64,000 bases of DNA from Hyphomicrobiales bacterium (lineage in GTDB: Bacteria > Pseudomonadota > Alphaproteobacteria > Rhizobiales > Rhizobiaceae). Under the pieces are notes generated by a model. The model saw only the letters and a list, made by a program, of their open reading frames with translations, was not told the DNA's origin and searched no databases. The stretch spans positions 62,001 to 126,000 of the forward strand of contig UBWZ01000016.1 of assembly GCA_900469345.1 (NCBI GenBank), given 5' to 3'. Shown here piece after piece: positions 1-64,000 of the stretch. Both the position numbers and the translations under genes were made by a program. Within the stretch, counting starts at the first letter, position 1, and each line of letters opens with the position of its first letter.

Positions 1-86
1 CCGCGCGCTACTGGCGGCTGATGAACGAGGCGCCAACCCTGCTGATGATCATGATCGTGATCCTGGTCATCGTGAAGCCGTTTTAA
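1..86 (+). CDS. hemJ: HemJ-type protoporphyrinogen oxidase, C-terminal end only
   Basis: Only the last 27 codons are in the window; the gene starts to the left. The visible C-terminus reads ARYWRLMNEAPTLLMIMIVI and ends in VKPF, a final membrane helix plus the VKPF-type tail I associate with rhizobial HemJ. HemJ is an integral-membrane enzyme oxidising protoporphyrinogen IX to protoporphyrin IX in haem synthesis. The position immediately upstream of rho matches the usual alphaproteobacterial order near the origin. Identification rests on the short tail and the synteny, so it is probable rather than certain. Confidence 0.7.
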   Translation, partial: ARYWRLMNEAPTLLMIMIVILVIVKPF

Positions 87-260
87 TTTTTTCACCAGTC
101 TGTCGATGCCCCCTTGCGGGGTCGCGCGCGAACAGCTATTTTTCGCGCCATCTCATCTCGTGGCATGCGTGTAGTTTCCATCGTCCCGGATCTTCTTCCG
201 TGGAAGCGAATTCACCGACACGCCTACTTCTCCCCAAATTTCCAGTGTGGTCCCCCCTTC

Positions 261-1526
261 ATGGCTGAAATGAAGCTTCAAGAACTCAAGAGCAAATCTC
301 CGACGGATTTGCTCACCTTTGCCGAATCACTCGAGGTCGAAAACGCCAGCACAATGCGCAAGCAGGAGCTGATGTTTGCGATCCTGAAGGTTCTGGCGAG
401 CCAGGATGTCGAGATCATCGGCGAGGGCGTGGTCGAGGTCCTTCAGGACGGGTTCGGCTTCCTGCGTTCGGCCAATGCCAATTACCTGCCGGGCCCGGAC
501 GACATCTACATTTCGCCGTCGCAGATCCGCCGTTTCTCGCTGAAAACCGGCGACACGGTCGAAGGGCCGATCCGGGGACCCAAGGAAGGCGAACGCTATT
601 TTGCGCTGCTGAAGGTCAACACGATCAACTTCGACGATCCGGAGAAGATCCGCCACAAGGTTCACTTCGACAACCTGACACCGCTTTATCCGAACGAGCG
701 GTTCAAAATGGAACTGGACATTCCGACGTCGAAAGACCTGTCCGCCCGCGTGATCGATCTGGTTGCTCCGCTCGGCAAGGGCCAGCGTGGTCTGATCGTC
801 GCTCCGCCACGGACCGGTAAGACCGTTTTGCTGCAAAACATCGCGCATTCCATCACCGCCAATCATCCGGAATGCTACCTGATCGTTCTTCTAATCGACG
901 AGCGGCCTGAAGAGGTCACCGACATGCAGCGGTCGGTCAAGGGCGAGGTCGTGTCGTCGACATTTGACGAGCCGGCCGTGCGCCACGTCCAGGTTGCCGA
1001 AATGGTCATCGAGAAGGCAAAGCGTCTTGTCGAACACGGACGTGACGTTGTCATCCTGCTTGATTCGATCACCCGCCTTGGTCGTGCCTACAACACCGTC
1101 GTCCCCTCATCTGGCAAGGTCCTGACGGGCGGCGTGGATGCCAACGCACTCCAGCGGCCGAAACGCTTCTTCGGTGCTGCCCGTAATATCGAAGAAGGTG
1201 GTTCGCTTACCATCATCGCGACTGCGCTGATCGATACCGGAAGCCGAATGGACGAAGTGATTTTCGAAGAATTCAAAGGTACCGGCAATTCGGAAATCGT
1301 GCTCGACCGCAAAGTCGCGGACAAGCGCATCTTCCCGTCGATGGATATCCTCAAATCCGGTACGCGTAAGGAAGATCTCCTCGTTCCCCGACAGGACCTC
1401 CAGAAGATCTTCGTTCTTCGTCGTATTCTGGCCCCGATGGGAACGACAGATGCTATCGAATTCCTGATCGACAAGCTCAAGCAGACGAAGAACAACGGCG
1501 ATTTCTTCGACTCGATGAACACGTAA
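261..1526 (+). CDS. rho: Transcription termination factor Rho
   Basis: Hexameric RNA-dependent ATPase and helicase that ends transcription of untranslated RNA. The 421-residue protein is the usual family length. It has the N-terminal Rho domain, a cold-shock-type RNA-binding fold around residues 70-160 ([22 protein letters not shown] region), a Walker A APPRTGKT near residues 181-188, and a Walker B VVILLDS. The ATG at 261 gives the standard [10 protein letters not shown] start; an in-frame TTG at 114 would add 49 unlikely residues with no ribosome site. A 174-nt untranslated stretch separates it from hemJ and could host autoregulation, which is common for rho. A hairpin terminator follows. 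Confidence 0.97.
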
Positions 1527-1551
1527 CGCTTAGCCGGATTCTTTGACTTGA

Positions 1552-1577
1552 AGCGCTCGGGAAACCGGGCGCTTTTT
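1552..1577 (+). terminator. Intrinsic terminator after rho
   Basis: Arms AGCGCTCGG and CCGGGCGCT form a 9-bp stem with one G-U pair around a GAAA tetraloop, followed by TTTTT. It sits 25 nt after the rho stop and 25 nt before mnmE, so it should separate the two transcripts. Confidence 0.88.
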
Positions 1578-1602
1578 CACTTCCGGAACCGAGGACCGAT
1601 CC

Positions 1603-2895
1603 ATGTCTCTCGATACGATTTATGCTCTCTCCAGTGGCGCCTTGCCCGCTGGTATCGCGGTGGTCCGGTTGAGCGGACCCGAAGCGTTTGCAGCGACAAA
1701 ACACCTCATTGGTCACGTGCCATCAATCGGTCGCGCGGCCTTACGGACGCTGCGCCGGCAAGACCATTCCGTCCTTGACCAGGCTCTTATTGTGGCTTTC
1801 GAGGCCCCTGCATCGTTCACCGGCGAAGACACTGTAGAGTTTCACCTGCATGGAAGCCGGGCTGTTGTCTCGGCGCTTTTTGCAGAATTTCGGGCAATCC
1901 CGGGACTGCGACCGGCAGAAGCCGGAGAATATGCACGGCGCGCGTTCAACAATGGCAAGATTGATCTCGTGGAAGTCGAAGGCTTAGCCGATCTGATCGC
2001 TTCCGAAACGGAAATGCAGCGCCGGCTGGCTATCGAGCAGGGATTTGGCGGGCTATCAGACCTCTATATGGGATGGGCCGGGCGCCTCACACGGTCGCGC
2101 GCACTGATCGAAGCCGAGCTTGATTTCGCTGACGAGGATGATGTTCCTGGGTCCGTGGCGGATCAGGTCTGGGCAGACGTTGCGATGATACATGCTGATC
2201 TGACTGCCCATACCTCCGGAAGCTCAAGCGCGGAAATCATCCGCGATGGTTTCAAAATCGTCATTGCAGGGCCGCCTAACGCAGGCAAGTCGAGCCTCAT
2301 GAATGCGCTGGCCCAGCGCGATGTCGCTATTGTCACCGAGGTTGCAGGTACCACGCGTGATATCCTGCATGTGGATCTCGATCTCGATGGGTATCTTGTC
2401 CGGCTTTATGACACGGCTGGCATCCGAGACAGCGAGGATCGCGTTGAGCAAGAAGGTATCCGCAGAGCGCATCTAGCAGTGGAGCAGGCGGACCTGGTTC
2501 TCATGCTGGAGGAAATCGATTCGAATACGAAACGTGCATCCCGCCCATCTAAGACCATCGCGGTCGGAACGAAACTTGATGTCCATAGCCGAAGCACAGC
2601 TTATGACGTCTGTATTTCCGTCTCATCAGACGAAGGTCTTGAGGATCTTCGTGATCTGATCCTCGATCGCGTTCGGGCCGCTTGGACCGGTTCTCTCGTA
2701 CCCAGCAGGGACCGGCATCTTCGATATCTTACACAAGCTTCACATTTCCTTGCGGAAGCGTTAGAGGATGGGCCACTGGACTTGCGCGCAGAGAGCTTGC
2801 GGGCAGCAGCAGCGAGCCTGGGTCGGATTACCGGCCGTGTGGATGTCGAGCAGTTGTTGGACGTGATCTTCTCGCAATTCTGCATCGGCAAATGA
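1603..2895 (+). CDS. mnmE: tRNA-modification GTPase MnmE
   Basis: GTPase that works with MnmG to install the (carboxymethyl)aminomethyl group on U34 of certain tRNAs. Of 430 residues, the N-terminal part is the folate-binding TrmE domain ([12 protein letters not shown] start). An inserted G domain has G1 GPPNAGKSS near residue 222 and switch motif GTTRD, followed by DTAG. The C-terminus ends in the hallmark CIGK. It is a little shorter than the E. coli protein, as I expect in rhizobia. Its partner mnmG starts 40 nt downstream. The TGA stop is itself part of a parS-like palindrome. Confidence 0.97.
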
Positions 2896-2908
2896 TTCAC
2901 GTGAAACG
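2893..2908. promoter_or_regulatory. parS-like ParB-binding site (imperfect)
   Basis: TGATTCACGTGAAACG matches the bacterial parS consensus TGTTTCACGTGAAACA at 14 of 16 bases, with the central CACGTG intact. The first mismatch is imposed by the mnmE stop codon TGA, which forms the first three bases. It lies 3.3 kb upstream of parB. Confidence 0.7.
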
Positions 2909-2935
2909 CTCGGCGAGCGTGACGGAGTTTTTCTA

Positions 2936-4807
2936 ATGAAATTCGATGTGATCGTGATCGGTGGAGGTCATGCAGGCTGCGAGGCAGCCAGCGCGTCCGC
3001 ACGCCTTGGTGCCAGGACAGCACTGATAACGCACCGGATCGACACGATCGGCATCATGTCGTGTAACCCAGCCATTGGCGGGCTGGGCAAAGGCCATCTG
3101 GTGCGCGAGATCGATGCCATGGACGGGCTCATGGGTCGGGCTGCGGATGCTGCTGGCATTCAGTTCCGCTTGCTGAACCGTAAGAAAGGTCCCGCTGTCA
3201 GAGGACCGCGAACACAGGCTGACCGGCGTCTGTATCGCGAGGCGATCCATCACGCAATTACCCACCATGCGAACCTCACGGTGATTGAGGGCGACGCATT
3301 CGATCTCGATATCTTCGACGGACGCGTCTGCGCGGTGTTGATGAAAGACGGCCGTCGATTCGCTTGCGGAACAATTGTTCTCACCACAGGGACGTTCCTA
3401 CGCGGCATGATCCACTTGGGCACCGAAAAGATCCCTGCCGGCCGGGTCGGCGAGCCTCCTTCGATGGGTCTTTCAGCCACACTTGCAAGATACAATCTTG
3501 CGTTAGGCCGGCTCAAGACCGGAACGCCTGCGAGGTTGGACGGACGAACGATTGACTGGACATCGGTCGGACGCCAGGAGGCAGATGATGAACCCGTTCC
3601 ATTTTCCCTGATGACGGATCGGATCACCACCAAGCAGATCGCCTGCGGGGTCACCCGAACAACCGACGACACCCATCGAATCATCCGGGCCAATATCCAT
3701 TTTTCGGCTATGTATTCTGGTCAGATCGAAGGTGTCGGGCCTCGTTACTGTCCTTCGATCGAGGACAAGATCGTCCGGTTCGGTGAACGCGACGGCCATC
3801 AGATTTTCCTGGAGCCTGAAGGCCTGGATGACCCACTGGTGTATCCAAACGGGATCTCAACATCCCTTCCCGCTCATATCCAAGAGGCGTTTATCCGGAC
3901 GATTCCCGGTCTCGAAAAGGTCGACATCGCTCAACCCGGATACGCCATAGAATATGATTATGTCGACCCTCGTGAGCTGACAGCGAGCCTGGAAGTCCGC
4001 AAACTGAGGGGCCTTTTCTTAGCGGGGCAGATCAATGGGACAACGGGCTACGAGGAAGCAGCCGCGCAGGGGTTGGTTGCGGGGATTAACGCTGCTCGCC
4101 TGGCATCTGGCGAGGCTGCGCATGTCTTCAGCCGATCCGAATCCTACATCGGCGTTATGATCGATGACCTGACATCCAAGGGCGTCACCGAACCCTATCG
4201 TATGTTTACCTCACGTGCCGAATACCGACTGTCGCTACGCGCGGATAATGCTGATCTCCGGCTCACTCCAATTGCATCATCGCTGGGAATAGTTGGAAGT
4301 GAGCGCTGGCAGAAATTCTCGCGTTTCAAAGAGGAAATTGATCAGGGCCGCACCTATCTGCAATCTGTCAATCTCACGCCGGCCGAGGCACAACGAGTTG
4401 GCATATCGCTCAATCAGGACGGGAAGCGTCGAAACGGATACGACCTTCTAGCATTTCCAAATCAAACAATGGCCGGTCTAGCGTCTGTTTGGCCAGATCT
4501 GGTGCAGGTATCGCGAAAGGCGGCAGAAGCCTTAGAGATCGAAGCCTCTTATTCGGTGTATATGGACCGACAGCGGGCTGACATCGTTTCGTTGCAGCGT
4601 GATGAAGCAGTTTCGATCCCCATAGATTTTGATTTCAGCACTCTTCCAGGTCTCTCTAACGAACTGAAACTGAAGCTTACCAATGCTCGGCCGGCAAATC
4701 TTGCTCGCGCGGGATTGGTCGACGGTATGACACCAGCTGCCCTCGCCCTTCTCCTTGCGCTTCTGAAGAAGGAAAGTGCCGCACAACGCCTCCAGCGAGT
4801 CTCCTAA
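2936..4807 (+). CDS. mnmG: tRNA uridine-5-carboxymethylaminomethyl modification enzyme MnmG (GidA)
   Basis: FAD-dependent partner of MnmE in wobble-U34 modification. The 623 residues are family length. The N-terminus has the dinucleotide motif VIGGGHAG at residues 7-14, then [20 protein letters not shown] and the [10 protein letters not shown] segment. A second GidA signature [16 protein letters not shown] lies near residue 363. The helical C-terminal domain, with the [20 protein letters not shown] stretch, is complete. Its TAA stop shares one base with the rsmG start, so the two are translationally adjacent. Confidence 0.97.
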
Positions 4808-5424
4808 TGAATTTGAACGGCATGAGTGTTTCACGTGAAACGCGGGAGCGATTGAGCCTCTTTTCGGAGCTCTTCAGGAAATGGGCAAAGTCTATCAACC
4901 TCGTCGCACCATCCACATTGGATGACCTATGGACCAGGCATATCGCCGATAGTGCACAGATCTTTCAACTTTCTCCCGGGCCGCATAACTGGCTTGACGT
5001 GGGTTCGGGTGGTGGTTTCCCAGGTGTGATTACGGCTATCCTTCTTGCAGAACAGGGAGACGGATGGGTTCATCTCGTCGAGAGCAATCAAAAGAAGGCA
5101 GCTTTCCTCCGGGTTGCGCTCGCGGAAACTGCCGCTCGGGGGTCTGTCCACGCCATCCGAGTCGAGACAGCCCAAGAGTCCTTTCCGGCCTGTGACCGTG
5201 TGTCTGCCCGAGCATTTGCTGAACTTGATCTACTTTTCACCTATGTCGCGCCGTGGATGGAGCGAGATTCGACCAAGGCTTTTCTCCACAAAGGCCGGGA
5301 TTATCAACGCGAACTTGCAAAAGCGCGTGGCTCGTGGGATTTCGATCTGCTAGAACATAGAAGTGTTGTCGAGCCGGATTCCGTGATCCTTGAGGTCAGC
5401 CAGCTGAGGCGCCACGTCGTTTAG
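4807..5424 (+). CDS. rsmG: 16S rRNA (guanine527-N7)-methyltransferase RsmG (GidB)
   Basis: SAM-dependent methyltransferase for G527 of 16S rRNA; loss is linked to low-level streptomycin resistance in several bacteria. The 205-residue protein has the GidB core with SAM motif [11 protein letters not shown] (about residues 60-70), then [12 protein letters not shown] and RAFAELD. The start overlaps the mnmG stop by one base (taATG); a second ATG five codons in is possible. Residues 8-12 (VSRET) are encoded by a near-perfect parS palindrome, which constrains the N-terminus. It ends 12 nt before parA. Confidence 0.96.
4827..4842. promoter_or_regulatory. parS ParB-binding site
   Basis: TGTTTCACGTGAAACG matches consensus TGTTTCACGTGAAACA at 15 of 16 bases. 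It lies inside the first codons of rsmG and about 600 bp ahead of parA. It is the strongest parS in the window and the likely main ParB loading site here. Confidence 0.9.
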
Positions 5425-5436
5425 ACAGGTGCGGGT

Positions 5437-6225
5437 ATGGACAAGAATCGAATTATAACTATTGCGAACCAAAAGGGCGGTGTCGGAAAGACAACGACCG
5501 CGATCAACCTTGCCACGGCATTAGCCGCCATCGGTGAGAATGTTTTGATTGTTGACCTCGATCCTCAAGGCAATGCAAGTACCGGGCTCGGTATTGACCG
5601 CAAATCTCGCAAGCTATCGTCCTACGATCTGCTGATGGGGTACAACACGATCCCCGAGACCGTTATGCGGACTGCTGTTCCTAATCTGTCGATCATTCCG
5701 TCCACTATGGATCTGCTCGGATTCGAAATGGAAATCTCGCAGAACAGCGATAGGGCTTTTCGCCTGCGACGCGCGCTTTCGACCGCAGACGCTCTGGCCT
5801 ATAGCTATATCCTGCTGGATTGCCCACCTTCCTTCAACCTACTGACAATGAATGCAATGGCTGGCGCTCATTCTGTGCTTGTCCCGCTCCAATGCGAGTT
5901 CTTTGCTTTGGAAGGTTTGAGTCAACTTCTGGAGACGGTCGACCAGGTCCGTCGCACCGTAAATCCGAACCTCGATATTCAGGGCATCGTCTTGACCATG
6001 TTCGACGCGCGGAACAATCTCGCACAACAGGTTGTCTCAGATGTTCGCACATATCTTGGCGAGAAGGTATATCACACGCTCATTCCAAGGAACGTGAGGG
6101 TATCCGAAGCGCCGTCGCATGGAAAGCCGGCTATCCTTTATGACTTAAAATGTGCCGGTAGCCAGGCTTACTTGCAGCTGGCATCCGAGGTTATCCAGCG
6201 CGAACGTCGCCGTAAGGCGGCCTAG
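5437..6225 (+). CDS. parA: Chromosome partitioning ATPase ParA
   Basis: Deviant Walker-type ATPase that binds DNA non-specifically when ATP-bound and moves ParB-parS complexes during origin segregation. 262 residues: KGGVGKTTT at 13-21 is the deviant Walker A with the signature lysine, and LDCPPSFNLLTMNAM carries Walker B. VDLDPQGNAS follows the second strand. It lacks the N-terminal HTH extension of large plasmid ParA proteins, consistent with a chromosomal type. It is followed after 25 nt by parB. Confidence 0.97.
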   Translation: MDKNRIITIANQKGGVGKTTTAINLATALAAIGENVLIVDLDPQGNASTGLGIDRKSRKLSSYDLLMGYNTIPETVMRTAVPNLSIIPSTMDLLGFEMEISQNSDRAFRLRRALSTADALAYSYILLDCPPSFNLLTMNAMAGAHSVLVPLQCEFFALEGLSQLLETVDQVRRTVNPNLDIQGIVLTMFDARNNLAQQVVSDVRTYLGEKVYHTLIPRNVRVSEAPSHGKPAILYDLKCAGSQAYLQLASEVIQRERRRKAA

Positions 6226-6250
6226 ACTCTAATTCGATAGGTATTTTCTT

Positions 6251-7132
6251 ATGGTTGATGATCCTTCCAAGCGTCGCCTGGGACGCGGTCTTGCTGCGCT
6301 GATCGGGGAAATGGACCAGCCTCTTCCACAGGAAGGACAAGCTAAAAGCGTCAATCCTGACCGTTTGGTGCCCATCGAGCAAATTGCGCGAAATCCAAAG
6401 AATCCACGGCGCTATTTTGACGAGGGAGACCTTCAGGATCTCTCCAGTTCGATCCGGCAGCACGGGATTGTTCAGCCGGTCGTTGTTCGGCAGCGCAATG
6501 ACGGCTACGAGATAATCGCTGGTGAGCGCCGGTGGCGCGCGGCCCAGCTGGCCGGACTGGTCGAAATCCCCGTCATCGTGCGTGACGTCGATGATCGCAC
6601 GGCGCTCGAAATTGCTATCGTCGAAAACGTTCAACGGGCTGATCTCAATCCGCTCGAAGAGGCGCTTGGCTATGATCAACTGATCGCCGAGCACGGCTAT
6701 ACACAGAACGATCTCGGCGAAATCATCGGAAAAAGTCGTAGCCACGTCGCAAACAGCCTTCGCTTGCTGAAGCTGCCGGATCCCGTCCGCGACATGCTCG
6801 CTGCCGGTTCGCTCTCGGCTGGACACGCAAGGGCACTGATCACGACTTCAGACCCCGCGGCGCTCGCCAAGCAGATTGTTTCGAAGGGAATGTCGGTGCG
6901 CGATGCTGAGCGACTTGCTCAGAACGACATCAAGGGTCAGTCGTCGGAAGGACGGGGTGCGCCAAAAACCGTCGACAAGGATTCCGATACCCTGGCTCTC
7001 GAGCGCACTCTCACCGACGCCTTGGGGCTCGAAGTGAAGATCAGCCACAAGGGCGGCAGCGGGCACATTCGGGTCAACTACCGAACTCTTGAGCAACTGG
7101 AAGACATTTGCCGACTGCTGGAGCGAAAATAG
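6251..7132 (+). CDS. parB: Chromosome partitioning protein ParB
   Basis: CTP-dependent DNA clamp that loads at parS and spreads. 293 residues: an N-terminal ParA-stimulating tail (KRRLGRGLAALIG), the ParB/Srx CTP-binding domain with GERRWRA at 91-97 and ENVQRADLNPLEEA at 125-138, a helix-turn-helix around 150-175 (TQNDLGEIIGKSRSHVANSL), and a C-terminal dimerisation domain. It ends one base from the convergent holA stop. The parS-like sites at 2893, 4827 and 13955 are its probable targets. Confidence 0.97.
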   Translation: MVDDPSKRRLGRGLAALIGEMDQPLPQEGQAKSVNPDRLVPIEQIARNPKNPRRYFDEGDLQDLSSSIRQHGIVQPVVVRQRNDGYEIIAGERRWRAAQLAGLVEIPVIVRDVDDRTALEIAIVENVQRADLNPLEEALGYDQLIAEHGYTQNDLGEIIGKSRSHVANSLRLLKLPDPVRDMLAAGSLSAGHARALITTSDPAALAKQIVSKGMSVRDAERLAQNDIKGQSSEGRGAPKTVDKDSDTLALERTLTDALGLEVKISHKGGSGHIRVNYRTLEQLEDICRLLERK

Positions 7133-7133
7133 C

Positions 7134-8171
7134 TCAAGCTCTGCGTCGCGCTTGGGCCGCTGCTGCCATCAAGGCCTGAAGAGCAATGCTGGGCTCAAGG
7201 ACTTGCCTCTGCCGCGATGCCAAGACTGCTGCCTGCAGTCGTTCAGCCTCGCGCTTGATCGACGCAGGACCCCAGTCTCTCAAGGCCTGTTCGATGATTG
7301 GCTTCCGCTTGAAGTGCAAATGACGGCCCAGCGTCATCATTACCTGGCCAACCTGCAGCCTTTTTTCATCCATCTCCGAGCGCATTGCATCGAGCATCTG
7401 CAATTGCCTCAGGCATGATTGCAGCACAATGAATACCGAGGTCTTGGAAGCCACGACCTTCTGGATGGCTCGATTGAGGGCAGCGAGATCTCCGGTCAAC
7501 ACGGCATCGACAGCGTCGTCGGCGGAAACGCTGCTCGCATCTCCGATGATGTCATCCACTTGGCGTTCGTCGATCACAGCGCTTCCGCGACAATAGAGCG
7601 CCAGTTTGCGGATCTCGTTTCGGGATGCGATACGATCGCCGCCTAAGAGTTCCATCAGCCTCGAACGCGCGGCTGGGCTGATTTTCAGATTGTCCGCTTC
7701 CAGTTCAATATCAATGAGGCCTTGGAGCGCCCTGGCATCATCCGCGTAGCAGGGAATTACGGCAATATTTTTAGCCGGCTCAGCAATCTTTCGAAGACCG
7801 CTTCCCTTCTTGAGATCGCCAGCTTCCACTATCAGGATATTGGCCGGAGCGGGGCCCGCTGCCAGCACCAGCATGGCGTCGAGAAGCGGCTTTTCGTTTG
7901 CCGCACCGCGCAGCCAGACGAGCTTTTCTCCGCCGAACAGGCCAAGAGAGTTGACCTCGTCCATCAAGCGTCCAGGGTCGCCCGAGAGGTCGCTCACATC
8001 CATCTTGAGCATGGAAAACGGATCGTCCGTTGCCACGCCGGTGAATTTGGCGACCGCGGCGGCGCGCTCCGAAACGAGGCCGCGGTCGGGGCCATAGATC
8101 ACGAATATCTTGTAGAGCTCGACCCCCCTTTTTACGAAGCGATCGAATTCGTGCGACTTTATTTCTGCCAT
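7134..8171 (-). CDS. holA: DNA polymerase III delta subunit
   Basis: Clamp-loader delta subunit, which opens the beta sliding clamp. The 345 residues show the delta fold rather than strong catalytic motifs: an N-terminal degenerate AAA domain (IFVIYGPDRGLVSERA, then LFGGEKLVWLRG), a middle lid domain and a C-terminal helical collar (LEPSIALQALMAAAAQARRRA). Its start overlaps the end of lptE by 13 nt, and with leuS it forms a tight minus-strand operon. The lptE-holA pairing is widespread in proteobacteria and supports the call. Confidence 0.93.
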   Translation of the reverse strand: MAEIKSHEFDRFVKRGVELYKIFVIYGPDRGLVSERAAAVAKFTGVATDDPFSMLKMDVSDLSGDPGRLMDEVNSLGLFGGEKLVWLRGAANEKPLLDAMLVLAAGPAPANILIVEAGDLKKGSGLRKIAEPAKNIAVIPCYADDARALQGLIDIELEADNLKISPAARSRLMELLGGDRIASRNEIRKLALYCRGSAVIDERQVDDIIGDASSVSADDAVDAVLTGDLAALNRAIQKVVASKTSVFIVLQSCLRQLQMLDAMRSEMDEKRLQVGQVMMTLGRHLHFKRKPIIEQALRDWGPASIKREAERLQAAVLASRQRQVLEPSIALQALMAAAAQARRRA

Positions 8172-8746
8172 GCAGGCTTCGGCTGCGGCTGTACCAGCGG
8201 AGAGGATTGCGGTTCACGGGACAAGGCGATCGCGATCTCGCCACGCATAAACTCCGCGGCCTCCCGAGCGGCGCGGTTTTCGGCGTCACGGATCGATCGA
8301 AGCTTGGCAAAACTCTGCCCGGAGACGTCGATCTGAGAGACAACCTCGCGAGTGGCGGTCTTGATGACTTGGCCGTCACGGATGCGCGTCAGCGTGTAGG
8401 TTACCGACAAGGCAACCCGTCCAGCCACGGGTGTATTGGTCACGGCAACAGTGTTGTCGTCGGTGGTAATGTCGAGGATGCTGGAAGCCGAGCTTTTCGC
8501 GGTCATGGTGACTTCGTACTCGGGATGCGCCGGCTCCCCTGCCCCGCCGGCGGCGAGAAAGATCAAGTTGTTGCGGACGACCTGTTCTATGCGGTTATGC
8601 GGGTCGGCAAACCCGACCGTGGAGAGGCGCTGGCCAGCTCCGGTGCTTTCCGAATAGAGAGGGCGCACCTGGCAGCCGGCCAGAAGGACGAGGGCACCGG
8701 CAGCGAGAGCCAGAGCGATGCGGCGGGCGGAGCGGTCAGGCGACAA
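8159..8746 (-). CDS. lptE: LPS-assembly lipoprotein LptE
   Basis: Outer-membrane lipoprotein that plugs the LptD barrel and helps deliver lipopolysaccharide to the surface. 195 residues; the N-terminal signal ends in lipobox LAGC with acylated Cys near residue 25, followed by QVRPLYSES, a typical start of the mature LptE/RlpB core. Sequence is otherwise poorly conserved, so the call leans on the lipobox, the size, and the leuS-lptE-holA order. It overlaps leuS by 11 nt and holA by 13 nt. Confidence 0.88.
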
Positions 8747-11366
8747 TGTTCACGATCCTCTGTGGGACGACGATGATCTTTTTCGGCGGGCGGCCATCCA
8801 GAGCCGTTTTCACCGCGTCCATTGCAAGTACCGCGGCCTCGACGGCAGTTTGATCCGCGTCGCGCGGGATTGTCAATTCGCCGCGTTTCTTGCCGTTGAT
8901 CTGAACCGGCAACGTAATCTCGTTTTCGACCACGAGCGCTTCATCAAATGCCGGCCAATCGGCCTCGGTCAATAGACCCGTGTTGCCCAGAACCGCCCAG
9001 CACTCTTCCGAAAGATGCGGCGTCATCGGGGCGACGATCTGCACCAGGATTTCGGCAGCGTTGCGCACGGCAGCCCGGTAGGCGGCGTCGCCCCCTCCGG
9101 CGGCCACGTCAGCCAGCGGCCCGGCCAAGCCGTTCACCAGCTCGTAGATGCGGGCGACGGCCTTGTTGAAGGCGAGCTTGTCGTAGTCCGCCTGGACCGC
9201 CTTCAGGGTTCGATGGGCAAGCTGCGAAATGGCAAGCGCGTCGCCTTCCTTTGCCGGTACGGGCGTAACGGCCGACAGGGCATCGGCCGCTTCGGATACC
9301 AGCCGCCAGAGGCGCTGGGTAAAGCGATGTGCTCCCTCAACGCCGGCTTCAGACCAGATCACGTCGCGGTCCGGCGGAGAGTCCGACAGGACGAAGAAAC
9401 GGGCCGTGTCGGCGCCGTAGGATGCGATGATATCGTCCGGATCAACAACGTTCTTCTTCGACTTCGACATTTTCTCGATCGAGCCGATCGTCACTTCCTC
9501 GCCATTCCTGATCAGGGTGGCGCGGCGCTTACCGTCGGCTTCCTCGATCCGGATGTCGGCAGGTGCGACCCATTCGCCGGCTTGACCGGAGCCGAGGCGA
9601 TAGGTCTCGTGAACGACCATGCCCTGGGTGAACAGGCCCTTGAAGGGTTCTTTCACATCTACATGACCGGTTTCCCGCATCGCTCGGGTAAAGAAGCGGG
9701 AGTAGAGCAGATGCAGGATCGCATGCTCGATGCCGCCAATATACTGGTCGACCGGCAGCCAGTGATTGGCGACCGCCGGATCCGTCGGCACGTCTTCGCG
9801 TGGCGCGGTGAAACGCGTAAAATACCAGCTGGAATCCACGAAAGTGTCCATGGTGTCCGTCTCGCGGCGAGCATCCTTGCCGCAGTGCGGGCAGGCCACG
9901 TGGCGCCAGGTGGGGTGGCGATCAAGCGGGTTGCCCGGCATGTCGAAGGTGACGTCGTCCGGCAGACGGACCGGCAGGTCCGACTTCGGCACCGCGACCA
10001 CGCCGCAATCGTCGCAATGGATGACCGGGATGGGGCAACCCCAGTAGCGCTGGCGCGAAATGCCCCAGTCGCGCAGTCGGAAGTTCACCTTGCGCTCGCC
10101 CTGCGGCGCGTTGCCCACGGTCTGCCCGGCCAGGGTCTCGGCAACCAGCTGGAACGCCTCGTCCGTGGTCTTGCCATCGAGGAAGCGCGAATTGATCATC
10201 ACCCCGTCCTCGACATAGGCGGTGTCGCCCACGGCAAAGCTGGACGCGTCCGCGCCCTTCGGCATGACGACCGGGACAACAGGCAAATTGTACTTGCGCG
10301 CGAAATCCAGGTCGCGCTGGTCGCCGGAGGGGCAGCCGAAGATGGCGCCCGTTCCGTATTCCATGAGCACGAAATTGGCGACGTAGACCGGCAGCTCCCA
10401 AGAGGGGTCGAGCGGATGCCTGACGCGCACACCGATGTCCATGCCCTTTTTCTCAGCCGTCTCCAGCGCAGCCAAGGACGTGCCCTGACGTCGGCATTCT
10501 TCGGCAAAGGCTTCGATAGCCGGATTCCCTGCCGCAGCGGCCTTGGCCAGGGGGTGGTCAGCAGCAATCGCCAGGAAGGATGCGCCGAACAGAGTGTCCG
10601 GCCTGGTCGTATAGACAATCACTTCGGTCTCGCCCGCCGGTGCCGTCTCCGCGACAATCTCCCACCGGATGGTCAGGCCCTCGGAACGCCCGATCCAGTT
10701 TTTCTGCATCAACCGGACCTTTTCAGGCCACTGGTCAAGCGTGTCCAATGCGTCGAGCAAATCCTGGCTGAAATCGGTGATCTTGAAGAACCACTGGACC
10801 AGATCCCGCTGTTCGACCAGCGCGCCCGACCGCCAGCCGCGACCGTCGATCACCTGTTCATTGGCCAGAACGGTCTGATCGACAGGATCCCAGTTAACCT
10901 TCGACTGCTTGCGATAGACGAGGCCCTTTTCCATCATGTCCAGAAAAAGGTGCTGCTGGCGCTGGTAGTATTCGACGTCGCAGGTGGCAAATTCGCGAGA
11001 CCAATCCAGCGACAGGCCCATGGCCTTCAGCTGCTTCTTCATCGATTCGATGTTCTGATAGGTCCAGGTCTTGGGATGGACCTTGTTGTCGCGGGCAGCG
11101 TTTTCGGCCGGCATGCCGAACGCATCCCACCCCATCGGGTGCAGCACGTTGAAACCCCGGGCCCGCTTGTAGCGTGCGACCACGTCACCCATGGCATAGT
11201 TGCGCACGTGTCCCATGTGGATGCGGCCCGACGGATAGGGGAACATCTCGAGGACGTAATACTTCTCGCGCGGATCATCGTTATCGGTTTCGAAAACCTT
11301 CGCATCGGCCCATTTCTGCTGCCAGCGGGGTTCCGCGTCGCGTGGGTTGTAACGTTCAGTCGCCAT
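8736..11366 (-). CDS. leuS: Leucyl-tRNA synthetase
   Basis: Class I aminoacyl-tRNA synthetase charging tRNA-Leu. 876 residues, normal length. The HIGH-like motif HMGH lies at 50-53 and KMSKS near 633-637. Between them sit the CP1 editing domain ([20 protein letters not shown]) and the zinc-type CDDCGVV...CPHCG segment. The C-terminal anticodon-binding domain ends in QRIVNIVA. First gene of the leuS-lptE-holA operon. A long open frame on the opposite strand (9015-11420) is a codon-bias shadow. Confidence 0.98.
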
Positions 11367-11545
11367 GGGAATTATTTTCCGGAAGATCAGTTCGAAGATT
11401 TGGGCAGACCTTCACCATGAAAGCCCGCAAGCGTCAAGTTTCGCGGCGTTCGGAGGAGTATCAGAGTTCTAGATGATTGCGCTTGGCACGCTCCTATATG
11501 GGCTTTAAGCCAATGCGCTACAAGGAACGCAGAAGGGTACGCAGG

Positions 11546-12205
11546 ATGACTGTCGAGGATCGTTTGGACGACGTCAGGTCGAGGATTGCAAAGGCGGAAC
11601 AGAGTGCGCATCGGGCTGCCGGCTCCGCTCTACTGGTGGCCGTTTCAAAGACGTTCGAGGCGGATCAGATCCGTCCTGTCATCGCCGCCGGCCAGCGTGT
11701 CTTCGGCGAAAACCGGGTCCAGGAAAGCCGGGGAAAATGGCCAGACCTGAAACAGGAAACGCCAGGTATCGAACTTCATCTGATCGGGCCCCTGCAGTCC
11801 AATAAGGCTGCCGATGCCGTCGCGCTTTTCGATGTCATCGAGACGGTCGATCGCGAGAAGATAGCCCGTGCGCTGGCCGCGGAGATCAAGCAGCAAGGAC
11901 GCAGCGTGCGACTTTACGTCCAGGTCAACACGGGACTCGAGCCCCAAAAGGCCGGGATCGAGCCGAAGGAGACAGTCGCTTTCGTCGAACTGTGCCGGAA
12001 GGAACTGGGCCTCGCGATCGAAGGCCTGATGTGCATTCCCCCGGCTGACGAGAATCCGGGGCCGCATTTCGCGCTTCTCGGCAAACTCGCCAAGGAATGT
12101 GATCTGGACCACCTCTCTATGGGCATGTCCGGCGACTTCGAGACTGCCATCGAATTTGGGGCGACTAGCGTGCGCGTCGGATCTGCCATTTTCGGCACAC
12201 GCTAA
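11546..12205 (+). CDS. YggS/PROSC-family PLP homeostasis protein
   Basis: Pyridoxal-phosphate-binding protein of the YggS/YBL036C family, which buffers PLP and affects amino-acid and keto-acid balance; no classical enzyme activity is settled. 219 residues from the ATG at 11546, which has GCAGG just upstream; the frame is open for 23 more codons but these are Arg-rich and unlikely. The PLP lysine is K35 in LLVAVSKTF. FGENRVQES, HLIGPLQSNK and the C-terminal SMGMSGDFE...GSAIFG are the family signatures. Divergent from leuS. Confidence 0.93.
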   Translation: MTVEDRLDDVRSRIAKAEQSAHRAAGSALLVAVSKTFEADQIRPVIAAGQRVFGENRVQESRGKWPDLKQETPGIELHLIGPLQSNKAADAVALFDVIETVDREKIARALAAEIKQQGRSVRLYVQVNTGLEPQKAGIEPKETVAFVELCRKELGLAIEGLMCIPPADENPGPHFALLGKLAKECDLDHLSMGMSGDFETAIEFGATSVRVGSAIFGTR

Positions 12206-12213
12206 GCCAAAGC

Positions 12214-12245
12214 TGACCCTAGCCCTTCGTCGGGCTTTGCGGTCA
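12214..12245 (+). terminator. Possible hairpin terminator after the YggS-type gene
   Basis: Nested inverted repeat: outer arms TGACC and GGTCA, inner arms AGCCC and GGGCT around TTCGTC. The inner stem is followed by TTTG, a weak T tract. It starts 9 nt after the stop codon. It could be a weak terminator or a structural element before prpE. Confidence 0.4.
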
Positions 12246-12302
12246 TGCCCAAGCTCCCTAGACTACTGCTTCGCAGGCAGTGCCATGTCACGGGAGGTGC
12301 AG

Positions 12303-14243
12303 ATGCAAAGCCGCTATTTCGACGCATACGAGGCATGGCGCCAGGACCCGGACGGGTTCTGGCGGCTGGCGTCGGAAGCGATTGACTGGTTCAGACCGCC
12401 GGACAGCGTCTTCGACGCAAGGCAGGGGGTCTATGGGCGCTGGTTCGTCGGCGGGGAAACGAATACCTGCTACAACTGCCTCGACCGGCAGATCGAGAAT
12501 GGGCGGGGCGAGCAGCTCGCTTTCATTCACGACAGCGCGATGACCGGCGCAGTCAGACGCTTCACGTACCGCGAGACATTGGACGAAGTGACCGCGATTG
12601 CAGCCGTCCTGCGCCGGCTCGGCATCGAAAAGGGCGACCGCGTTATCATCTACATGCCGATGGTGCCCGAGGCGGTGTTCTCCATGCTCGCCTGCGCGAG
12701 GCTGGGTGCGGTTCATTCCGTCGTGTTCGGCGGCTTTGCGGCGCAGGAGCTGGCCGCGCGTCTCAACGATTCGGAAGCGAAACTCATAATCGGCGCCAGC
12801 TGCGGCCTGGAGCCCGGCAAAACGGTCGCCTACAAGCCCCTGATAGACCAGGCGATCGAGCTTGCACGCAACAAGCCGCGGAACTGCCTGATCCTGCAGC
12901 GGCCGGAGCTCACCGTCGAGATCAGGCCCGAACGGGGGGAGCTGGATTTCGCGACAGAGGTGGCACAGGCGCGCGGCGTGGTGGTCGACTGCGTGCCCGT
13001 GCTGGCAACGGATCCGCTCTACATCCTCTACACATCCGGAACGACGGGGCAGCCGAAAGGCGTGGTTCGCGACAATGGCGGCCACATGGTCGCGCTCCAG
13101 TGGAGCATGTTCAACATTTTCGGAATGAAGCCGGGGGAAGTCTTCTGGACAGCCTCCGACATCGGCTGGGTCGTCGGTCATTCCTATATCGTCTACGCAC
13201 CCCTCCTCACCGGCAATACGAGCGTGATCTTCGAGGGCAAGCCTGTCGGGACGCCGGATGCGGGAACGTTCTGGCGGGTCGCTGCAGACCATGGCGTCAA
13301 GATTCTGTTTACAGCCCCGACGGCATTCCGCGCCATCCGTCGCGACGATCCGGAGGGGGAGCTTGTCGATGCTCACGACCTTTCGAACCTGCGCGGATTG
13401 TTTCTCGCCGGCGAACGGGCGGACTCGCAGACGCTCAAATGGGCGGAGCAGAAGCTCAACGTCCCGGTCATCGATCACTGGTGGCAGACCGAGACCGGAT
13501 GGCCTGTTGCCGCAAACACACTGGGTCTTGGCCTGATGCCAGTAAAGCACGGATCGCCAACACGGCCGATGCCGGGATATGCAATCGAGGTTCTCGACGA
13601 TGCCGGCCATCCGGTGCCGCCGGGAACGCTTGGCAATCTGGTGATCCGGCTGCCGCTGCCGCCGGGTTGCCTGCCTAGCTTCTGGAAAGCCGACGAACGG
13701 TTTCGAGAGACCTGTCTTGCGGAGTTTCCCGGCTACTACAAGACTGCAGACGCCGGCGTTATCGACGAAGACGGCTATATCTTCGTCATGGCGCGGACGG
13801 ATGACATCATCAACTGTGCCGGCCATCGCCTGTCGACCGGTGCGATGGAAGAGGTCTGCGCGAAACATTCGGACGTTGCCGAGTGCGCGGTGATCGGCGT
13901 GCATGATGCGGTGAAAGGACAGATTCCTTGCGGCTTCCTGGTGCTGAAGAATCACGTTTCACGGGAAACATCGCAGATCGCTGCGGAAGTGGCACAACTG
14001 GTCAGGGCCGAGATCGGACCGGTCGCCGCCTTCAAGTCGGTCATGATCGTTCCCAAGCTTCCAAAAACCCGATCCGGTAAGATCCTGCGTGGAACGATGC
14101 AGAAAATTGCCGACGACCTGCCCTGGAAGATGCCGGCCACGATCGAGGATCCAGCCACGCTCGACGTGATCACTTCATTGTTGAAGAAGAATGGCTATGC
14201 ACAAACTGAGGGAAGCAGGTCAGTCCCGGCCCCGCCCGCTTAA
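12303..14243 (+). CDS. prpE: Propionyl-CoA synthetase (PrpE-type AMP-forming acyl-CoA ligase)
   Basis: ANL-superfamily ligase converting propionate (and likely other short acids), ATP and CoA to the acyl-CoA. 646 residues from the ATG at 12303, preceded by GGGAGG; an upstream ATG at 12285 is less well placed. The P-loop-like YILYTSGTTGQPKGVVRDNGGH is the PrpE version of the motif. WWQTETGWP and the catalytic lysine in [11 protein letters not shown] (about residue 593) are present. Residues 552-556 (VSRET) come from a parS-like palindrome. The acs paralogue lies 1.2 kb downstream. Confidence 0.9.
   Translation: MQSRYFDAYEAWRQDPDGFWRLASEAIDWFRPPDSVFDARQGVYGRWFVGGETNTCYNCLDRQIENGRGEQLAFIHDSAMTGAVRRFTYRETLDEVTAIAAVLRRLGIEKGDRVIIYMPMVPEAVFSMLACARLGAVHSVVFGGFAAQELAARLNDSEAKLIIGASCGLEPGKTVAYKPLIDQAIELARNKPRNCLILQRPELTVEIRPERGELDFATEVAQARGVVVDCVPVLATDPLYILYTSGTTGQPKGVVRDNGGHMVALQWSMFNIFGMKPGEVFWTASDIGWVVGHSYIVYAPLLTGNTSVIFEGKPVGTPDAGTFWRVAADHGVKILFTAPTAFRAIRRDDPEGELVDAHDLSNLRGLFLAGERADSQTLKWAEQKLNVPVIDHWWQTETGWPVAANTLGLGLMPVKHGSPTRPMPGYAIEVLDDAGHPVPPGTLGNLVIRLPLPPGCLPSFWKADERFRETCLAEFPGYYKTADAGVIDEDGYIFVMARTDDIINCAGHRLSTGAMEEVCAKHSDVAECAVIGVHDAVKGQIPCGFLVLKNHVSRETSQIAAEVAQLVRAEIGPVAAFKSVMIVPKLPKTRSGKILRGTMQKIADDLPWKMPATIEDPATLDVITSLLKKNGYAQTEGSRSVPAPPA
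13955..13970. promoter_or_regulatory. parS-like ParB-binding site inside prpE (imperfect)
   Basis: CGTTTCACGGGAAACA matches the parS consensus at 14 of 16 bases; one mismatch falls in the central CACGTG (CACGGG). It encodes VSRET in the prpE product, the same pentapeptide as the strong site in rsmG. Binding affinity is uncertain because the centre is altered. Confidence 0.5.
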
Positions 14244-14255
14244 GCCGGTTCGGCG

Positions 14256-14489
14256 CTAGCCTTGTGCTGCCATCGTGGCGCGGAGCGCATCATTGATGCG
14301 ATCCTGCCAACCGGGACCATCCTGCTGGAACCAGGCCAGGACGTCGCTGTCGATGCGCAGGCTTACAGTCTCGCGACCATGCGGAACGGCTGGTCGTTCA
14401 ACCGCCGGCGCCGCCTTCTTGGGCGCCGGTTTGAACAAGGCCTCAGCGGCATCCATCGGGTTGACCGGTCTGCGGGGGGTGGATGCCAT
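14256..14489 (-). CDS. Orphan BrnA/DUF4415-like small protein
   Basis: 77 residues. The C-terminal half HGRETVSLRIDSDVLAWFQQ followed by DGPGWQDRINDALRA fits the BrnA-type antitoxin domain (DUF4415), a ribbon-helix-helix-like DNA-binding fold. The N-terminal 40 residues are Pro/Ala/Lys-rich and look unstructured. BrnA normally follows the BrnT ribonuclease toxin, but no BrnT-like frame lies on either side: trcR is 36 nt upstream and prpE is convergent. A GGAG sits 9 nt ahead of the ATG. It may be a stand-alone regulator rather than an antitoxin. Confidence 0.75.
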   Translation of the reverse strand: MASTPRRPVNPMDAAEALFKPAPKKAAPAVERPAVPHGRETVSLRIDSDVLAWFQQDGPGWQDRINDALRATMAAQG

Positions 14490-14525
14490 GGTCTCAGTCT
14501 CCGTTACAGCCGCCGGCTGCGATCA

Positions 14526-15233
14526 CTAGAAGCGATCGTCCTCGTCTTCCTCATTGCGCGTCGACTTGAGGGAAGAGAGTTTGGCGAAGACAGCGTCCGC
14601 ATCGATCTCCTTTTCTTCCTCGCGGTCGCTGCGGTAGCTGAAGCCGAGGTTTTCGGTTTCGGACGCAGGCTGCAGGGAAGCACCAAGTTCGGCAGCGGTC
14701 GGAAGCGGGCGGCCCTTGGATGCCTTTTCGACTTCCAAATCGAGATCGATCTGGCTGCAGAGGCCGAGCGTTACCGGATCCATCGGAGCGAGGTTTGCCG
14801 CATTCCAATGGGTCCGCTCGCGGATCTGCTCGATCGTCGACTTGGTGGTGCCGACAAGACGCGAGATCTGCGCATCCTTAAGTTCCGGATGGTTGCGAAC
14901 CAGCCAGAGAATGGCGTTTGGCCTGTCCTGACGCTTGGAAACCGGCGTGTAGCGCGGGCCACGGCGCTTGGATTCAGGGACGCGCACCTTCGGATCCGAA
15001 AGCTTGAGCCGGTAGTTGATGTCGCCTTCGCCGCGCTGGATCTCGTCACGCGACAGCTGGCCTGTCGCGATAGGATCCAGGCCCTTGATTCCCTGCGCCG
15101 CTTCGCCGTCAGCAATAGCCTTCACCTCGAGGGGATGCAGTTTGCAGAACTGAGCGATCTGTTCGAAGGAAAGAGCAGTATTGTCGACCAGCCACACGGC
15201 GGTCGCCTTCGGCATGAGCAGCTGTTGAGCCAT
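14526..15233 (-). CDS. trcR: TrcR-type DUF1013 cell-cycle transcription factor
   Basis: DUF1013 proteins are alphaproteobacterial; the Caulobacter member TrcR is reported to associate with RNA polymerase and affect cell-cycle transcription. 235 residues from the ATG at 15233 (AGAGGA 8 nt upstream): MAQQLLMPKATAVWLVDNTA opens the protein, a HTH-like section follows (ISRLVGTTKSTIEQIRERTH), and the tail is acidic (RNEEDEDDRF). The frame is open upstream but without a better start. It is divergent from acs over 220 bp. Confidence 0.88.
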   Translation of the reverse strand: MAQQLLMPKATAVWLVDNTALSFEQIAQFCKLHPLEVKAIADGEAAQGIKGLDPIATGQLSRDEIQRGEGDINYRLKLSDPKVRVPESKRRGPRYTPVSKRQDRPNAILWLVRNHPELKDAQISRLVGTTKSTIEQIRERTHWNAANLAPMDPVTLGLCSQIDLDLEVEKASKGRPLPTAAELGASLQPASETENLGFSYRSDREEEKEIDADAVFAKLSSLKSTRNEEDEDDRF

Positions 15234-15356
15234 GGATATAGTTCCTCTGTCCGTCCGCGCCGGTGTCGCGGGCCGTGGGTAGCAAACCACAAATTTCCGG
15301 GAATTCATTGCTGCTATAATCGAAAAGGCGTCCGATTGCAATTCTTCATGAAGGGT

Positions 15357-15399
15357 GACCGTTTGTCTAATTGCCGGTGCCGCACCAACTGCTATGAAT
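15357..15399 (+). promoter_or_regulatory. Putative acs promoter with GAC-N5-GTCTAAT element
   Basis: GAC at 15357-15359 and GTCTAAT at 15365-15371 form a spaced half-palindrome directly over a candidate -35 TTGCCG (15371-15376). A -10-like TATGAA follows 16 nt later (15393-15398), 55 nt before the acs start. A similar element lies upstream of the MHS permease at 34414. I recall that CrbR/ErbR/MctR-type response regulators activate acs-class genes in other proteobacteria through GTCTAAT-like sites; linking this site to them is inference. Confidence 0.4.
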
Positions 15400-15417
15400 C
15401 CGACATATGACTTTGAT

Positions 15418-15438
15418 CTGCTTCGGCGATCGAAGCAG
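15418..15438 (+). repeat. Inverted repeat in the acs leader
   Basis: Perfect 8-bp arms CTGCTTCG (15418-15425) and CGAAGCAG (15431-15438) around GCGAT. It ends 3 nt before the GGGAGGA ribosome site of acs, so an RNA hairpin here could affect initiation; it could also be an operator. Confidence 0.6.
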
Positions 15439-15453
15439 GCAGGGAGGAATGGC

Positions 15454-17406
15454 ATGTCCGAAAAACTCTATCCGGTACTGAAGTCCACGAAGGCTCACGC
15501 GCTGATCGACCGGGACAAGTATGAGAAATGGTACGAAGAAAGCGTCGAGGATCCGGACAAGTTCTGGGGTAAACACGGCAAGCGCATCGACTGGTACAAG
15601 CCATTCACGAAGGTGAAGAACACGTCGTTTACCGGCAAGGTCTCGATCAAATGGTTCGAAGACGGGCTGACCAATGTATCCTACAATTGCATCGATCGCC
15701 ACCTGAAGACCCACGGCGAACGTACGGCGATCATCTGGGAGGGCGACAACCCCTACATCGACAAGAAGGTCACCTACAACCAGCTTTATGATCAGGTCTG
15801 CCGGCTCGCCAACGTGATGAAGAAGCATGGGGTCAAGAAGGGCGACCGCGTCACCATCTACATGCCGATGATCCCGGAGGCCGCCTATGCGATGCTGGCC
15901 TGCGCGCGCATCGGGGCCGTGCATTCGGTGGTCTTCGGCGGTTTTTCGCCGGAGGCTCTGGCCGGCCGCATCGTCGACTGCCAGTCTACCTTCGTGATCA
16001 CCTGCGACGAGGGCGTTCGCGGCGGCAAGCCGGTGCCACTCAAGGAAAACACGGATACGGCCGTCCGCATCGCAGCCAAGCAATATGTGACGATCGACAA
16101 GGTGCTCGTTGTTCGCCGCACCGGCGGCAAGACGAACTGGGCGCCGGGTCGCGACCTCTGGTACCACCAGGAAATCAACAGCGTGAAGGGCCACTGCGAA
16201 CCGGTGAAGATGAAGGCCGAAGATCCGCTTTTCATCCTCTACACCTCCGGATCGACCGGCAAGCCAAAAGGCGTGCTCCACACCACCGGCGGCTACCTCG
16301 TCTATGCGGCGATGACGCACGAATACACCTTCGACTACCACGACGGGGATATCTACTGGTGCACGGCCGATGTGGGCTGGGTGACCGGCCATTCCTACCT
16401 CGTCTACGGGCCGCTGGCGAACTGCGCGACGACGTTGATGTTCGAGGGCGTGCCGAATTTCCCCGACCAGGGTCGGTTCTGGGAAATCGTCGACAAGCAC
16501 AAGGTGAACATCTTCTACACGGCACCGACCGCCATCCGCTCGCTGATGGGTGCGGGCGACGAATTCGTGAAGCGCTCATCCCGACAAAGCCTGCGGCTGC
16601 TCGGAACGGTCGGCGAACCGATCAATCCCGAAGCCTGGGAGTGGTATCATGGCGTGGTTGGCGACCGGCGCTGCCCGGTGGTCGACACCTGGTGGCAGAC
16701 CGAAACCGGCGGGCACATGATCACGCCGCTGCCGGGAGCAACCGATCTCAAACCTGGCTCGGCTACCAAGCCGTTCTTCGGGGTCAAGCCGCAGCTGGTC
16801 GACAACGAGGGACATGTGCTCGAAGGTGCGGCCGACGGCAATCTCTGCATTACCGACAGCTGGCCAGGGCAGATGCGCACCGTCTACGGCGACCACGAAC
16901 GCTTCATCCAGACCTATTTCTCCACCTACAAGGGAAAGTATTTCACCGGTGACGGCTGCCGCCGAGATGCGGATGGATATTACTGGATCACGGGCCGGGT
17001 CGACGACGTGCTGAACGTCTCCGGCCACCGGCTGGGCACGGCGGAAGTGGAGTCTGCCCTGGTTTCCCATCACCTCGTGTCGGAGGCGGCCGTGGTCGGA
17101 TATCCTCACACCATCAAGGGGCAAGGGATCTACTGCTACGTCACCCTGATGGCTGGCAACGACGGCACGGACGCGCTGCGGCAGGAGCTCGTCAAGCATG
17201 TGCGCAACGAGATCGGCCCGATCGCAGCGCCGGACAAGATCCAGTTTGCGCCAGGCCTTCCAAAGACCCGTTCCGGAAAGATCATGCGGCGGATCCTGCG
17301 CAAGATCGCCGAGGACGATTTCGGCGCGCTGGGCGACACCTCGACGCTGGCCGATCCAGCCGTCGTGGACGACCTGATCGCCAACCGGCAGAACAAAACA
17401 GCGTAG
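15454..17406 (+). CDS. acs: Acetyl-CoA synthetase (AMP-forming)
   Basis: Activates acetate with ATP and CoA. 650 residues, the standard Acs length; ATG at 15454 follows GGGAGGA. Motifs: [20 protein letters not shown] (ATP-binding loop), [35 protein letters not shown], and the catalytic lysine in [11 protein letters not shown] at about residue 609, the position that is reversibly acetylated in enterobacterial Acs. An inverted repeat and a candidate activator element lie in its leader. Confidence 0.97.
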
Positions 17407-17418
17407 CGGTTCCTGCCA

Positions 17419-17865
17419 TCAATCGCGGTCGCAGACCTCCGGGGGTTTGCGGCCGCCGTCGTAAGGATGAGCCAGGCCGGCCAGCAAGAGATCGCTCCCG
17501 ACGTCGCGACCGTCCGAAAGGGTGACGTTCGCGACGATGCGGCCAAAGTATTTGTCGCCGGAGATGCGCGTGAGCTGTATCGTCGGTGAAGCAGAGGCCA
17601 TGTCTTCGAGCACGTGCTGCGCCTGTTCGGCGCCCGCCCTGATGAGGTCACAGTGCGAATGGATTTCCGGCGCATCGATGCCGCGTATCCGGACATAGAC
17701 TTCCATGGTCTGCTGTGGCCATGGGCGCGCCTCCACGAGAATGGTGTCGCCATCGATGACGCGAAGGATTTCCGCCGTTACCGGCCCAGCAATCTCTTCC
17801 CGTGCCCGGATCGTCTCCGGGCAGAGCAGCGTCAGACAGAAGAGTGCGAAAAAAGTGGAGCGCAT
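17419..17865 (-). CDS. Secreted thermonuclease (SNase)-family protein
   Basis: 148 residues. The first 21 look like a signal peptide (MRSTFFALFCLTLLCPETIR), so export to the periplasm is likely. The SNase core follows: VIDGDTILVEA, then RIRGIDAPEIHSHCD and GRIVANVTLSDGRDVGSDLLL. The RIRGIDAPE arginine is retained; the second catalytic arginine is replaced or shifted near DKYFGRIVA. The family hydrolyses nucleic acids, but small alpha-type members are mostly uncharacterised. Convergent with acs, with a 12-nt gap. Confidence 0.85.
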   Translation of the reverse strand: MRSTFFALFCLTLLCPETIRAREEIAGPVTAEILRVIDGDTILVEARPWPQQTMEVYVRIRGIDAPEIHSHCDLIRAGAEQAQHVLEDMASASPTIQLTRISGDKYFGRIVANVTLSDGRDVGSDLLLAGLAHPYDGGRKPPEVCDRD

Positions 17866-17913
17866 GAAAGGAATAAATTCCGGATCAAGCGCGAAGTCAA
17901 TAGGAATATTTAC

Positions 17914-18132
17914 TTAGAAGTCGATGGCCCGGCCATTGATTTCCCAGTCACCGAAGCGGGCAGGGTCAGCACCACCGCGGCCACCATGCTCCGGTGCGAC
18001 TTCGGCGGGAACTGACGCCCTGCGGCGCTCCTCGGCTTCCTGCAAAGCGCGTTGCGCTGCTGGGGAGAGGACCTTCTGTGGCGTCTCGGTGGGGTGGGGA
18101 AGGTCTGTATTGTCGTTATCTGCAGTCTGCAT
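17914..18132 (-). CDS. SDHAF4-like (DUF1674) succinate dehydrogenase assembly factor
   Basis: 72 residues from the ATG at 18132 (a TTG two codons earlier is possible). The C-terminus GGADPARFGDWEINGRAIDF is the diagnostic DUF1674 motif shared with mitochondrial SDHAF4, which binds the flavinylated SdhA subunit and aids complex II assembly. The N-terminal half is low-complexity and probably disordered. No sdh genes are in the window, so the role rests on the domain. Confidence 0.85.
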   Translation of the reverse strand: MQTADNDNTDLPHPTETPQKVLSPAAQRALQEAEERRRASVPAEVAPEHGGRGGADPARFGDWEINGRAIDF

Positions 18133-18265
18133 AGTCAATCATCAGACGGTTTATTGAAATCAAGGGGCGAACTGGCCACATCATAGGCGGTTCCGGCAAC
18201 CGGGAAAAGCCTTCGGTCTCAAGAGAATGGTTCCCGTCGCGGATATGGCAAGAGGAGAAATGACG

Positions 18266-19231
18266 ATGAACATGATGCGGACCGCCATGCTTCTGGCCTT
18301 CATGACGGCCCTGTTCATGGGGGTCGGCTTTCTGATCGGCGGGCGTGGCGGCATGATGATCGCCTTGGTCATCGCTGCCGGCATGAACGTTTTTTCCTAC
18401 TGGAACTCCGACAAGATGGTGCTTTCGGCCTATCGTGCGCAGGAAGTTGACGAACGCAGTGCGCCGGAGTTCTACCAGATCATTCGGCAGCTTGCCGCCA
18501 ATGCCGGCCTGCCCATGCCCAAGGTCTATGTCTACGACAATCCGCAGCCGAATGCCTTTGCGACAGGGCGCAATCCCCAGAACGCTGCCGTGGCGGCCTC
18601 GACGGGCCTGCTGCAGGTTCTGAACCAGGAGGAAGTTGCCGGCGTCATGGCGCATGAACTCGCGCATGTGCAGAACCGCGACACATTGACGATGACGATC
18701 ACCGCCACGCTTGCCGGGGCCATCTCCATGCTCGGCAATTTCGCGTTTTTCTTCGGGGGAAATCGCGAGAACAACAACAATCCGCTCGGCTTCATAGGTG
18801 TCCTTGCCGCGATGATCGTCGCGCCGCTGGCAGCAATGCTTGTGCAGATGGCAATAAGCCGGACGCGTGAGTATTCCGCCGACCGCCGCGGCGCCGAAAT
18901 CTGCCGCAACCCCCTCGCGCTCGCTTCGGCGCTTGCCAAGATCGCCGGCGCAGCTCACCAAATTCCGAACTATGATGCGGAACGCAATCCGGCGACCGCC
19001 CATATGTTCATCATCAATCCCTTGTCGGGCGAGCGCATGGATAATCTCTTTTCAACCCATCCCGACACCGGCAACCGTATCGCTGCGCTCCAGCAGATGG
19101 CATCGGAGTTCGGCGGCAGCGCCTCGACGTTCTCCTCCGAGGCTGTTAGACCGCAGCGCACCGCGCGTTCCGTACCCACCACCGGCTGGGGCCGCGGCTC
19201 CGATGAACCTCGCAAGGGTCCCTGGTCCTGA
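18266..19231 (+). CDS. htpX: Membrane zinc metalloprotease HtpX
   Basis: M48-family quality-control protease in the inner membrane. 321 residues from the ATG at 18266, eight nt after GGAG; ATG 18260 is in frame but too close to the ribosome site. Two N-terminal helices ([20 protein letters not shown] and a second), catalytic HELAH near residues 129-133, a downstream membrane pair and the third zinc ligand Glu in [11 protein letters not shown] are visible. The stop overlaps the rsmB start by one base, so the two are co-translated. Confidence 0.95.
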
Positions 19232-20619
19232 TGGACGACAAGAAAAAGAAGAATTCCAAACCGCAGTCGCAGCACCGCCGGGCGCCGTCGGCTCAGTCCC
19301 ATCCCCAAAAGCCCGGGCTGGAGGTGCGTGTCACCGCGGCCAAGCTGCTGGCTGCTGCCGTCGACCGCAAGATCTCGCTCGACGGCATGATCGACCCAGT
19401 CAACGGAAATCCGGCCTACAGAGCCCTCAGCGATGCAGACCGCGCTCTGGCGCGCGCCATGGTAACGACGGCTTTGCGTTACCTGCCGCGCCTCGAAGCG
19501 GCGATTGCATCTCTCCTCGACAGTCCCCTGCCCGAGGGCGCGCGGACGCTGCAGCATGTCTTCATCATCGCCGCGGCACAGATTCTGCATCTGGACGTTC
19601 CCGTCCATGCCGCGGTCGATCTGGCCGTGGAACAGGCAGACCGGGATCCGCGAACCCGGCGCTTTGCCAAGCTGGTCAATGCCGTTCTGCGCCGCCTGGT
19701 GCGCGAGAAGGACGACATCCTGGCGCAGACGGCAGCCGTGTCACCCATTCCGTCCTGGTTCCGAGAGAGGCTCGTGGCTGCCTATGGCAAGGACGAGGCC
19801 GATCGGATCGCCGAGGCGCAACTCGTGCAGCCGGCGATCGATCTCACAGTTAAAGCCGACCCGCAGACCTGGGCGCAGCGGCTGGGGGCAACTGTTCTGC
19901 CGACCGGCAGCCTTCGCCTCCCCTCTTTCCAGGGCAGCGTCACCGAACTCGAGGGTTATGCCGAAGGCGCCTGGTGGGTCCAGGACGCAGCCTCGAGCAT
20001 ACCGCCGAAGCTCTTCAAGGATGCAGCGGGCAAGAGGATTGCGGACCTCTGCGCGGCTCCTGGCGGGAAGACCGCACAGCTTGTGGCTGCCGGTGCCATG
20101 GTAACCGCTGTCGAGCAGTCCGCCAACCGGGTCGTGCGGCTCAAGCAAAACCTCGAGCGCCTGCACATGGAAGCCGAGGTCGTCGCAGGCGACCTGTTCG
20201 AATTCCGTCCGACCGATTTGCTCGACGGCGTCCTTCTCGACGCCCCCTGCTCTTCTACCGGGACGACCCGCCGCCATCCGGACGTGTTCTGGACCAAGGG
20301 ACCGGAAGACATTGCCAAGCTTTCGGCACTTCAGGAAAAAATGCTGCGGCACGCCCTGACGCTGGTCAAGCCAGGTGGGCTGGTGGTCTTCTCCAACTGT
20401 TCGCTGGACCCGATGGAAGGCGAAGAGCTCGTTGCGCGCGTGCTGGCCGACACGCCAACCGTGGAGCGCGCTCCGGTCAAAGCCGAGGACTGGCCGGGTC
20501 TGGAAGCGGCGATCACCGATGTGGGCGATGTTCGCACCACGCCGGCGATGTTGCCGCCGACTGAGGGCACGACAGGTGGCATGGACGGGTTCTTTGCCTC
20601 CGTCCTGCGCATCCGGTAA
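19231..20619 (+). CDS. rsmB: 16S rRNA cytosine methyltransferase, RsmB/Sun family
   Basis: SAM-dependent m5C methyltransferase of the NOL1/NOP2/Sun group. 462 residues: an N-terminal NusB-like RNA-binding domain (AAKLLAAAVDRKISLDGMI), SAM motif LCAAPGGKTAQL, the DAPCSSTGTTRRHPD motif with Cys near 339, and the second conserved Cys in NCSLDP near 390. The N-terminal 30 residues are basic and Gln/Lys-rich. The start overlaps the htpX stop. Whether the substrate is exactly C967 cannot be read from the sequence. Confidence 0.9.
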   Translation: MDDKKKKNSKPQSQHRRAPSAQSHPQKPGLEVRVTAAKLLAAAVDRKISLDGMIDPVNGNPAYRALSDADRALARAMVTTALRYLPRLEAAIASLLDSPLPEGARTLQHVFIIAAAQILHLDVPVHAAVDLAVEQADRDPRTRRFAKLVNAVLRRLVREKDDILAQTAAVSPIPSWFRERLVAAYGKDEADRIAEAQLVQPAIDLTVKADPQTWAQRLGATVLPTGSLRLPSFQGSVTELEGYAEGAWWVQDAASSIPPKLFKDAAGKRIADLCAAPGGKTAQLVAAGAMVTAVEQSANRVVRLKQNLERLHMEAEVVAGDLFEFRPTDLLDGVLLDAPCSSTGTTRRHPDVFWTKGPEDIAKLSALQEKMLRHALTLVKPGGLVVFSNCSLDPMEGEELVARVLADTPTVERAPVKAEDWPGLEAAITDVGDVRTTPAMLPPTEGTTGGMDGFFASVLRIR

Positions 20620-20721
20620 GACAATATTCACTATAGCAGTTGATTATTCTCATAATCTAAAAAGGTGATTCCGCCCCTTCGGACGGACTGACGAATTCCT
20701 GCGGAGTATTCCAGGTTGACG

Positions 20722-22404
20722 ATGAGGCTCGTGGATCGCAGGAGGATTGCGTCCTTCGGATTGCGGGACATTTGGCGACGTCTTGGACGGCGGGTCGCGC
20801 CCTTGCGCCTGGCTTTATCTCCGCTTGCGCTGCACGTCCCCGACAGACTGATCGTCGCGCCGACCGATCTTCGGTCGCTGGACCCTTTTGTCGCGGAAGA
20901 GATTCTCGACGGCCGGTTCCCGATGGCCGGGCGCACGCTCGAAACCTTCGGGGAATCCCCCTTCGCGGTCGATCTGCCGTCGCGCGTGTTTGCTGAACGG
21001 CTGCACTCGTTTGCATGGCTCCGGCATATCCGTGCCAAGAAAACCGAAGAGGCCTGCGCCCATGCGCGGGAGATCGTCGATGACTGGATCATCCGCTATG
21101 GACGGCGGCGGCGCGGTATTGCCTGGGAGCCGAGCGTGGTCGCCGAGCGCGTCATTGCCTGGCTTTCCCACTCCACGGTGGTTCTTCACAAGGCAGAAGC
21201 CGGCTTTTATCGCCGCTTCATGAAAAGCCTCGCCTATCAGGTCCGCTATCTTCGCAAGATCGCCAGATATACGCCGGAGGGTGAGACGCGGCTGCGGCAG
21301 CGGATCGCCCTGGCCATGGCCTCGATCTCCATGCCGACGCGGGCTGCCTTCATCCGCCGCGAGGGCCTGCGCCTCGACCGGGAGCTGGAAGAGCAGATCC
21401 TTGCGGATGGCGGCCATGTGTCGCGCAACCCGCGGGCGATCCTCGATATCCTTCTCGACCTGCTGCCGCTTCGCCAGACCTATATCAATCTCGGTCACGA
21501 CCTCCCGTCGAAGCTTATTCCGGCGATCGACCGCATGTATCCGGCACTGAGGTTCTTCCGTCACCAAGACGGGGATCTCGCGCTCTTCAACGGGGCGAGC
21601 GCTACCCCGGCCAGCGAGCTGATGTCCGTGCTGCGCTACGACGAGTCCGGCGGACGGCCGTTCAAGGCCCTGCCCCACATGAACTACCAGAGGCTGTCCG
21701 TTTCCGGAACGACGCTGATCGTCGACACGGGCCGTCCCCTGTCACCGGACCTATCGTGTACCGCCCATGCCGGTACCCTGTCGTTCGAGATGTCCTCCGG
21801 AAAACACCGGTTCATCGTCAACAGCGGGTCGCCGAAATGGGCCGGTCGCAGCTATCGCTCGATTGCCAAATCGACGGCTGCCCATTCCACCGTCAGCCTC
21901 GACGAGGCGTCGTCGAGCCGCATCGTCAAGTCCAAGCTTGCGGGCGCCCTGCTGCTGCCAGGCGTGACAACGGTGGATATCGAGCGTTGGGACGATCCGC
22001 ATGGCAACGACTGGCTGAAGACCGTTCACGACGGCTACGTCCGGGACCATGGCTATTTCCACCAGCGCGAGATCGGCCTCAGTTCGAAGGGCGACAAGAT
22101 CAAGGGCCACGATCGGCTGTTCCTTGCCGAAGGCGCAGAAGCGCCTGGTGCCGCGATTGCAGCTGTCGCACGGTTCCACATCCATCCTTCCGTCACGCTG
22201 AAGCGACGCGACGAGGAAAGCGTAGCGATGCGCGCCGCGGACGGCGAGACCTGGATCTTTGCAGCTCCCGGGCTGGACGTGCTGATCGACGAAGATATCT
22301 TTTTCGCCGACGTGTCAGGGATCCGCCCAAGCCAGCAGCTGGTGATCGAGTTCTCGCTGCCGCAGACATCCGAGATCCGCTGGATGCTGCGCAGAGGCGA
22401 TTAG
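20722..22404 (+). CDS. Heparinase II/III-family protein
   Basis: 560 residues from the ATG at 20722 (a TTG two codons earlier is possible). An N-terminal helical part (about 1-290) resembles the toroid of polysaccharide lyases, and the C-terminal beta domain carries the heparinase II/III-like signature: [35 protein letters not shown] and [19 protein letters not shown]. No signal peptide is apparent. Such proteins lie between the rsmB-like gene and purH in several rhizobia by my recollection; the substrate is unknown. A role with surface polysaccharide is inference. Confidence 0.88.
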
Positions 22405-22483
22405 CCGTTTCCTCTTCCGCCAAGCTGTGCTAACCGGCGGCCCATTGAGCTGGCGCCCTCCCGGCGCGTTTGAGGACAATCAG

Positions 22484-24100
22484 ATGGCCGTCGCTTCCAA
22501 GAAAATTCCCGCTCCGGACCGCGTGCCCCTGCGCACGGCGCTCCTGTCCGTTTCCGACAAGACCGGCATCATCGAGCTTGCTCAGGCGCTCGTCGAACAG
22601 GGCGTCAGGCTGCTGTCGACCGGCGGCACCCATAAGGCGATCGCTGCCGCCGGCCTTCCGGTTACCGACGTGTCGGACGTGACCGGCTTTCCCGAGATCA
22701 TGGACGGGCGAGTCAAGACACTGCATCCCAATGTGCATGGCGGGCTGCTGGCTATCCGCGACGATGCCGATCACCAAGCGGCCATGCAGGAGCACGGGAT
22801 CGAGGCAATCGATCTGGCCGTCATCAACCTCTACCCCTTCGAGGAGGTGCGTGCAGCCGGCGGAGACTACCCGACCACTGTCGAGAACATCGATATTGGT
22901 GGTCCCGCCATGATCCGCGCATCCGCCAAGAACCATGCCTACGTGACGATCGTGACGGATCCGTCCGATTATCCGCTGCTGGTCCAGGCGCTCAAGGACC
23001 AGAACGGCGAGACGACCTATGCCCTGCGGCAGACGCTCGCGGCGAAGGCCTATGCACGCACGGCCGCCTACGACACGGCCATTTCGAACTGGTTTTCAGA
23101 AGCCCTCGATATCGTCACGCCGCAGTACCGCACCATCGGTGGCGTGCTCAAGGAAGCGATGCGCTATGGCGAGAACCCGCATCAAAGTGCGGGCTTCTAC
23201 GTCACGGGCGATACGCGACCGGGCGTTGCAACCGCCAAGCTGCTTCAGGGCAAGCAGCTTTCCTATAACAACATCAACGATACAGACGGCGCTTTCGAGC
23301 TGATCGGCGAGTTTGCACCCGCTTCGGGTCCAGCCTGTGCGATCATCAAGCACGCCAACCCCTGCGGCGTCGCGACGGGGCCAAGCCTGAAGGAAGCTTA
23401 TCTGCGGGCGCTGGCCTGCGATTCCACCTCGGCCTTCGGCGGCATCATTGCGCTCAACCAGCTGCTCGATGGAGAAACCGCCGAGGAAATCGTCAAACTG
23501 TTCACGGAAGTGATCATTGCGCCCGAGGTTTCAGACGAGGCCAAGGCTGTCATCGCCCGCAAGCCGAACCTTCGCCTGCTCGTGACGGGCGGCCTGCCCG
23601 ATCCGCGCTCGCGTGGCATTACCGCCAAGACCGTTTCAGGCGGCCTGCTTGTCCAGAGCCGCGACAACGGCATGATCGAGGATCTCGATCTTCGCGTTGT
23701 CACCAAGCGCCAGCCCACCGCAAGCGAGCTCGAGGACATGAAGTTCGCCTACAAGGTCGCAAAGCACGTCAAGTCGAATGCCATCGTCTATGCCAAGGAC
23801 GGCCAGACCGCCGGCATCGGCGCCGGCCAGACGAGCCGGGTGGATTCGGCCCGCATTGCCGGCCTCAAGGCTGAGGAAGCGGCCAAAGCCATGGGTTGGG
23901 CGGAGCCGCTCACCAAGGGCTCGGCGGTTGCCTCGGAGGCTTTCTTCCCGTTCGCGGACGGTCTGCTGTCGGCGATCGGCGCCGGTGCTACGGCCGTCAT
24001 CCAGCCGGGTGGCTCGATGCGCGACGAAGAGGTCATCGCCGCTGCCGACGCACATGGCGTCACCATGGTCTTTACCGGGATGCGGCACTTCCGCCACTGA
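22484..24100 (+). CDS. purH: Bifunctional AICAR transformylase / IMP cyclohydrolase
   Basis: Last two steps of IMP synthesis. 538 residues from the ATG at 22484. The N-terminal IMP cyclohydrolase domain has [39 protein letters not shown]; the C-terminal transformylase has KHANPCGVA and the DSTSAFGGI stretch, ending in [10 protein letters not shown]. Its last 29 nt overlap the 3' end of the convergent transporter gene, so the two coding ends share DNA on opposite strands. Confidence 0.97.
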
Positions 24101-25481
24101 TCTCCCTGCGGTTTGCCGGATAGGGCGTCGCTAGGAGCAGCGCCAGGCCGCAGACGAGGAAGATCATCAGCGTTGCCATTCCAAGGCGGGCCGAACCGCT
24201 GGCATAGGTGGCCAGCGAAAAGGCAAGGGTTGCCATGAAGCTTGTGGCGCGGCCCGACAGCGCATAGATGCCGAAATAGCGGCCAGCCTCCGCCAGGCTG
24301 ACGCTTCGCGCCAGATAGGACCGCGACGAGGCCTGCACCGGACCGAAGGCGAGCCCGATCAGAAGGCCGAACAGGATGTAAGCCTTTTCCGCAGCGGTGC
24401 CGAACAGGCCGCCGCTGTCTGCTGCGGGAAGCGGCAGCAGGCCGAAGAAGACGTAACCAGGCCCGGTCGATACAATGCCGGCCGTGGCTACGATCAGCAG
24501 CAACAGGCTGCCGGCAACGACCACCTTTGAACCGGCGATGCGGTCGATCCAGCCCGCAGCGACGCATCCGAAGATGGCGACGACATTGAGAATGACGCCG
24601 TAGATGCCGATTTCGACGGTCGCCCAGCCAAACATGCCGGCTGCAAACGTACCGCCGAGAATGAGCAGGCCGTTGACGCCGTCCTGGTAGAGCATACGGG
24701 CGATCAGAAAGCGGCTGATGCCGCTCCGCTGTCTCAGCTCGGTGAGTGTTGCCCCGAGCTCTCTGACGCCAGCCCCCACCGCCGCGCGAAACGGCAAGCC
24801 TTTTTCGGCATCGGGTGTGAAGAGAAACATAGGCAGGATGAACACGAGGTACCAGAAGGCGGAGATCGGACCGGTGATGCGGGCATCCTCGCCCTGTTGC
24901 GGATCGAGGCCAAAAAGGGCCGGGATGCCGATCAGTGTCCTTCCCGTGTCGGGGCTTGCCGCCAGCAGGGTCACGACCGCGATCAGGACGATCATCCCGC
25001 CGAGATAGCCCAGTCCCCAGGCGAGGTTCGAAACCCTGCCTACGTCCTTTTGCGGAACGAGCCGAGACATCATGGAATCGTTGAAGACGATCGAGAATTC
25101 GGCCGCGATCGATGCTCCGATCATGGCGAGCGCCGGCCAGACTAGCGGCGAGCCCGGCACGGCAAGCCAGAGGGTGCAAAGGCAGATTATCTTGACGATG
25201 GCGAACACCGCGATCCACGGTTTGCGGGCTCCGGACTGATCGGCGATCGACCCTAGAACGGGGGACAGCACGGCGATGACCAGAGACGAGATCGTCGCCA
25301 TGTTGCTCCAGGCTGCCTGCGCCGAGACCGGGTCACTACTCATCCTGGACACGAAGTAGGGGCCGAAGACGAACGTCGTCACGACAGTGAAGAAGGGCTG
25401 GGCCGCCCAGTCGAACAGCATCCATCCCCAGATGCCCCGCCGGCTTGTCTGCGGCGAGGCATCTGTGTCGGTCTCGATCAT
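24072..25481 (-). CDS. UMF1-type MFS transporter
   Basis: About 12 transmembrane segments in 469 residues from the ATG at 25481 (a TTG five codons upstream is in frame). The opening [20 protein letters not shown] and the loop DQSGARKPW are typical of the UMF1/Atg22-like MFS branch, whose bacterial substrates are mostly unknown. The 3' end overlaps purH on the opposite strand by 29 nt. Upstream, the gdhB stop lies 31 nt from its start, so it may be transcribed with gdhB. Confidence 0.88.
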
Positions 25482-25511
25482 ACGTTGCTCGGCCAAGCAA
25501 TTTCGCTTTCG

Positions 25512-28500
25512 CTAGATGGTGAGGCTGTGGGCGAGGTCACCGAGCAGTCCCGCCGCGACAGTGATTTTCGGCAGCGTCAGGTCGCCGCTCTCGCTCAGTC
25601 CGACAAGTTCCGCGCCAATGCGGTTGATCCGGATGCGGTCGCTGCCATGCCATGCCTCGACCGGCTTCTTGTCATTCGGATGGGCGGTGACGGCGGCGAC
25701 GACGATCTCGCGCCGCGCGGATGCGATCTGCTGCAGACTGCGCGACAAGGCCAGGCTTTCGTAGTGATCGGAGGTTGCGATCCGTTCACCGGCGGCGATC
25801 AGCCGGTTGACCCGGAAGCGTTCGGTGACGGCGAAATAGCTTTCCGCGGCGCGGGCCATGCTTTCCCCTGTCCGGTCGGCAATCAGCATGATTTCCGGAA
25901 CCAGAACAATCGTCGCAAGGAGCACGATCTCGCGCGCCAGACCGGCCGGAACGCCCTGTTCCTCGAGCGCGGAGGCGCGCGAGGCGGCTTCGATCGTCGC
26001 CGAACCGGTGATAGAGCTGCGCAGCCCCTTGATGGCAGCCTTCAGCCGATCCATCGCCGCATCCATCTCGCCATTGCCCGCCTGCGTCTGGAGGACGAGG
26101 CGGGTAGCTTCGGCAAAGATCTCGCTGATGCGGCCGTAGAGCTCGTTCTGCACCTGGCCTGGAAGCTGGCCATCGAGCGCATCGGTGGCTGCCCAGAGCT
26201 TCGGGAGGTCGAACCCATCGCGTGCCAGATAGGCCGCCTTGACGACATTTGCCGCTGTAGCACCCGTCATGTCGCTCATCTGCTGGACAAAGCCCGGGCC
26301 GCCGCGATTGATCAGCTCGTTGGCGAGCTTGGTGGCGATGATTTCGCGGTGCAGCCGGTGGTGTTCGATATCCGCGCCATAGAGCTTCTGCATCCTGGCC
26401 GGGAAATATCCCTTTAGAACCGCTGCAAAATAGGGATCATCCGGCAGCGGACTGTCGATCAACGAGTCAAACAGCACGATCTTGGCGTAGGACAGAAGCA
26501 CGCCGATCTCGGGGCGGGTGAGTGCCCGGCCGGAGAGATAGCGCTCTGCCAGTTCCCCATCGTCCGGGAGGGTCTCCACCTTGCGGTTGAGGCGCCCCTG
26601 GGTCTCGAGAACCGACATCAGGCGCGAGAGCTCCTCGCGATTGCCCGCGCCCTTGCGCTCCGTCAGCGAAATCGCCAGCGGCTGCAGGTAGTTGTTGCGC
26701 AGGACCAGATGCCCGACCTCGTCCGTCATGGAGGCAAGCAGCTGGTTGCGCTTGTCGCGGGTCAGGCGGCCGTCCTGCATGGCCGGGTTCAGCGCAATCT
26801 TGATGTTGACCTCGACGTCGGAGGAGTTGACGCCTGCGGAGTTGTCGATCGCGTCCGAATTGCAGCGTCCGCCTGCCAGCGAATAGGCAATGCGGCCCTT
26901 CTGCGTGACGCCCAGATTGGCGCCCTCGCCAATCACGCTTGCCCGCACCTCTGCCGCATTGATCCGGATCGGGTCATTGGCGCGGTCGCCTACTTCCGTA
27001 TCCGTCTCGGATGGAGCTTTGATGTAGGTGCCGATGCCGCCGAACCAGAGAAGGTCGATCGGGCTCCGGAGGATGGCGGTCATGATCTCGAAGGGGGTCG
27101 CAGCGGTCTTGTCGAGGCCGATCGCCGCGGCTGCCTGCGGCGTCAACTTTACCGACTTGACCGAACGGGAAACGATCATGGCGCCCTCCGACAAGGTCGT
27201 CCGGTCGTAATCCTGCCAGCTGGAGCGCGGCAGGTCGAACATGCGCTGTCGCTCCCTGAACGAGACCTCGATATCGGGATCGGGGTCGATGAAGATGTCG
27301 CGGTGGTCGAAAGCCGCGATCAGCCGGATCTTGGGCGACAGAAGCATGCCGTTGCCGAAGACGTCGCCGGACATGTCGCCGACCCCCGCCACGCTGAAGG
27401 CGGTTGTCTGGATATCGATGTCCTTTTCGCGGAAATGGCGTTTGACCGCTTCCCAGGCACCACGGGCAGTGATGCCCATCTTCTTGTGGTCGTATCCAGC
27501 GGAGCCGCCAGAGGCGAAGGCATCATCCAGCCAGAAACCGGCTTCCTGGGCAAGACCGTTGGCGGTGTCGGAAAAGGTTGCCGTGCCCTTGTCGGCCGCG
27601 ACGACGAAATAGGGATCATCCTCGTCGATGCGAACCGTATCGGACGGTGCGACGAGCTCTGCGTCGACGATGTTGTCGGTGATGGAGAGAAGCGTGCGGA
27701 TGAAGGTTTTGTAGGCTTCCTTGCCGGCGTTGAAGATCTCCTCGCGAGAGCCCGCAACCGGCAGGCTTTTCGGGAAGAAGCCGCCCTTCGCGCCAACGGG
27801 AACGATCACCGCATTCTTGACCTGCTGTGCCTTGACCAGGCCGAGCACCTCGGTCCGGTAATCCTCCCCGCGATCCGACCAGCGAATGCCGCCACGGGCC
27901 ACCTTGCCGAAGCGCAGATGCACCCCTTCGACTTCGGTGCCGTAGACGAAGATTTCCCGGAAGGGACGCGGCTCCGGCAGGCCGTCGAGCAGTTGCGGAT
28001 CGAGCTTGAAGGCCAGCATGCGCTTCGGCACGCCGTCCGCATCCCGCTGGAAGTAGTTCGTCCTCAGCGTGGCATCCACGGCGTTGACGAAACGGCGAAG
28101 CATGCGATCCTCGTCGAGGATGGGGACGTTGCCCAAAGCGGCTTCGATGGCGGCGTGCCGCTCGGTCAGCTTCTTGGTGCGGATCTTATCCCCAAGCGCC
28201 GGATCGAAACCTTCCTGGAAGAGCCGGAAGATGGACGCTGAAATTTCCGGGTACTTGGCGAGCGTGTCGGCAATGTAGGCCTGAGAATAGAGGATGCCGG
28301 TCTGGCGCAGATAGCGGGCATAGGCGCGCAACACGGTGACTTCGCGAGCCGCCAGGCCCGCCAGCAGGACCAGGCGGTTGAAGGCGTCATTGTCGATCAG
28401 TCCGTCGAAAGCGGCCAGGAAGGCTTCTTCGAGCAGGGCCACTTCCCGACCAAGATCGACCTTGCGGCCATCGGCCAGCTGCAGTTCCATGTCGTGGAGC

Positions 28501-30272
28501 ACCACGAGCCGACTGTCGGGGCCGACCCGAATGTCGAAAGTCCGCTCGCTCACCGCATGAAAACCGAGGTTTTCGAGCAGCGGCACGCGCTTGGACAGCG
28601 ACAGATGGCGGCCCGCATGGAAGATCTTGAGTGACAGCGTGTCGTCGGCGTCGGTCGAGCGTCTGTAGAATGCGATGCGGATCGTCTGCCCATCGGCGCA
28701 GGCTGCGATATCGGGGAGATCGAGGATGGTGTCCTCAGGCGAGAAGGCTTCCTGGAAGGCATTGGAGACCGAGAGGCGAGGGCCGCCATCAGCCAGCGAT
28801 GCGAAACGTTCTTCCCACGGCGTCGCCAGAAGCCGGATGGCCTCTTCAAGCCTTGCCTGGGTCACTCTTGGGGTCTTGCCCCCGCGCCTGCCGATGATCA
28901 GGTGGACGCGGGCGACATTGCCTTCGGGAAAGGCGGGATAATAGGCTGAAACGTGACCGTCGAAGATCTGGGCCAGATAGTCTCCGACCTTTTCGCGCAC
29001 CAGCGAATTATAATCCTCGCGCGGGACGTAGACGATCACGGAGACAAAGCGGTCGAAGCGATCAATGCGCGGCAGGACGCGCACGCGCGGCCGCTCACCC
29101 AGTTCCATGATCTGCTCGCAGAAGCGGGCAAGCAGATCCGGATCAATCTGGAAAAGATCATCGCGCGGATAGGATTCCAGCGTATTTTCCAGCATTCGAC
29201 CCGAATGGCTGTGGGGATCGAAGCCGAAATGCCTGTCGATGTGCGAGGTTTTTGCGCGCAGCAGCGGAACGTCGCGTACCGATTGCGCATAGGAAGCAGC
29301 CGTGAACAGGCCAACGATGCGCAGTTCACCGACGACCTCGCCCTTCTCGTCGAAGCGCTTGACGCCGACGTAATCCATATAGGCGCGGCGGTGCACGACG
29401 GATTTCACATTAGCCTTGGTGACAATCAGGAAATCCGGACCATCGAGGAACTCGAGGATCTCAGGTGTGGTCATCACCGCGTCCTTGCCCTGCCGGAGGA
29501 CCAGAACATCCGGGTCGGACAGGATGCCCAGTCCGCGCCCCTTGCCGCGCTCGACCTTGGCCTCGGAACCCCTGCCCGAATAGACGTATTCGCGCATGCC
29601 GAGGAAGGTGAAGTTGTCATCCCTCAGCCACTCGAGGAAGGCGATGGCTTCGTCGCGGTCAGCCTTGCGGCGGCCGGTCGAGTTGCCGAGCTGTTTGGAT
29701 GCGCCGTCCAGAACGTCCAGCATGGCGCTCCAGTCCGTGATCGACAGATGCACCTGATCCAGGATGTGCCGGATGCGCGCGATCAGAGCTTCGGCCTGCT
29801 CCTCGCTCAGGACGGGCAGGTGGATCTGGATCAGGCTCACATGGTGGGCCGGATTGCCGGGTTGCTCGTTGGAGCGCAGCACCGGTTCCTTGCCCGGTTC
29901 GAGAAGCAGGATCGGGTGAACCGCAAGCAGAAGGTCGCGGTGGCTGGCCGTTACCTCGCCCATGACCGAATCGAACAGGAAGGGCATGTTGCGGTCGATC
30001 ACCGTCAGCACGGACACAGGCACACCGTGCGGCTCGACGCCCGGTACCGACTGGACGGTGACCTCGGCCCGGATCCTCGGCCAGGCTTTCAGGCGGCCTG
30101 CCGCGTGACAGGCCGCATGGGCCAGCATCTCAGGCGTATAGCTCTCGAGATCGTCATTGCTTGCCCAGCCAAACAGAATGAACGGATCGAGATGCGGACC
30201 GTCTAGTCCGGCTGCTATCTTACGCGCCGTCTCGATCCGCTTCTCCCGCTTCGGGTGCTGCCTCGCCGCCAT
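25512..30272 (-). CDS. gdhB: NAD-specific glutamate dehydrogenase, large (GDH180) type
   Basis: Catabolic enzyme turning glutamate into 2-oxoglutarate and ammonia with NAD. 1586 residues, the expected size of the 180-kDa class. About 700 N-terminal residues hold ACT-like regulatory modules; the catalytic part lies around 770-1050 (FGKVARGGIRWSDRGEDYRT, VPVGAKGGFFPK, GGSAGYDHKKMGITARGAWE, SVAGVGDMSGDVFGNGML). GGGAGAG-type ribosome site ahead of the ATG at 30272. Large enzymes of this class are usually allosterically controlled by amino acids. The long antisense frame 26709-28241 is a shadow. Confidence 0.96.
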   Translation of the reverse strand: MAARQHPKREKRIETARKIAAGLDGPHLDPFILFGWASNDDLESYTPEMLAHAACHAAGRLKAWPRIRAEVTVQSVPGVEPHGVPVSVLTVIDRNMPFLFDSVMGEVTASHRDLLLAVHPILLLEPGKEPVLRSNEQPGNPAHHVSLIQIHLPVLSEEQAEALIARIRHILDQVHLSITDWSAMLDVLDGASKQLGNSTGRRKADRDEAIAFLEWLRDDNFTFLGMREYVYSGRGSEAKVERGKGRGLGILSDPDVLVLRQGKDAVMTTPEILEFLDGPDFLIVTKANVKSVVHRRAYMDYVGVKRFDEKGEVVGELRIVGLFTAASYAQSVRDVPLLRAKTSHIDRHFGFDPHSHSGRMLENTLESYPRDDLFQIDPDLLARFCEQIMELGERPRVRVLPRIDRFDRFVSVIVYVPREDYNSLVREKVGDYLAQIFDGHVSAYYPAFPEGNVARVHLIIGRRGGKTPRVTQARLEEAIRLLATPWEERFASLADGGPRLSVSNAFQEAFSPEDTILDLPDIAACADGQTIRIAFYRRSTDADDTLSLKIFHAGRHLSLSKRVPLLENLGFHAVSERTFDIRVGPDSRLVVLHDMELQLADGRKVDLGREVALLEEAFLAAFDGLIDNDAFNRLVLLAGLAAREVTVLRAYARYLRQTGILYSQAYIADTLAKYPEISASIFRLFQEGFDPALGDKIRTKKLTERHAAIEAALGNVPILDEDRMLRRFVNAVDATLRTNYFQRDADGVPKRMLAFKLDPQLLDGLPEPRPFREIFVYGTEVEGVHLRFGKVARGGIRWSDRGEDYRTEVLGLVKAQQVKNAVIVPVGAKGGFFPKSLPVAGSREEIFNAGKEAYKTFIRTLLSITDNIVDAELVAPSDTVRIDEDDPYFVVAADKGTATFSDTANGLAQEAGFWLDDAFASGGSAGYDHKKMGITARGAWEAVKRHFREKDIDIQTTAFSVAGVGDMSGDVFGNGMLLSPKIRLIAAFDHRDIFIDPDPDIEVSFRERQRMFDLPRSSWQDYDRTTLSEGAMIVSRSVKSVKLTPQAAAAIGLDKTAATPFEIMTAILRSPIDLLWFGGIGTYIKAPSETDTEVGDRANDPIRINAAEVRASVIGEGANLGVTQKGRIAYSLAGGRCNSDAIDNSAGVNSSDVEVNIKIALNPAMQDGRLTRDKRNQLLASMTDEVGHLVLRNNYLQPLAISLTERKGAGNREELSRLMSVLETQGRLNRKVETLPDDGELAERYLSGRALTRPEIGVLLSYAKIVLFDSLIDSPLPDDPYFAAVLKGYFPARMQKLYGADIEHHRLHREIIATKLANELINRGGPGFVQQMSDMTGATAANVVKAAYLARDGFDLPKLWAATDALDGQLPGQVQNELYGRISEIFAEATRLVLQTQAGNGEMDAAMDRLKAAIKGLRSSITGSATIEAASRASALEEQGVPAGLAREIVLLATIVLVPEIMLIADRTGESMARAAESYFAVTERFRVNRLIAAGERIATSDHYESLALSRSLQQIASARREIVVAAVTAHPNDKKPVEAWHGSDRIRINRIGAELVGLSESGDLTLPKITVAAGLLGDLAHSLTI

Positions 30273-30431
30273 GCTCTCTCCCTTTCAAGGCCGGTTATGA
30301 TGCTGTTGTCATGATTCGGTAATGTGGCCGGTCCATGTCCCCCGGATCAGCATCTCATTCTTCGATCAAGCCTTGTTGACATGGAACGGACAAGACGGGA
30401 TCAAAGCGAATTGCAGCGGGAAGTGGAAGCC

Positions 30432-31304
30432 ATGCAGGACAATAACAACGCGGTCATCGTCATCTCCAGCCATGTGGTGCGAGGTTCGGTTGGCAACCGC
30501 GCTGCCGTGTTCGCGCTGGAGACCTTGGGTTACCCGGTCTGGGCGCTTCCCACAATCGTACTTCCCTGGCACCCCGGACATGGTCCTTCTACACGCCTTA
30601 CTTTTCCCGAATCAGACTTCGACAAGGCTATAGACGATCTCATTCGGGCGCCATGGCTCGGCGAAGTGAAGGCTGTGCTGACCGGCTATTTCGGCAATGC
30701 GGCGCAGCCGCGCTCCGTTGCCCGGCTGATCGCTGCCCTGAAGCAGAAAAATCCGGACCTTCTCTATGTGTGCGATCCGGTGATGGGCGACAGCGGCGGG
30801 CTCTACGTGCCGGTGGCGACCGCCGAGGCCATCAGGGACGAGCTTATCCCACTCGCGACGATGGCGACGCCCAACCGGTTTGAACTGGCGTGGCTTTCGG
30901 GTGCGCCGCTTGCCAGCAACGCGGATATCATGGAGGCGGCCGTTGCGCTCGGTCCGTCGCGGCTGCTGGTCACCTCGGCCTTTTCGATGATGTCCGGCGG
31001 GACCGGCAACCTCTACCTCACCGGCAAGCACGCGCTGCTTGCGGAACACCGCCTCATCGACAATGCGCCGAACGGCTTGGGCGACCTTCTGTCTGCCGTG
31101 TTTCTGGCGAGGGTCATGAGCGGCATGGACGACGAGAAGGCATTGCAGCTTGCAACCGCGAGCGTCTTCGAGGTTCTTGCCCGGACCGCCAAGCGCGGAG
31201 GGGACGAACTCACGCTCGAGACCGATGCATCCAGCCTGTCGTCGCCGATGGCCATGGTGCAGATGCGCCGGCTTATTCATCCGCTCCAGACGATCAAGCG
31301 CTGA
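30432..31304 (+). CDS. pdxY: Pyridoxal kinase PdxY
   Basis: Ribokinase-like salvage kinase phosphorylating pyridoxal to PLP. 290 residues from the ATG at 30432, which gives the usual start MQDNNNAVIVISSHVVRGSV. Substrate loop VWALPTIVLPWHPGHG, YVCDPVMGDSGGLYV, and anion-hole motif NGLGDLLSAVFLA with the catalytic Asp are present. An upstream in-frame start at 30324 would add 36 non-family residues. The minus-strand gdhB starts 159 bp away, so a divergent promoter region lies between. Confidence 0.94.
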   Translation: MQDNNNAVIVISSHVVRGSVGNRAAVFALETLGYPVWALPTIVLPWHPGHGPSTRLTFPESDFDKAIDDLIRAPWLGEVKAVLTGYFGNAAQPRSVARLIAALKQKNPDLLYVCDPVMGDSGGLYVPVATAEAIRDELIPLATMATPNRFELAWLSGAPLASNADIMEAAVALGPSRLLVTSAFSMMSGGTGNLYLTGKHALLAEHRLIDNAPNGLGDLLSAVFLARVMSGMDDEKALQLATASVFEVLARTAKRGGDELTLETDASSLSSPMAMVQMRRLIHPLQTIKR

Positions 31305-31366
31305 TCGAGGCCAGCCGCAAACGAATCGCCGTTGATCTTCCGCAGATCGCACGATAATCCTTCGCC

Positions 31367-32041
31367 ATGAGCAATTTTCCTCCCAAGCTTCTGAACGGCT
31401 ACCAAAACTTCATGAGCGGTCGCTATAGTGACGAGCGGGACCGGTATCGCGTTCTGGCAGATACGGGGCAAAAACCCCACACCCTGCTGATCGCCTGCTG
31501 CGATTCTCGCGCTGCTCCCGAAACTATATTCGACTGTGGGCCAGGCGAGCTGTTTGTGGTGCGCAATGTCGCAAACATGGTGCCGCCTTACGAGCCGGAC
31601 AGCCAGTTCCACGCCACTTCCGCGGCGCTTGAATACGCGGTGCAGGTCCTGAAGATCCGCGACATCGTGGTGATGGGTCACGGCCGTTGCGGTGGCATCC
31701 AGGCAGCGCTCGATCCGGCAATGGAGCCTTTGTCTCCCGGCGACTTCATCGGTCGCTGGATGTCTCTGGTCCGCCCGGCCGCCGAACAGATCCAGAGCAA
31801 TGACCTGATGACCCAGAGCGAGCGACAGACGGCGCTGGAACGGGTTTCGATCCGCAATTCGATTGCCAACCTCCAGACATTTCCGTTCGTAAAGAGCGGC
31901 GACGATGAGGAAGGGGTCAGCATTCACGGCGCCTGGTTCGACATATCGACCGGCGAATTGTGGGTGATGAACGAAAAGGGCGACTTCGTTCGCCCGGATC
32001 TCGAAGAGCAGCCCTTCCAGGCCGAGTCCGCCTCGGCCTGA
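31367..32041 (+). CDS. Beta-class carbonic anhydrase
   Basis: Zinc enzyme interconverting CO2 and bicarbonate. 224 residues. Zinc and active-site residues appear in the order expected: C44-x-D46-x-R48 (ACCDSRAAPE) and H105-xx-C108 (GHGRCGG), with VRNVANMVPP between them. Close after pdxY (62-nt gap), possibly co-transcribed. Convergent with the lytic transglycosylase 14 nt downstream. Confidence 0.95.
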   Translation: MSNFPPKLLNGYQNFMSGRYSDERDRYRVLADTGQKPHTLLIACCDSRAAPETIFDCGPGELFVVRNVANMVPPYEPDSQFHATSAALEYAVQVLKIRDIVVMGHGRCGGIQAALDPAMEPLSPGDFIGRWMSLVRPAAEQIQSNDLMTQSERQTALERVSIRNSIANLQTFPFVKSGDDEEGVSIHGAWFDISTGELWVMNEKGDFVRPDLEEQPFQAESASA

Positions 32042-32055
32042 TCGGCGCTTTTATA

Positions 32056-32868
32056 TCAGCGTCCGTCGATCTGGGCGCCGATGGCGGCAATCGCCTGCTG
32101 GTAGACAGTGGCGGCGTTCCAGCCCTGGATTGCGACGAAGTTCGGTTCGCCCGGCTGATAGCCGGCTCCTGACCTCCAACCATGGCCCTTCAGGAAGTTG
32201 GCAGTCGAGGCCAGGGCGTCAGCGCGCGAATGCACGAGATCGATATGGCCGTCGCCGTCGCCGTCGGCGCCGTAGCGGATCACGTTAAGCGGCAGGAACT
32301 GGGTCTGGCCGATTTCGCCATGGGCGGCGCCGCGTGCCGAGGTGCTGAGATCGCCACGGGCGACGAGCTGCAGGGCCGCATAGAGCTGCTCTGTGAAATA
32401 AGCCGAGCGACGGCAGTCGTAGGCAAGAGTGGAGACGGCAGACAGGGTGTGCTCATTGCCCATGAAGCTGCCAAAGCCGGTTTCCATGCCCCAGATCGCG
32501 ATGACCGGGCCTGCCGGGACGCCATAGCGACGCTCGATCATCGAAAACAGCGACGCGTTGGAAGACTTCATGGTCTTGCCACGGGAAATGATCGTCGCGC
32601 CGCCGCGCTTTTTCATGAATTCGTCGAACGACAGCTTGAAGCTCTTCTGGCCCCGGTCCGCGCGGATCGTATTGCGGTTGTAGTTGACCGTGGAAAATGC
32701 CTGGTCCAGTGTTGCTGCGCTGATCCCGTTGGATGGCGCGACCCGCTTGAAATCCTGGACCCACTGGTTGAACCCCGAGGAGTCATTGCCGCACTGAGGC
32801 GCAGCAAGAGCCGGCGTGGCTGCCAGCGCACAGGTTGCGATCAATCCTGCCAGCAAATTCTTCATCAT
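32056..32868 (-). CDS. Lytic murein transglycosylase (MltB/SLT_2 type)
   Basis: Cleaves peptidoglycan glycan strands to 1,6-anhydro products in the periplasm. 270 residues with a signal peptide cleaved near ATPALAAPQC. IAIWGMETGFGSFMGNEHTL carries the catalytic glutamate in GMETGFG, as in MltB; GEIGQTQFLPLNVIRYGADG and DLVHSRADALASTANFLKGH are further family blocks. The short length means no peptidoglycan-binding C-terminal domain. A GTTC-N7-GTTC box lies 90 nt upstream and could bring it under LexA. Two adjacent ATGs (32868 or 32865) can start it. Confidence 0.92.
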   Translation of the reverse strand: MMKNLLAGLIATCALAATPALAAPQCGNDSSGFNQWVQDFKRVAPSNGISAATLDQAFSTVNYNRNTIRADRGQKSFKLSFDEFMKKRGGATIISRGKTMKSSNASLFSMIERRYGVPAGPVIAIWGMETGFGSFMGNEHTLSAVSTLAYDCRRSAYFTEQLYAALQLVARGDLSTSARGAAHGEIGQTQFLPLNVIRYGADGDGDGHIDLVHSRADALASTANFLKGHGWRSGAGYQPGEPNFVAIQGWNAATVYQQAIAAIGAQIDGR

Positions 32869-32957
32869 GAGATCAACCTATTGTCCTGGGGCTACGCGGT
32901 CGCGGCCCTGATGGTGCTTGCCTTATGGCGGTGGCTATGGGCAATCGCAACTCATCC

Positions 32958-32972
32958 GTTCATGAACAGTTC
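32958..32972 (-). promoter_or_regulatory. Candidate LexA box upstream of the lytic transglycosylase
   Basis: GTTCATGAACAGTTC fits the alphaproteobacterial LexA operator GTTC-N7-GTTC exactly. It lies in the 173-bp gap between asd and the transglycosylase, 90 nt before the latter. From base composition one to two such matches per 64 kb are expected by chance, so this is suggestive only. Confidence 0.4.
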
Positions 32973-33041
32973 GTGATGATGCGATGTCCGGCAGACCCCG
33001 CCGCTTAAGGTGGGATCTACCGGAATATGCTTAACAAGCGA

Positions 33042-34076
33042 TTATGCGGCTTGCTTGCGCGGCTTGATCAGCCCGCGGTTGACGAGCAACTCGGCGATCT
33101 GAATAGCGTTCAGTGCAGCGCCCTTGCGCAGGTTGTCCGACACGACCCAGATGTTGAGGCCGTTCTCGACGGTGGCGTCCTCGCGGATGCGGGAGATGAA
33201 GGTCGCGTCCTCGCCAGCGCACTCGTAAGGCGTTATGTAGCCGCCGTTTTCGTGCTTGTCGATCACGAGGCAGCCCGGCGCTTCACGCAGGATGTCACGC
33301 GCCTGGTCAGCGGTGATCTCGTTCTCGAACTCGATATTGACCGATTCCGAATGGCCGATGAAGACCGGAACGCGCACAGCCGTGCAAGTCACCTTGATCT
33401 TGGGATCGAGCATCTTCTTGGTTTCTGCCAGAACCTTCCACTCTTCCTTGGTGTAGCCGTCTTCCATGAAGACGTCGATGTGCGGGATGACGTTGAAGGC
33501 GATGCGCTTGGTGAACTTCTTCGATTCCATAGGATCCGCAACGAAGACGGCGCGGGTCTGCGTGAAGAGTTCGTCCATGCCTTCCTTGCCGGCGCCGGAA
33601 ACGGACTGGTAGGTCGAGACCACGACGCGCTTGATCTTGGCGAAATCGTGCAGCGGCTTCAGGGCCACGACCAACTGCGCCGTCGAGCAGTTCGGATTGG
33701 CAATGATGTTGCGCTTCGAGAACTGGGTGATCGCGTCCGGATTAACCTCCGGCACGATCAACGGCACGTCGGAATCGTAGCGCCAAGCCGACGAGTTATC
33801 GATGACGACACAGCCCTGGGCGCCGATCTTGGGCGACCACTTCTTCGAGACGTCCCCACCGGCCGACATGAGGCAAATATCGGTGTCGGAAAAATCGTAG
33901 TTCTCCAGGTTGGAGACCTTGAGGGTCCGGTCGCCAAACGAGACTTCGGTGCCTTGCGAGCGGGATGATGCCAGTGCGACGACTTCGTCCGCTGGAAAGC
34001 CGCGTTCTGCGAGGATGTTCAGCATTTCTCTGCCGACATTGCCGGTGGCACCGGCGATTGCGATCTTGAAACCCAT
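33042..34076 (-). CDS. asd: Aspartate-semialdehyde dehydrogenase
   Basis: Makes aspartate 4-semialdehyde from aspartyl phosphate with NADPH, the branch point to Lys/diaminopimelate, Thr, Met and Ile. 344 residues from the ATG at 34076 (AGAGAG seven nt upstream). N-terminal NADP fold AIAGATGNVGREML; catalytic Cys in NPNCSTAQLV; STYQSVSGAGKEGMDEL; and PHIDVFMEDGYTKEEWK followed by the His-containing substrate region. It lies downstream of a promoter, a Thr/Lys-rich short open frame and a GC-rich hairpin, suggesting attenuation. Confidence 0.97.
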   Translation of the reverse strand: MGFKIAIAGATGNVGREMLNILAERGFPADEVVALASSRSQGTEVSFGDRTLKVSNLENYDFSDTDICLMSAGGDVSKKWSPKIGAQGCVVIDNSSAWRYDSDVPLIVPEVNPDAITQFSKRNIIANPNCSTAQLVVALKPLHDFAKIKRVVVSTYQSVSGAGKEGMDELFTQTRAVFVADPMESKKFTKRIAFNVIPHIDVFMEDGYTKEEWKVLAETKKMLDPKIKVTCTAVRVPVFIGHSESVNIEFENEITADQARDILREAPGCLVIDKHENGGYITPYECAGEDATFISRIREDATVENGLNIWVVSDNLRKGAALNAIQIAELLVNRGLIKPRKQAA

Positions 34077-34149
34077 TTCAGTGCTCTCTTTCTGTCTCTC
34101 CTCGATCTGGTGAGGGGGAAGGCCGCACCAAAGTCGCGGCATTCCTTAT

Positions 34150-34166
34150 CCCCGGCCAGGCCGGGG
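34150..34166 (-). repeat. GC-rich hairpin in the asd leader
   Basis: CCCCGGCCAGGCCGGGG on the plus strand is a perfect inverted repeat (8-bp arms around one base, realistically six pairs with a five-base loop). On the asd transcript it falls between the short leader frame and the asd start. It lacks a following T run. Part of it (CCAGGCC, 34156-34162) could instead pair with GGCCGTGG at 34213-34220 inside the Thr/Lys codons. Confidence 0.65.
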
Positions 34167-34188
34167 AGAGAGCGGCGGGCCAGAGACG

Positions 34189-34308
34189 TCAGACGGTTTT
34201 CGTCGTCGTTTTGGCCGTGGTTTTGGAAAGGGCGGAATCACAAGCCCATTGCGCGGCGCAAAGGTCCGGCAAGTCAAAGACAGCGATAGACGGTTCGCAG
34301 GCTCGCAT
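34189..34308 (-). CDS. Putative Thr/Lys-rich leader peptide of asd
   Basis: A 39-codon frame from ATG 34308 to TGA at 34189-34191. The last 11 residues are KTTAKTTTKTV, so six of the final 11 codons are Thr and three are Lys. Thr and Lys are end products of the pathway that starts at asd, whose ATG is 112 nt downstream. The ATG lies about 17 nt after the predicted transcription start of the promoter at 34332-34360, which suits a leader frame. The ribosome site is weak (GGA 9 nt away). The resemblance is to thrL-type attenuators; the function is inferred from architecture, not homology. Confidence 0.6.
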   Translation of the reverse strand: MRACEPSIAVFDLPDLCAAQWACDSALSKTTAKTTTKTV

Positions 34309-34331
34309 GGGTGTGTTTCCGTTCGTCCGTG

Positions 34332-34360
34332 TGTTTAAAAGATTTTCGGCACGAGTCAAG
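34332..34360 (-). promoter_or_regulatory. Predicted sigma70-type promoter of the asd leader
   Basis: On the minus strand CTTGAC (34360-34355) is separated by exactly 17 nt from TAAACA (34337-34332). CTTGAC with 17-nt spacing is the alphaproteobacterial housekeeping pattern; the -10 is moderate. Start of transcription would be near 34325, giving an asd leader of about 250 nt. A GCCCGC-N6-GCGGGC inverted repeat (34364-34381) lies just upstream and could be an operator. Confidence 0.6.
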
Positions 34361-34413
34361 GACGCCCGCCGAGCTGCGGGCCTTTCCCATCGGTGGCCCT
34401 CCTGCCGAACGGT

Positions 34414-34432
34414 ATTAGACGAAAGTCATAAT
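34414..34432 (+). promoter_or_regulatory. Palindromic element upstream of the MHS permease
   Basis: ATTAGAC-GAAA-GTCATAAT is an inverted repeat with one extra base in the right half. It lies 119 nt before the permease start and shares GAC-N4/5-GTC-TAAT with the element ahead of acs at 15357. It may be a response-regulator site; no regulator gene is in the window. Confidence 0.4.
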
Positions 34433-34551
34433 CCCAAAGCATCTCTCTTCCTTGCCGTCGAATCCTGCCATCCTGTCGAATACGCCAAAGCCAGGTTCAG
34501 GAGGGAACGGACCGGCTTGGGTGCGAGGATTCATTTTGTGGGAGGACGCAA

Positions 34552-36435
34552 ATGGCAAATGTCGCAACGGCGGCGGATACCAAAGCCGGCCCGATGACGC
34601 GGGAGGAGAAGAAGGTCATCTTCGCTTCCTCTCTCGGCACGGTTTTCGAATGGTATGACTTCTATCTCTACGGCTCGCTGGCAACCTATATCGGGGCGAC
34701 CTTTTTCACCCAGTATCCGGAAACGACGCGCAATATCTTTACGCTTCTTGCCTTTGCTGCCGGCTTCCTGGTGCGCCCGTTCGGCGCGCTTGTGTTCGGT
34801 CGCCTCGGCGACCTGGTCGGCCGCAAATACACCTTCCTCGTCACCATCCTGATCATGGGCACGTCCACCTTCCTCGTCGGCATCCTTCCCGGGGCCGCGT
34901 CCATCGGCATCGCCGCACCGATCATCCTGATCGTGCTTCGTCTTCTCCAGGGTCTGGCGCTGGGCGGCGAATATGGCGGGGCCGCCACCTACGTGGCGGA
35001 ACACGCGCCGCATGGCCGCAGAGGTTATTTCACCTCCTGGATCCAGACGACCGCGACGCTCGGTCTCTTTCTGTCGCTGGTCGTCATCATCGCCGTCCAG
35101 ACGATGATGGGCAATACGGCGTTTGCGGCTTGGGGCTGGCGCATTCCGTTCCTCGTCTCGGTCGTACTCCTCGGCGTTTCGGTCTGGATCCGGCTGAAGA
35201 TGAACGAATCGCCGGCGTTCCAGAAGATGAAGTCGGAAGGCAAAGGTTCCAAGGCGCCGCTGACGGAAGCCTTCGGCCAGTGGCGCAATGCCAGGATCGC
35301 AATCATCGCGCTTCTGGGCGCGACCATGGGCCAGGCCGTCGTCTGGTACGGGGGCCAGTTCTACGCGCTGTTCTTCCTGCAGAATATTCTCAAGGTCGAT
35401 CTCCAGTCCGCGAACATCATGGTTGCGATCGCACTTGCGCTTGCAGCACCATTCTTCGTGGTGTTCGGCTCGCTTTCAGACCGGATCGGCCGCAAGCCGA
35501 TCATCATGGCAGGCCTGCTGATTGCGGCCGTTACCTACATGCCGCTTTTCAAGACGCTGACATCGATGGCCAATCCAGCCCTCGCCGAAGCTCAGGCGTC
35601 GATCCGTGCAACCGTGACTGCCGATCCGGCAGACTGCAAGTTCCAGTTCAACCCGACGGGCACGTCGAAGTTCACCAGTTCCTGCGATATCGCGACTGCA
35701 TTCCTGACCCGTAACTCGGTCCCCTATGACGTTGTGCCGGGGCCTGCGGGCCAGCCTGCCGTCGTCAAGGTCGGCGACAAGACCATCGCCAGCTATGATG
35801 CGATCGCCGCCGGGGCGGAAGCCAAGGCGAAGCAATCGGGCTTCGAGAAGAACGTCAACGTCGCCCTTCACGATGCCGGCTATCCGCTGAAGCGCGCTGC
35901 CGCCAAGGTGCCGGATTCCAAGCTCGATGCCTTCGCCGCGGCAAACCCGGAACTGAAGCTCGATGCCGCTGCCATTCGTGGCGGTGAAAAGGCTACTCTG
36001 TCATCGGCTGACCTGGTTTCGCAGAAACTGCTGACACCCGACGAGGCCAAGGGGGTGACCGACATGCCGGTGTACACGATCGGCAACGGCGGCGCGTTCA
36101 GCATGACGGCAGATCCGGCCAGGGTGAACTGGATCGGAACGATCGCGGTCCTGTTCGTGCTCGTTCTCTACGTCACCATGGTCTACGGCCCGATCGCGGC
36201 GCTGCTGGTGGAACTCTTCCCGACCCGCATCCGCTATACGGGCATGTCGTTGCCCTATCACATCGGTAACGGCTGGTTCGGCGGGCTGTTGCCAGCGACA
36301 GCCTTCGCGATGAGCGCGGCTGCGGGCAACATCTATTATGGGCTTTGGTACCCGATCGTGTTTGCAGCCATCACCCTGGTAATCGGCATGCTCTTCCTGC
36401 CGGAGACCAAGGACCGTGACATCCACGCGGAATAG
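34552..36435 (+). CDS. MHS-family MFS permease with large extracytoplasmic insertion
   Basis: Metabolite:H+ symporter branch of the MFS (ProP, KgtP and ShiA relatives). The start SSLGTVFEWYDFYLYGSLAT and the loop FGRLGDLVGRKYTF are typical. ATG at 34552 follows GGGAGG. At 627 residues it exceeds the usual ~440 because of a soluble segment at about residues 341-523, between the helix ending MPLFKTLTS and the one starting VNWIGTIAVLF. The segment contains two Cys (DCKFQFNPTG and SSCDIA) that could form a disulfide outside the membrane. Substrate unknown; an organic acid is likely from the subfamily and the element shared with acs. A strong terminator follows. Confidence 0.88.
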   Translation: MANVATAADTKAGPMTREEKKVIFASSLGTVFEWYDFYLYGSLATYIGATFFTQYPETTRNIFTLLAFAAGFLVRPFGALVFGRLGDLVGRKYTFLVTILIMGTSTFLVGILPGAASIGIAAPIILIVLRLLQGLALGGEYGGAATYVAEHAPHGRRGYFTSWIQTTATLGLFLSLVVIIAVQTMMGNTAFAAWGWRIPFLVSVVLLGVSVWIRLKMNESPAFQKMKSEGKGSKAPLTEAFGQWRNARIAIIALLGATMGQAVVWYGGQFYALFFLQNILKVDLQSANIMVAIALALAAPFFVVFGSLSDRIGRKPIIMAGLLIAAVTYMPLFKTLTSMANPALAEAQASIRATVTADPADCKFQFNPTGTSKFTSSCDIATAFLTRNSVPYDVVPGPAGQPAVVKVGDKTIASYDAIAAGAEAKAKQSGFEKNVNVALHDAGYPLKRAAAKVPDSKLDAFAAANPELKLDAAAIRGGEKATLSSADLVSQKLLTPDEAKGVTDMPVYTIGNGGAFSMTADPARVNWIGTIAVLFVLVLYVTMVYGPIAALLVELFPTRIRYTGMSLPYHIGNGWFGGLLPATAFAMSAAAGNIYYGLWYPIVFAAITLVIGMLFLPETKDRDIHAE

Positions 36436-36480
36436 TCCAGACGTGCCGGACACTCGAGGTCCGCAACCGATCTGAACTTG

Positions 36481-36515
36481 AAACCCCGGCCGTCCTCGTG
36501 GACAGCCGGGGTTTT
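36481..36515. terminator. Bidirectional terminator between the MHS permease and PAP2 gene
   Basis: Arms AAACCCCGGC and GCCGGGGTTT extend with GTCC/GGAC over a TCGT loop; T runs are available on both strands. It lies 46 nt after the permease stop and directly after the stop of the convergent PAP2 gene. Confidence 0.9.
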
Positions 36516-37346
36516 CTACGTCCTGTTGGAAATCGTCGAGGCGAAAGCCGGTCTGAACTTTCGTCCGCGATCGGCGACCGACGGCGGCTTGAATGACAGC
36601 GGAACCGGGCGGCGTAGCACCGGCCATCCGGCCTCGGTCTGGCGAAAGAGCAATCCGTGGCGCGAGAAAAGGATGGCGATCGCGAGCGAAAACCAGGCCC
36701 CGAGCGCCAGTCCGGCGATAACGTCACTGGGATAATGTGCGCCGACGATCACCCGCGAAAATCCGAGCCATAACCCCATGATCAGGAAGACCATACGGAA
36801 AGGCGGGGCGATCAGGGCCATGGCGACCATGAAGGCGCCGATCGTGGTGGCGTGGCCGGAGGGCAGGCTTTCATACCGGGAAGAGCCGGAAAAGGAACTG
36901 AAGCTCAGCATGCCCAGCTGGTCGTAAAGGATGGGGCGGGCCCGGCCTATGGCCCGTTTCAGGAGGTTTGCGGTAACGCCCGAGAGTGCGACCGTTAGAA
37001 AGATGTAGAGCGCCATATGGCTGACGAAGGCCGCCTGCAGCCGCCGGCGCCAGGATGGTGCCAGACGATAGGCGATATAGGCTTCTACGCAGACGAGGAG
37101 GCTCGTGACGATGATCCAGCCCGACTGGCCGAAATCGGTGATGATGCCACCGAAGGACCTGAGTTCAAGGCGGTGCTGCCGCGTATAGGCAGCGACGGGC
37201 CCATCCGCCAGAAACATGGCCAGAAGCACGAGGTTGAAGACGACGAGCGCCCAGGACGAGCCACAGCAGATGGAAAAGCTTGCGGCCCTGCCTCGCCTGC
37301 GGCGGCTGGCAAGGTTCTCCAGGTTCTTCGACATTGTTATCGGCAT
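36516..37346 (-). CDS. PAP2-superfamily membrane phosphatase
   Basis: Lipid-phosphate phosphatase-type enzyme with several membrane helices, 276 residues from ATG 37346. A TTG at 37352 is better spaced from GGGAG and may be the true start. The three acid-phosphatase motifs are intact: KRAIGRARP, PSGH (YESLPSGHATTIG) and SRVIVGAHYPSD. The substrate may be undecaprenyl pyrophosphate, a lipid A phosphate or another lipid phosphate; the sequence does not decide. Confidence 0.9.
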   Translation of the reverse strand: MPITMSKNLENLASRRRRGRAASFSICCGSSWALVVFNLVLLAMFLADGPVAAYTRQHRLELRSFGGIITDFGQSGWIIVTSLLVCVEAYIAYRLAPSWRRRLQAAFVSHMALYIFLTVALSGVTANLLKRAIGRARPILYDQLGMLSFSSFSGSSRYESLPSGHATTIGAFMVAMALIAPPFRMVFLIMGLWLGFSRVIVGAHYPSDVIAGLALGAWFSLAIAILFSRHGLLFRQTEAGWPVLRRPVPLSFKPPSVADRGRKFRPAFASTISNRT

Positions 37347-37442
37347 CGCCAACAGGCCCGCTCCCGACTGTCACCGACCACACCTTAGCGGCATTCGATG
37401 ACAGCAAGATCAAGCTTGCGGTCGATGGCGATCGACGACGAC

Positions 37443-38555
37443 CTACTGAGACTGCAGCTGCGCGAACGTCTTGAGAATGGCGTCGCCCATTTCGGCGGTC
37501 CCGACCTGACGGCAGCCATCCGCCATGATGTCGGCGGTGCGGATACCCTGGTCGAGGACATCCGCAATCGCTTTTTCAAGATTGTCCGCCTGGCTGACCA
37601 TGTTGAACGAATAGCGCAGGCACATGGCGAAGGAGGCGATCATCGCGATCGGGTTGGCGACGCCCTTTCCGGCGATATCGGGGGCAGAGCCATGCACCGG
37701 TTCGTAGAGCGCCTTGCGCTTGCCGGTCTTGGGGTCGGGTGCGCCGAGCGAGGCCGAGGGCAGCATCCCGAGAGAACCGGTCAGCATGGCGGCGACGTCT
37801 GACAGCATGTCGCCAAACAGGTTGTCGGTGACGATGACGTCGAACTGCTTGGGCTGCCGGACCAGCTGCATGCCGCCGGCGTCGGCCAGCATATGCTCCA
37901 GAGTGACATCCGAATAGGAGCGCTTGTGGGCCTCGGTCACGACCTGGTTCCAAAGGACGCCGGACTTCATGACGTTGCGCTTTTCCATCGAGCAGACCGT
38001 GTTGCGACGGGTGCGGGCAAGCTCGAAGGCGACCCCGGCAATGCGCTCGATTTCGTAGGTATCGTAGACCTGGGTATCGATGCCGCGCTTCTGGCCGTTG
38101 CCCAGGTCGATGATTTCCTTCGGCTCGCCGAAATAGACACCGCCCGTCAGTTCCCGCACGATCAGGATATCAAGGCCTTCCACCAGTTCGGGCTTCAGCG
38201 ACGATGCGGATGCAAGAGCGGGGTAGCAAATGGCCGGGCGCAGATTTGCGAAGAGCTGCATGTCCTTGCGCAACCGCAGGAGGCCGGCCTCCGGGCGAAC
38301 CTCATAGGGAACGGCATCCCATTTCGGGCCGCCGACGGCGCCGAACAGCACCGCGTCCGCCTGCATGGCCTTGGCCATGTCTGGTTCCGAGATCGCAGCG
38401 CCATGTGCGTCGTAGGCGGCACCACCGACAAGGCCCTCATCTAGCACAAAGTCCGTCGCCATTTCCTCGTTCATGTGGGCGATGATCTTGCGGACTTCGC
38501 CCATTGCTTCCGGGCCGATGCCGTCGCCTGGAAGAAGAAAGAGTGTCTTGGCCAT
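37443..38555 (-). CDS. leuB: 3-Isopropylmalate dehydrogenase
   Basis: Third step of leucine synthesis: NAD-dependent oxidative decarboxylation of 3-isopropylmalate. 370 residues: [20 protein letters not shown] at the start, [12 protein letters not shown], the metal and substrate region [13 protein letters not shown], and [20 protein letters not shown], the decarboxylating-dehydrogenase signature. Lies 107 nt downstream of the RidA-like gene in the leuD-ridA-leuB group. leuC is not in the window. Confidence 0.97.
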
Positions 38556-38662
38556 GATAGGTGCAATCCTTGCAGGTTCTGCAGGCTCTTGTCTTCCACG
38601 CCCCGATCAGGGCACGGATGGCAGGACGCTCGCCGGAGCCCGAGGCGGCGAGGTCGCGATAT

Positions 38663-39052
38663 TCAGCTGGATCCAGCGCCGATACGCGCGGTTGCCTCGA
38701 TCTCGATTTTCATTTCAGGCGTCGTCAGGCCGCAGACGACCATGGTTGCCGCAGGACGAATGTCCGCAAACGCTGCCCCAACCACGTCAACCACCACCTC
38801 GTAATGCGCCATATCGGTCAGGTAGTAGCGGACACGCAAAATGTCTTTCAGGCTGCTGCCGGCCTCGATAAGGGCGTTTTCAATGGTTGCCAGTGCGTTG
38901 CGCGTCTGGTCGCCGACGTCGTCCGGCATTTCCATCTTTGCGTAGTCGTAGCCGGTGGTGCCTGAGACGTAGACCATCGCCCCGTCGACTACCGCGCGTG
39001 AATAGCCGATCCTGGGTTCAAACGGTGAGCCGGAGGAGATGCGCTTGACCAT
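38663..39052 (-). CDS. RidA-family enamine/imine deaminase
   Basis: Rid proteins hydrolyse reactive enamines/imines such as 2-aminoacrylate produced by PLP enzymes. 129 residues with the YjgF fold; YVSGTTGYDY, DQTRNALATIENALIEAG, RVRYYLTDMAHYEVV and the C-terminal EIEATARIGA. The canonical catalytic arginine (near residue 105 in RidA) is not obvious: the matching segment reads PAATMVVCGLTTPEMKIEIE, so it belongs to an Rid subgroup whose activity may differ. Nine nt after leuD, so likely in one transcript. Confidence 0.88.
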   Translation of the reverse strand: MVKRISSGSPFEPRIGYSRAVVDGAMVYVSGTTGYDYAKMEMPDDVGDQTRNALATIENALIEAGSSLKDILRVRYYLTDMAHYEVVVDVVGAAFADIRPAATMVVCGLTTPEMKIEIEATARIGAGSS

Positions 39053-39061
39053 GGCGGCCGC

Positions 39062-39667
39062 CTAGAGCCAGGGGCGCTCGGCCCGGTTCTTGTTTTCGAA
39101 GGTGGTGATGACCGCATCGTTCTTCATGGTCGAGGCGATATCGTCCAGACCTTCGAGCATGATGTGACGCCGGCCAGGATCAATGTCGAACCGGATCGAG
39201 CCGCCATCGGGTCCGGTAATTTCCTGGGCTTCGAGATCGACGGACAGCACGGCGTTGGAGCCTCGCGACGCGTCATCCATCAGCTTGTCGAGATCCTCAT
39301 GGCTGACCACGACCGGCAGAATGCCGTTCTTGAAGCAATTGTTGTAGAAGATGTCGGCAAAGCTCGTCGAAATGACGCAACGGATGCCATAGTCGAGGAG
39401 CGCCCAGGGGGCATGCTCGCGCGACGAGCCGCAGCCGAAATTGTCCCCGGCGACAAGGATCTTGGCTTCGCGGTAGGCGGGCTTGTTCAGGACGAAATCG
39501 GGATTTTCCGAGCCGTCGTCCAGATAGCGGGCTTCGGCGAAAAGGCCCTTGCCGAGGCCTGTCCGCTTGATGGTCTTGAGGTAATCCTTCGGGATGATCA
39601 TGTCCGTGTCGATATTGACGACCGGAAGCGGCGCAGCAACGCCGGTAAGCTTGGTGAATTTATCCAT
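39062..39667 (-). CDS. leuD: 3-Isopropylmalate dehydratase small subunit
   Basis: Swivelling domain of isopropylmalate isomerase, working with LeuC (not in the window). 201 residues from the ATG at 39667, five nt after GGAGG; the frame is open for another 138 codons but the family start [20 protein letters not shown] fits here. [37 protein letters not shown] and [16 protein letters not shown] are present. It begins the leuD-ridA group on the minus strand. Confidence 0.96.
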
Positions 39668-39801
39668 GATCTGCCTCCGCAAAACTTCTCGCGGATGCTG
39701 CAATAAAGCAAAATCTCCACGATTTGAAGGGCAGTTTAGCACCAACCGGTACGCTGCAGCACGAGGCCAGCCCGATTGATCACGCGATATCCCGTCGACC
39801 G

Positions 39802-40029
39802 CTAGAGATCGATGATCGTGCCCCGGCCGTCGTTCCATACCCGCATCTGGCGCTGGTCTGACCTGGCCTTGACGGGAACCGGTTTCGGTTGCATGGACAG
39901 AGCCCGCCCGATCGACAGGACCGCAAGTATGCCTGCGACCGCGATGGCCAGCGATGCCGTCAGGAATGCTGCAGCGGAAAGCGCGGCAATAGCCGAGATG
40001 ATGACAAAAAATGCACGAACGTTTTGCAT
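39802..40029 (-). CDS. Small two-helix membrane protein, unknown function
   Basis: 75 residues from ATG 40029, preceded by AGAGG seven nt away. Residues 5-45 form two hydrophobic helices ([20 protein letters not shown], then [13 protein letters not shown]). The basic C-terminal tail ([19 protein letters not shown]) ends in GRGTIIDL. I do not recognise a named family. It lies 134 nt upstream of leuD and is divergent from the CitE-like gene. It is nested in a longer open frame reaching back to 40974 that is not plausible. Confidence 0.7.
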
Positions 40030-40137
40030 GTTCAAACCTCTTTTCACCGGGAAATGTGGGCCCTGCAGTCGGGTCTTGCAAGAGGGCATTTTCCGTGTGG
40101 TATTGTCTGCGGCAGGAAAGCTTGTCACAAATCCGCG

Positions 40138-41043
40138 ATGACCGCTTTGACCGATATCAAGTTCGCGCCCCTTTCCCTCCGCCGTTCGGTTCTTAGTGTA
40201 CCGTGCGTTAATAGGCGGGCACTGGAAAAGCTTCCGACGCTGGATACGGACGCCGTGATTTTCGATCTCGAAGACTCGGTCGCGCCGGAAAAGAAGGCGG
40301 AGGCCCGGGAAAACCTGCGGCAGTTCTTCACAAAGACTGCGCCGGCCGGCATCGAGACGATTGTCCGCATCAACCCTCTGTCGTCGTCCTTCGGTCCGGA
40401 AGACATGGAACTGGTGGTAGAGATCATGCCGGATGCCGTGCTGATCCCCAAGGTGGAACATGTATCGGATGTACAGGCGGTGGCGGATCTCATCTCGGAT
40501 GCGGGAATGCAAAAGGAGATCTCCATCTGGGCAATGATCGAAACGCCCAAGGGGGTGCTGAACGCACCAGCGATTGCTCTTGCAGACGAACGCCTGCGCT
40601 GTTTCGTGGTCGGCCTCAACGATCTGCGCAAGGCAACCGGCGTGCTGCCGGAGCCTGGGCGCACCTATCTGGTACCCTGGCTGATGAAGGTTGTGCTCGC
40701 CGGCCGTGCCCAGGGGATGGATGTCATCGACAGTGTCTTCAACGATTTTCGCAGTGCGGATGCCTTCGAGGCTGAATGTGCTCAGGGCCGGTCGATGGGA
40801 TTTGATGGCAAAATGCTCATTCATCCCGACCAAATCGAGCCTGCCAACCGGCATTTCGGGCCGGACCCAGATGCGGTGCGGGAAGCTGAAAACATCGTTG
40901 CCGCTTTTGCCCGCCCGGATGCCGACGGCCTCAATGTGATCAACCTGGACGGCAAGATGGTTGAACGGCTGCATCTGGCAGAAGCAGAACAGCTTCTCGC
41001 CACAGCCGCGAGGATTGCCGCACGAACAAGGAAACCTTCATGA
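40138..41043 (+). CDS. HpcH/HpaI aldolase / CitE-like CoA-ester lyase
   Basis: TIM-barrel lyase of the CitE/malyl-CoA lyase group acting on malyl-, citramalyl- or citryl-CoA-type esters. 301 residues from ATG 40138: [18 protein letters not shown], metal and substrate region [34 protein letters not shown] with the conserved Glu, and [17 protein letters not shown]. No citDFX genes accompany it, so a citrate lyase role is unlikely. The next gene overlaps its stop (ATGA). Confidence 0.88.
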
Positions 41044-41246
41044 AACTCTACCGCTTCCTGACCGGCCCGGACGACGCTTCATTCTGCCATCGGGTCTCCG
41101 ATGCTCTGAACAAGGGCTGGGAGCTGCATGGCTCGCCGAGCCACACCTTCAATCACGCAGAGAACAAGTTGTATTGCGGTCAAGCCGTTACAAAAACCGT
41201 CGAAGGCAAGACCTATGACCCCAGCATGAAGCTGGGCGAACAGTAA
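41040..41246 (+). CDS. DUF1737 small protein
   Basis: 68 residues: [20 protein letters not shown], then ALNKGWELHGSPS. This is the DUF1737 pattern, of unknown role. ATG overlaps the stop of the CitE-like gene (ATGA), so the two are translationally coupled. Similar small proteins follow CitE-like genes in other rhizobia by my recollection. Confidence 0.85.
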   Translation: MKLYRFLTGPDDASFCHRVSDALNKGWELHGSPSHTFNHAENKLYCGQAVTKTVEGKTYDPSMKLGEQ

Positions 41247-41251
41247 GCTCT

Positions 41252-41689
41252 CTAACGCTGGGCGGCCTCTTCGGCGCTCGCCTCGATGCGCTCCATGTCG
41301 TCGTCGCTCAGCCCGAAATGGTGGCCGATTTCGTGGATCAGCACATGGGTGATGATATCGCCCAGCGTTTCCTCGTTTTCGGCCCAGTAATCCAGGATAG
41401 GCCGGCGATAGAGCCGGATGCGATTGGGCAATTCGCCTGTTTCGACCGTGAAACGCTCGGAAATGCCGCGACCCTCGAAAAGACCCAGAAGGTCGAACGG
41501 CGTTTCCAAGGCCATGTCCTCGAAGACGTCGTCGTCGGGAAATTCCTCGATCTCGATGGTCAGGTTTGCCGTAAGCGCTCTAAACTCCTGCGGAAGGTGG
41601 CCATAGGCATCGATCGCCAACGATTCGAAGGCGCTTATGGTCGGCGCGTGGCGATCCCGCCAATCGTCGGTCTGGTCAATGCGAGCCAT
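41252..41689 (-). CDS. Minimal zincin-like metallopeptidase
   Basis: 145 residues. The active-site motif HEIGHHFGLSDDDMERIEA (HExxHxxGxxD) lies near the C-terminus; the preceding segment NRIRLYRRPILDYWAENEET is typical of the small DUF1025-type zincins. No signal peptide, so cytoplasmic. Substrate unknown. Convergent with the DUF1737 gene (5-nt gap) and divergent from imuA across the LexA box. Confidence 0.88.
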   Translation of the reverse strand: MARIDQTDDWRDRHAPTISAFESLAIDAYGHLPQEFRALTANLTIEIEEFPDDDVFEDMALETPFDLLGLFEGRGISERFTVETGELPNRIRLYRRPILDYWAENEETLGDIITHVLIHEIGHHFGLSDDDMERIEASAEEAAQR

Positions 41690-41825
41690 GAGGCCTCCTT
41701 CTGATCAGGCCCATATAGTACCTGTTCACGATTTTTTCGAGAGAAGAATCATCGGCCTAATCCGGCAAGGAAAAGAATCATCGGGCCGTGCTGTTGACTC
41801 TTCCGGCGGGCTCTGGAATCCATAA

Positions 41826-41840
41826 GAACATAAAGTGAAC
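41826..41840 (+). promoter_or_regulatory. LexA box of the imuA-imuB-dnaE2 operon
   Basis: GAACATAAAGTGAAC is an exact GAAC-N7-GAAC alphaproteobacterial LexA operator, 22 nt before the imuA ATG. A candidate -35 TTGACT lies at 41794-41799. The context is the classic SOS mutagenesis operon, so function is very likely. Confidence 0.9.
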
Positions 41841-41862
41841 ATATGGAAATGGAGCTGACGCC

Positions 41863-42801
41863 ATGGCCCGAAACGCCACGGCGCAGGAGGCGCTTTTTGC
41901 CCTGCGCGAACAGATCGCCCGGCTGGAAGGAAAACCTCTTCCCGCTCTTGCGGCAGCTCAGCGGACGGATATTGCCGCCGGCAAGCAGGCCCTTCATCCG
42001 GCGCAAGCTTCCTTGCGGCATGGCTTCGGTATTCCTCCCCTCGATGCGGCTATGGATGGAGGGTTGCCACTTGATGGCGTGACCGAAATCAGGACCCGGC
42101 TGATGGGCGATGCGGGGGCTGCCAGCGGGTTTGTGCTGGCGCTTGTCGCACGGCTCAGGGGCATGGCTTCGTCGGGGCTGCGGTTTCTGTGGATCGGCGA
42201 GGTGGTTTCCATGCAGGAGGCCGGCCGACCCTATGCCAACGGACTGGTTCAATTCGGACTTTCACCAAACGACATTCTCTACGCAACACCGCGCAAGCTG
42301 GAAGATGCCCTCTGGATTGCCGAGACGGCCATGGGGAGCGCTGCCCTGGGCGCGACCATTCTTGAAGTTCGGGGAAACCACAAAAATTTCGGTCTGACCG
42401 AAAGCCGGAGGCTCAGTCTCCGGGCAAAGGCAGCGGGGCGGCCGCTGCTCATCCTTCGGCATGCCGGCGAAGAAGAAGCAAGCAGCGCTGTTTTTCGCTT
42501 TCTCGCCGAACCGGCGCCCGCTTGTGCGCGGCGTCTTGCAGACGGGTCCATGCTTGGCGGCAGCATCGGCCATCCCGTTTTCCGACTTACCCTGGAGAAG
42601 AGCCGCAGCCCGGCTCCGCTCTCCGTCCATCTGGAGTGGAATTTCCGTGACCGCCAATTTTCCCTCATCCGCGAGACAGGAGACGCTGTCTCTTCCGGCC
42701 AGCCGACAACGCGTAGTGGCAATCGCATTCCCGCATCTGACGACGGACAGGATCGCGCGCCGGCTCTGGGGTCTCTCCTGGCGTTTGAAAGGGCGTCCTG
42801 A
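41863..42801 (+). CDS. imuA: SOS mutagenesis protein ImuA
   Basis: RecA/SulA-like accessory protein required with ImuB and DnaE2 for damage-induced mutagenesis. 312 residues from ATG 41863 (GGAG 8 nt upstream). The core has PLDAAMDGGLPLDGVTEIRT and FLWIGEVVSMQEAGRPYANG, followed by ATILEVRGNHKNFGLTESRR. There is no intact Walker A, as usual for ImuA. Its last 155 nt overlap the start of imuB in another frame, and a LexA box sits directly upstream. Confidence 0.93.
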   Translation: MARNATAQEALFALREQIARLEGKPLPALAAAQRTDIAAGKQALHPAQASLRHGFGIPPLDAAMDGGLPLDGVTEIRTRLMGDAGAASGFVLALVARLRGMASSGLRFLWIGEVVSMQEAGRPYANGLVQFGLSPNDILYATPRKLEDALWIAETAMGSAALGATILEVRGNHKNFGLTESRRLSLRAKAAGRPLLILRHAGEEEASSAVFRFLAEPAPACARRLADGSMLGGSIGHPVFRLTLEKSRSPAPLSVHLEWNFRDRQFSLIRETGDAVSSGQPTTRSGNRIPASDDGQDRAPALGSLLAFERAS

Positions 42802-44263
42802 ACACCCGCCTATCCTTTGCGCCGGACGGCGCGACAATGCCATGCGGCTTACGGCGCTGGACGAGGCCTCGGAGCGATTGGGCCTGAAGCGTGGGCAGGG
42901 ACTTGCCGAAGTCAGGGCCATGTTCCCCGAGCTTGATTTGCGGGACGAGGACGAGGCAGCCGACCGGGCGCTGCTGGATGCGATTGCCGACTGGTGCGAT
43001 CGCTATACGCCGCTGGTCGCGGTGGATGGCGGCGACGGCCTGTTCCTCGACATCACCGGCTGTGCCCACCTTTTCGGCGGGGAAGAGGCTTTGCTGAAAG
43101 ATCTTCTCGGCCGTCTGCTGCAGATGGGATTCGATGCGCGTGGCGCCATTTCATCATTCCCCGGGCTGTCCTGGGCTGCCTGTCGCTTCGGGAAAGGCGG
43201 CGTCATTGCCGATGACCGGCAAAGCGAGGTGCTGGGACCCCTGCCGGTTGCTGCCCTGCGCATCCCCGATACCATGGTGCCGGCCTTGCAAAAGCTCGGC
43301 CTGAAACGGATCGGCGACCTGCTCGTGCTGCCGCGGGCGCAGCTTGCACGCCGGTTCGGGGCGCAATTGCTGCTGCGGCTCGACCAGGCCACAGGCGCAA
43401 ACGAGGAAGCCATATCGCCGCGACGTCCGGTTGCTTCGCTGTCGGTGGAACGGCGTCTTGCCGAGCCCATCCAGGATGAAGAGCAGATCCTGCAGTTCAC
43501 GGGACAGATTGCCGGTTCCCTGAAATCGGGACTGGAAGCCCGTGGTGTCGGGGGCCGGCTGTTCGAGTTGGTGCTGTTTCGTGTGGACGGACGCGTTTTC
43601 CGGCTGCTTGCGGGCACGTCGCAGCCGCTTCGCGATCCGAGACGGATTTCGTTGCTGTTTTCGGAGCGGTTGACTGCGGTGCAGGACGATCTCGATGCGG
43701 GCTATGGCTTCGAGCTGCTGCGGCTCAATGTTCTGCAGCAGGAGCGGTTCAAGGACGGGCAGGCGGACTTCGCAGGCAGACGGCAGGACGATGTCTTGCT
43801 GGCGGATTTCATCGATCGGGTGTCGGCCCGCTTCGGCCGGGACTGCCTGCTAACCGCAAGCCTCCAGCAAAGCCATGTACCGGAGCGTGCCGAGATCTTT
43901 GCCCCGGCAATCGCCTCCCAGGTCAAGGGACACGATACCGGCCCCGATCTCTCCTTCCGGCCGGTCACCCAGCGTCCCTTGCGGCTTTTTCGGTATCCGG
44001 AGCCTATGGAGGCTTTTGCGGCGACGGTTCCCGATGGTCCGCCACAGCGGTTTCGCTGGCGCAAACTGGTCCACGAGGTGGTCCGGGCCGAAGGTCCCGA
44101 GCGGATTTCCTCCGAATGGTGGTTCGATGAGCCAGAGGGCGACGAACGGGATTATTTTCGGCTGGAAAGCGAAATGGGGCGCCGCTTCTGGGTCTTTCGC
44201 AAAGGTCGTTACAACGGCGCAAAGAGCGCGCCGCTCTGGCGCGTCCATGGTATCTTCGCATGA
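42647..44263 (+). CDS. imuB: Y-family polymerase-like protein ImuB
   Basis: Catalytically inactive Y-family homologue that bridges ImuA, DnaE2 and the beta clamp. About 538 residues from a GTG at 42647 (GGAG ~10 nt upstream). The family N-terminus [20 protein letters not shown] lies in this frame; further upstream codons are unlike ImuB. The palm region [20 protein letters not shown] has GDG where active polymerases carry paired acidic residues. The little finger ([15 protein letters not shown]) is present. Its stop overlaps dnaE2 by 4 nt. Confidence 0.9.
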
Positions 44264-47200
44264 GAGAGGTTCCGGCCTTCTTCGATATCGGCGCCAAGAC
44301 GAATTTCTCGTTTCTGGAAGGCGCCGCCCGTCCGGAGGAGATGATCGTCACCGCAAGTGTGCTGGGACTGTCCGGCCTCGGCATTGCCGACCGCAATTCG
44401 GTGGCCGGTGTGGTGCGCGCCCATAACCAGGTGTGCCAGATGCAGGAAGCATTCCAGCGGCATCAGGAAACGGGCAAGGACAAGAGCGAGGAGGAGGCCA
44501 TTGCCCCCTGCCGGTTCCAGCCCGGGGCAAGGCTTGTCTTTTCCGATGCTACGCCAGACGTTCTTGCCTATCCGCGCAATCGCAAGGGATGGGCCAATCT
44601 CTGCCGGCTTCTCAGCCGTGGCAATCTGCGCACCGAGAAGGGATCCTGCATTCTCGAAAAGTGGGATTTCCTGGAATGGTGCGACGAGATGATGCTCGCC
44701 GTGGTGCCGGACTTTACCCGCGCGGAGGACGAGGTCTATCTCGCCTTTCTGGAGGCGGAGCTGGTCGAATACCGGAAACGTTTCCGCAAGGATATCTATC
44801 TGGCGCTCGCTCCCACCTATGACGGTCGGGATGCCTTCGTCCTTGCCAGTTTCGCGCAGCTCGCCGGGCGCAGCCGCCTGCCCTTGATTGCCACCAACCT
44901 GCCGAGCTTCAGCCTGCCGGATCGCCGCTCCCTGTCCGATGTGGTGTGCGCCATCCGTGAACACGTCACCGTTCAGGAGGCAGGCTTTCGCCTTGCCCCC
45001 AACGGCGAGCGCTTCATCAAGCCTGCTTCCGAGATCGCGAGACTTTTCCACGCTTATCCGGAAGCGGTTGAAAACACCGGAAAATTCTTTCGGCGGCTCA
45101 CATTCTCGCTGCAGGAGATCAGCCACAATTACCCAGACGAAAGCGTGGCTGGGGAGACCGTCGCGCAAACCCTCGAGCGGCTGACCTGGGAAGGGGCCGC
45201 AAAACGCTATCGTGATGGGGTTCCAGACGAGGTCAGGGAGCAGATTGGCTACGAGCTCGAGCTGATCAACAGCCTACACTATGCGCCCTATTTCCTGACC
45301 GTCCGTCACATCGTCTGGCATGCCCGCAATGTGTTGAAGATCCTGTGCCAGGGCAGGGGGTCTGCCGCCAATTCCACCGTCTGCTATTGCCTGGAGATCA
45401 CGGAGGTGAACCCGACCTCGACCAAGCTGCTGTTTGCGCGCTTCATCTCCACGGCGCGCAACGAGCCGCCGGATATCGACGTGGACTTCGAGCATGCGCG
45501 GCGCGAGGACGTAATCCAGTACATCTATCAGCATTACGGCTATCGCCATGCGGGCCTGACCGCCGCGGTCACCAGCTATCGTACCCGCATGGCGGGCCGG
45601 GAAGTGGCCAAGGCGTTCGGCCTGTCTGAGGATGTACAGGCCGCCCTGTCGAGTACGGTCTGGGGCTGGTCGGAGGACGGGCTTTCGGAGCGGGAAGCCA
45701 AGGTGGCTGGGCTCGACGTCACGGATCCGCTGACGAAGAAGGTCATCGCGCATGCCCGGCAGCTGATCGGCTTTCCGCGACATCTCACCCAGCATGTGGG
45801 GGGATTCCTGATCACCCGTGACCGGCTCGACGAGGTGGTTCCGATCATGAAAACGGCCATGCCCGGTCGTTACATGGTGGAGTGGGACAAGGACGATCTC
45901 GATACGCTGCATCTGCTCAAGATCGATGTCCTGGCGCTCGGCATGCTGACCTGTCTGAAAAATGCCTTCGCGCTCATGGAGCAGCATTATGCCCGGGTGG
46001 AGTCCCTCGCAAGTCTCATGGACAAGCACAAGGACCAGAATGTCTACGATATGATCTGCCGGGCCGACACGGTGGGCGTCTTCCAGATCGAAAGCAGAGC
46101 GCAGATGAGCATGCTGCCGCGGCTGAAGCCGCGGGAATTCTATGACCTTGTGATCGAAGTGGCGATCGTGCGGCCCGGCCCGATCCAGGGCGACATGGTG
46201 CATCCCTATCTGAAGCGCCGGGAGCTGCGCAATCAGGGCAAGACGATCCGCTATGAGAAGCCCGAACTCGAAGATGTGCTCAAACGGACATTGGGCGTGC
46301 CGCTCTTTCAGGAGCAGGCCATGCAGATCGCCATCACCGGGGCGGGCTTTCCGCCCGAGAAAGCCGATCGTCTTCGCCGGTCGATGGCCACGTTCAAACG
46401 GTCCGGCCGGGTGGACGAGTTCAAGCGAGACTTCGTGGAGGGCATGCTGAACAACGGCTATACGCAGGCGTTTGCGCAGCAATGCTTCAGCCAGATCGAA
46501 GGGTTCGCCGAGTATGGATTTCCTGAGAGCCATGCCGCCTCGTTCGCCCTGCTCGTCTATGCCTCATGCTGGGTAAAGACCTATTATCCGGATATCTTCT
46601 GTGCAGCTCTCCTCAATGCGCAGCCCATGGGCTTCTATGCTCCGGCGCAGCTGATCCGCGATGCGCGCGAGCATGGGGTGACGATCCTGCCGGTCGACAT
46701 CAATCTCTCCCAGTGGGATTCCACTTTGGAGGAGGCCCCGTTCGATGAAAGGGCAATCAATGCGCGCCATGCATCCATGCGCGATGTCATCAATACGCGA
46801 CATGCCGTCCGGCTGGGCTTCCGGCAGATCAAGGGACTTTCGGAAAAAGAGATGTTGAGGAAACTGCTCGTCCATCGCGGCGCCGGGTACAGATCCATCT
46901 ACGATCTTTGGAAAAGGTCGGGACTTGCAAAGGCGGATATCGAGCGGCTGGCGGATGCGGATTGCTTCGGAAGCCTCGGATTGTCGCGCCGCGAGGCCTT
47001 GTGGGGGGTAAAAGGCCTGGACGTGAAGGCCGAAGCCATGAATGCCACTCTTTTCGATTGGCCAGCCAGTGAGGACCTGAGGCCCGAGACCAAGACGACC
47101 CTGCCCGCCATGCTGCCCGGCGAGGAGGTCATCGAGGATTACCGTTATCTCTCGCTGTCGCTGAAGGGGCATCCCGTCTCCTTCCTGCGGCCGGAGTTTG

Positions 47201-47697
47201 TAGCGATGGGCATTACCCGTAGCGTGGATCTCCTGACCATCGGCAATGGACGGCGAGTCACGATCGGAGGCATCGTTCTGGTGCGGCAGCGACCGGGGTC
47301 GGCGAATGGCGTGATCTTCATGACGCTCGAGGACGAGACGGGCGTCGCGAACGCCATTGTCTGGCCAAAGATCTTCGAACACTACAGGCCAGTCGTGATG
47401 GGCGCCCGTCTCGTCAGGATCCGGGGGCGACTGCAAAGTCAGAGCGGCGTAATCCACACCGTCGTCGAACATATCGAGGACATCACCCCCATGTTGGGCC
47501 TATTGCAGAAGGAGGCAAGGCGATTTGCAGCGTCGATTCGCTCGGATGAGGCCCTTCATGGCGGTGGTGGTGGCTCCTGGAGGCCCGAACACCGCCGAGC
47601 CGAGCCAGCCTGGCGAACCCAGCCGATGGACGCGACGGATCCGGAGAGCGAACAGCAGCCGGGCACGGTCATGCCCAAGGGCCGAAACTTCCATTAG
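44260..47697 (+). CDS. dnaE2: Error-prone DNA polymerase DnaE2 (ImuC)
   Basis: C-family polymerase for SOS lesion bypass, 1145 residues. N-terminal PHP domain ([20 protein letters not shown]), palm with catalytic aspartates in [20 protein letters not shown], finger region [20 protein letters not shown], HhH part, and a C-terminal OB fold ([20 protein letters not shown]). ATG overlaps the imuB stop (ATGA). Last gene of the LexA-controlled operon; the C-terminal 50 residues are polar and variable. Confidence 0.97.
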
Positions 47698-47731
47698 CGC
47701 TTGTCACGCGGAAAAGCTGCCTCTTTTATGG

Positions 47732-47755
47732 ATCAACTCTGCTATCAACTCTGCT
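47732..47755 (+). repeat. 12-bp tandem duplication
   Basis: ATCAACTCTGCT occurs twice with no spacer (47732-47743, 47744-47755), 35 nt after the dnaE2 stop, in the 215-nt gap before bfd. No hairpin or terminator is obvious there. Confidence 0.9.
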
Positions 47756-47912
47756 CGCAGCCTTGCCGTCTGCTGGTAAAGCGATGGCTCGTGATCTTGA
47801 TCCATGCCTCGTCATAAAGCTGTGAACGCCTTGGATCGATTTTTTCTTGACAGAGCTGCCCATCTTTTCCAGAAAGAGGATACTAATGCTCATCTTTCCG
47901 GGCTGAGAGAAA

Positions 47913-48224
47913 ATGCTCGTTTGCAGCTGCAATTACATAACCGACAAGGACATCAGGGATACGATCATCCAGCTCCTCGACGAGGACTGTTGGCAGCTGA
48001 TCGTGCCGTCCAAGGTCTACCATGCCATGGCAAAACGTGGACGCTGCTGCGGTTGCTTTCCCAATGTGGTGGAGCTGATCATTCGCACCACCGAGGAATA
48101 TCACGCCCTGCGACACTCGACGGAAGACGAGCTTGTCGTCTATCTGTCCCGCCTGAAACAATTTCACGAAGAAAACCGGAGGGCGGACATTGAAAGGCGA
48201 CTTAAGGGTCATCGAGCGGCTTAA
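47913..48224 (+). CDS. bfd: Bacterioferritin-associated ferredoxin
   Basis: [2Fe-2S] protein that reduces the haem of bacterioferritin to release stored iron. 103 residues: cluster ligands in MLVCSCN (C4, C6) and [10 protein letters not shown], close to the C-x-C...C-xx-C arrangement. The C-terminal ~40 residues ([17 protein letters not shown]) are a charged extension. It overlaps bfr by 35 nt. Upstream TTGACA (47847) suggests a promoter; I do not see a clear Irr or RirA box. Confidence 0.93.
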
Positions 48225-48675
48225 CGAGGCTTTGTTCCTCGAACTGGGTGCCGTCAATCAATATTGGCTGCATTATCGGCTGCTATCCGACTGGGGCTAT
48301 GCCAAGCTCGCCAAGAAGGAGCGCGCCGAGTCCATCGAGGAAATGCAGCATGCAGATCGCCTGATCGATCGGATAATCTTCCTCGACGGGCATCCCAATC
48401 TGCAGACACTTGCGCCGCTGCGCATCGGCCAGACAGTGAAGGAAGTGCTCGAAGCTGACCTTGCCGGCGAATACGATGCACGAACCGCCTACAAGGCGTC
48501 GCGAGACGTCTGTCACGAGGCGGGCGACTACGTGTCCATGAAGCTGTTCGAGCAGTTGCTGGCCGATGAGGAGGGGCATATCGACTTCCTCGAGACGCAA
48601 CTCGCGCTGCTCGGAAAAATCGGCGAGGAGCGCTACGGTCTTCTCAATGCCGAACCAGCCGACTCAGCCGAATAG
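48190..48675 (+). CDS. bfr: Bacterioferritin
   Basis: Haem-containing iron-storage protein, 24-mer. 161 residues from a TTG start at 48190, with GGAGGG upstream; this gives the family start [20 protein letters not shown]. Ferroxidase ligands: E18 region, E51 and H54 ([13 protein letters not shown]), E94 area, [13 protein letters not shown]. Met near 52 fits the haem ligand. The start is inside bfd, so expression is linked to the ferredoxin. A hairpin follows. Confidence 0.95.
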
Positions 48676-48752
48676 GCGTCAGACGCCGGGTCCCACGTCG
48701 AAAGTTTCAACGTTCTGAAATGACGCGCTCGGGCCCCCGCGGCTAGTCTCCG

Positions 48753-48775
48753 CCGCCGACAGCAGTCGGCGGTTT
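48753..48775 (+). terminator. Hairpin after bfr, short T tract
   Basis: Perfect 8-bp arms CCGCCGAC and GTCGGCGG around AGCA, then TTT. Seventy-seven nt after the bfr stop and touching the rppH stop codon. The short T tract makes it a modest terminator for the bfr transcript. Confidence 0.6.
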
Positions 48776-49307
48776 AAGACGATGCCGCGAGATGGGAAAA
48801 TTCCGCGACCACCTGATCGTAGACGCCGCGCTTGAACGGCACGATCAGAGCTGGCAGTTCGGCCATCGGCTTCCACTCCCAGGCATCGAATTCCGCCGCG
48901 TGGCCGCCGGGCGGCGGGTTGATGGCGATTTCGCTTTCCTCGCCGTCAAACCTGAACGCAAACCAGCGCTGGGTTTGCCCCCGGTATTTTCCCTTGAGGC
49001 CAATGCCGAGCAGGTGCGCTGGCAAATCATAATTGATCCAGTCCGTCGCCTCTGCCAGCAGGCTCACCGAGCGCATGCCGGTTTCCTCGTATAGCTCCCG
49101 ATAGGCCGCCGGCAGCGCCTCCTCGCCCTTGTCGATGCCGCCCTGGGGCATCTGCCAAAGCTGCGCCGAGCCATCATACTCGCTGTTGCCAGCGGCGATC
49201 CGCCGTCCCGCCCACACGAGGCCATCCCGGTTCAGCACCATGATGCCGACGCACGGGCGATAGGGCAAATCTTCGGCCTTCATCGGCTTTTCGTGCTTCT
49301 TGCTCAC
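48774..49307 (-). CDS. rppH: RNA 5'-pyrophosphohydrolase RppH
   Basis: Nudix hydrolase that removes pyrophosphate from mRNA 5' ends, starting RNase E-type decay. 177 residues from a GTG at 49307, seven nt after GGAG and overlapping the upstream deacetylase stop (GTGA). The Nudix box [20 protein letters not shown] plus TG is intact; [20 protein letters not shown] precedes it. Last gene of the envC-ctpA-deacetylase-rppH run. Confidence 0.94.
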
Positions 49308-50518
49308 TTCAGATCTCCGGTTTGGACGGTTTCGCTTTCGCGTGCGAGCGCGGCGACCCCGACAATCTCGATACCCCTCTGGGTGGCCTCGTCGCTCCAC
49401 TGCCGGATTGCCTGGATGCTCTCGTCGAAGGCCGAGGCTACACCGATGGCGACCCCTTTGCGGCTGGCAATGCGCTCAAGCTCATCCAGCTTCTTCAGGA
49501 TGGCGTCGTTCTGCAACTGTCCATCAAGGGTCAAATCGGCGAAGGCATGCGGCAGGTTCAGCGCCTTGGATACCGTCCCGCTCTTGGATTGTGCAGACGT
49601 CGCGTCATCGAGGAAGAGCAGGCCGCGCTTGCTCAGGTCTCGCAGCACAGGCTCCAAGGCCTTCACGTCAGCGAGGTAACGGCCACCCTGATAGTTCATG
49701 ATGCCGGTATAGTTGGTGATGCGGCCCATAGCCTCATGGAGGCGCGTCAGATTCTCCTTTGCCGAGGCGCCAGCCAAAAGCATGCCGGGAGCCGAATCGT
49801 CGGGCCGATAGTCGTAAGGCTCAAAGGGCACCTGCAGCAGGATCTCGTGGCCATTGCGGCGCGCCTCCTGCATCCAGCGCTGCAGACTGTTTCCGCTTGC
49901 TGCAAAGGCGAGCGTCACGGAAGCCGGCAGTTGCTGGATGGCATTCTGCGTTCCCGTCTGGCTGAGCCCAAGGCCACCCACGACGATCGCGATGCGGGTG
50001 CCGAGGGCGCCGGACCATGGGCGGGCATATTGATCCATCGGCCGCGATCCATCGGCCGACATGACCGGAAGCCGCCCCTGCTGCGTGTCCTCGAGCAGAG
50101 CCTCGTTGGGCTGCGCCGCGACGCGCGGATCCTGGCCGATGCGCTGAGCGTCGATCAGGACAGGACCGCCGTTGTTTCGGTCACGTGGGGTGTATTTGGT
50201 CACGACGGAGCCGTCGTCCGTGAGCGTCCGCTCGACAGTTGCACCAGAATTGGGATTGGACAGGGGCATGCCGGCGTCGGGGGATATCGAGGTACCGGAT
50301 TGCGGGGATGCTGCTGCCGGCTGACCAGACAGTGGGGATTGCATCGCAACCGATGAACTCTGCCGCAGCGCCCTATCCGGCTGCATGGTGTAGATCGATA
50401 GGCTCGCAATGGCCACAAAGCTGGCCACGCCAAGCACGGCGCCGGATCGCCAGCGTTTCAATCTCTGGCGCGCCGCCGGCCGGTCCCGTCCGAGAGGTGC
50501 GCGCAGATCGGTGCTCAA
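49304..50518 (-). CDS. Divergent polysaccharide deacetylase-family protein
   Basis: 404 residues from TTG 50518. A single membrane helix (about residues 26-46, [19 protein letters not shown]) anchors a Ser/Pro-rich linker and a periplasmic domain of the divergent polysaccharide deacetylase type (DUF610): [55 protein letters not shown]. Members commonly follow envC-ctpA, suggesting peptidoglycan or cell-wall work, but activity is unproven. The ribosome site is weak. Overlaps rppH by 4 nt. Confidence 0.85.
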
Positions 50519-50594
50519 AATGCGTTCCGGTTTAGGTTGTCACGATCGGGGCAGGGAAGAGGCACGACGAGCGCGCCTCCTTCGAAATTGCGGC

Positions 50595-51926
50595 TTACTT
50601 CTTGGCGGCCGACGCGGCCTTGTCCGGGCTGGCCGGGAAGGACGGATCCGTCTTTACGCCACGGAAGAGGTCCAGCGCATAGTTTAGCTGGATATCATCC
50701 TTTGCTTCCGGCGGCACATAAGCCGTCGAGCCGGAGCCTTCGTCCGTTTCCGCGGCGCCCTGGATGTGGCCCTTGAGGCTGGATTCGCCCTCGGCCTTTA
50801 CCTTGCCCTGCAGCTCCGCCGGCAGCGGCTGCTCAACCTTGATGTCGGGGTTGATGCCAGTGCCCTGGATCGACTTGCCCGAGGGTGTGTAATAAAGCGC
50901 CGTCGTCAGGCGCAGCGCGCCAGCCTCACCCAGCGGAATGATCGTCTGGACGGAGCCCTTGCCGAACGACCGCGTACCGACAACCGTCGCCCGCTTCAGA
51001 TCCTGGAGGGCGCCCGCCACGATTTCCGAAGCGGAGGCGGAGCCACCGTTGACGAGAACGATCACCGGCTTGCCATCCGTCAGGTCGCCCGGTCCGGCGT
51101 TGAAGCGGCGGGTTTCCTCCGGGTTGCGGCCGCGGGTCGATACGACCTCGCCACGCTCCAGGAAGGCGTCCGACACGTTGATCGCCTGGTCGAGAAGGCC
51201 ACCCGGGTTGAGGCGCAGGTCGAGGACATAGCCCTTGAGCTTGTCCGCCGGAACTTCGGCCTTGATCTTCTTGATCGCCTTTTCCAGGTCGTCGAAAGTC
51301 TTTTCCGTGAAGGAGATCACACGGAGATATCCGACGTCCCCGCCTTCGACGCGCGACTTCACAGCCCGCACAGCGATCACGTCACGAACAACCGTCACCT
51401 CGATCGGCTTGTCGGCGCCCTGGCGGATCACCGTCAGCTTGATCGGCGTGTTGACCGGACCACGCATCTTTTCGACAGCATCTTCGAGCTTCAGGCCGCG
51501 GACGGCCTGGCCGTCGATTTCGGAAATGAAATCGCCTGCGAGAATGCCGGCCTTGGCAGCGGGCGTGTCATCGATCGGCGTGATGACCTTGACCAGTTCG
51601 TTTTCCATGGTCACTTCGATGCCGAGACCGCCGAACTCCCCACGCGTCTGCGTGCGCATGTCCTCGGCGTCCTTGGAGTTCATGAAGCTGGAATGCGGGT
51701 CGAGCGAGGTCAGCATGCCGTTGATGGCATTTTCCACCAGCTTCTCTTCATCCGGCGGCGTCACGTACTGGGCGCGAACCCGCTCGAACACATCACCGAA
51801 GATCGACAGCTCTTTGTAGGTCGACGCGCCGGCCGCCTGTGCCGGTACGCCGGCCGAATAAATCACGCTCATCGCCGTGGCGCCCATCAGTGCACCCACG
51901 ATGACAAGAGAAGCCCTACGAATCAT
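50595..51926 (-). CDS. ctpA: C-terminal processing protease CtpA (S41)
   Basis: Periplasmic serine protease that trims C-termini of cell-wall and outer-membrane proteins. 443 residues from ATG 51926 (GAAGGG upstream): signal peptide ending at VPAQA; PDZ domain (FGGLGIEVTMENELVKVITP); catalytic serine in NGGSASASEIVAGALQ near 297 and lysine in SFGKGSVQTI near 320. The C-terminal 50 residues are polar. Its start overlaps the end of the EnvC-like gene by 11 nt, a conserved pairing. Confidence 0.95.
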   Translation of the reverse strand: MIRRASLVIVGALMGATAMSVIYSAGVPAQAAGASTYKELSIFGDVFERVRAQYVTPPDEEKLVENAINGMLTSLDPHSSFMNSKDAEDMRTQTRGEFGGLGIEVTMENELVKVITPIDDTPAAKAGILAGDFISEIDGQAVRGLKLEDAVEKMRGPVNTPIKLTVIRQGADKPIEVTVVRDVIAVRAVKSRVEGGDVGYLRVISFTEKTFDDLEKAIKKIKAEVPADKLKGYVLDLRLNPGGLLDQAINVSDAFLERGEVVSTRGRNPEETRRFNAGPGDLTDGKPVIVLVNGGSASASEIVAGALQDLKRATVVGTRSFGKGSVQTIIPLGEAGALRLTTALYYTPSGKSIQGTGINPDIKVEQPLPAELQGKVKAEGESSLKGHIQGAAETDEGSGSTAYVPPEAKDDIQLNYALDLFRGVKTDPSFPASPDKAASAAKK

Positions 51927-53325
51927 TTCGTGCCCTTCCAGTTTCTTTCGCGGTCCACCATGGCTTGGAATCAACCGGGGTGCCGTCTTTTCGGAATTCA
52001 ATGTAAAGCGTCGGACGATCCGTTTCCAGCGCCAACGCAGTCGCGCTTGCTACTCTTTTATCACCCATCACGGCAATCGGCTCGCCCGCAAACACGAACT
52101 TGCCCTGCCGCGCGTTCACCCTGTCCATTCCGGTCAGGACGACATGGTATCCATCGCCGGCATTGAGGATGATCATCTGTCCGTAGCTTCTGAAAGCACC
52201 GGCGAAGACCACAAGTCCATCGGCCGGCGCCGTCACGACCGCCCCCGAACTGGTCGCAATGGTCATCCCCCTTGCGGGGTGTCCCGTGCCGTCGGCATCA
52301 CCAAACCACCGTACGACATCGCCAGCAATGGGAAGGTCCAGCTTTTGCTTGAGGCTCGAAAACGCGTATGCGGGCGCAATGCGGTTTTTGTCAGGCACGC
52401 CGTTTTCGGCCAATTGCCGGGCCTTTTCCCGCTCGGCTTCGGACAGAAGCTTCTGCCGCTCTTCCTCGGCCCGGGCGCGATCGATGCCTTCGCGCACCGA
52501 CGCGATCTGGCCCTCGAGCGTCTGGATCAGATCCTGAAGCGAAGTCGATCGGCTGGCAAGTTCTGACGACCGTGCCTGTTCGGCCTGCAGATCGTGAAGG
52601 TTCTGATTGCTGAGCTTGTCGTTTTCGGCGAGTAGCAGGTTCATCCGCCGCTCTTCCTCGAGACTTTCTGCAATCGTCGTCGTGACCGTATTCTTCTCCT
52701 GCAGCGCCGCCGCCTGGAGGCTGGTCAAGGACTGCAAGTCGGCGACGAGCCTGTCGGCTTCCGAGCGCATCCCGGGCACGACTGCGCCAAGCAGGATGGC
52801 GCTGCGCACCGACCCTAGCGCGTCCTCCGGCGTGACGAGGAGCGCCGGGGGCGGATTGCGCCCCATGCGCTCGAGTGCGGCCAGCACCTCGGCCAGCACG
52901 GCGCGCCTCCCGCGCAGAGAGGTGCGGATCGTGTCCTCGCGGACCTTGAGCTTCGCCAGGGTTTCCTCGCTTTTCAGAATCTTGTTCTGGAGGTCCTTGC
53001 GACGAGCGGCCGATTCGATCAGCGCCTGGCGGACATCCGCGGTGTTCTTCTTGATCGAGGCGATGGTCTGCTGGATGGACGCAATCTTGTCGGTCGAGAG
53101 CTGCATCGTCTTGGCGAGCACTTCGAGCTCGCCGCGGGTCTCATTGCGCTTGCTCTGGAGGTCGGCGGTTGGATCGACCGAAGGCGAGGACGGCGCAGCT
53201 TGAGCCGCGGGTGGGGCATCCTGTGCCCATGCGACAGGTCCGCCTGACCAGGAAAGCGCACAGGACGACAGCGCCGCGACATACAGCAGCGTCCTTCCCG
53301 CCCAGCTCCGTCTTCCAGTTGTCAT
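51916..53325 (-). CDS. EnvC-like murein hydrolase activator with degenerate LytM domain
   Basis: 469 residues: signal peptide to about AWAQDAP, a long coiled coil (roughly 55-290) and a C-terminal M23/LytM fold (about 345-460). The zinc-ligand positions of active M23 enzymes are not kept: the HxGxD block reads ARGMTIATSSGAVV. This resembles E. coli EnvC, which activates amidases rather than cutting itself. It precedes ctpA with an 11-nt overlap. The partner amidase is not in the window. Confidence 0.88.
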   Translation of the reverse strand: MTTGRRSWAGRTLLYVAALSSCALSWSGGPVAWAQDAPPAAQAAPSSPSVDPTADLQSKRNETRGELEVLAKTMQLSTDKIASIQQTIASIKKNTADVRQALIESAARRKDLQNKILKSEETLAKLKVREDTIRTSLRGRRAVLAEVLAALERMGRNPPPALLVTPEDALGSVRSAILLGAVVPGMRSEADRLVADLQSLTSLQAAALQEKNTVTTTIAESLEEERRMNLLLAENDKLSNQNLHDLQAEQARSSELASRSTSLQDLIQTLEGQIASVREGIDRARAEEERQKLLSEAEREKARQLAENGVPDKNRIAPAYAFSSLKQKLDLPIAGDVVRWFGDADGTGHPARGMTIATSSGAVVTAPADGLVVFAGAFRSYGQMIILNAGDGYHVVLTGMDRVNARQGKFVFAGEPIAVMGDKRVASATALALETDRPTLYIEFRKDGTPVDSKPWWTAKETGRARNDS

Positions 53326-53419
53326 CCCCGTCCCGTCACCTGCCGGATCCCACGAAATTTATGCTGATTTGCCGGCCGAAGCCAGGAACAACATCGTGTT
53401 CATTGGTTAACGAAGGGTT

Positions 53420-53902
53420 TCAGACCCTGTGATAAGGATGTCCGGACAAGATGGTTACCGCGCGGTAGAGCTGCTCGGCAATCAGAATGCGAACAAGCTG
53501 GTGCGGCCAGGTCATCGATCCGAGGTTGAGCGTCAGGTCGGCGCGCTTGCGCAACTCCGGGTCCAGCCCGTCGGCGCCGCCGATGGCAATCATCACATCC
53601 CGCTTGCCGCCATCGCGTTGACGGCCAAGCAGGTCGGCAAAGGCTTCGCTGTCAATCGCCTTACCCCGCTCCTCGAGCAGGATCAGCACCGCGCCTTCCG
53701 GAAGGGCCTTTTCGAGCGCGGCCGCTTCTTCCCTTTTGCGCGTCTCGGAACTGGATGCGCGGCTCTCGGAGACCTCTGTCATTCGCGCCAGTTCCAGCCC
53801 GATGGCCGGGCCTGCCTTTGCGAACCGATCCAGGTAACGGGAAGCAAGCTCCTTTTCGGGGCCGGTTTTGAGCCGTCCCACGGCAAAAAGGCTTATTCGC
53901 AT
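53420..53902 (-). CDS. rlmH: 23S rRNA pseudouridine1915-N3-methyltransferase RlmH
   Basis: SPOUT-class methyltransferase acting on 70S ribosomes. 160 residues; MRISLFAVGRLKTGPEKELA, VMIAIGGADGLDPELRKRAD and LGSMTWPHQLVRILIAEQLY with terminal GHPYHRV are the family blocks. It follows rsfS by 104 nt in the same ribosome-linked group. A GATGTC/GACATC hairpin (53980-54004) lies in the gap to rsfS. Confidence 0.96.
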   Translation of the reverse strand: MRISLFAVGRLKTGPEKELASRYLDRFAKAGPAIGLELARMTEVSESRASSSETRKREEAAALEKALPEGAVLILLEERGKAIDSEAFADLLGRQRDGGKRDVMIAIGGADGLDPELRKRADLTLNLGSMTWPHQLVRILIAEQLYRAVTILSGHPYHRV

Positions 53903-54006
53903 CTATTTGGCCCGCCCATTTCGCGCCGCAGATCACAGCCGGCGGAATCAAGCCGCCGTGCCCAGATCTGCCATGCTGTCGATGTCAGGCCAGGCCCGAC
54001 ATCGCG

Positions 54007-54456
54007 TCAATGCAATACAGTGCCCTCGTCGATTTCCGGCGCTGCCCACATCTTCTCGAGATTGTAGACTTCGCGGATCTCCGGGCGGAAGACGTGAACG
54101 ATGATGTCACCAGCATCGATCAGCACCCAGTCGCCGTTCTCAAGGCCTTCGACACGGGCATTGCCCAGTCCGTCGTCCTTCATATCGGAAACCAGATGAT
54201 CGCAGATTGCCATCACGTGACGGCTCGATCGCCCGCTGACAACGACCATGTAGTCGCCCAGCGCCGATTTCCCGGCAATGTTGATGGTGACGATATCTTC
54301 GGCTTTGGAATCCTCGAGGCTTGCGAGGACCAGATCTAGAGCGCGGGCGGCAGCATCAGCGCCACGTTCCATGCTCTGCGGGACGACGGAAACCGACCGT
54401 CCCTTGGCGTGTACTGTTGTCAGAGTTTTCCCTTTCTTCCAAGGTAACAGCAACAT
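54007..54456 (-). CDS. rsfS: Ribosome silencing factor RsfS
   Basis: Binds L14 and blocks subunit joining in slow growth. 149 residues if the ATG at 54456 is used; the conserved part begins about residue 17 (VHAKGRSVSVVPQSMERG), so initiation may be further in. DUF143 motifs: LASLEDSKAEDIVTINIAGK, DYMVVVSGRSSRHVMAICDH and DWVLIDAGDIIVHVFRPEIR. Ribosome-binding sites are weak for every candidate. Located between nadD and rlmH, the usual arrangement. Confidence 0.93.
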   Translation of the reverse strand: MLLLPWKKGKTLTTVHAKGRSVSVVPQSMERGADAAARALDLVLASLEDSKAEDIVTINIAGKSALGDYMVVVSGRSSRHVMAICDHLVSDMKDDGLGNARVEGLENGDWVLIDAGDIIVHVFRPEIREVYNLEKMWAAPEIDEGTVLH

Positions 54457-54558
54457 GCACTCGAAAGCGAATCCGCTTCGCCTGCGGGTCGCACAATTAA
54501 GGTGGCATCGATTTGCGCATCTTTCAAGACAGCCACAGATGACCCGCGGCCGTCGCAA

Positions 54559-55188
54559 TCAGCGCCGAGGGGACTGCAAGGCCCGCAAAGCGGTGGAACT
54601 CAGTGTCGACCGGGGGCCGTGGATAAAGGTCCATGCCGGGGCATGCTTGTTCCACAAGACAGCTGCATCGTCCTCGTCAACCCGGTAATTGGCAAGCGCT
54701 CGGGCCATCTTCGACGAAAGAAAAGAAAGAGTTGCACCCGGCCGGTCAATGACGGCGATCGGAAAGGTGGCGGCGATCTCGCGCCATTTCTGCCAGAGGT
54801 GAAAGCTCCTGAGGCTGTCGGCTCCCATGATCCAAACGAAGTGGACATGCGGATTGCGGGCCTTCACATAGGCAAGCGTCTCGGCCGTATAGGAGGTGCC
54901 CAACGCCTTTTCGAATGCGGTAACCTTGACCCTGGGGTCATGGATGAGCCGCTCGCTCATAGCGATTCGCTCCGACAGAGGGGCAAGCTCGCTGCGACTC
55001 TTCAAAGGGTTGCCGGGCGTCACCATCCACCACAGCTGGTCGAGGCCCAGGCGCCGGATCGCGATCTCCGAAACGAGCACGTGCCCTGCATGCGGTGGAT
55101 TGAAAGAACCACCGAACAAGCCGACGGCCATTCCGCGCTCCGTATGCGGCATGGACTGGTAACGGGCCCCGATGAAATCGCTGGACAC
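54559..55188 (-). CDS. nadD: Nicotinate-nucleotide adenylyltransferase NadD
   Basis: Makes nicotinic acid adenine dinucleotide in NAD synthesis. 209 residues from GTG 55188; ATG 55152 (MPHTERGM) is an equally plausible start. Nucleotidyltransferase motif GLFGGSFNPPHAGHVLVSEI, WWMVTPGNPLK, and STLSSTALR near the C-terminus are present. Six nt downstream of proA, 102 nt upstream of rsfS. Confidence 0.95.
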   Translation of the reverse strand: MSSDFIGARYQSMPHTERGMAVGLFGGSFNPPHAGHVLVSEIAIRRLGLDQLWWMVTPGNPLKSRSELAPLSERIAMSERLIHDPRVKVTAFEKALGTSYTAETLAYVKARNPHVHFVWIMGADSLRSFHLWQKWREIAATFPIAVIDRPGATLSFLSSKMARALANYRVDEDDAAVLWNKHAPAWTFIHGPRSTLSSTALRALQSPRR

Positions 55189-55194
55189 GTTCGA

Positions 55195-56470
55195 TCAGGG
55201 CCGAATTTGCCCGGTGCCATGCACGCGGTACTTGAAGGATGTCAGCTGCTCCAGCCCGACGGGGCCGCGTGCATGCATTTTTCCGGTCGCGATGCCGATC
55301 TCGCCACCCATGCCGAATTCACCGCCGTCGGCGAACTGTGTCGATGCGTTGTGGAGCAGGATCGCCGAGTCGATCTCGTTGAAGAAGCGGGCAACAACCT
55401 CAGCGTCCTCCGCGACCAAAGCCTCCGTGTGGCTGGACGAGTAGGTATTGATGTGCCGGATGGCGCCCGAAATCCCATCCACGATCGCAACTGAAATGAT
55501 CGCATCGAGATATTCTGTCCGCCAGTCCTCCTCGGTCGCCGGCTTCAACCCCGGGCATATCTTAAGAACAGCGGCCGAAGCCCGGATTTCGCAGCCAGCC
55601 TCGGTCAGCGCTTCCAGGATCGGCGCCAGATGGCTGCCGATGGCGGCGCTGTCGACCAAAAGGGTCTCGGCGGCACCGCAGATACCGGTCCTGCGCATCT
55701 TCGCGTTGACGACAATACGGCGGGCCATGTCGAGATCCGCAGAGCCATCCACGTAGATATGGCAGATGCCCTCCAGATGCGCGAAGACAGGAACCCTTGC
55801 CTCCCTCTGAACCCGCGCCACGAGGCTCTTGCCGCCGCGCGGGACGATCACGTCGATTGTGCCGTCCAGACCCGAGAGCATGGCACCGACTGCCGCGCGG
55901 TCCGCCGTCGGAACGATCTGGATCGCATGCTCCGGCAGTCCCGCCGCCTTGAGCCCGGCGCGCAGGCTCCGTGTGATCGCCTGCGATGAATTGAGCGAGT
56001 CCGAGCCGCCGCGCAGGATCACGGCATTGCCGGCCTTGAGGCAGAGCGCACCCGCATCGGCCGTCACATTGGGCCGGCTTTCATAGATCACGCCGATCAC
56101 GCCGAGAGGGGTGCGCACCCGTTCGATCTGCAAGCCGTTCGGCCTGTCCCAGGCAGCGATCACGGCGCCTACCGGATCCGGGAAGTCCGCGATCTCGCGG
56201 AGAGCGGCGGCCATCGCCTCGATGCCGCTATCCGTCAGCGTCAAGCGATCGATGAAAGAGGGAAGCAGATCCTTACCCTGCGCATTGCGGAGATCCATGG
56301 CATTGGCCGACAGGATGTCCTGCTTGCTGGCAAGGATGGCATCGGCCATCGCCTTCAGCGCCACGCTTTTTGCGTCGGCAGAGGCGATCGACAGCTCAAG
56401 CGACGCTGCTTTCGCGTTGCGGCCAATCGCAGCCATGATGGCGTCGACATCGTCGACGGGCGAAACCGTA

Positions 56471-56478
<8 letters not shown>
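55195..56478 (-). CDS. proA: Gamma-glutamyl phosphate reductase
   Basis: Second enzyme of proline synthesis; NADPH-dependent reduction to glutamate-5-semialdehyde. 427 residues from ATG 56478, overlapping the proB stop by 8 nt. Aldehyde-dehydrogenase fold: [34 protein letters not shown], catalytic Cys in [15 protein letters not shown], and [11 protein letters not shown]. The proB-proA order with overlap implies one transcript with obgE. Confidence 0.97.
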
Positions 56479-58761
<2,283 letters not shown>

Positions 58762-58870
58762 CTAAGGTTTCGATATCGCCCGTCGTGGCGCAGGTCAAAG
58801 ACTATCATCAAACCGGTCCGCTATTACATCCCGGGCGGCATTGCCAGGCGGGGTAGTTTCCAGGAATGCC

Positions 58871-58897
58871 GGACCGGCAGGGCGAACCTGCCGGTCC
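58871..58897. repeat. Perfect 11-bp inverted repeat downstream of the second GNAT
   Basis: Arms GGACCGGCAGG and CCTGCCGGTCC around GCGAA, 8 nt after the GNAT stop on the minus strand. No T run follows on either side, so it is a 3'-end hairpin or Rho-associated structure rather than a classic terminator. The remaining 58708-58870 stretch before obgE holds no gene I can see. Confidence 0.75.
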
Positions 58898-58905
58898 CAT
58901 GATCG

Positions 58906-59493
58906 TCACTTCCGGGCCGGAACCCTGAAGTCCTGAGACTGCAGCGCCGTTTCTATGTGGGGTGCCATGCGATTGCGCCCCAGGCTGAAGACATCTGCCG
59001 CGCCGGTGATGCGGAAGCCCAGCTTGCGCTGGACATTCAGCGAAGCCAGGTTGTCCGCGAACGCGCCCGAATGGATCTCCGCCTGCGGCATCCGCCGGAA
59101 GAAGCGTTCCAACACGGCTGCTACGGCCTCCGTCATGAAGCCGCGATCCCAGTAGAAGCGGTTCAGCCAGTAGCCGAGATGCCATTGGCCGTTGCGCGGT
59201 TCCAGGTCAACGACGCCCAGATGGACGTCGTCGCCGGTGGTGATCGCCAACGTCCAGCCAGGCAGAAGGCCAGAGGACTGCACCACCAGCCAGTCGAGCG
59301 CCTCCTGCCGGTCGTAGGGCTGCGGTACTCTCGCCAGCATGCGGCTGACCTTGAAATCCGCGAGGGTCTCGGCGATCGCGTCGGCGTCCGAGAGCCTGTG
59401 CGGGCGCAAAACCAGCCGCTGCGTGGAAATAACGGGGCAGGGGCCGGGCAGCGATGCAACGCGGTCTGCGGTCGGAAGAACTGCGGCGTTCAT
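58906..59493 (-). CDS. GNAT N-acetyltransferase (RimJ/RimL-like), second of a pair
   Basis: 195 residues from ATG 59493, overlapping the stop of the preceding GNAT (ATGA). RimJ-like acetyl-CoA fold: STQRLVLRPHRLSDADAIAE, DLEPRNGQWHLGYWLNRFYW, DRGFMTEAVAAVLERFF and AFADNLASLNVQRKLGFRI, the N-x-xS-xx-v-xxK-xGF signature. Similar in plan to its neighbour. Substrate unknown; position beside L27 and ObgE hints at a ribosomal target, which is inference. Confidence 0.87.
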   Translation of the reverse strand: MNAAVLPTADRVASLPGPCPVISTQRLVLRPHRLSDADAIAETLADFKVSRMLARVPQPYDRQEALDWLVVQSSGLLPGWTLAITTGDDVHLGVVDLEPRNGQWHLGYWLNRFYWDRGFMTEAVAAVLERFFRRMPQAEIHSGAFADNLASLNVQRKLGFRITGAADVFSLGRNRMAPHIETALQSQDFRVPARK

Positions 59494-60125
59494 CTCAGTT
59501 CTCCCCAGCTGCGCAATGACATCCAGGTCTTCCGGTCCAGCCGGAACCATTCGACGGCAACCATGCCGCCCAATGCCAGGCACTGGATCATGCCGGTGGC
59601 CTGGAACTGGAAGCCGCATTTCTGGATGACCCGCCTGGAGCCGACATTGGTGACCCGGCAACGCGCGTCGATATGCTCGATGTTGTTGCGGGTCCGGAAG
59701 GCCATGTCGATCAGCGCGTGAGCCGCCTCGGTTGCAAATCCCTGGTTCCAGTAGGGCTCGCCCAGCCAGTAGCCGATCTCCAGCGTCCGTTCATCTTCCT
59801 GGGGTTCCAGGGCGCAGCATCCAAGGAAAGTGCCGTTGTCGCCTCGGGTGATGGCATAAACGCATTTGCCAATCTCGCCGTCATTCGTGCGTCGCACGAA
59901 ATCGGCTGCGTCTTTCGCCGTATAAGGATGCGGCATGCGCGACACCATCGTCGCGATGTTCGCATTGTTGGCAAGATGGGCAAGTGCGTCAATGTCTTCT
60001 ACGTGGGGCGCGCGCAGAACGAGGCTCCGCGACAATAAGACAGGGCAATCGCTTCTCGACCGGTCGGGTCTCAACCGTTCCTCTGGCGGCCGGGATTGGC
60101 TCGCCCTCAGTAACTCGCCTTGCAT
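59490..60125 (-). CDS. GNAT N-acetyltransferase (RimJ/RimL-like), first of a pair
   Basis: 211 residues from ATG 60125, with AGGAGG seven nt upstream. LSRSLVLRAPHVEDIDALAH, LEPQEDERTLEIGYWLGEPY, WNQGFATEAAHALIDMAF and CRVTNVGSRRVIQKCGFQFQ are the family blocks. The first 30 residues are Arg/Ser-rich and variable. It lies just past the rpmA terminator and is translationally coupled to the second GNAT. Confidence 0.87.
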   Translation of the reverse strand: MQGELLRASQSRPPEERLRPDRSRSDCPVLLSRSLVLRAPHVEDIDALAHLANNANIATMVSRMPHPYTAKDAADFVRRTNDGEIGKCVYAITRGDNGTFLGCCALEPQEDERTLEIGYWLGEPYWNQGFATEAAHALIDMAFRTRNNIEHIDARCRVTNVGSRRVIQKCGFQFQATGMIQCLALGGMVAVEWFRLDRKTWMSLRSWGELR

Positions 60126-60150
60126 GGTCAGTCCTCCTGTTGGGAAAAAG

Positions 60151-60189
60151 AAAAAGGGGAAGATGGTGGTGTCCCATCTTCCCCTTTTT
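60151..60189. terminator. Strong intrinsic terminator after rplU-rpmA
   Basis: Perfect 16-bp stem from AAAAAGGGGAAGATGG and CCATCTTCCCCTTTTT around a 7-nt loop; T runs appear on both strands. It lies 66 nt after the rpmA stop and ends 15 nt before the ribosome site of the first GNAT. Confidence 0.92.
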
Positions 60190-60255
60190 CTGGACTGAAC
60201 CTTGAAGCGTTCAACCGGGTCGATGTGACACCGGTTGCATAACGCTTGACCGGCT

Positions 60256-60525
60256 TTATTCTGCTGCTTCGGCTTTCGGCATTACGGATACGTAGACGCG
60301 GCCATTGGCCTTCGTACGGTAGTTCACATTACCGGCCGTAAGCGCAAAAATGGTGTGGTCCTTGCCGAGGCCGACATTGGCGCCCGGATGCCACTGCGTA
60401 CCGCGCTGACGCACGATGATGTTGCCCGGAATGACCTTCTCGCCGCCGAACTTCTTTACGCCAAGGCGCTTGGATTCGGAATCGCGACCGTTGCGCGACG
60501 AACCGCCAGCTTTTTTATGTGCCAT
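60256..60525 (-). CDS. rpmA: 50S ribosomal protein L27
   Basis: 89 residues; [20 protein letters not shown] start and [20 protein letters not shown] are diagnostic. L27 sits near the peptidyl-transferase centre. AAAGGAG precedes the ATG. It follows rplU by 31 nt in the standard rplU-rpmA operon and is followed by a strong terminator. Confidence 0.98.
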
Positions 60526-60556
60526 TGGAGTTCTCCTTTACCTTCGAAACCCTGAG

Positions 60557-60868
60557 TTAAGCCAAGATGTCCGTGATGCGGACGACCGTGTGATGCTGGC
60601 GATGGCCGCGAATTCGCTTGGAATTCTGGCGACGACGCTTCTTGAAGGACAGAACCTTCTTGCCACGATTGTGCTCGACCACCTCCGCCTTGACGGTAGC
60701 GCCCGCAACGAAAGGTGCACCGATCTGGGCATCGGCGCCTTCGCCGATGATGAGGATCTCGTTGAATTCTACAACGCTGCCAGCATCTGCTTCCAGCTTT
60801 TCGATGGTCAGCAAATCGTTGGCGGCCACGCGGTACTGTTTACCGCCGGTCTTGATGACTGCGAACAT
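60557..60868 (-). CDS. rplU: 50S ribosomal protein L21
   Basis: 103 residues; [20 protein letters not shown] start, then [20 protein letters not shown] and [20 protein letters not shown] near the C-terminus, which is the conserved rRNA-binding part. AAAGGA precedes the ATG. First gene of the rplU-rpmA operon. Confidence 0.98.
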
Positions 60869-61182
60869 TTTTTATCCTTTCATGTTCGTTCCGGCTCTGT
60901 CTGTTACAACGGCCGTCTTTTTGTCAGTCGGATATGGCTATGCCCAAACGAAGGATCGATCGAACAGATGCCGGTGAAATCTGTCCCCAAAAGCGTCAAG
61001 CCTTTGGAAACAGCACAAAAGGGGAGAGAAACCTTCTCCAGGCCTAATCGCGTGCGGACATACGCGAGGGACCTCGAGGTGTCAAGGTGAAAGCCGACAT
61101 TCTGTTGCCGATCGCCCCTTGCCAGCCCTGCAAATCGCCGCTATGAGACAGCCCGCGCTTGAAGGGCGCCGACCAGCAAAGC
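60869..61182. other. Gene-free spacer between rplU and tRNA-Ser
   Basis: The 314-bp region holds the divergent start regions of rplU (-) and the tRNA (+). I see no convincing protein frame. The minus-strand frame 61082-61273 reading through the tRNA is a known kind of false ORF. A CTTGAC (60995-61000, minus) points toward rplU but lacks a good -10. Confidence 0.6.
61118..61146 (+). promoter_or_regulatory. Predicted promoter of tRNA-Ser
   Basis: CTTGCC (61118-61123), exactly 17 nt, then CTATGA (61141-61146), close to the alphaproteobacterial CTTGAC-N17-CTATAT. The start would fall about 30 nt before the tRNA. Confidence 0.6.
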
Positions 61183-61272
61183 GGAGAGGTGGCTGAGTGG
61201 TCGAAAGCACCGCACTCGAAATGCGGCATACGGGCAACCGTATCGTGGGTTCGAATCCCACCCTCTCCGCCA
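61183..61272 (+). tRNA. tRNA-Ser (anticodon CGA)
   Basis: 90-nt class II tRNA with a long variable arm. Acceptor GGAGAGG pairs with CCTCTCC; discriminator G; CCA is encoded. Anticodon stem CCGCA/TGCGG closes the loop CTCGAAA, giving anticodon CGA for UCG codons. T arm GGGTTCGAATCCC is canonical. Confidence 0.97.
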
Positions 61273-61635
61273 TTTTGTTTGTTAAATAATTGATTTTATT
61301 GGACGTTATTAGGGCGATTTTTAATCGGCCTGTCAGTCAGCCGGCCATGGACAATAAGCCGAATCTTTTCGCGGGTTCGCCCTCGTGGATAACCGAGGCT
61401 TCCAGTTGCCAATTGTTACGACATTCGGCCAGTTTAGATTCGTTCAATAACCACCCAATGGGCAAGACGGCAGAGGTCCCAACCAAATGGAGACCTCTAT
61501 CGTCTGATTCGCAGTTAGGCCTGTTTTCCGGCCCCGTCACCGCTGATTTTAGGTTGCGTGACGATGTACCGCTTCACCACGGCTCGTCGGCGTAGACCGC
61601 TGCCGAGACTAGGCTGCGCTCGATGGTCTGGCGAT
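61273..61635. other. Gene-free stretch after tRNA-Ser
   Basis: 363 bp with no credible gene; the first 60 bp are AT-rich. I searched for a repeat of the tRNA 3' end (GTTCGAATCCCACC) elsewhere in the window and see none, and there is no integrase. It could be a decayed insertion scar or simply the 3' region of the regulator gene. Confidence 0.6.
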
Positions 61636-62589
61636 CTAGAGATCGATCAATCTCTGCGCGGTGAACTTGTCTGTGACAAGCATGTCGATGACCCCGACGC
61701 GGAGCGCGCCAGCGATCGCGTCCGTCTTCTTGGCGCCACCGGCGAGGGCGATCACCCGTTCGATGCGACCGAGATCTTCCAGAGGGAGGCCGAGGACCCG
61801 TTCGTCCAGGGGCGTCTTCACCGCATTGCCATCCCTGTCGAAGAAGCGCAATGAGATGTCGCCAACTGCGCCTGCTTCGGCCAGATCCGCTAGTTCGCGC
61901 GCCGAAAATATGTTGCCGGAGCGGGCCAGCAGTTCTGAGGGTTCGACTGCGCCGACACCAACGATGGCAAGCGTGATGCTGCCGAACAGATCCATCGTCT
62001 CGCGCACGAACGGGTCGGCCTGCATCAGTAGCTTGGCCTCCCGCGAGGTCGTCACGCCCTGAACCGGCAGAAGCTTGGGTTCAGCGCCGGTCAGCCGGGC
62101 AAGCCTGGTGGTCAGCTGCGTCGCGTGCGTCTGCACGGACGGATCTCCCATGCCGCCCAGCGTCTGCACCACGTATTTCGCCTGGGCGCTTTTCTGCGGA
62201 TGGATGTTCTCGACCATCTTGAAGATCGTCTGGCTCCAGCTCGAGACCCCGATGATCTCGCCGGGTGCGAGCGTCACCTCAAGAAGATGAGCCGCCGCCT
62301 CTCCTATGCGCACCATGATCGCACCGTCGCGATCCTCGGTGCATTCCACGACGATCGCTTCCGGCAGCTGGTATTTTGCGCGGAGCGCCGCTTCGAGTTC
62401 GCTGTAGGTGCCTGCGGGCGGGATGACGCTGGTGCGGACGATCCCTTCAGCCTCGGCGCGCTTCAGCATCCGCGAGACGGTTGCCTGCGACATGCGAAGA
62501 TGCTGAGCGATCTCCGCCTGACGGCGTCCCTCGATATGATACATCTGGGCTACTCTGGAGATCAGGCGAAGTTCGTTGAGTCTGGCCAT
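61636..62589 (-). CDS. SorC/DeoR-type sugar-binding transcriptional regulator
   Basis: 317 residues: N-terminal HTH (about residues 20-45, GRRQAEIAQHLRMSQATVSR) and a C-terminal sugar-phosphate-binding SorC domain (ETMDLFGSITLAIVGVGAVE; RVIALAGGAKKTDAIAGALR). It lies 21 nt downstream of the FGGY kinase gene and probably regulates that operon, which continues to the right. EryD of the erythritol operon is a relative, but eryB/eryC are not between these genes, so the substrate is left open. Confidence 0.9.
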   Translation of the reverse strand: MARLNELRLISRVAQMYHIEGRRQAEIAQHLRMSQATVSRMLKRAEAEGIVRTSVIPPAGTYSELEAALRAKYQLPEAIVVECTEDRDGAIMVRIGEAAAHLLEVTLAPGEIIGVSSWSQTIFKMVENIHPQKSAQAKYVVQTLGGMGDPSVQTHATQLTTRLARLTGAEPKLLPVQGVTTSREAKLLMQADPFVRETMDLFGSITLAIVGVGAVEPSELLARSGNIFSARELADLAEAGAVGDISLRFFDRDGNAVKTPLDERVLGLPLEDLGRIERVIALAGGAKKTDAIAGALRVGVIDMLVTDKFTAQRLIDL

Positions 62590-62610
62590 CGTCCATCCCG
62601 ATACGAATGA

Positions 62611-64000
62611 TTATTCACCTCTAGCGTGCGCGGTGCGCCACGTCGAGCGCCCGAGGGCATCGTTCCAGTTTTCCAGAAGGCTGGCCTTTTCGACAGGGTG
62701 CGGATGAATGACGTGCCGGTTGCGAGGCAGAGCCGCGATCTCGTCGAGATCCCGCCACAGACCGAGAGAAAGGCCTGCAAGATAGGCGGCGCCGAGGGCC
62801 GATGCTTCGGGAGCGTCACTTTGCGTGACCGCGTGTTCCACCACATCGGCGACGCGCTGCATGAGATAAGAATTCTGGCTCGGCCCACCATCGACATACA
62901 AGGCGCCAAGTTCGCTGGCGCTCTGCGCCGTCATGACGGCGATCACGTCGTGGACCTGAAAGGCGATCGAGTCCGTGACGGCCCGCGCCATCTGCGCCCG
63001 CGTCGTGCTGAATCCGATTTGCGAGAAGAGGGCCCGGGCATCCGCGTTCCAGTGCGGTGCTCCCAGGCCGACGAACGCCGGCACGAAGCCTGGACCACCC
63101 GGTTCGGCCGTTGCCGCAAGGTCGATCAGGGCTGCCACATCGGGGAGGCCGAGAATCTCCGTCATCCACGGCAGGCTGGCCGCGGACACCAGGATATTGC
63201 CCTCAAGGGCAAAGGTCGGTGTGCCACTAAGGCGCCAGGCAACGGTGGTGGTAATGCCGTCTCGCGGCGCGATGAAGACCGGCAGAGTGGTCATCACCGA
63301 GGATCCGGTCCCGAACGTCACCTTGCCGTCGCCGGGGTGGAATGCGCCGTGACCGAAGAGGGCCGCGTGGCTGTCGCCGATGGCTGCCCGGATCGGTGTG
63401 CCGTCCGGGACGCCCGGCAGCCCAAGCGTCGTGCCGAAGTCGCCCGAACTGTCGAGCACCTCAGGGAGAAGGGCGATGTCGACGCCGAAGATTTCGCCCA
63501 GCTCCTCGCTCCAGACCTGGGCCTGAAGGTCGAACAGCTGGCTTCGCGCAGCGTTGGAGGCATCGCAGACATGCCTGTGGCCGCCGGTCAGGCAATGCAC
63601 CAGCCAGCTGTCGATCGTGCCGAGGCGGACCCGACGACCGGCCGGGATGCGGTCGAGAAGCCAGCGAAACTTCGATCCCGGAAACATCGGATCGAGAGGA
63701 AGTCCCGTCAGGCCCTGGACGCGGTCGACGTGTCGCTCTGCCGTCAGCCTCTCGCAGTCGGGCGCCGTGCGCCTGCACTGCCAGCTGATCACCGGCCCCA
63801 AAGGCTCGCCCGTTTCGGCGTCCCAGGCGGTAACCGATTCCCGCTGGTTGGAGATGGCGACGGCTTCGATGGTTACGCCTTGTGCTGCCTTGAGGCAGGC
63901 TTCGATCGCTTCGCAGACGGACGCGTGGATACGGCGCGGATCCTGCTCCACCCAGCCGGGCCGCGGATAGGAAATTCCGACGGAAGCGGAGCCCCTGGCG
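62611..64000 (-). CDS. FGGY-family carbohydrate kinase, 5' end beyond the window
   Basis: 463 codons are visible and the frame is open to the window edge (…YPRPGWVEQDP), so the first ~30 residues are missing. GWVEQDPRRI, AISNQRESVTAWDAETGEPL, SWQCRRTAPDCERL, the hinge/ATP region VTFGTGSSVMTTLP and LYVDGGPSQNSYLMQRVADV mark an FGGY kinase closest in plan to glycerol kinase-like enzymes. Substrate (glycerol, xylulose, erythritol or other) cannot be fixed. Co-directional with the SorC regulator. Confidence 0.9.
   Translation of the reverse strand, partial: ARGSASVGISYPRPGWVEQDPRRIHASVCEAIEACLKAAQGVTIEAVAISNQRESVTAWDAETGEPLGPVISWQCRRTAPDCERLTAERHVDRVQGLTGLPLDPMFPGSKFRWLLDRIPAGRRVRLGTIDSWLVHCLTGGHRHVCDASNAARSQLFDLQAQVWSEELGEIFGVDIALLPEVLDSSGDFGTTLGLPGVPDGTPIRAAIGDSHAALFGHGAFHPGDGKVTFGTGSSVMTTLPVFIAPRDGITTTVAWRLSGTPTFALEGNILVSAASLPWMTEILGLPDVAALIDLAATAEPGGPGFVPAFVGLGAPHWNADARALFSQIGFSTTRAQMARAVTDSIAFQVHDVIAVMTAQSASELGALYVDGGPSQNSYLMQRVADVVEHAVTQSDAPEASALGAAYLAGLSLGLWRDLDEIAALPRNRHVIHPHPVEKASLLENWNDALGRSTWRTAHARGE

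Follow-up and report, generated by a model that had tools for sequence, protein, structure and literature searches.

In the 64,000-nucleotide window (the whole stretch of DNA analysed here), the minus strand carries asd, whose product catalyses the step shared by the routes to lysine, diaminopimelate (for the cell wall), threonine, methionine and isoleucine (Table 1). The neighbouring long gene encodes an MFS transporter and is divergent, which places the leader described here between two divergent genes, with asd as the first long gene after it. Pfam Sugar_tr matches this transporter in two stretches, best at 24-333, and its second half contains a long insert that by eye is not membrane-like. 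The intergenic region contains a short open reading frame of 39 codons that ends in KTTAKTTTKTV, followed by 112 nt of untranslated RNA up to the asd start, where AGAAAGAGAG is presumably the Shine-Dalgarno (SD) sequence, as judged from its position and the anti-SD sequence. A sequence-only reading of this DNA had proposed that the frame is part of a Thr/Lys-sensing attenuator, and the frame itself is as that reading described it.

Table 1. Features around the start of asd in the window
Feature	Position	Strand	Description
asd	33042..34076	-	aspartate-semialdehyde dehydrogenase, 344 aa; Pfam PF01118 + PF02774
Probable asd Shine-Dalgarno	34084..34093	-	AGAAAGAGAG; seen in the sequence, role assigned from position
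Strand E	34095..34101	-	GGAGAGA, upstream of the asd ribosome site; pairs with B
Hairpin D	34117..34147	-	AAGGAA..CCGC..GCGG..UUCC; sequence variable
Strand C	34148..34157	-	GGCCGGGGAU; partner is A, or B as the GC hairpin 34150-34166
Strand B	34165..34173	-	GCUCUCUCC; pairs with E; 3' end and neighbour pair with C
Strand A	34178..34187	-	GUCUCUGGCC; +2 to +11 behind the stop codon
Short ORF of the putative leader peptide	34189..34308	-	39 codons + TGA
Small hairpin in last ORF codons	34192..34207	-	GACG-ACGAAAAC-CGUC
Thr/Lys codon cluster	34192..34224	-	KTTAKTTTKTV, end of the short ORF
Putative promoter	34332..34360	-	CTTGAC-N17-TAAACA, from the sequence
Divergent MFS transporter	34552-36435	+	627 aa; Pfam

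We compared the region upstream of asd in 110 nearer loci, namely the 30 best of the 57 matches in genomes of the genus (Asd matches were found in 57/57 of these) and 80 of the 589 confirmed in a collection of species genomes, among the matches listed. The two sets overlap partly, and together they contain 101 distinct stop-to-asd stretches. The sequence-only reading had made its proposal depend on conservation of the frame and its Thr/Lys codons, and both are conserved: a Thr-rich frame (at least 4 Thr in the last 14 residues) lies upstream of asd in 110/110 loci, with its stop codon 77-165 nt from asd. By eye, the N-terminal part of the frame varies while the last dozen residues are kept. 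A loose form of the putative promoter (TTGAC, 17-19 nt, a -10-like hexamer; scored without a control) is present in 60/110 loci, and in 55 of these 60 the next in-frame start codon follows after 22-26 nt; a generic sigma-70 scan did not call the promoter in the window.

Among 80 distinct leaders (L001-L088), Thr occupies codon -2 in 73, codon -5 in 80 and codon -6 in 79, while position -9 varies (K 46, T 19, M 9, A 6); the A at -9, like a K at -4, stems from leaders that are one codon longer. Where Thr or Lys of the cluster is replaced, the substitute is mostly T, K, M or I, all of the aspartate family, with A, N, H, F and R as exceptions, and third-base swaps (ACG/ACC/ACA/ACT, AAA/AAG) leave Thr and Lys unchanged. 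Over 92 representatives, the frequency of Thr is 75% at codon -2, 59% at -4, 76% at -5 and 62% at -6, compared with just 3-16% at codons -16 to -30. From one family to another, conservation is limited to the make-up of the final dozen residues (PKTATTTPKTATTG, KTTKTTA, KTTTKTV, TTKKTATTV) and to the position before asd.

Two variants of the frame's end are worth recording. In leaders ending KIIV or KIV (L011, L015, L021, L023, L026, L029, L030, L041, L045), Ile, another product of the aspartate pathway, replaces the last Thr codon. The ending RITAKTTIKTV, in which Ile occurs twice and Thr just four times, is common to L036, L054, L057, L064, L069, L074 and L079, whose records are mostly titled Agrobacterium. 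The pattern AARACNACNACNAARACN was rejected as a specific probe for the leader, giving 44 matches over 40 genomes against 37 for the backwards control; in the window's own genome this leader is its sole match.

To evaluate the codon content quantitatively, we took 91 loci from an order-wide search in which 148/150 genomes had an Asd match: the 29 most similar, 60 picked down the list to cover families, and 2 of the same order from a class search. Three were dropped (L169, a duplicate; L224, without a recognised start; L114, with too short an upstream region), leaving 88 leaders. Over the last 12 codons, the highest Thr count averages 3.93, compared with 0.89 in dinucleotide shuffles, and at least 4 Thr occur in 50/88 leaders (57%) but in only 0.6% of shuffles. 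A cut at p 0.02 is passed by 44/88; the Thr cluster is lacking by count in the other 38/88, and 44/88 fail the significance cut. When each of the 20 amino acids is scored in this way, Thr reaches a z of the mean of 32.3 and Lys one of 13.5; Ala comes next with 3.2, and Met and Ile score 2.2 and 1.2. A Thr/Lys-codon frame before asd is thus confirmed and lies far from chance, and only Thr and Lys are clearly enriched, beside a gene of their own pathway. Among 27 leaders from other orders, taken from the most similar class-search matches, 3 have the Thr cluster (L151, L152, L155). As judged by its codons, the leader is widespread in the order Hyphomicrobiales; in many families it is either absent or escapes detection, and it is rare among the leaders from other orders.

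A member of this group has been noticed before. SEP5 of Sinorhizobium meliloti appears in a 2023 Microlife paper (first author Hadjeras). In the available portion of that paper (PMC10117765), SEP5 has six Thr and three Lys codons, lies in the 5'UTR of a gene given as 'aspartate dehydrogenase', is translated according to Ribo-seq and a Western blot of a tagged copy, and is termed 'possibly a leader peptide' that is 'conserved only in Sinorhizobium'; the same portion gives neither a structure nor a mechanism for SEP5, and names rnTrpL the tryptophan attenuator sRNA. The Thr and Lys counts equal those of the KTTAKTTTKTV tail in the window and in the Sinorhizobium loci L071, L081 and L082, and from this match of counts, rather than from coordinates, we infer that SEP5 is the asd leader peptide of S. 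meliloti. The sequence-only reading had known of no asd leader of this kind, which in view of SEP5 is partly wrong. Compared with that portion, what is new here is the order-wide spread, the codon statistics and the A/B/C/E helices. A literature search that covered few subscription papers and no preprints yielded no other paper that we recognised as describing the asd leader. Beyond the SEP5 remark, we know of no cis-regulator of asd in alphaproteobacteria. The available portions of PMC4833913 and PMC3766115 do not mention asd, nor does it occur in that of PMC1273637, a 2005 survey of motifs in alphaproteobacteria.

The RNA behind the stop codon shows a second conserved signal. Strand A begins +1 to +7 behind the stop codon in 69/77 leaders, and a consensus helix between A and C (A:C) was found unaided by RNAalifold, with 97% of cells paired and 5/9 pairs changed on both sides. 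Together with the small hairpin in the last codons, which has one double-changed pair in the alignment, it was equalled by 0/500 shuffles. Sliding the partners by 1-3 columns lowered pairing from 97% to 22-60%, a control that favours A:C in that the structure was derived from the same alignment. We also compared, in 45 dissimilar leaders, each strand with its own and with swapped partners. Own partners were better for A:C (z -5.6 and -6.2; p 0.0002), for B with E (B:E, z -6.0 and -5.7; p 0.0002), for B with C (B:C, z -3.7 and -3.5; p 0.001) and for the two halves of hairpin D (z -4.9), while control pairings did not beat swapped partners. Of the pairings that the sequence-only reading had drawn, the GC hairpin (which is B:C) and the complementarity of GGAGAGA at 34165-34171 (plus strand) to 34095-34101 (which is B:E) are borne out by this comparison; an alternative pairing of CCAGGCC inside the Thr/Lys codons found no support in the pairing test.

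These helices compete. A:C and B:C have bases of C in common in 65/77 leaders, and B:C and B:E compete for B, with an overlap of only two bases in the window (34165-34166); A:C and B:E could form side by side, giving a pseudoknot. Two features of amino-acid leader-peptide attenuators are found at this locus: end-product codons clustered directly upstream of a biosynthetic gene, and mutually exclusive helices behind the cluster.

When single leaders were compared with shuffled 5' strands, A:C and B:C each reached p 0.05 in only 26/77. B:E was not returned by RNAalifold, nor recovered from an alignment of 42/110 nearer loci chosen by hand; MAFFT misplaces strand E between families. A search for B:E without position anchors, scored against shuffles of E, gave only 22/92 at p <=0.05. 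This search is weak because CU-rich and GA-rich strands match generically, and we therefore relied on the comparison of own with swapped partners; the anchored table (B:E in 79/92) selects the best own helix, which biases own rates upward, and carries no weight for significance. A CUC/GAG anchor is found in 64/77 other leaders, with GAG ending a median of 20 nt (7-40) before the asd ATG. A pairing between the end of the short frame and A around the stop codon (CACCG-UCUGA-CGGUG in L117), attractive by eye, was not significant over the set.

Hairpin D has no strand in common with A:C or B:C. It is nearly missing in the short leaders L092, L098 and L106 (77-81 nt stop-to-asd), which retain A, B, C and E with the A:C and B:E helices, and it is therefore not essential. 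In L103, L107 and L108 it ends in a U-run, GCGGGUUUUUAUGG, and resembles an intrinsic terminator, unlike in the window, where a C-rich stretch comes next. A scan of the minus strand over 33000-35600 of the window found no terminator-like site, and the window leader contains no U-run, in line with the lack of a T run noted in the sequence-only reading; a plain intrinsic terminator in the window is thus unlikely. At the gathering score, Rfam recovered only a tRNA (61183-61269) in the 64 kb, with no lysine riboswitch and no T-box. The enterobacterial Thr_leader (RF00506) did not match the window leader at that score, nor up to E 10, and a weak match to RF02602 in the leader (E 1.4) was dropped after nine loci had been examined.

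We conclude with fair confidence that the element is a ribosome-mediated attenuation leader of asd, and that the tiny gene before asd is probably a sensor that raises asd expression when Thr or Lys is short. Enrichment and conservation of the codons support the candidate Thr/Lys-sensing attenuator of the sequence-only reading. With too little charged Thr- or Lys-tRNA, the ribosome would stall in the codon cluster, leaving A free to pair with C and B available for E; when Thr and Lys are plentiful, it would reach the stop codon and cover A, so that C would pair with B. The ribosome footprint extends ~12 nt beyond the A site, so that a ribosome at the stop codon would cover A, while one at Thr codon -4 or further upstream would not. 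Classical attenuators have the same geometry, in which the ribosome at the stop codon covers a pairing strand. From the logic of the pathway, stalling would be expected to raise asd expression. The output could be translation initiation, with B:E right beside the ribosome site of asd, or Rho-dependent termination within the untranslated, C-rich gap. Granted attenuation, our rough division would put translation level with all other outputs combined, Rho clearly behind it, and anything else as a minor share.

How could such a leader control asd translation? The ribosome on the short frame might decide whether B, which is CU-rich and resembles an anti-SD, blocks access to the ribosome site of asd; it would do so directly in Rhizobiaceae, where GCUCUCU of B could pair with AGAGAGC of the SD region, and through the neighbouring strand E in other families. 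We regard this as a serious possibility, short of an expectation. It is consistent with the conserved B:E helix near the ribosome site, with the lack of a called terminator in the window leader, and with the minimum-energy fold of the free RNA, which pairs GCUCUCU with AGAGAGC in 16/18 of the Rhizobiaceae leaders inspected. On the other side, no SD window pairs beyond chance and no covarying helix covers the asd SD in the 45 dissimilar leaders; for GCUCUCU:AGAGAGC this comparison is powerless, because both strands are nearly invariant in Rhizobiaceae. Outside Rhizobiaceae, E ends a median of 20 nt before the ATG, at the edge of a 30S footprint, so that B:E leaves the SD uncovered in most leaders.

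Folding argues further against this translational form, and it weighs against the attenuation reading as well. When 92 leaders were folded at equilibrium with the 5' part masked to mimic a ribosome at each codon in turn, a mask on the Thr codons did not open the asd ribosome site: the mean cost of opening it was 6.5-8.5 kcal/mol, compared with 8.2 unmasked. The cost falls slightly as the ribosome moves toward the stop codon, from 7.8 to 6.6 kcal/mol in 15 Rhizobiaceae leaders and from 8.4 to 7.7 kcal/mol in 77 others, which, if anything, would be the wrong direction for the reading given here. A register shift in Rhizobiaceae, in which B:C would leave GCUCUCU blocking AGAGAGC and A:C would let B pair with E and free the SD, was likewise not supported: with A:C held in place, the SD was more open than under a stop-codon ribosome in only 35 of the 76 leaders folded (out of 79 distinct Rhizobiaceae leaders). 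This misfit may mean that the output is Rho-dependent, that pseudoknots are hidden from nested folding, or that the ribosome masks are wrong.

In a Rho-dependent form, the C-rich A/B stretch behind the stop codon would be a Rho loading site that is hidden by a stalled ribosome or by one of the folds. Positions +1 to +30 are indeed 50% C, 20% G and 6% A in the 45 dissimilar leaders, and the window offers its untranslated gap without a U-run. However, pairing with the G-rich strands C and E explains the C-richness equally well, and B is paired in both predicted states. We consider Rho control somewhat unlikely. Far less likely is that the frame encodes a small protein with an independent function, for which the place before asd would be secondary. 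In S. meliloti the frame is translated, and its tagged product can be detected (PMC10117765); peTrpL is an example of a leader peptide able to act in trans (PMC7298713), as far as the available portions of these papers go. Against this, conservation across families is confined to the composition of the final dozen residues, the N-terminal part varies by eye, and the position before asd is kept. That the codons are kept only for RNA structure, or are an accident of ACG repeats with no control of translation, is hardly credible, even with the double-changed pair in the hairpin of the last codons.

The codons also accompany the enzyme elsewhere. A paralogue of asd, whose product shares 43-45% identity with Asd across most of the protein, occurs in 4/57 genus genomes (L291, L292, L293, L294; G045, G026, G011, G035), and each copy is preceded by a 25-codon frame, whose stop lies 93-95 nt before the probable start of the paralogue. 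The frame contains TTKTTTKTT in two cases (MFANLTTKTTTKTTADAG...) and, with a single replacement, TTKTTMKTT or TTKTATKTT in the other two. The cluster lies mid-frame, unlike that of the main leader, which is at the end, and GUCUCUC can pair with GAGAGAC around AAGGAG in a possible SD hairpin at the paralogue's start. The same Thr/Lys signature before a diverged paralogue strengthens the link between codons and enzyme. In 8 genomes of the genus, with starts set by motif, no comparable frame was found before hom, lysC or thrC (best tail score 4.0, where the leader in the window scores 8.1); if the asd leader senses Thr, it would therefore act only at the shared step.

A more speculative proposal, less likely than not, is an attenuator found across the order Hyphomicrobiales that lacks an intrinsic terminator and reads several end products of a branched pathway (Thr and Lys, with Met/Ile replacements) at the shared branch enzyme; a ribosome at the stop codon would switch between the B:C hairpin and a pseudoknot of A:C with B:E beside the asd ribosome site, and the same signature would precede the diverged paralogue. 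If the attenuation reading is right, one element explains the control of asd in rhizobia, agrobacteria and many relatives, the view of the S. meliloti member as confined to a single genus is corrected, and the leader becomes a test case for working without an intrinsic terminator.

The asd leader can be compared with known systems. Enterobacterial thrL likewise places a Thr-codon-rich frame before an aspartate-family gene, with alternative helices behind it; it senses Thr/Ile and regulates thrABC by means of an intrinsic terminator, whereas the asd leader carries Thr/Lys codons, has no U-run in the window and has no Rfam match. Because a terminator was looked for in the window and not found, we do not class the asd leader as a transcription attenuator of the thrL type. 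The rhizobial trpL/trpE(G) attenuator (rnTrpL/peTrpL) belongs to the same bacterial group and shares the logic of ribosome position, but it ends at a terminator and releases an sRNA, in contrast to the leader in the window. In tnaC-tnaAB of E. coli, a ribosome parked at the end of the frame hides a C-rich stretch behind the stop codon, which is possible for the asd leader as well; tnaC, however, stalls through free tryptophan and the nascent peptide before a catabolic operon, whereas here a cluster of end-product codons precedes a biosynthetic gene. Attenuators of the erm type also lack a terminator, and helices near their downstream ribosome site shift with stalling; their stall is caused by antibiotic and nascent chain and their SD lies inside a helix, whereas an SD helix in the asd leader is unsupported by covariation. 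For the present we do not assign it to the erm type either, and provisionally treat the asd leader as working like the thrL and erm types.
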